A DNA stretch of 20,458 nucleotides. It comes from a virus. Positions 1 through 20,458 of the stretch are shown here, piece after piece. How positions within the stretch are numbered: the first letter of the stretch is position 1; every line of letters starts with the position of its first letter. Location of the stretch: the IMG/VR virus record IMGVR_UViG_3300022725_000322, positions 1-20,458 of that record. One strand, written 5' to 3'. Made by a program: the position numbers and the translations under genes. The notes under the pieces are model-generated. The model did no database searches. It saw only the letters and a list, made by a program, of their open reading frames with translations, and was not told the DNA's origin.

Positions 1-1230
1 CGGCACCGCCGCCTGCTCGATCCAGTCGGCCATCTCGGCCCACATCTCGGCCCGGCGGTTGACGTACTTGACCTTGTCCCGGCAGCTGCCGCCGAAATCG
101 ACCTCGGTCACCCGAAAGCGCCTGGAGCGCAGGATGTCCGCCACCGGCCCGCCGACCCCGCCGCCGTCGATCATCACCGCATCGGGCTTGAAGCGCTCGA
201 TCGCCTCGGCGATGCGGTCGGCGAGCTCGGTCGCCGGCAGGCCGCGGTAGCGCTGCCAGGGGATGCCGCGCGCGTCGCGGCCCTGGCGGAAGGCCAGGAC
301 ACTCTTGTTCGAGCCGAAGCGGGCGACATCGACACCCAGGATCAAGGGCGCCCCGTCGTCGTGCTCGACCAGCCGCTCCCGGGCCGCCTGGACGACGTCG
401 CCGCCGATCAGCTGCCGGGCCGAGGCGCGGGGGAACTGCCCCCTGACCCGCACCCGCACATAGTCGCTGTCCTCGCCGTAGTCCTCGACCCAGCGCTGCG
501 TCTCGGCCTTGTCGGCGAAGCGGCAGGTGCGGCTGTCGATCTGCCGCTTCTGCCAGCGGTGCCGCTCGCGGCCGAGGAAGCACGCATGGAAGCGGCCGGT
601 GTTGCGGGTCGGGTTGCCCAGCACCACCCACATCGCCCCAGGCGTGGTCATCGCCCCGCTGGCCACCTCCCAGATGATGTCGGGGATGGCCGAGGCCTCG
701 TCGAAGAGCACGATGACGTCACGCGCATGCAGCCCGGCGAAGGCCTCCGACCGGCTCTCCGACCAGGGCACCGCGTCGATCCCCCAGGTCTTGGGTGCCA
801 TCCGGCACTCGTAGCGCGTCGCCGTCCAGCGGAACCAGGCGCGCAAGGGCGGGATCAGCCGGTTGTGCCAGACCTGCAGCTCGCGCCAGGTCTTGCCGGT
901 CAACTGCGACTTGGTGTTCGCCGTCACCACGCCGGCCAGGTTCGGCCGGGTCGCCATCAGCCAGATCAGCAGCATCGCCGAGAAGGCACCCTTGCCGATG
1001 CCGTGCCCGGCGGCCACCGCCTGGCGAACCGGCACGCCCTCGGCCACCATCGCGCCGATCTCGGCGAAGGTCTCGGCCTGCCAGACGTCCGGCCCGTCGA
1101 TTTCAACCAGCTCGCCGGCGCCCCAGGTGAACGAATAGCGAACGAAGCCCAGAGGATCGGCGAAGAAGCGCGCCAGGTCCTCCGCCAGGAGAAGGTCGGG
1201 GGCCAGCTGCGGCTCCGGCGCCTCGCTCAT
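1..1230 (-). CDS. terL: Phage terminase large subunit TerL (partial, C-terminus beyond window)
   Basis: This is the ATP-driven DNA packaging motor and headful/cos nuclease; 410 residues are visible and the frame is open at the left edge. The start is an ATG at 1228-1230 that overlaps the TerS stop as ATGA, so the two are translationally coupled. The ATPase part shows a Walker A-like loop G75-H-G-I-G-K80-G and a Walker B segment VIVLFDE at 172-178, followed by a GNP motif near 205-207 that suits the coupling segment. The nuclease part begins at about 296 with GVDVARFG, giving acidic residue D301, and a second acidic motif VMIDGGG at D355. The third catalytic acid should lie off the window. The ATPase-then-RNase-H-like-nuclease order is that of phage terminases. 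Confidence 0.93.
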   Translation of the reverse strand, partial: MSEAPEPQLAPDLLLAEDLARFFADPLGFVRYSFTWGAGELVEIDGPDVWQAETFAEIGAMVAEGVPVRQAVAAGHGIGKGAFSAMLLIWLMATRPNLAGVVTANTKSQLTGKTWRELQVWHNRLIPPLRAWFRWTATRYECRMAPKTWGIDAVPWSESRSEAFAGLHARDVIVLFDEASAIPDIIWEVASGAMTTPGAMWVVLGNPTRNTGRFHACFLGRERHRWQKRQIDSRTCRFADKAETQRWVEDYGEDSDYVRVRVRGQFPRASARQLIGGDVVQAARERLVEHDDGAPLILGVDVARFGSNKSVLAFRQGRDARGIPWQRYRGLPATELADRIAEAIERFKPDAVMIDGGGVGGPVADILRSRRFRVTEVDFGGSCRDKVKYVNRRAEMWAEMADWIEQAAVP

Positions 1231-1763
1231 CGGCCCTTGGCCCGCTGCCTGGCCGCCTCGAGCACGGCGATGATCGAGGCCGCATCGGCCGCCCGGTCCT
1301 CCTCGCGATCACGGAAGAGCCCGTGATGCCGGCCGAGCTGCACCAGCGCCGGCAGCTTGGCGTGCGCCTTGGCACTCACCTCGCCGTCCGCGAAGCTCAC
1401 CGAGGCCAGCGCCGCCGCCGTGTCGTCGTCGAGCTCGAGCAGCGCCTGCGTCCCGGCACCCAGCCCCGCCAGCTTCCTGGGATCGAAGAAGGCGATGCGC
1501 TCGAGCTCCCGCAGCACCCGCTCCCGCGCCTCGAGCGCCGCCTCGGTCGCCGGCCGCTGCGCTGCAGCGATCGCCGCCTTGACCTTAGCGTCCTTAAGCA
1601 GACGGGACGCCGTGACGTGCGCCGAGCCGGCGGCGAAGCCGGCCTCGATCGCCGCCGCCGTGCCGTTCGAGGACACGAGATAGGCCCGCACGAAGGCCGC
1701 CCGCTTGGGCGGCAGCAAAGCCAGCGCCGCCTCGAGATCGTCGGAACCCGTGTCGTCCGCCAT
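1227..1763 (-). CDS. terS: Phage terminase small subunit TerS
   Basis: TerS recognises the packaging site on phage DNA and recruits TerL. The 178-residue product has the N-terminal signature of the Terminase_2 family: LPPKRAAFVRAYL at about 17-29, the NGTAAAIEAGF segment at 33-43, and a second helical segment SRLLKDAKVKAAI at 53-65 that completes the helix-turn-helix. The C-terminal half is acidic and helical, as expected for the oligomerisation region. The start is the ATG at 1761-1763; the upstream Shine-Dalgarno is weak (GGAC). It overlaps terL by four bases and is preceded by a 65-base gap with a small palindrome. The family call is from motif recognition only. Confidence 0.88.
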   Translation of the reverse strand: MADDTGSDDLEAALALLPPKRAAFVRAYLVSSNGTAAAIEAGFAAGSAHVTASRLLKDAKVKAAIAAAQRPATEAALEARERVLRELERIAFFDPRKLAGLGAGTQALLELDDDTAAALASVSFADGEVSAKAHAKLPALVQLGRHHGLFRDREEDRAADAASIIAVLEAARQRAKGR

Positions 1764-1797
1764 GCCGTCCAGGGATCAGCCAGAGATACGGCCGATG

Positions 1798-1808
1798 CTA
1801 AGGCTTAG
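1798..1808. promoter_or_regulatory. Small palindrome upstream of terS
   Basis: The sequence CTAAG-G-CTTAG is a perfect 5-bp dyad in the 65-base gap between the lipoprotein gene and terS. Packaging sites often lie at or near terS, so a TerS contact or pac/cos element is possible, but nothing in the sequence proves it. Confidence 0.25.
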
Positions 1809-1828
1809 TGCCGGGCGCCGCGCAAGGA

Positions 1829-2287
1829 TCAGGCGGGCATCGCCCCGGCCGCGATCGCCCGCACCTGCCCCAGAAGAATGGCCGCGTCGCGGCGCACCTC
1901 ATCCAGCAGCAGATGCTCGCCCCCGCCCGAGAGCAGCGCCGCCCGCCGCAGCTCGTCGGCGATGATCCGCACGACCTCCTCCGCCGCCACCCGCTCGGCC
2001 ACGTCCAGCCGGTCGAGCCCAAGCTCGCGCAGGGCGAAGGCCTCGAGCGCGCCCACGGTCATCAGCTCGCCGCGGGTCAAGGCCTCGAGCGCCGCGGTCG
2101 AGACCGCGAACGCCGTCGCCGCCCGGTCGGGCGAGGCGGTGATCACCTTGGCGGTGACGTAGAGCACGCCCACCTGCGCCAGGCGCTGCGGTGCCTCGGA
2201 GCGCAGCCCGCCTTCACCGGCGCATCCGGCCAGCGTGGCGACGACGAACGCCCCGGCCGCCAGCGCCCGCCGCAGCCCCGGCCGCAT
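1829..2287 (-). CDS. Phage-encoded lipoprotein of unknown function
   Basis: The 152-residue product has a type II signal peptide: basic n-region MRPGLRR, hydrophobic stretch, and lipobox LAGC with the acylated Cys at 22. Residue +2 is Ala, which would normally allow sorting to the outer membrane. The mature part is helical and leucine/alanine rich, with no motif I recognise. Its start codon shares one base with the stop of the upstream 107-residue gene, so it belongs to the terminase transcript. Lipoproteins in a phage late operon are often outer-membrane spanin subunits or superinfection-exclusion proteins, but this one is long for an Rz1-type spanin and no Rz partner is visible. Both roles are inference. 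Confidence 0.7.
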   Translation of the reverse strand: MRPGLRRALAAGAFVVATLAGCAGEGGLRSEAPQRLAQVGVLYVTAKVITASPDRAATAFAVSTAALEALTRGELMTVGALEAFALRELGLDRLDVAERVAAEEVVRIIADELRRAALLSGGGEHLLLDEVRRDAAILLGQVRAIAAGAMPA

Positions 2288-2610
2288 CAGCTGAGCACCC
2301 GTTCGGCGTCGAGGGTGCCCAGCATCTCGCTCACCACGTCGTACCGCCCGGCAAACACAGGTCGTTCGTCGTCGATATGAATGACCCGGGTGCGCCCTTG
2401 ATGGCCGTGGATCGCCAGGACCTGATCGATATCCTCATAGACCACCAACGAGCCGTGGCCGATCTCGTCGTCCGCCCGCCACTGCGTGACGCAGCGCCCG
2501 GAGGGGAGCTCGACCCCCGCCGCGACGATGCCGACCCCCGAGACGCCGGTCGCGTCCTCGACGCGCTCGAGCACGAACCGCCGGAACGCCGGCAAACCCA
2601 CATGTGTCAT
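2287..2610 (-). CDS. Conserved hypothetical phage protein
   Basis: The 107-residue product has a core of the form SG.GI.A.GVELPSGRCV..W with a following IHGHQGRT.VIHID segment. From memory this resembles a small hypothetical family seen in phages and actinobacteria (GV.F.DG.VVLRW ... IHGHGG.T); its function is unknown to me. The ATG at 2608-2610 is chosen because GAGG lies five bases upstream. A GTG six bases earlier (2616) would sit on top of that ribosome-binding site. It is the first gene of the terminase transcript downstream of the 2699-2729 inverted repeat and overlaps the lipoprotein start by one base. Confidence 0.7.
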   Translation of the reverse strand: MTHVGLPAFRRFVLERVEDATGVSGVGIVAAGVELPSGRCVTQWRADDEIGHGSLVVYEDIDQVLAIHGHQGRTRVIHIDDERPVFAGRYDVVSEMLGTLDAERVLS

Positions 2611-2698
2611 CGCCACCTCGCTTCAAACGCGAGCCAGCCAACTCGCATGCCATACCATGGTGCTCACTAAGCCACTGAAACAACACACGACAAGCGTC

Positions 2699-2729
2699 AT
2701 GCACGGTGTCTCGCTCAGACACCGTGCAT
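2699..2729. repeat. 13-bp perfect inverted repeat at the end of the winged-helix operon
   Basis: Arms ATGCACGGTGTCT (2699-2711) and AGACACCGTGCAT (2717-2729) are perfect complements around a 5-base loop. The right arm reaches the stop codon of the 98-residue gene. No T-run follows on the minus strand, so it does not look like a classical intrinsic terminator. The roughly 80-base gap beside it (2617-2698) is clearly poorer in GC than its surroundings, as a control region would be. A second small dyad, CAACC-AGA-GGTTG, follows at 2730-2742. A protein operator or a factor-dependent terminator is possible. Confidence 0.65.
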
Positions 2730-3025
2730 CAACCAGAGGTTGCGTCGTCCAGCGGCACCAGCTCCAGCACCAGGTGCCCGCGCCGCCCGCCGATCGTCTC
2801 GCCCACCATCGCCGCCGTGATCGGCCGCGACGGCACCGCCGCCGCCTTGCGGCAGCGCAGCTCGACATCGCCCACCACCAGCCGCTGCCGCCCCTTCATC
2901 CCGGCCAGGATCTCGTCCTTGAGCTCGGCCTCCTGCCGCGCCGCCTCGCGCGCCGCCGCCTTGGCCGCCCGGTAGCGGTCGACCAGGCCCTGCAGGAGAT
3001 TGCCGCGATAGACGGGGACGCTCAT
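2729..3025 (-). CDS. Small hypothetical phage protein with N-terminal coiled coil
   Basis: The 98-residue product starts at the ATG 3023-3025, which overlaps the stop of the upstream winged-helix gene as ATGA. Residues about 12-42 form a heptad-like, Ala/Glu/Lys/Arg-rich helix. This is followed by a small compact part with the segments LVVGDVELRCRK and ITAAMVGETIGGR. I do not recognise a functional family. The coupling implies co-expression with the winged-helix regulator. Its stop codon lies against the 13-bp inverted repeat. Confidence 0.65.
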   Translation of the reverse strand: MSVPVYRGNLLQGLVDRYRAAKAAAREAARQEAELKDEILAGMKGRQRLVVGDVELRCRKAAAVPSRPITAAMVGETIGGRRGHLVLELVPLDDATSG

Positions 3026-3435
3026 GCGCTGATCCTCGAGCTGGATGGATGATCGGGCGGCGGCGCGTCGTCGTTGCCGGGCACCACCAGGCGGTAGCCA
3101 ACCCCGACGACGTTGAGCACCAGTGCACCGGTGCCGGCGAGCTTGGCCCTGAGCCCGGCGATCACCACCCGGAGCGCCGAGGCGGCGCTGTCCGGCGGCT
3201 CCAGCCAGGCGCCCCACAAGGCCGTCATCAGCTGGTTCACCGTGCCGAGCTCGCGGGTCAGGAGCACCGCCAGCGCCGCCTGCTCCTGCGGCAGCAGCCG
3301 CCGCGGCCCCGCCGGCGCCAGCACCGCCCCCGCCGCCACGTCCAAAGGCAGCCCGGCCACGGCCCGGCGCCAGACCGGGCGCGGCGGCAGGAGCGAGAGC
3401 AGCGGCCGGCCTTCGGGGCCGCGCGGCGGGCTCAT
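3022..3435 (-). CDS. Stand-alone PhoB/OmpR-type winged-helix protein, candidate late regulator
   Basis: The 137-residue product carries a Trans_reg_C-like winged helix at about 29-117: an LPQEQAALAVLL helix, the LGTVNQLMTALWG turn-helix, the recognition helix region ALRVVIAGLRAKL, and the closing wing VVGVGYRLV typical of PhoB/OmpR DNA-binding domains. No receiver domain precedes it, so it is not a normal two-component regulator. The start is the ATG at 3433-3435; the open frame continues upstream to 3657, but that part has no domain and would cross the promoter at 3512-3540. Lying immediately before the terminase operon, it could control late transcription, which is inference from position. 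Confidence 0.72.
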   Translation of the reverse strand: MSPPRGPEGRPLLSLLPPRPVWRRAVAGLPLDVAAGAVLAPAGPRRLLPQEQAALAVLLTRELGTVNQLMTALWGAWLEPPDSAASALRVVIAGLRAKLAGTGALVLNVVGVGYRLVVPGNDDAPPPDHPSSSRISA

Positions 3436-3511
3436 CCGCCCCACCGTGGGCGGCGCGGGGTCGAGGCAATGGTCATCGGCGGCGATCCAGGCGGCAGGGG
3501 CCAGCCAGCCA

Positions 3512-3540
3512 CCTATACCAGACGACGCGATTAGGATCAA
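3512..3540 (-). promoter_or_regulatory. Sigma70-like promoter for the winged-helix operon
   Basis: On the minus strand TTGATC (3535-3540) and TATAGG (3512-3517) are separated by exactly 17 bases. Each matches the sigma70 hexamer at four of six positions in a locally AT-richer patch. A short dyad TAGGA-ATTTGA-TCCTA overlaps the -35 and could be an operator. The expected start site is about 3505, giving a roughly 70-base leader before the ATG. Confidence 0.5.
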
Positions 3541-3734
3541 ATTCCTAGTCCCGGGCCATTGTCGACGCTGCTCCGATAGCCCGCCTTCGAGGCCCTGGCC
3601 AGCCCGCCCGCTCCGGACCCTCTTCATCGGGTCTTCATCGGGTCTCGATCGAGGCACCCGGCACCGCCCGGCCGGAGCGCCGGCGCGCGCCTCTCCGCTC
3701 GTCTTCCAAGCGGCCGCGCCAGCGGCCTCCCTGC

Positions 3735-3796
3735 CGGCCGAAGGCCGCGATGCGTGTTGCCGGCGGCGAGCCGGCGCCTTTTCGGCCGAAGGCCGC
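3735..3796. repeat. Duplicated 14-bp hairpin-forming motif
   Basis: CGGCCGAAGGCCGC occurs at 3735-3748 and again, identical, at 3783-3796. Each copy is itself a GGCC-GAA-GGCC-type hairpin, and a third GC-rich stem lies between them. Use as an origin structural element, a processed RNA or a protein-binding repeat cannot be told apart by eye. Confidence 0.5.
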
Positions 3797-3981
3797 CAGG
3801 GGGAGAGACTCTGATTCTCTTAAGAGAGAGGTAGAGAGGGCGGCGTCCTGCGTGCTCAGACGGCACGCAAATCGACCCTTGGTTTCGTTGTTCTTCAAGG
3901 GCTTGGCGACAAGGCGACGGCGCCGCTGAAAACGGCCGCGCGAGGCCGCGGCGGGCTGGCCGGGTGCTGCCCGGCGCCGCC

Positions 3982-4002
3982 TGTGGATAACTCTGTGGAT
4001 AA
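3982..4002 (-). promoter_or_regulatory. Two tandem perfect DnaA boxes
   Basis: Reading on the minus strand, TTATCCACA occurs twice (3994-4002 and 3982-3990), in the same orientation and 12 bases apart. This is the high-affinity DnaA box sequence. Two perfect copies within 21 bases in a gene-free, otherwise extremely GC-rich block suggest a functional DnaA-binding site for phage replication. Binding has not been shown. Confidence 0.6.
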
Positions 4003-4168
4003 CTTGCTGTTCCGGGGGTCCGAGACGCCCCGACGCGGCCCGAAGCGGCCCGGAATGGCCCCTCGAGCGGGCCGGATCGCCGCCGCCGGCGCGCGCGAAC
4101 GCGCAAAGGGCGCCGCCGGGCCGAGCGGCCCCGTGGCACCCTAGTGCGGCAATGCTAGTCTTTCGTGA

Positions 4169-5020
4169 TCAGGCGGCGGCTGGCGGCGGGTCGACGCCGC
4201 AGCGCTGCGCCAGACGGCCGGGGTCGTCGAGCAGCTCGGGCCACTCCCAGACCCGCAGCGTGCCCAAGAGCGCCTCGCGCATGGCGTTGAAATGCAGGCA
4301 GCCATAGGCGTGCCGCAGCACCAGGTCGCGCCGCGCCCGCATGTCGCGCCAGATCTGCTCGACCCGCTCCATGCTCGCCCCGATCGCCGCCGCCACCAGC
4401 TTCAGCCGCTGGTAGGCGGTCCGCCAGGCGCCCTTGCCGGCGAGCAGCTCGGCCGCCCGCGCCAGCGACACCTCGGCCAGATCGTTGGCCACCTTCATGC
4501 CCGCCTCGCGCGCATGCTGCTGGGCGAAGCGCAGCTTCCTGAGCGCCGCCGCGAAGCCCTCGAACCAGGCCTCGTCCGCCCGCGCCCGCTCGATCACCCG
4601 ATGCAGCCGCTTGACCGCGTTGCCCAGCACGCCCTTGGCCGAGTTCTGCACCGACCGCGCCTCGCTCCAGCGCCGGCCGTTGTCGACGTCGGGCCAGGCC
4701 ACCCGCCCGGACGAGAAGCGCAAGGGCAGGATCGCCCGCACCCGCTGCCAGAGATCGGCGAACCGCTCCGGCCGCACCCTGAGCTGCCGCCGCAGGCGCT
4801 CCAGGTCGAGCGCGATCTCCGGCCCGTCCGCGGCCGCCAGCTTCGCCTCGACCAGCAGCCAGGCCAGCCCCCGCTCGAGCCCCGGCCGGAGCCTCGCCAC
4901 CTGCGCCTCGATCGCCGCCTTGAACTTGGCCGACAGCCGCTCGAACGACAGCGGCTTCTCCGGCGCCGAGGGCGGCGGCGCCCATTCCCAGACGGTGATC
5001 TCGCCGGCGCGCGGGGTCAC
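4169..5020 (-). CDS. Hypothetical phage protein, possibly replication-related
   Basis: The 283-residue product starts with a GTG (5018-5020) that overlaps the stop of the upstream gene as GTGA. The N-terminal half (about 30-140) is helical and arranged like DUF1376-type phage proteins: LAWLLVEAKLAA, then LERLRRQLRVRPERFADLW, then GRVAWPDVDNGRRWSEA. The C-terminal half is also helical and ends with an aromatic segment LRVWEWPELL. The likeness to DUF1376 is weak and by pattern only. The position between the immunity region and the candidate origin would suit a replication accessory protein, but no catalytic motif is visible, so the function remains unassigned. Confidence 0.6.
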   Translation of the reverse strand: MTPRAGEITVWEWAPPPSAPEKPLSFERLSAKFKAAIEAQVARLRPGLERGLAWLLVEAKLAAADGPEIALDLERLRRQLRVRPERFADLWQRVRAILPLRFSSGRVAWPDVDNGRRWSEARSVQNSAKGVLGNAVKRLHRVIERARADEAWFEGFAAALRKLRFAQQHAREAGMKVANDLAEVSLARAAELLAGKGAWRTAYQRLKLVAAAIGASMERVEQIWRDMRARRDLVLRHAYGCLHFNAMREALLGTLRVWEWPELLDDPGRLAQRCGVDPPPAAA

Positions 5021-5418
5021 GCCAGCCCCGCCTCGAGCCAGGCGAAACCATGCACCCGCGCCCGCTTGACGAGGTCGCGCCGCGACGGCGCCGGCAGGAG
5101 GTGCCGCAGACCCGCGCTCAAGAACGCCTCGAACCCTTCCGGCCGCGCCTCGCCGGCGCGCCTCCAGAGCTCGACGAGCAAGGTCAGCAGCAAGAGCTGG
5201 TTATCCCGGAACCGCCGCCCCCACCGGCCGCTCTCCGGCGCCAGCGCCACCGCCGCCCGCAAGAGCCCGAGCCTGTCGATCACCACGTCGAGCTCGGCCC
5301 TGCCCAGCGCCGGCGCCTCGTCCTCGACCACGCAATCGCCGATCAGCGCATCGAAGGGGGCCCAGCCGATCTCCGCGATGGCGCCAGCGAGCCGGTCGTC
5401 CGTCGCCGCCCCGCTCAC
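5017..5418 (-). CDS. Hypothetical phage protein
   Basis: The 133-residue product begins at a GTG (5416-5418) and ends four bases into the next gene, so both are translated together. It is helical throughout, with an IGWAPFDALIGD segment near the N-terminus and a leucine-rich stretch NQLLLLTLLVELWRR at about 73-87. That stretch is amphipathic rather than clearly transmembrane. No known family is recognised. Third-position G/C bias supports coding on this strand. Confidence 0.58.
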   Translation of the reverse strand: MSGAATDDRLAGAIAEIGWAPFDALIGDCVVEDEAPALGRAELDVVIDRLGLLRAAVALAPESGRWGRRFRDNQLLLLTLLVELWRRAGEARPEGFEAFLSAGLRHLLPAPSRRDLVKRARVHGFAWLEAGLA

Positions 5419-5525
5419 CGCTCACCGCCCGCCGGCGGCCCGGCCGGCCTTTGCACCACACGGCCCCGCCCTGCCTTAAGCTCGCCTCCTTTGCGCGGGA
5501 CGGGCAGCGGGACGGGCAGCGGAGC

Positions 5526-5771
5526 GTGACCACCACCAGGACGGCGACCACCAAAACGGCCACCCTCGAGAGCATCGAGCGGCACCTCGCCGGTCTCGCC
5601 GCGAAGACCGCCGGCAAGACCGACCTCCTCGCCCTCGAGGAGCGCCTCGACGACCGCATCGCCGCCATGGAGAGCCGTCACGAGCAGCGCCTCCTGCTCA
5701 TGGAGGCCCGCATCGCCGCCGTGCTCCGGGAGATGATGGCGGCCATCGCCGCCCCCTTCCCCCCGGCCTGA
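5526..5771 (+). CDS. Small coiled-coil protein
   Basis: The 81-residue product starts at a GTG (5526-5528). An upstream ATG in the same frame (5451) is less likely because the intervening codons lack the bias and include a 12-bp tandem repeat (two copies of GGGACGGGCAGC around 5498-5521). After a Thr-rich start, residues about 15-75 form a long charged helix with Leu/Ile/Met heptads and repeated IAAMES/MEARIAA patterns, a dimeric coiled coil. Nearly every third base is G or C in this frame, which favours plus-strand coding over the minus-strand frame at 5415-5681. The function is unknown. Confidence 0.55.
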   Translation: MTTTRTATTKTATLESIERHLAGLAAKTAGKTDLLALEERLDDRIAAMESRHEQRLLLMEARIAAVLREMMAAIAAPFPPA

Positions 5772-5989
5772 GAACCTCCCGAAAACCTCCCGGTACCAGC
5801 GGCAGCCCAGCGCGGCGCAGCGCGCCCGCGCGTCGATGCAGCCCCTGGCGCAGGGCGAGGCCGGGGCAGGCTGGGGGGGGCAACGCCCGCCCCCCCGGGA
5901 CCGGCGGAGGGGAGGCTCGTCCCCGCCGGCCGCGCCGCGCCGCCATCGCCGGGCTCTACGACTGGCTCGGCCGGCAGCCGGGCAACGGC

Positions 5990-6214
5990 ATGCCCTACGA
6001 CGAGGCCGAGCGCGACGCCGACGGCCTCGCCCGCCTGGTCGAGCCGGGCGCCACGCGGCGCTTCGGCGTCGACGTCGCCGGCCTCCCCGCCGGCGGGCGC
6101 GTCCTGGTCGAGCTCGTCGTCGAGCTGCGCCCGACCGACAGCCCTTGGCCGTGGTCCAGGCACCGCCGGCGCGCCCGCCTCTGGCTCACACTGCCCGCGC
6201 GGGATCCCGCCTGA
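5990..6214 (+). CDS. Small hypothetical protein with uncertain 5' end
   Basis: From the ATG at 5990 the product has 74 residues, but the same frame is open and protein-like further upstream (5939-5989 reads AIAGLYDWLGRQPGNG), with no ATG, GTG or TTG at a sensible place. The visible protein has PYDEAERDADGLARLVEPG, then VDVAGLPAGGRVLVELVVEL, ending in an Arg-rich tail. The upstream stretch contains eight G (5873-5880) and seven C (5890-5896), so a frame change there, natural or from sequencing, may have removed the real start. It converges with the Cro-like gene, two bases apart. Confidence 0.45.
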   Translation: MPYDEAERDADGLARLVEPGATRRFGVDVAGLPAGGRVLVELVVELRPTDSPWPWSRHRRRARLWLTLPARDPA

Positions 6215-6216
6215 CC

Positions 6217-6513
6217 TCACGCCCCCGCCTCCGCACGACGCGGGCGGGCACGCGACGGCGCCTTCCTGCCCGCGTAATTCCGCCCCTTGGCGATCAAGCG
6301 ACGGGATGCAGCGATGGCGCGAGAATCGTCGACCTCGAGCCCGTGATCTCGGCAAAGCGCAGCGAAGGCCGGCCACGCCGCGGCCGGAACCCCCCGCCGT
6401 TGCCAGTTCACAACGGTCGTGCGATGGGCGCCGAGCCGCTTAGCAACGGCCTCGGCGCCCCCTAGTGCGATGATGAGCCCTTTGTCCGGGCTCTCTCCTA
6501 GCGCGCGTCTCAT
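6217..6513 (-). CDS. Cro/YdaS-like helix-turn-helix regulator
   Basis: The 98-residue product has a single compact helix-turn-helix at about 12-60: LIIALGGAEAVAKRLGA, then HRTTVVNWQRRGVP as turn and recognition helix, then AWPAFAALCRDHGLEVDD. This matches the YdaS/Cro-like fold that opposes a CI-type repressor in lambdoid switches. The tail is basic (GRKAPSRARPRR). The ATG at 6511-6513 is chosen because the domain starts immediately after it; the longer frame to 6792 runs antisense through the repressor gene. No Shine-Dalgarno is evident, so the message may be leaderless or nearly so. Confidence 0.75.
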   Translation of the reverse strand: MRRALGESPDKGLIIALGGAEAVAKRLGAHRTTVVNWQRRGVPAAAWPAFAALCRDHGLEVDDSRAIAASRRLIAKGRNYAGRKAPSRARPRRAEAGA

Positions 6514-6588
6514 GGCTGTGTTTTGTGCTACTGCATGACGGCATTCAAGCAAAAAGTGAAACGTGACCCAATCGGCCTCGCCGTCACA

Positions 6589-6912
6589 ATGCGGGACATG
6601 CCCAACCCGACACGAAACGCAGACTGGCTCGAGGCCGTCGGCGGCAGACTCGCCGCGACGCGCGAAGCGCTCGGCCTCCGGCAAGAGGAGCTGGCGCTCC
6701 AGGTCGGCGTCAGCCGATCCGCTCTCGCCAATTGGGAAACCGGCAGAAGCCTGCCGGACGCTGCCGCGATCGCGCGCTTCGCCGAGCGCCATCGGATTAC
6801 GCTCGACTGGATCTATCGCGGCGATCCGTCGGCGCTACCTCAATCGCTAGCGCAAAAGGTGCTCGGGGAATCTACCCCATCAAAAGCCACCATCGCCCGC
6901 GCCGCCACCTGA
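6589..6912 (+). CDS. Xre-family (CI-like) phage repressor
   Basis: The 107-residue product has a classic HTH_3 domain at about 17-76: VGGRLAATREALGL, RQEELALQVGVSRSALANWE with recognition helix SRSALANWETGR, then PDAAAIARFAERHRITLDWIYRGD. It lacks the C-terminal peptidase/dimerisation domain of lambda CI, so RecA-induced self-cleavage is not expected. The start is uncertain: TTG 6523, ATG 6535, 6589 and 6598 are in frame with no clear Shine-Dalgarno. The AT-leaning third positions before 6589 suggest that part is regulatory. It diverges from the Cro-like gene, forming the lysis-lysogeny switch. Confidence 0.78.
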   Translation: MRDMPNPTRNADWLEAVGGRLAATREALGLRQEELALQVGVSRSALANWETGRSLPDAAAIARFAERHRITLDWIYRGDPSALPQSLAQKVLGESTPSKATIARAAT

Positions 6913-6960
6913 AGCGGTGACACGGCGGCGATCCCGCGGCCGGAATTGGTCGCCGCGCAA

Positions 6961-6975
6961 TGTCATGCCATGACA
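6961..6975. promoter_or_regulatory. Palindromic operator candidate
   Basis: TGTCATG-C-CATGACA is a perfect 7-bp dyad with a 1-base centre, placed just upstream of the promoter at 6986-7014. Half-site CATGAC recurs at 6534-6539 between the two divergent regulators. Size and symmetry fit an Xre-family repressor site. Confidence 0.55.
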
Positions 6976-6985
6976 CAAATAAGCC

Positions 6986-7038
6986 TTGCTGTATGTCCTA
7001 CGGTGTGGCATAACGCTCCCATCACCAACGGAGCGTTA
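6986..7038 (+). promoter_or_regulatory. Early promoter overlapped by a 9-bp inverted repeat
   Basis: TTGCTG (6986-6991) and CATAAC (7009-7014) lie 17 bases apart and are a weak sigma70 match. A perfect inverted repeat TAACGCTCC / GGAGCGTTA (7011-7019 and 7030-7038) spans from the -10 to the Shine-Dalgarno GGAG of the 82-residue gene. If transcription starts near 7021 the left arm is not in the RNA, so the repeat would act as a DNA operator. With an upstream start it could instead hide the ribosome-binding site. Confidence 0.45.
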
Positions 7039-7041
7039 AGC

Positions 7042-7290
7042 ATGACGACGATCGCTGCCCCTCTTTCGATCCGCCTGCCGGAGGACGTCGCGCCGGAGCT
7101 CGGCGCCGAGCTCCTGCTCGACGAGCCCACCGACGCGGAGATGTTCGAGCTGCTCGTCCAGGAGCTGCTGGACGAGGCGACCCCCTCGGTCTCGGTGCTG
7201 CGCGCCGCCATCGCCCTGGGCCACGAGCCCTGCGATCTTTTGTCCGAGTGCTTCCGCCGGCTCCGCGCCGGCCGTGAGGTGGCGGCGTGA
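7042..7290 (+). CDS. Small acidic hypothetical protein, first early gene
   Basis: The 82-residue product begins at the ATG 7042, with GGAG eight bases upstream. It is acidic in the middle (LLLDEPTDAEMFELLVQELLDEATP), helical, and ends with ALGHEPCDLLSECFRRLRAGREVAA. No family is recognised. Being the first gene behind the promoter and operator candidates, it is likely repressed in the lysogen and expressed early. Small acidic first-early proteins often modulate host or repressor factors, but that is only analogy. Confidence 0.6.
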   Translation: MTTIAAPLSIRLPEDVAPELGAELLLDEPTDAEMFELLVQELLDEATPSVSVLRAAIALGHEPCDLLSECFRRLRAGREVAA

Positions 7291-7295
7291 GCGGG

Positions 7296-7580
7296 CTAGC
7301 CGGCCAGCAGGCGCACCCCGGCGAGGATCAGGCCCACTTGACCGAGGAGCAGCACCACCAGCCACCGCAGGAGGCTGTTCTGCGCCGAGGTGATCTCGGC
7401 CTTGATCTCCTGCCGGATCATCGCCGCCTCGTGCCGGAGCTCGGCCTTGGTCGCGAGCTCGCCGAGCTGCAGCTGCTGCGCATCGCGCAAGGTCCGTGTG
7501 AGCACCTCGGCCTGGCTCTCGCTGAATCCGGCCTCTTTCAGCTCCTTGACGGTGGCATGCGTGTCGATGGTCGTGGCCAT
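7296..7580 (-). CDS. DUF1640-like coiled-coil membrane protein
   Basis: The 94-residue product follows the DUF1640 (CCDC90-like) pattern: an N-terminal TVKELKEAGFSESQAEVLTRTLRDA helix start, the ELATKAELRHE core at about 41-51, a coiled coil to about 68, and one C-terminal transmembrane segment at about 73-92. Proteins of this family are common in alphaproteobacteria and their phages; their role there is not settled. It reads against all neighbours, ends five bases from the converging 82-residue gene, has GGAG nine bases before its ATG, and has its own promoter at 7613-7641. That is the layout of a lysogeny-expressed accessory (moron) gene. Confidence 0.75.
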   Translation of the reverse strand: MATTIDTHATVKELKEAGFSESQAEVLTRTLRDAQQLQLGELATKAELRHEAAMIRQEIKAEITSAQNSLLRWLVVLLLGQVGLILAGVRLLAG

Positions 7581-7612
7581 GCGGCCGGCTCCGTCGGTGA
7601 CCCTGCCCCGAC

Positions 7613-7641
7613 ATTATGTCCGCATTGGCCGGCCGTCACAA
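7613..7641 (-). promoter_or_regulatory. Sigma70-like promoter for the DUF1640-like gene
   Basis: On the minus strand TTGTGA (7636-7641) and CATAAT (7613-7618) are 17 bases apart, matching four and five of six consensus bases; this is among the best promoters in the window. A 5-1-5 palindrome GACATTATGTC (7610-7620) covers the -10 and may be an operator. Confidence 0.55.
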
Positions 7642-7675
7642 GGCGGGACACGGCTTTCGCATCGGCGGGTGCGCT

Positions 7676-7933
7676 GTGACCGCCCCGCTCTGGCGCGTCC
7701 GCCTGGGCGACGCGGCCGACGACCACGTCGTCGAGCTCAGGGCGCCCACCGCCCAGGACGCGGCCGAGCTCGCCGCCGCCCGCTTCGACCGCGAGCTGCG
7801 CCTGGTCAGGAAGAAGACCTCGCTCGCCGCCACCGTCACCCTGCCGGAGACCGGCGACAGCGCCGCCTTCACCGTCCGGGCCCAGGCCGTGCCCGTCTAC
7901 ACCGCCCACCTGGAGCGCAGCCCGTGCGCCTGA
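7676..7933 (+). CDS. Small hypothetical early protein
   Basis: The 85-residue product starts at GTG 7676; an in-frame ATG at 7616 would add 20 residues but overlaps the promoter of the opposite gene and encodes a less biased segment. The sequence alternates short beta-like strands (LWRVRLGDAADDHVVELRAP, SLAATVTLP, AAFTVRAQAVPVYTAHL) with a central alanine-rich helix, suggesting a small alpha/beta domain. Its last ten bases overlap the start of the 34-residue membrane peptide. No family is recognised. Confidence 0.55.
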   Translation: MTAPLWRVRLGDAADDHVVELRAPTAQDAAELAAARFDRELRLVRKKTSLAATVTLPETGDSAAFTVRAQAVPVYTAHLERSPCA

Positions 7934-8028
7934 CCCTTCGCGAGACCCTTCTCCTCGCCGCCCTCGCCGCCGTCACCGGCGCCGCCTGGGCCGCCATCGT
8001 CCTCTACATCCTCAACGGAGGCTTCTGA
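7924..8028 (+). CDS. 34-residue single-span membrane microprotein (copy A)
   Basis: GTG 7924 opens a 34-codon frame coupled at both ends: it overlaps the previous stop by ten bases, and its TGA overlaps the next ATG (TGATG). After a basic start MRLTLRE comes one hydrophobic helix at about 9-30 and the short tail NGGF, so an N-in, C-out topology is expected. Its core LAALAAVTGAAW aligns with LAALAVGTALVW of the 38-residue protein at 8919-9035, with about 11 identities in 20 positions, so the two are paralogues. Holin-like, toxin-like or superinfection-exclusion roles are possible, none shown. Confidence 0.6.
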   Translation: MRLTLRETLLLAALAAVTGAAWAAIVLYILNGGF

Positions 8029-8315
8029 TGCCCGCACCCGTCACCCCCCTGCCGTCCGCCCCCGCTATGCGGGACGGTCACCGCCCCCTCCGCCCGGGCG
8101 ACCCCGTCGTCGTCCGCTGGTCGGGCATCCGCGGCCGCCTGCGCTCGCTCTCCGACGCCGCCGAGTACGGTCTCGATGGCCGCATGGTGGCGATCGTCGA
8201 GACCGCCGAGGGCCGGCTGCTGCCCGCCTGGCCATCCGAGCTCGCCCGCGACGACGGCCGCCGCTGGCCCCGCCCGTCCGGTCTGGCGAGGAGGCCCGTC
8301 CCGTGCGCCAGCTGA
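8028..8315 (+). CDS. Small SH3/KOW-like hypothetical protein
   Basis: The 95-residue product starts at ATG 8028, sharing one base with the preceding stop. The core RPGDPVVVRWSGIRGRL ... MVAIVETAEGRLLPAWPSEL looks like a small beta-barrel of the SH3/KOW type, with GD-VVV and closing hydrophobic strands; this is fold intuition, not a family match. Overlapping its end is an 18-codon frame from GTG 8303 (MRQLTLPPRL...), whose first bases CCCGTGCGCC resemble the start of the 34-residue gene. That short frame may be a remnant or a coupling peptide leading to GTG 8356. Confidence 0.55.
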   Translation: MPAPVTPLPSAPAMRDGHRPLRPGDPVVVRWSGIRGRLRSLSDAAEYGLDGRMVAIVETAEGRLLPAWPSELARDDGRRWPRPSGLARRPVPCAS

Positions 8316-8355
8316 CCCTGCCCCCCCGCTTGCCGCTGAATCGGGAGACCGCGCC

Positions 8356-8922
8356 GTGATCGACCAGGCCGACACCGTTGCCGCCGACACCATCGCCACC
8401 GAGCCCAGGCCCGTCCGCACCGCGGCCGCCGAGATCGACCGCATCGGCATGAAGCTCTCGGGCAACAGCCTGATCGCCATGGGCTTCGTCATCGAGACCG
8501 AGCTCGCCCGCCAGGGCGATGCCGCCATCGTCCCGGTGTCCCAGCACGAATGCCCTAGGCGCCGCCTCTACGTGCCCAAGGCCTGGCTGAAAGGGAGCCG
8601 TTCCATGCCTGCCGTCGTCCTCGCTGTGCTCGCCGCCGGCCTCGCTCTCGGCCTCGCCGCCCCGGCCGCCGCCGGGCCCGCCACCCCGGTCCCGCTCGTC
8701 CTCGACGCCCCGGCGCTGGAGCGCGTCACGGCAGCGGGGTCGCTCACCATCGTCGACTTCGGCGTGGTGACCTGGTCGAGCCCGGAGCGCCCCACCGTCA
8801 CCCTCGCCCGCGCCGGCGATGCCGGCTTCGCCGTCGGTGCCGCGCTGACCCGCAGCTTCAGCGGCGCCGGCGCCATTGCCAGCCCCGGCCTCGCCCTCTC
8901 GATCGTGAGCGTGCGGCCATGA
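8356..8922 (+). CDS. Hypothetical protein with nested signal-peptide start
   Basis: The frame from GTG 8356 encodes 188 residues but looks like two proteins joined. Residues 1-83 are soluble, with the core IGMKLSGNSLIAMGFVIETEL and RRRLYVPKAWLK. At residue 84 (ATG 8605) a textbook signal peptide begins: MPAVVLAVLAAGLALGLAAP then AAA before G, with a likely signal peptidase I site. GGGAG lies seven bases before this ATG, a better Shine-Dalgarno than that of the GTG. A separate 105-residue exported product from 8605 is therefore likely; its mature part is strand-rich (LTIVDFGVVTW, PTVTLARAGDAGFAV). The end overlaps the next ATG as ATGA. No family is recognised. Confidence 0.55.
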   Translation: MIDQADTVAADTIATEPRPVRTAAAEIDRIGMKLSGNSLIAMGFVIETELARQGDAAIVPVSQHECPRRRLYVPKAWLKGSRSMPAVVLAVLAAGLALGLAAPAAAGPATPVPLVLDAPALERVTAAGSLTIVDFGVVTWSSPERPTVTLARAGDAGFAVGAALTRSFSGAGAIASPGLALSIVSVRP

Positions 8923-9035
8923 GGCCGCGCCGCCGGCTGCGCGAGCTCGCCTGGCGCGCCTGGCTCGCCGCCCTCGCCGTCGGCACCGCCCTCGTCTGGA
9001 GCGCCGTCGTCCTCCATCTCTTGAGGTCGCCATGA
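8919..9035 (+). CDS. 38-residue single-span membrane microprotein (copy B)
   Basis: ATG 8919 and TGA 9033-9035 both form ATGA overlaps with neighbouring genes. The product has a strongly basic start (MRPRRRLRELAWR), one transmembrane helix at about 14-35 and a short tail RSP, predicting N-in orientation. It is a paralogue of the 34-residue protein at 7924-8028: LRE before the helix and L-A-A-L-A, T, W, A, V-L and L positions within it are shared. It follows the signal-peptide protein and precedes a Cys-containing protein, so this part of the early operon is rich in envelope-directed products. The function is unknown. Confidence 0.6.
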   Translation: MRPRRRLRELAWRAWLAALAVGTALVWSAVVLHLLRSP

Positions 9036-9277
9036 CCGAGCGCACCTGCCGCTGCCTCTACTGCCGCCTGGCCGAGGTCATCGACGGCGAGCTCGAGCTC
9101 GAGCCGGGCTGCGGCCCGCGCATCATCGACACGCTCGTGCATCTCGCCGCCGACGTCCTCGCCGCCTGCCCCGACGGCACCTTGCGCGACCGGCTCCGCC
9201 AGGAGGCCGGCGGCCGCCTGCTCGACCGCCACCTGGCCACGGCCCTGGCCCGCAAGGAGGGACGCCGATGGCACTGA
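9032..9277 (+). CDS. Small Cys-motif hypothetical protein
   Basis: The 81-residue product starts with MTERTCRCLYCRLAE, placing Cys at 6, 8 and 11, and another at 28 and 46, so a bound metal is possible but the spacing is not a standard zinc ribbon. The rest is helical (RIIDTLVHLAADVLAAC, GRLLDRHLATALARKE). Its ATG overlaps the 38-residue gene as ATGA. The AAGGAGG near its end serves as ribosome-binding site for the next small frame. Confidence 0.58.
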   Translation: MTERTCRCLYCRLAEVIDGELELEPGCGPRIIDTLVHLAADVLAACPDGTLRDRLRQEAGGRLLDRHLATALARKEGRRWH

Positions 9278-9420
9278 GCGATAGCGCTTGGGCGCGCCGC
9301 CTGTGCCGTGCGCCCCTGACCCCCAGCCGCCTCGCCCGCCTCGCTCGTGAAGCGGGGGGGGGTGCCGATTTTTCCGCCCGGAAAGGAGGAGAGCCTTGCC
9401 CCGCAGACCCGAGCCCCTGA
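9268..9420 (+). CDS. 50-residue basic ORF containing a nine-G run
   Basis: ATG 9268 lies seven bases after a strong AAGGAGG and overlaps the previous gene by ten bases. The product begins MALSDSAWARRLCRAPLTPS and is basic and helical for 32 residues. It then crosses nine G (9354-9362) and ends in a less protein-like tail. Loss of one G would move the frame into the zinc-ribbon reading frame that ends at 9628; gain of one would move it into the frame starting at TTG 9396. The present tail may thus be a frameshift product. Confidence 0.42.
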   Translation: MALSDSAWARRLCRAPLTPSRLARLAREAGGGADFSARKGGEPCPADPSP

Positions 9421-9628
9421 GCCCGCGTGCCATCAACCGGCGCCTGATCGCGGGTGCCGATCGCCGCTTGATCGAGCAGAACCGGCAGGCGCGTGCCACT
9501 TGTGCCGCAGCGCCGACCTCTTCGCCAGCCGCGCCCGGCCCGGCCTCGTCCGCTGCCGGCAGTGCGGCACCGAAGCCTTTGCAGGAGTCACCGATGTCCG
9601 AGCCCATGCCCTACCGGCTACTGCCTGA
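9396..9628 (+). pseudogene. Frame-broken zinc-ribbon protein
   Basis: TTG 9396, behind a strong AAAGGAGGA, opens a frame with good codon bias (MPRRPEPLSPRAINRRLI..., then RRLIEQNRQ). At about 9488 the bias leaves this frame and appears in the -1 frame, where the sequence reads CHLCRSADLF ... LVRCRQCGTEAF, a clear CxxC-x16-CxxC zinc ribbon ending at 9628. Reading one frame then the other gives one continuous sensible protein of about 77 residues. Options are a sequencing or natural indel, or a translational -1 shift, though no slippery heptamer is present. The first frame, if not shifted, simply runs on into the gene at 9594-9941. Confidence 0.5.
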
Positions 9629-9941
9629 GATGCCGGCCGACACCGAGGAGCTGGCGCGGGTGGTCGAGCAGGGCGGCCTGCTGGCCGACGAGCTCGCCCG
9701 CATCGCCGATCGGGCGACGACCGGCCGGCCGCACGCCCGCTCGATCGTGCTCTTCGCGCTGACCCGCCTGGTGGCCGAGCACCACGCCGCCATGGCCTGC
9801 GATTTCGAGGTGCCGGGCTGGTCGCCCGAGCTGGCGGCCCGGCTCTGCCGCTACTCCATGGACGCCGCGGCCCTGCTGGCGGCCGAGCTGGCGCAGCAGC
9901 ACCGGCCCGAGGTGCGGTGGCCGGCCGGGGAGGGAGAGTGA
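9594..9941 (+). CDS. Hypothetical helical early protein
   Basis: ATG 9594 with AGGAG six bases upstream gives a 115-residue product; the same frame is open back to TTG 9396, which would make 181 residues with a low-bias Ala/Pro/Ser linker. The visible protein is all-helical: DTEELARVVEQGGLLADELARIADRA, then RSIVLFALTRLVAEHHAAMACDFEVPGW, then a Leu/Ala-rich C-terminal helix. I do not recognise a family. Its TGA overlaps the ATG of the excisionase gene. Confidence 0.58.
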   Translation: MSEPMPYRLLPEMPADTEELARVVEQGGLLADELARIADRATTGRPHARSIVLFALTRLVAEHHAAMACDFEVPGWSPELAARLCRYSMDAAALLAAELAQQHRPEVRWPAGEGE

Positions 9942-10216
9942 TGGCCGAGGACGAGCGCCCGTTCACCCTGCAGCGCCTGGCCGTGCGCTGGAGTACGTCG
10001 GCGCGCACATTGCGCGACCAGTGCAAGACAGGTGCACTACCGGCTTTTCGCGTGGGGCATAGCTGGAGGGTGCCGGCATGGGCGGTGAGGGATCGCGAGA
10101 CCTGCGGCTCAAGCTCTACCGCGGCAGCTGGTGCGCCGTCTGGCACGACCCCGAACGCGGCACCCAGCGGCGCAGTCTCCGCACCCAAGATCGTGATGTT
10201 GCCGAGCGCGCGCTGA
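9941..10216 (+). CDS. xis: Excisionase-type helix-turn-helix protein
   Basis: The 91-residue product starts with FTLQRLAVRWSTSARTLRDQ and continues CKTGALPAFRVGHSWRVPAWAVRD, the HTH_17/excisionase pattern: recognition helix, G.LPAFRVG wing, and R(V/I)P...V closing helix, at residues about 8-52. Such proteins bend attachment-site DNA and steer the integrase toward excision. Beyond residue 52 the sequence is low-complexity Ala/Ser/Pro because the frame overlaps the integrase gene by 139 bases in a different frame. Its start shares one base with the previous stop. Direct coupling to int and the nearby att site support the call. Confidence 0.75.
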   Translation: MAEDERPFTLQRLAVRWSTSARTLRDQCKTGALPAFRVGHSWRVPAWAVRDRETCGSSSTAAAGAPSGTTPNAAPSGAVSAPKIVMLPSAR

Positions 10217-11067
10217 TCGACTTTCGCCGGGCGTTGGCCCGACCGGCCGGCGAGACCGTGGGCGCGATCATGGCCGCCTACCTCGCGGAGAAGGACCAGA
10301 CGGCAGCGGCACCCGGGCGTCTCCGCGAGGCCTGGCGCGCCCTGGAGCCGCATCTCGCCCACTATCGCCCGGACCAGGTCGATCGCCCGGTCTGCCGCGC
10401 CTATGCGGCAGCCAGGGCCAAAGGCGGAGTCGGCCCCGGCACCATCGGCAAGGAGCTCGGCACGCTTCGCGCCGCCTTGCGCTGGCACGATCCGCGGACC
10501 CCGGCCGTGATCGAGCTGCCGCCGGCGCCGCCGCCGCGCGAGCGCCACTTGAGCCGCGACGAGGCCAGGGCCCTGATCGCCGCCTGCCGGGCCCCGCACG
10601 TCCGCCTCTTCGTCGTCCTGGCGCTCACCACCGCCGCCCGCAAGGCAGCACTCCTGGGCCTGACCTGGAACCGGGTGGACCTCGAGCGCGGCGTGGTCCG
10701 TCTCGCCCCGGGCACTGGCGAGGGCGGCAGGAAGGGCCGTGCCACCGTGCCGCTGCACGACCTCGCCCGCCCGCATCTCCTCGAGGCGCGGCGCGGCGCG
10801 CTGACCGGCCACGTCATCGAGCACGGCGGCAAGCCGCTCACCTCGATCAGGAAGGGCTTCGAGAACGCCTGTGCCCGGGCCAACCTGCCCGGTGTCACGC
10901 CGCATGTGCTTCGCCACACCGCTGCGGTCTGGATGGCCGAGGCCGGCGTGCCGATGAGCGAGATCGCCCAGTATCTCGGGCACAGTGACGAGCGCACGAC
11001 CTATCGCGTCTATGCGCGCTTCTCGCCCGACTACTTGCGCCGCGCCGCCTCCGCCATCGATTGGTGA
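10078..11067 (+). CDS. int: Tyrosine-family phage integrase 1
   Basis: The 329-residue product is a complete tyrosine recombinase for site-specific integration and excision. An N-terminal arm-binding part (about 8-45, LKLYRGSWCAVWHDP) is followed by a SAM-like core-binding domain (about 57-137) and the catalytic domain. Catalytic residues are R188 (TTAARKAALLGLTW), K219, H276-x-x-R279 (PHVLRH), H302 (YLGHSD) and nucleophile Y312 (RVYARF). All are present, so it should be active. The ATG at 10078 is within the excisionase gene. The stop is about 120 bases from the tRNA-derived att core. Its catalytic domain is clearly related to integrase 2 (GTIGKELG.LRAALR, GLTW.RVDLER, TPHVLRH). Confidence 0.93.
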   Translation: MGGEGSRDLRLKLYRGSWCAVWHDPERGTQRRSLRTQDRDVAERALIDFRRALARPAGETVGAIMAAYLAEKDQTAAAPGRLREAWRALEPHLAHYRPDQVDRPVCRAYAAARAKGGVGPGTIGKELGTLRAALRWHDPRTPAVIELPPAPPPRERHLSRDEARALIAACRAPHVRLFVVLALTTAARKAALLGLTWNRVDLERGVVRLAPGTGEGGRKGRATVPLHDLARPHLLEARRGALTGHVIEHGGKPLTSIRKGFENACARANLPGVTPHVLRHTAAVWMAEAGVPMSEIAQYLGHSDERTTYRVYARFSPDYLRRAASAIDW

Positions 11068-11320
11068 CGGACGGTGCGCCTCGGTTCATTTGCACCGCAT
11101 GAACCGGCACCACCTATCGAAACCACCCGATTTCGCCCAGACGAACGGTGCGCCTCGCCCGCATTTCCGCCCCCTGCCGCACGGTACATCGTCTTCGGGA
11201 GGCGGGGGCCGCAGGTTCAAATCCTGCCACTCCGACCAAGCTTCTTATTGATTTGACTGCGTTTTTCGCGCATCGCCGCAACCGCACGGGCAGTGCGCCC
11301 CGGGGCAGATGAACCGAGGC
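11066..11320. repeat. Direct and inverted repeats flanking the att core, candidate integrase/Xis arm sites
   Basis: GACGRACGGTGCGCCTCG occurs at 11066-11083 and 11140-11157 with one difference. GTGCGCC recurs at 11293-11299 beyond the core. GCCTCGGTTCATTTGC (11078-11093) is repeated inverted with one mismatch at 11305-11320, on the other side of the core. CGGTTCAT also forms a local dyad with ATGAACCG (11082-11089 and 11099-11106). Repeats on both sides of a recombination core are what tyrosine-integrase arm sites look like; which protein binds which is unknown. Confidence 0.55.
11187..11238 (+). other. Attachment site core: 3' part of tRNA-Pro(CGG)
   Basis: From 11194 the sequence reads as a tRNA from the anticodon loop onward: TTCGGGA loop with anticodon CGG, stem GGCGG, variable loop GGGCC, T stem GCAGG / CCTGC around TTCAAAT, acceptor strand CACTCCG, discriminator A and CCA at 11236-11238. 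The preceding TCGTC still pairs with the anticodon stem, so identity may begin near 11187. No D arm or 5' acceptor strand (CGGAGTG expected) exists upstream, so it is not a working tRNA gene. This is the usual form of a phage attP or of a displaced att end, whose crossover lies in the anticodon arm. It lies between two integrase genes. Confidence 0.82.
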
Positions 11321-11383
11321 CCCGGTATTTGCGCAGGTTTCGAGCCGCGGTGACACCATGACGCCCCTCACCTCGAGGCGGCC

Positions 11384-12391
11384 ATGCAGCGCATCGACCC
11401 GGCACGCTACCGGCTCCGCCGGTTCCCCAACGGCATCTGGCGGATCGTCTGGACCGAGAACCGGGTCACCCGCTCGCGATCGACGGGGGCTCGCAACCAG
11501 GCCGAGGCGGCGATGGCGCTCGCCCGGCTGATCGAGGCCGAGCGCAGCGGCGGGGCCGGCGCCCGCCCGACCGTCGCCGCCGTGATCGAGCTCTACCTCG
11601 ACGAGCGGCGCGGCATCGCCGCCGATCACGGGCGGCTGCAGCACGGTGCCAAGGCGCTTCGCCGGCTGCTCGGCTGCCGCTTCGCGGATGAGCTCCGCCC
11701 GACGGACGGCCGCCGCTATGCCGAGGCACGCCGGATCGAAGGAGTCGGCGCCGGCACGATCGGCCAGGAGCTCGGCCAGCTTCGCGCCGCGCTCCGCCTG
11801 GCGCACGAAGAGGGCATGATGGGCCCGCCGCCGCTGCTCAAGGGCCCGTCACGTCCCCAGCCGAGACAGCGCTGGCTGAGCCGCGAGGAAGCGGCGCGGC
11901 TGCTCGACGCTTGCGGCGTTGCACACCTCCGCCTGTTCGTTGCGCTCGCCATGCACACCGGTGCGCGCTCGGGCGCCATCCGCGGCCTCACATGGGACCG
12001 GGTCGACCTCGAGCGGCGGCTGATCGATTTCGCCGACCCGGAGAAGCAGGCGACGAAGAAGGGCCGGGCCATCGTGCCGATCAACCGCACGCTGGCCGGG
12101 ATCCTCGAGGCGGCGCTGCCCCGCGCCGACTCGGCCTATGTGGTGAGCTGGCGCCGGCGGCCGATCGGCGACCCGCGCCGCGCCTTCGCCGCCGCGGCGC
12201 GGCGTGCCGGCCTCGAGGGCGCCACCCCGCACGTGCTCCGGCACTCGGTCGCCACCTGGCTCGACCAGGAGGGCATCGACCTTCGCCGGGTCGCCGGCGT
12301 GCTCGGCCACAGCGACAGCCGGACCACCGAGCGGGTCTACGTCCACCGCCGCGCCGAGCTGCTCCGCGACGCGGTCGAGGCGATCGCCTAG
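11384..12391 (+). CDS. Tyrosine-family phage integrase 2
   Basis: The 335-residue product has the full tyrosine recombinase layout: N-terminal part YRLRRFPNGIWRIVWTEN (about 9-26), core-binding domain (about 60-140), and catalytic domain with R195 (HTGARSGAIRGLTW), Lys in the QATKKGRAIVPI turn (about 225-226), H283-x-x-R286 (PHVLRH), H309 (VLGHSD) and Y319 (ERVYVHR). It looks intact. It starts at ATG 11384 with GAGG about six bases upstream and lies 146 bases beyond the tRNA fragment. It is a divergent paralogue of integrase 1. Its TAG stop falls on CTAG 12388-12391, which is also the stop of the opposing late gene. No excisionase accompanies it. Confidence 0.92.
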   Translation: MQRIDPARYRLRRFPNGIWRIVWTENRVTRSRSTGARNQAEAAMALARLIEAERSGGAGARPTVAAVIELYLDERRGIAADHGRLQHGAKALRRLLGCRFADELRPTDGRRYAEARRIEGVGAGTIGQELGQLRAALRLAHEEGMMGPPPLLKGPSRPQPRQRWLSREEAARLLDACGVAHLRLFVALAMHTGARSGAIRGLTWDRVDLERRLIDFADPEKQATKKGRAIVPINRTLAGILEAALPRADSAYVVSWRRRPIGDPRRAFAAAARRAGLEGATPHVLRHSVATWLDQEGIDLRRVAGVLGHSDSRTTERVYVHRRAELLRDAVEAIA

Positions 12392-12861
12392 CCCGAGATG
12401 ATGAGCGGCGGCTCCCCGAAATCGGAGCGCAGCAGGTCGTCGCCGGCCTCGAACGGCAGCCCGGCGCGCGCCTCGAGGACCTCGATCCCGTAGAGCGGTA
12501 CGACGCAGGCGAGCACCAGGCGCGCCGAGGTGTCGCCGCTGGCGATGGTCCCGGCGCAGCGCAGGCGCAGATAGGGATAGAGCGGTGTCACCGCGCCGCC
12601 GTGCGGCGTGGTGTTGGCGAGATCGAGGCCGGCGCCGAACGCGACCCCGCCCTCGGCCGTGCCGAAATTGTTGGTCGGCGCGGTTGCCGTGTTGACGTGG
12701 TTGAAGCCGGCGCCCTTGGTGATCAGCCGCCCGAGAAAGCGGTTCTCGTTCCGCAGGAGCTCGCCGGCGCGCCCTGGCTCCGGCAGCAGCCGCAGCCGCA
12801 TCAAGGTATACTCGCTGCCGTCCGGCAGCCCCCACTCTGGACGCAGCAGCTCGATGAACAT
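12388..12861 (-). CDS. Hypothetical phage structural-region protein
   Basis: The 157-residue product starts at ATG 12859-12861 with GAGGGG upstream, nine bases after the tailspike stop, so it is the last gene of the visible late transcript. It is beta-rich (SEYTLMRLRLLPEP, GGAVTPLYPYLRLRCAG, ARLVLACVVPLYGIEVLEARAG) with a Gly/Asn/Thr-rich centre, compatible with a small virion or tailspike-associated domain. There is no signal peptide or membrane span. It shares its CTAG stop with integrase 2 and no hairpin terminator separates the converging genes. Function unknown. Confidence 0.68.
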   Translation of the reverse strand: MFIELLRPEWGLPDGSEYTLMRLRLLPEPGRAGELLRNENRFLGRLITKGAGFNHVNTATAPTNNFGTAEGGVAFGAGLDLANTTPHGGAVTPLYPYLRLRCAGTIASGDTSARLVLACVVPLYGIEVLEARAGLPFEAGDDLLRSDFGEPPLIISG

Positions 12862-12870
12862 GGGGACCCC

Positions 12871-15800
12871 TCAGACGTTGACGGCCGTCAGCTTCTTGCC
12901 CGGCCGGGCAATCAGCTTCAAGGCCCGCGGGTTGTGCTGCGCCGGGAAAACCCCCGGCCCGCGATAGGCGATCAGCGGCTCGGGCTGCTGTCGCAGCGTG
13001 GTGTGCACATACGCCTCGCGCATTTCGCCGGCGGCAGCGCCGGTGCCGCCGCCGTCGGTGACATCGCCGATGATGTCGTCGCGCTCGAAGCTGACCACGA
13101 CCGCGGCGGCCAGGCGGTGCCACCAATCGGTAGCGTGGTCGCTCGACGCGAAGGCGTCCGCGATCGGCGTCTCGCTCGACCCGCCGCCGCCGTCGTCCCA
13201 GACGATCGGCGGGTCGGCGGGTGCTGCCGCCAGGTTCAGCCCGTGATAGTGCGAGACGCGGATCCCGTTCTCGAAGCCGGTCGGCTCGGCGGCACCGTTG
13301 ATCGTGACCGTCGCGTCGCCCTCGAGCTGCGACAGGAACATCGCCTCGCCGCCCGCATAGGCCGGCATGCGGCGCCAGTCGTTGAGGATCACCAGCGAGG
13401 CCGACGCGGCATAGACCTGGCCGGCGCTGGTCACCTGCACCGAGAAATCCTCGACCGTGTCCGTCTCGCCGAGGATCGCCATCCAGGAACGGTGCGTCGG
13501 CGCCGAGTTCCAGACCCCGGCATATTCCGGCGAGGCGCCGGCCGGGTCCGGCACGTGATCGCCGTTGCCGGCGACCGCTATCGCAACCACCCCCGCCGGC
13601 CAGACCACGTCGATCGGCACCGCCGCTTCCTGGCGATGCGTCACGACGACGGAGAGGATCGCCACCTGCCCCATGCCGACCGGCCGGAAGCCCGCGCCGC
13701 CGAGCGTGAAGTCCATGACCTCGACCATCGGATCGCCGGTGCCGTCATAGGAGACCGCGTCGATATCCACCGCTGCGCTCGGCGTGATCACCTCGTCGCT
13801 GGCTCCCAAGTCGAGCGAGACCTCGTCGCCCTCGAACAGCAGGTTGTACTCGCGCGCCGCGCCGGCCGCACTGGGAAACGCGTCGTCGTTGAAGGTCACG
13901 GTCACCGGCTCGGCATTCTCGAAGAGCACCATGCGCCGGGTGATGCGCCCCGAGGCGAACGTCTGGTCGATCTCGTCGTCGACGGGTGCCGCGACGACGA
14001 GGATGTCGTCGGAGCCCTCGACATCCGCTGCCAGCGCGTCGACGTCGGCCGCGAGCGCCCCGATCGCCGTCTGCGCATCGGCTGCGGCGATCGGCAGTCC
14101 TGTATCGTCGAAGGTGACAGCCGATGCCGCCGGCGTGCCCGGCGTCGCCGAGGGCGTGCTCTGGGTGACGTTCGAGAGGAGCCAGGTCGTCGCGGAGGTG
14201 CGCTCGATGACATAGAGCACCGTTTCGCCCGGCTCGACCGTGAGCAGCGCGCCCGCCGCCGCCGTGGTCCCGGCCGTCACGGCGATATCGACGGTGCCCG
14301 TCGACGCGTTGCGGACATAGAGCTCGCCGACCTCGGGCCCCGAGACCGGCACCAGCACCGCACCGTCGAAGCGCAGCTCGACCGTGCCCGGCGAGGCGAA
14401 GGTCGCGGCCAGCACGCCGCCCAGGTCGCCCCGCTGCACGGTGTAGGTGTAGTTGTCGGCCGACGGGTTGCCGACGCCCGAGGTGCCGATCGCCACCACC
14501 TTGCGCGTCCGGCTCGGATTGCCGATCACGTCGACATAGACCGCGGCCGTGCCGACGCCGGTGCGGACATAGTCGAGCTGGACGATCGAGCCCTTCTCGC
14601 GCGCCGTCACCTCGCCGCCGATCACCGCGGCACCGTAGAGCGTGACCCCGGTGCCGGCGACGAAGCGCAGCCCGCCGTCGCCCTCGGCCCGCAGGCGGAA
14701 CCGCAGGGCGCCGCGATGCACGTTGCCGAGGCTTTCGTCGTCGCGCACCAGGCCCGCCGGGATGGTGACCGTCTGCAGGGTGGCGCGGTTGTAGGTCGCG
14801 AGCTTGCCGGCGTCGTTGCGCGAGAGCGTGTAGGTCTCGCCGGTGCGGTTGAGCTGCGCCACCGTGAAGCCGGGCCGGATGGTCAGCGGCGCCCAGCCGC
14901 CGACATAGGACGCCCCGCCGTCCTCGCGATCGTCGATGCTCGCGTAGAGCCCCGGACCGGTCCACCAGACAGGGGACGTCTCGGGGGTGGCGACGCCGAG
15001 CGCCGCCGGCACCGCGGCATGGATCATCGCATGCGGCAGCCCGCCGCCGAGCCCCGGCGATTCGCTGAGCGGCGTCAGCCAGAGCGGGTCGGCGATCTCG
15101 ACCCGCTGCAGCGGCCCGATCGCCAGCCCGCCCGAGAGCTCGAAGTCGGGCCCGTTGCCGATCTTGATCCGCGCCTCGCGCGGTGGATCCATGCCCATGC
15201 CCTGCGGCATGAAGATGTGCCCCTCGCGTTGGGCGTGGCCGACACGGATCCCGAGCGTGGAATGCGGCGAGCGGTATTTGACCGTGGTCGACCAGGGCCG
15301 GTCGGTCTCCTGCTTGAGCGAGGAGATGTAGAGCGCCTCGTCGTCGGTGAGGCGCATCGCCAGCGCCGGGTTGCTCGACCCCGGCCGTGACCACCAGAGA
15401 TTGCCGGGCGGCAGGAAGCTGTCGTTGACGCTCGCCGGCGCGTCCTCGTTTGCGGCGAGGCCGCTGTCGTAGGAGCCGTTCGCCGGGTTGGGCAGGCGAG
15501 GGGCGATGCCGAAGCCGCCGGAGACGGTGTTCCAGCCGACCGTGCCGTCGGTATAGGCCGGATGGATCAGGTCTTGCCCGGTCCCGTTGCTGTCCGACCA
15601 GTTGACCCCGTTGTTGAGCGCCTGGCAGCCGATCCAGACATTGTCGCGGCTGGTGCGCCCCTGGCCATAGCCGACCGGCGGGTCGCTCGGCACCGGCACG
15701 CCGTCGACCAGGTCATTCGAGACGCCGCCCTTGTAGCCGGTGATGCGCACGAAGGTCTCGGCCGACTCGCCGTTCAGGCAGATGAAGCTGCACTTGCGGA

Positions 15801-18800
15801 CGTTGTGAAAGCGATAGGCGATCGACCCCTTCCAAGAATGGGTCGAGCCGGTCGGCACGGTCAGCGGCGTGACCCCGTCGCCGGGATCGATGATGATGCC
15901 GCCCGGGCTCGGCGCCTGAAACTGCGTCCGGCTCAGGACCATGTTGTTGAAAGCGCCGAAGACCGGGTGCGTGCTCTCGCTCATCAGCTGAATGCCGATC
16001 CAGTCGATCACGTCCGAGCCCTTGAGGCTGATCTCCTGCAGCAGCGAGTCGCCGTAATTGACGTTGCGCTCGTCGGCGACGTCGGCCGCCCAGAACCGGA
16101 TCCCGTTGGCGTAGAGCTCGAAAGGCCCGCCGCCGTAGCCGCCGCTGATATTGGCGATGTAGCATTCGTTCGAGGCGCGCAGATCGATGCACCAGTGCTG
16201 CGGGTCGGCCCCCTCGGCGGTGTTCGCCCGCCCCTTGCCGCCGTAGAAATTCACGTCGTGAATGCGGATTTCGTGGCCGAAGCCCTTGATCCCGCCGCGA
16301 TCCATGCGCACCGAGAGATGCGAGACGTGACTGCGGCACCAGTCGAGCGTGCCGGCGGTCCCGTCGGCGTTGCGCTGCAGATCGAGCCAGAGCGCGCCCT
16401 CGGCATCGATCACCGTGATATCGACGCCGATGCCGAAAACCCGTGAGCCGGGCGGCACCGACTGGACCGCGGCGAAGCGGAAGAGCCCGGGGCCGAAGGC
16501 GACATAGCCGAGCTCGGCCAGCATCGCCTGAAAGGCCGTGTCGCAATACTCGACGCCCGTCGCGTCGCCGCCGTAGTCGGCGATCGTCAGAGCGCCGCCG
16601 CTTTGCTCCTCACCGCCGCCGTCGCCGCCGGTGCCGGCCAGCGGCACGAGCAAAGCCGTGCCCGAGTGCGGCTGCGCCCCCGTCACCCGCGGGTGCACGA
16701 CGATCGCCCCGGCGCTGTCGCCGATCGCCAGCCAGGGCAGCGAGCCGTCGCCCACGCCGTCGACCACCGCCGGCCCGATGATCGCCGTCGGCGAATCGTC
16801 GAGCACCGCCGAGCCGGCGACGTCGCGGATGGTCACGTCGCGCACGGCCGGCTTGTCGCAGCGATGGACCCTGAACGGCACCGCCGCCCGCTCGATCCGC
16901 AGCTGCGTCATGTCGATTTTCGAGACCGGCCGGTAGGGCGCGCCGACATGTTCCCAGCCGTCGACCGTGCCGCTGGTATGCACCGGCGCTGCGCCGCCGA
17001 GCTTGACCTCGGCCGTGCGGTAGAGCCGCCCGCCGTTCTCGACATGGACCGGCCGCTCGGCCGTGCCGGCGAATTCCTCGTCGACCACCCAGGCCGGCGC
17101 CCGCCCGTCGATCACGACCGGCTGTGCTGTGCCGGCGAAGCTGCCCTCGATCTCGATATTCGAGATCGGCCAATCGGGCGCACGCTTGTTGGCCTCGATC
17201 TTGACCCCGATCGTCGCCGGCGTGTCGGTCTCGTTGTCGCGCACCTTGACGCTTCGCGCCCCGGCACGCAGCAGGATCGCCACCGCGTTCGGGCCATGAA
17301 AGCCGACGAGCCGGTTGCGCTCGATCAGCGCGTCGCGATCGCCGAACAGGTGATAGCCGTTCGAAACCTCGATACCCTTCTGCACGGGGCGATCGGGCAA
17401 GGCCGGGCCGGCCACGACCAGGTTGTCGAGGACCTTCACGCCCTGGCCGTTCTCGCCGTGGCCGCAGTCGATCGCCGACTGCCAGCTGTCGACGACGGTA
17501 TTCCGGGTGATTTCGATGCCGACGCCGCTGCCGGGCGTGATGCCGTGGCGGCAGCCGACCATGAGCATCCGCTCGACGACCGTGCCCGAGCAGCCCTTGA
17601 GCCAGACGCCGTTACTGTCGCCGCCGACATCCACGTGGTGCGGGTACCAGCGCTCGCTGCCCCAGTGCCGGCCGTCGGCCGACAGATGCTCGCGGATCAG
17701 GGCACCGCGCACGTCGTGCGTGGTCTCGCGCCCGTCCAGGCGAAAGCCGTGGCTCTTGGCGCGCACACAGTGGCGGAAGTTGACGATGTGCCGGCGCGCG
17801 CTTCCCGGCGCTGCGGTCGGCTCGATCGCCCGCGGCCCCTCGATCTCGAGGTCGAAGCAGGGGACCAGGCCCGTCACCCGGGCGCGCTTGGGTGAGCCGT
17901 CGAGCTCGACCCGCAGCTTGCCGCGGATCGCCCGGTCGAGGATCAGCGCGTGCGCCCCGGCGTCGTGCGCCGCGACGCGCGCCATCTGCCGCATCAAGCG
18001 CTCTTGGCTGACGCCGACGAAGTCCGCGGCGATCGTGTCGTCTTGCGCCAGCACCCAGGAGCCGACCGCGAAACGCGAGAGCGGCACCTCGGCCGGCAGC
18101 GGCACCTCGGCGCTGTCCTCGAGGTCCGCCTCGAGCTCGACCTCGTCGACCACCGAGATCAGCGTATCGTCGGTGAAGCCCGGCTCGCCGATCTTCGGGT
18201 GCGCACTGTCCGGCCAGGTCCGCCGCCAGACACCGCCGGGCACCGAGGAGGGCAGGCCGTTCTCGAGCTCGATCGTGAATCGGTTGGCCGTGCCGGTGGG
18301 CGTGACCGCAACGATCGCGTCCTCGTGGTAGTGCGTGTCGAGCACGATGCCGTCGGCGCCGTTCTCGCCGCGCAGCACAAACGGCGCCCCCGGCCGCAGC
18401 ACCGACACGTCGCCACCTTGCGGGCCGGCATCGATATCGAAGGTGGTGACCGGCCCGCCGGTGGCGTCGACATCCTGCCAGAGCTTGAACAGCCCGGAGC
18501 CCGGCAGCTCCCTGATCCGCCCGTCGCCCCTGATCTCGGCGTTCGGGCCGGGCAGGAGGTCGACACCCTTGAAGCTCACCTTGAACGGCCGCTCGGTCGG
18601 ATTCATGATCCGCACGAAGCCGGCGTAATGGATCCCGCGACCAGCCGGGCCCTCGAAGGTGATACCCGGCTCGCCCGCGTCGATCGCCGCCTGTATCGCC
18701 ACGGTGAGCGCGTCGGTCTCGTCGGTCGTCCGGTCGGCCAAGAGCCCGTGCAGGCTTCCCGCCGGCGCCGGATCGCCGCCGCCCCCGCCGTCGCCCCCCA

Positions 18801-19299
18801 ATGTCTCGGGATCGACCACGATCGGCTGGCCGGCTCCGTTGAAGCCGAGCAGCCGGCCGGCCCGCCCGCCGGCCGCCGGCAGGGGGTTGAGCGTGCCCGT
18901 CTCGAAATCCGGCATGCGCAGGACGCGGGCGCTCGGCGTGCCGATCGCCGCCTGCCAGTCCTGATCGTAGAAGGTCAGCCGGTCGAGCGCCCGCTCCAGC
19001 GCCGCCAGGTCCAGCCGCGCCTTGGACGAGACGGTCCGCTCCTGCAGTGCTCGGGTCTTGCGCTCGACATGGATCAGGGCACCGGCCGGATAGACCGTCG
19101 TCGTCGTGAACGTGCCGCTTTGCTGCAGCGTCGCCGAGGCGTCGAAATCCGCCGGCCAGGCGAGCGGCGTCGATAGACCGTCGACCACCAAAGTCGCGAC
19201 CAGGTCCTTCGGGTGGTCGAAGCCGAAGGTCAGCGGCCAGGACGTCGTGAGACCATCGCAGGCGAGCGTTTGCGATCGGTTCGAGCTGGTGACGGTCAT
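12871..19299 (-). CDS. Giant tailspike/tail fibre protein with two beta-helix modules
   Basis: The 2142-residue product is a receptor-binding or polysaccharide-degrading tail protein. Residues 1-90 match the virion-attachment adaptor seen at the start of T7-like fibres and tailspikes (TSWPLTFGFDHPKDLVATLVVDG ... LIHVERKT). A short helical collar follows (95-118), then a poly-Gly linker (168-175). Module 1 (about 185-885) begins DETDALTVAIQAAID and contains right-handed beta-helix-like repeats (VVERMLMVG, GIEITRNTVVDS, VKVLDNLVVAG). After linker GTGGDGGGEEQSGG, module 2 (about 903-1290) starts again with a pectate-lyase-3-like ADYGGDATGVEYCDTAFQAML. The region 1300-1720 has small beta domains, a short coiled coil lies near 1745-1765, and the C-terminal third is beta-rich. 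Catalytic residues cannot be assigned. ATG 19297-19299. Confidence 0.85.
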   Translation of the reverse strand: MTVTSSNRSQTLACDGLTTSWPLTFGFDHPKDLVATLVVDGLSTPLAWPADFDASATLQQSGTFTTTTVYPAGALIHVERKTRALQERTVSSKARLDLAALERALDRLTFYDQDWQAAIGTPSARVLRMPDFETGTLNPLPAAGGRAGRLLGFNGAGQPIVVDPETLGGDGGGGGDPAPAGSLHGLLADRTTDETDALTVAIQAAIDAGEPGITFEGPAGRGIHYAGFVRIMNPTERPFKVSFKGVDLLPGPNAEIRGDGRIRELPGSGLFKLWQDVDATGGPVTTFDIDAGPQGGDVSVLRPGAPFVLRGENGADGIVLDTHYHEDAIVAVTPTGTANRFTIELENGLPSSVPGGVWRRTWPDSAHPKIGEPGFTDDTLISVVDEVELEADLEDSAEVPLPAEVPLSRFAVGSWVLAQDDTIAADFVGVSQERLMRQMARVAAHDAGAHALILDRAIRGKLRVELDGSPKRARVTGLVPCFDLEIEGPRAIEPTAAPGSARRHIVNFRHCVRAKSHGFRLDGRETTHDVRGALIREHLSADGRHWGSERWYPHHVDVGGDSNGVWLKGCSGTVVERMLMVGCRHGITPGSGVGIEITRNTVVDSWQSAIDCGHGENGQGVKVLDNLVVAGPALPDRPVQKGIEVSNGYHLFGDRDALIERNRLVGFHGPNAVAILLRAGARSVKVRDNETDTPATIGVKIEANKRAPDWPISNIEIEGSFAGTAQPVVIDGRAPAWVVDEEFAGTAERPVHVENGGRLYRTAEVKLGGAAPVHTSGTVDGWEHVGAPYRPVSKIDMTQLRIERAAVPFRVHRCDKPAVRDVTIRDVAGSAVLDDSPTAIIGPAVVDGVGDGSLPWLAIGDSAGAIVVHPRVTGAQPHSGTALLVPLAGTGGDGGGEEQSGGALTIADYGGDATGVEYCDTAFQAMLAELGYVAFGPGLFRFAAVQSVPPGSRVFGIGVDITVIDAEGALWLDLQRNADGTAGTLDWCRSHVSHLSVRMDRGGIKGFGHEIRIHDVNFYGGKGRANTAEGADPQHWCIDLRASNECYIANISGGYGGGPFELYANGIRFWAADVADERNVNYGDSLLQEISLKGSDVIDWIGIQLMSESTHPVFGAFNNMVLSRTQFQAPSPGGIIIDPGDGVTPLTVPTGSTHSWKGSIAYRFHNVRKCSFICLNGESAETFVRITGYKGGVSNDLVDGVPVPSDPPVGYGQGRTSRDNVWIGCQALNNGVNWSDSNGTGQDLIHPAYTDGTVGWNTVSGGFGIAPRLPNPANGSYDSGLAANEDAPASVNDSFLPPGNLWWSRPGSSNPALAMRLTDDEALYISSLKQETDRPWSTTVKYRSPHSTLGIRVGHAQREGHIFMPQGMGMDPPREARIKIGNGPDFELSGGLAIGPLQRVEIADPLWLTPLSESPGLGGGLPHAMIHAAVPAALGVATPETSPVWWTGPGLYASIDDREDGGASYVGGWAPLTIRPGFTVAQLNRTGETYTLSRNDAGKLATYNRATLQTVTIPAGLVRDDESLGNVHRGALRFRLRAEGDGGLRFVAGTGVTLYGAAVIGGEVTAREKGSIVQLDYVRTGVGTAAVYVDVIGNPSRTRKVVAIGTSGVGNPSADNYTYTVQRGDLGGVLAATFASPGTVELRFDGAVLVPVSGPEVGELYVRNASTGTVDIAVTAGTTAAAGALLTVEPGETVLYVIERTSATTWLLSNVTQSTPSATPGTPAASAVTFDDTGLPIAAADAQTAIGALAADVDALAADVEGSDDILVVAAPVDDEIDQTFASGRITRRMVLFENAEPVTVTFNDDAFPSAAGAAREYNLLFEGDEVSLDLGASDEVITPSAAVDIDAVSYDGTGDPMVEVMDFTLGGAGFRPVGMGQVAILSVVVTHRQEAAVPIDVVWPAGVVAIAVAGNGDHVPDPAGASPEYAGVWNSAPTHRSWMAILGETDTVEDFSVQVTSAGQVYAASASLVILNDWRRMPAYAGGEAMFLSQLEGDATVTINGAAEPTGFENGIRVSHYHGLNLAAAPADPPIVWDDGGGGSSETPIADAFASSDHATDWWHRLAAAVVVSFERDDIIGDVTDGGGTGAAAGEMREAYVHTTLRQQPEPLIAYRGPGVFPAQHNPRALKLIARPGKKLTAVNV

Positions 19300-19323
19300 C
19301 TCGGCTTACCCTTGCTAGCGCCC

Positions 19324-20458
19324 CTATGGTCGCTCATCTGCCGGCCGGCGTTGCAAGAGCGCGTGCCGGAGCGCCTCGCCGACGCTCTCGGGCTCGGCGT
19401 CGTGGACGAGCCAGTCCCAGAAGAACTCGCCGGTAATCCAGAGCTGCCGCCCCGGCAGCTGCCCCCAGATCGACAGGGTCAGGAAGGCGTTCTGCGCCGC
19501 CGAGCGGTTGTCGAGATTGCCCGTCGCCAGGTCCGCCCCGGCCCGCGCCAGGCCGGCGAACGCATCCGAGATCGGCGAGAGCTCGAAGCCGAAGTCGGAG
19601 GTCGCCGCCCCGACGATGTCGCGCAGCCCGACGACGCTCGCGGCCGGGTAGGCCAGCAGCTGCTTGCCGGCCCAGAGGGCGAGATCCTCGTCCTCCTCCG
19701 GGCCGCGGCCGGCGATCAGCTCGCCGAGGATCGCCGGCGCCAGCCAGAGCATGGCCATCGCTCCGACGAATTGCGGATAATCGGCCGGCCGCTTGAAGTC
19801 GGTCTTCCTGAAGGTCCGCTCGAATTGATTGAAGAGGACCGAGAACCACGAATAGAACATGGTGAAGATGCGACTCAGCTCCGAGCCGCGCTGGATGCGC
19901 GCCAGGTCCTTGGCCCCGCCGGCCGACTGGGTCATCCTGACGGCGGCATCGGCCGCGGCCACGGCATCGGCCTCCGGCGCGCCGGGGTTCTGCGCGATCG
20001 CCTTCTGGTAGGCGCCGTGCCAGGTCGGCAGGGCCACCGCCATGTCGAGGAAGCCGGTGAGCCAGAAATAGCTCTGCTCGATGCCGGAGAGCGGCCCGGT
20101 CCTGGTCAGCCGCCGGACCGTGTCCTTGACGTCGCGATCGAAGCTCTTCGCCCGGTTGGCCAGCTCGGGGCTGCGGGCGAAGGCGAAGTCGCGGGCGGCG
20201 ATGATCGAGAGCGGGCCGCGGCCGAAGACCTCCTTCAGGCCCAGGGCCGCCCATTTGGGCCCGATGAAGGAGACGGTGGTGAGGAAGCCCAGGGGCTGGA
20301 CGATCGCCGTCGTGATCTTGAGACCCATGTTGACGATGGTGGTGCCGGTGCGGGCCCGGGCCAGGATCGCCTCGATGCCGACGCCGGGGTCGTAGGCCGG
20401 GGCGGCGATGCTCTTGAGCCAGGGCGAGAGCAGCCGGTAGACGTCGCGGCCGGCGGCC
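19324..20458 (-). CDS. Large virion-associated (polyvalent/internal virion) protein, C-terminal part
   Basis: The frame is open through the right edge; 377 residues are visible and the N-terminus lies outside, so the ATG at 20326-20328 is internal. The sequence DVYRLLSPWLKSIAAP ... ILARARTGTTIVNMGLKITTAIVQPLGF, then GFLDMAVALPTWHGAYQKAI and AVRMTQSAGGAKDLARIQRGSELSRIFTMFYSWFS matches, from memory, the conserved C-terminal region of very large phage proteins carrying polyvalent-protein-associated domains, which are probably ejected with the DNA. Hydrophobic helices occur at about 50-65 and 230-250 of the visible part. It lies 24 bases upstream of the tailspike in the same transcript. The exact domain name is uncertain. 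Confidence 0.72.
   Translation of the reverse strand, partial: AAGRDVYRLLSPWLKSIAAPAYDPGVGIEAILARARTGTTIVNMGLKITTAIVQPLGFLTTVSFIGPKWAALGLKEVFGRGPLSIIAARDFAFARSPELANRAKSFDRDVKDTVRRLTRTGPLSGIEQSYFWLTGFLDMAVALPTWHGAYQKAIAQNPGAPEADAVAAADAAVRMTQSAGGAKDLARIQRGSELSRIFTMFYSWFSVLFNQFERTFRKTDFKRPADYPQFVGAMAMLWLAPAILGELIAGRGPEEDEDLALWAGKQLLAYPAASVVGLRDIVGAATSDFGFELSPISDAFAGLARAGADLATGNLDNRSAAQNAFLTLSIWGQLPGRQLWITGEFFWDWLVHDAEPESVGEALRHALLQRRPADERP

Follow-up and report, generated by a model that had tools for sequence, protein, structure and literature searches.

The basal unwinding system (BUS) of bacterial oriC consists of tandem DnaA boxes, separated by a gap of at most 3 bp, together with a DnaA-trio (PMC8287927). 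E. coli DnaA in vivo prefers double boxes, in which two boxes of the same orientation lie 2-3 bp apart (Stringer et al. 2024, PMC11317965). DnaA boxes are also known from plasmid origins, that of P1 included (PMC4980987), and one published drawing shows a predicted phage origin that includes them (PMC11512268). Among the open-licence papers listed by the searches there were single mentions of boxes in phages and no survey of paired ones.

The stretch of DNA analysed here (the window, a virus record of 20,458 bases) carries a double DnaA box in a non-coding block among its early genes. Like the BUS, it has tandem boxes with a gap of no more than 3 bp; unlike the BUS as described in PMC8287927, it has neither a DnaA-trio nor an AT-rich strand-opening region next to the boxes. 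It shares with E. coli double boxes the two sites and a 3-bp gap, both sites being perfect in the window, but the E. coli examples are DnaA-bound genomic sites (PMC11317965), whereas those of the window are known from sequence alone. Iteron-plasmid origins (RK2/TrfA, P1/RepA and RepA plasmids) place DnaA boxes beside an initiator gene, a role that we propose for the gene adjoining the window's boxes; the window differs in showing no Rep family match, no clear iterons and no adjacent AT-rich region. As in the early region of BPP-1 and in the lambda-type O/P module, the window has a replication slot between a Cro-like gene and the terminase, all on one strand. The slot is filled by a primase in BPP-1 and by an orphan protein of 283 amino acids (aa) in the window, and this protein, unlike those of the lambda-type module, does not align with O-like proteins.

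Results

The window is a fragment of about 20 kb from an incomplete genome, with genes assigned by codon-phase analysis and profile searches. It is a genuine BPP-1-like fragment from a phage of GC-rich bacteria, whose host is probably an alphaproteobacterium. Terminase genes, two integrases and a BPP-1-like late gene uphold the view that the DNA is of phage origin, and contamination by host chromosome was rejected on the same grounds. On the minus strand, the gene for the terminase large subunit TerL (1-1230; phrog_2, 9e-35; phrog_5902, 1e-59) is truncated at the contig end and is followed by that for the small subunit TerS (1227-1763; Pfam Terminase_2, 8e-22; phrog_51, 2e-26). A winged-helix transcription regulator of the Trans_reg_C family (3022-3435, minus strand; Pfam PF00486, 27.6 bits against a cut-off of 26.2) is the next gene downstream of the block. 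Upstream of the block lies the gene for the 283-aa orphan protein (4169-5020, minus strand), recognised by its codon-phase signal, and directly upstream of it on the same strand is a second gene found by codon phase (5017-5418), whose 133-aa orphan product had no match in family profile searches. The leftward gene set is headed by a Cro/YdaS-like regulator with a carph-isopro domain (6217-6516, minus strand; NCBIfam NF046037, 38.4 bits against a cut-off of 38; phrog_8008, 1e-10). Between this gene and the orphan genes there are two plus-strand frames, of which the first (5451-5771) has coding phase and the second (5990-6214) is small. A CI-type repressor (6523-6912, plus strand; HTH_3, 4e-13; Phage_CI_repr, 7e-6) diverges from the Cro-like gene.

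Two tyrosine recombinases of the phage-integrase family stand in tandem (10078-11067 and 11384-12391), with late genes next to them. These are a 2142-aa open frame (12871-19299, minus strand) with weak matches to tail and pre-neck appendage families, and a phrog_9880 gene (19324-20328, minus strand; 31% against bbp10 of BPP-1). In BPP-1, Cro, methylase, primase, terS and terL share one strand and cI occupies the opposite one. The diversity-generating cassette of BPP-1 sits in the part of its genome that matches the 12871-19299 and phrog_9880 region. Judged against the BPP-1 layout, the window seems to span the attachment site in the non-integrated form of the phage.

The original prediction, made from the letters of the sequence, held that two perfect DnaA boxes lie in the same orientation 12 bp apart. 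Exact copies of TTATCCACA do occur on the minus strand at 3982-3990 and 3994-4002, with a start-to-start distance of 12 bp and a 3-bp gap, and the whole reads TTATCCACA GAG TTATCCACA (3982-4002). The boxes stand 166 bp past the stop of the 283-aa gene, along that gene's strand, and about 2.2 kb from terS. A first-order Markov model gives an expectation of 0.0068 perfect boxes in the window, both strands counted, and of 2e-9 pairs with a 2-3 bp gap. Because both boxes fall inside a perfect 12-bp tandem duplication (CTGTGGATAACT twice, 3981-4004), they are not independent, and 0.0068 rather than 2e-9 is the fair figure; so exact a duplication suggests that the second box may have arisen as a copy of the first. 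With one mismatch allowed, the window contains three sites against a mean of 0.46 over 100 shuffles, and there are no further sites with up to two mismatches in 3436-4300.

Gene calls leave 733 bp free around the boxes (3436-4168), and the codon-phase GC signal is flat in 300-bp windows from 3451 to 4200, so that the predicted gene-free block is real and slightly longer than had been claimed. The dyad TCTCTTAAGAGA (3816-3827) and the duplicated hairpins (3718-3748 and 3766-3796, 77% alike) were also correctly recognised. The purine-rich tract proved weak: nowhere in 3436-4168 do purines, or pyrimidines, continue for 12 or more bases without a break. On the minus strand, RNA folding gives z = -3.1 for 3660-3845 and z = -0.9 for 4010-4168; DNA folding of 3680-3845 on the plus strand gives z = -1.6. 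An 11-bp repeat, TCTTCATCGGG, lies at 3621-3645. Imperfect 10-bp repeats resembling CCCGAAGCGG occupy 4020-4059, about 17 bp from the boxes; none of 500 shuffles matches their periodicity, but 6 of 508 segments of the window do. As a speculative suggestion from their sequence, these repeats would be candidate initiator sites. Two GANTC sequences at 3807 and 3813, which we take to be possible CcrM methylation sites, compare with 0.64 expected per 733 bp and are not significant alone.

No AT-rich unwinding element lies beside the boxes, the nearest minima being at 3806-3885 (about 95 bp away) and 3511-3560 (more than 400 bp away). Direct reading of the GC-rich sequence that adjoins the boxes reveals no DnaA-trio after them, and within the window, which is only a fragment of the genome, there is no switch of GC skew at the block. 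Rfam and tRNA scans found nothing, and the block DNA has no match among phages and plasmids at E 1e-5. A consensus scan of 3400-4300 detected no sigma-70-like promoter. By eye, a promoter-like site (TTGATC, 17 bp, TATAGG) can be seen on the minus strand at 3500-3535, before the winged-helix gene and near the most AT-rich spot of the block; it is absent from the output of the consensus scan.

The closest relative of the window (IMGVR_UViG_3300023199_000252, 17,230 bases, hereafter L002) provides a natural comparison. By blastn the two are 97.4% identical over 1-1825 and 91.8% over 1838-3843; homology then stops at about 3843 and resumes only at 5575. The block is thereby divided into a conserved half (3436-3843), which contains the tandem hairpins (3718-3796), the dyad, the 11-bp repeat and the two GANTC sequences, and an exchanged half (3844-4168), delimited by blastn and binned identity, which contains the double box. 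Bins of 50 bp are 94-98% identical from 3551 to 3800, whereas identity is 0.36-0.48 over 3851-4100 and 0.76 over 4101-4150. The conserved half differs by a single indel of 1 bp, which fits non-coding DNA. No box with zero or one mismatch occurs in the 17,230 bases of L002, and one with two mismatches lies near the block. Beyond the breakpoint, L002 has a 452-aa counterpart of the 283-aa gene, and the adjoining DNA is largely unrelated.

Because L002 differs in both, the exchanged segment that contains the boxes also contains the neighbouring gene, of which the two phages have deeply diverged alleles. Conservation of the boxes in close relatives, one of the two conditions on which the predicted origin had been made to depend, fails in the closest one; their absence there coincides with the exchange of the neighbouring gene, a case that the prediction had not foreseen. 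From these sequences, the gene and its boxes appear to form a single exchangeable module, as expected of an initiator and its origin.

Other features of L002 may be recorded here. Four copies of a 28-bp hairpin, GGGGCGGCGCATCATGGTGCGCCGCCCC, at 677, 1313, 1928 and 2580, separate three minus-strand open reading frames of about 170 aa (735-1262, 1356-1877 and 2029-2529), two of which have similar starts. The arrangement is like that of a gene-cassette array. The hairpin has no match in the window with up to four substitutions, and the three reading frames have no match in Pfam.

In a single pairwise comparison the 283-aa and 452-aa proteins are 25% identical over 173 residues (E = 1e-8). They have in common an RVxWPD motif, which in the models follows, at low confidence, a part predicted to be helix-turn-helix-like. 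The 283-aa protein has no family or database match and no relatives were found apart from its L002 counterpart, for which none were found beyond its own record. A sequence search of solved structures gave a best E of 0.31 for the 283-aa protein. Its model (pLDDT 63.5) has three helices and a hairpin at 48-108, which at low confidence suggest a winged-helix-like N-terminus. That model has no match at E <= 0.001 among solved or viral folds, nor does the 452-aa model match anything at this threshold in the viral fold library, the only one searched with it. A profile built from the two sequences found nothing in 289 genomes and is uninformative. When this two-sequence profile was compared by hhalign with seven O-like proteins, a probability of 0.2 and an E of 0.36 were obtained, which amounts to no alignment. 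The protein is best described as a putative initiator or helicase-loader component.

The original prediction also held that phages seldom need host DnaA sites, and this is not supported by the viral data. At least 119 stretches of viral_contigs contain the exact 22-mer TTATCCACAGAGTTATCCACAG, and none contains the control, the same letters reversed. In eighty of these loci, the 88.8 kb that lie no more than 600 bp from the pair contain 261 boxes, of which at least 160 are the pairs themselves; the remaining 610.5 kb contain 42. Spacing was assessed in a separate sample of at least 120 stretches with direct box pairs and gaps of 0-28 bp, where spacings peak at 11, 12, 20-22 and 32 bp (118 loci). 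After dereplication, with each spacing counted once per cluster (70 clusters), 42 of 89 have gaps of 2-3 bp against 6.1 expected if the 29 spacings are taken as equally likely. The peak falls on the gap lengths favoured in vivo by E. coli DnaA (PMC11317965).

A short query around the boxes, run at E <= 10, matches 677 of 50,697 phage records, a figure from which no rate can be drawn because it includes partial matches and many near-identical phages. Double boxes are present in six annotated records, from phages of Shigella, Pseudomonas, Klebsiella, Microbacterium and Streptomyces and from one gokushovirus, although these records were taken from the best matches among the 60 listed, so that double boxes were to be expected in them. 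In the gokushovirus, the small single-stranded DNA phage Gokushovirus WZ-2015a, three double boxes lie between VP4 and VP5 within about 270 bases, if up to one mismatch per box is allowed; two of the three share a box. The 21-base pattern of the pair was found in none of the four genomes behind four prophage loci.

Plasmids offer parallels to the window. Sixteen of 56 matching records were opened, and a one-mismatch test identified a double box in eight, six of which have annotated genes. In four of these six a replication initiator gene lies at the pair or within 600 bp of it (plasmids of Methylocystis, Methylomagnum, Xanthomonas with trfA, and Selenomonas); the other two have no initiator gene within 600 bp. 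The pair is at or beyond the 3' end of the initiator gene in three of the four, as it is with the 283-aa gene of the window. The Methylocystis parvus plasmid has an exact 24-bp match in the 3' end of repA, with boxes that point against the strand of the gene, whereas those of the window point along it. In the Xanthomonas IncP plasmid a perfect double box lies 489 bp past the 3' end of trfA. The eight matches that are not double boxes by the one-mismatch test include two that are still near an initiator gene. E. coli accounts for 29 of the 56 matches, and the one E. coli record opened has no double box by this test and no annotated initiator within 3 kb.

The neighbours of the viral pairs were counted twice, with open reading frames called by a simple longest-first script. 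The first count covered 80 of the at least 119 loci with the 22-mer and used a control set that favoured long genes. Among the 25 of 142 families listed, replication initiators reached 9 of 132 near proteins per family, with 6 DnaD-like loaders, 5 primases, 4 helicases, 6 TerS and 4 TerL; none of these kinds appeared among the 25 of 211 families listed for 104 far proteins. This count is inflated because the contigs are related (234 loci form 113 clusters). A repeat count took a single representative from each cluster and chose its controls at random. It covered 150 of the 184 near proteins and 150 of the 179 far ones, and for each set 25 of 215 families are listed. Two initiator families, the DnaD-like loaders and one TerS family then have 3 of 150 near proteins each, and initiator, DnaD-like and TerS families are absent from those listed (down to two members) for the 150 control proteins. 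The control does hold a helicase family (2), and TerL is at least as frequent there as near boxes. The neighbour data lean towards a replication role, weakly after dereplication.

A TerL related to that of the window is present at 19 of the 234 box loci. Of these, 16 have the pair upstream of terL at a distance of about 600 bp or less; several of the 16 are near relatives, and not all are independent. At one of the 234, L160, the pair lies between an Sf6-like terS and terL. Searching from TerL instead, 110 related loci include only two, L217 and L229, with boxes at most 60 bp apart (spacings of 20 and 15 bp), although many of the 110 are too short to cover the box region. The two boxes of L217, which do not form a double box, are in the gap before TerS. 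In two phage records boxes stand near an end of the record: Shigella phage A7 (at 123) and Klebsiella phage vB_Kpn_3 (at 589), the latter record being partial. At L160 (3414-3458) and at L094, L106, L120, L133, L134, L158 and L162, all from GC-rich phages, a related terL is preceded by four or five perfect boxes, mostly in steps of 11-12 bp; the Sf6-like terS beside the array was seen in L160, the sole locus checked.

Discussion

That the block serves as a phage origin at which DnaA assists, partnered by the 283-aa protein, is an evenly balanced proposition. The block would then be the non-coding part of a phage replication module. Host DnaA would bind cooperatively to the double box, whose sites and spacing are observed. 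The 283-aa protein, encoded just upstream, would act as a phage initiator or helicase loader on the neighbouring DNA, possibly at the 10-bp repeats, and the two proteins together would separate the strands and bring in the host helicase DnaB. Such an origin would work in the manner of an iteron plasmid, with DnaA as a helper, and not in that of a chromosomal origin served by DnaA only. A DnaA-only oriC was itself considered and rejected, since there is no DnaA-trio and no AT-rich region adjoining the boxes.

Several lines of evidence argue for an origin. The perfect double box is far beyond chance and has the arrangement preferred by E. coli DnaA (PMC11317965). The Cro-like gene, the orphan genes, the boxes, TerS and TerL share a strand, as in the BPP-1 plan, and the boxes and the 283-aa gene have been exchanged jointly relative to L002. 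Among viruses the 22-mer recurs (at least 119 stretches against none for the reversed letters), spacings peak at gaps of 2-3 bp, and initiators, DnaD-like loaders, primases and helicases are found among the neighbours of pairs; in plasmids, four of six double boxes with annotated genes lie at or near an initiator gene. Against an origin stand the lack of an adjacent AT-rich element or DnaA-trio, of a skew switch within this fragment and of a recognisable initiator. The leftward genes do not form an unbroken operon, given the plus-strand frames at 5451-5771 and 5990-6214; the neighbour signal is small after dereplication; boxes lie just upstream of terL in 16 of 19 loci with a related TerL; and closely placed pairs are confined to L217 and L229 among the 110 TerL-related loci. 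The predicted phage origin is plausible and still the best reading, in view of its position beside an early gene in the slot that a primase has in BPP-1, the joint exchange and the plasmid and phage parallels, and it falls short of proof.

The double box might instead control transcription, with bound DnaA repressing or activating transcription that continues from the early genes into those of the winged-helix regulator and the terminase, and thereby tying late expression to the growth state of the host. The boxes do have early genes on one side and a regulator gene on the other, those of L217 occupy the gap before TerS, and in E. coli, where DnaA has a gene regulon, double boxes bound by it are found upstream of purH, polA and mutH (DARS2) (PMC11317965). 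Joint movement of a protein and its binding sites would, moreover, be equally expected of a regulator with its operator. Yet the consensus scan of 3400-4300 for sigma-70-like promoters was negative, and the conserved half of the block, which is the half nearest the regulator, is the one without boxes; we regard control of transcription as rather unlikely. The placement of pairs close upstream of terL, several in near relatives, that of L160 between terS and terL, and the boxes near the record ends of phages A7 and vB_Kpn_3 suggest another role, in which bound DnaA would stall injected DNA, a mechanism proposed for the injection stop signal of T5-type phages, mark the packaging region, or be titrated off the host chromosome. 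The T5-like signal, described with DnaA boxes (PMC13250531), resembles the window in combining such boxes with repeats and dyads in phage DNA, but the boxes of the window are among early genes and are not known to be near a genome end. They lie some 2.2 kb away from terS, in L002 both they and the early gene beside them differ, TerL is not enriched near boxes after dereplication, and two boxes are few for titration. A role in DNA entry, packaging or host interference is accordingly one that we would be slow to accept.

It could also be that the pair is a passive leftover, acquired with host or plasmid DNA or arising as a chance 12-bp duplication without function. Its absence from the closest relative and the exact tandem duplication of the unit would suit such a history, as would the pairs with gaps of 2-4 bp in 22 of 289 genomes from the class of the alphaproteobacterial host of one viral locus (L218). 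But neither copy has a mismatch, although this GC-rich genome gives an expectation of 0.007 perfect boxes, and the peak in viral spacing is far from random, so that lack of function appears improbable.

Under the preferred reading, a DnaA-assisted phage origin, the kind of origin present in the window is already known, because DnaA boxes have been described in plasmid origins and in one predicted phage origin. The part worth following is the breadth of the double-box pattern across phages. We suggest, as a doubtful but specific generalisation, that one and the same high-affinity double box serves many unrelated phages in recruiting host DnaA, and that the box in the window is half of a swappable cassette with a new initiator family, the allele of the window being DnaA-dependent and that of L002 DnaA-independent. 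The double-box motif is a cheap and precise search pattern for candidate phage origins. If the generalisation is true, the window and L002, near-identical phages with and without the box, would constitute a natural test of DnaA dependence, and host DnaA, the master regulator of bacterial replication, would be a routine target of phages and not an exception.
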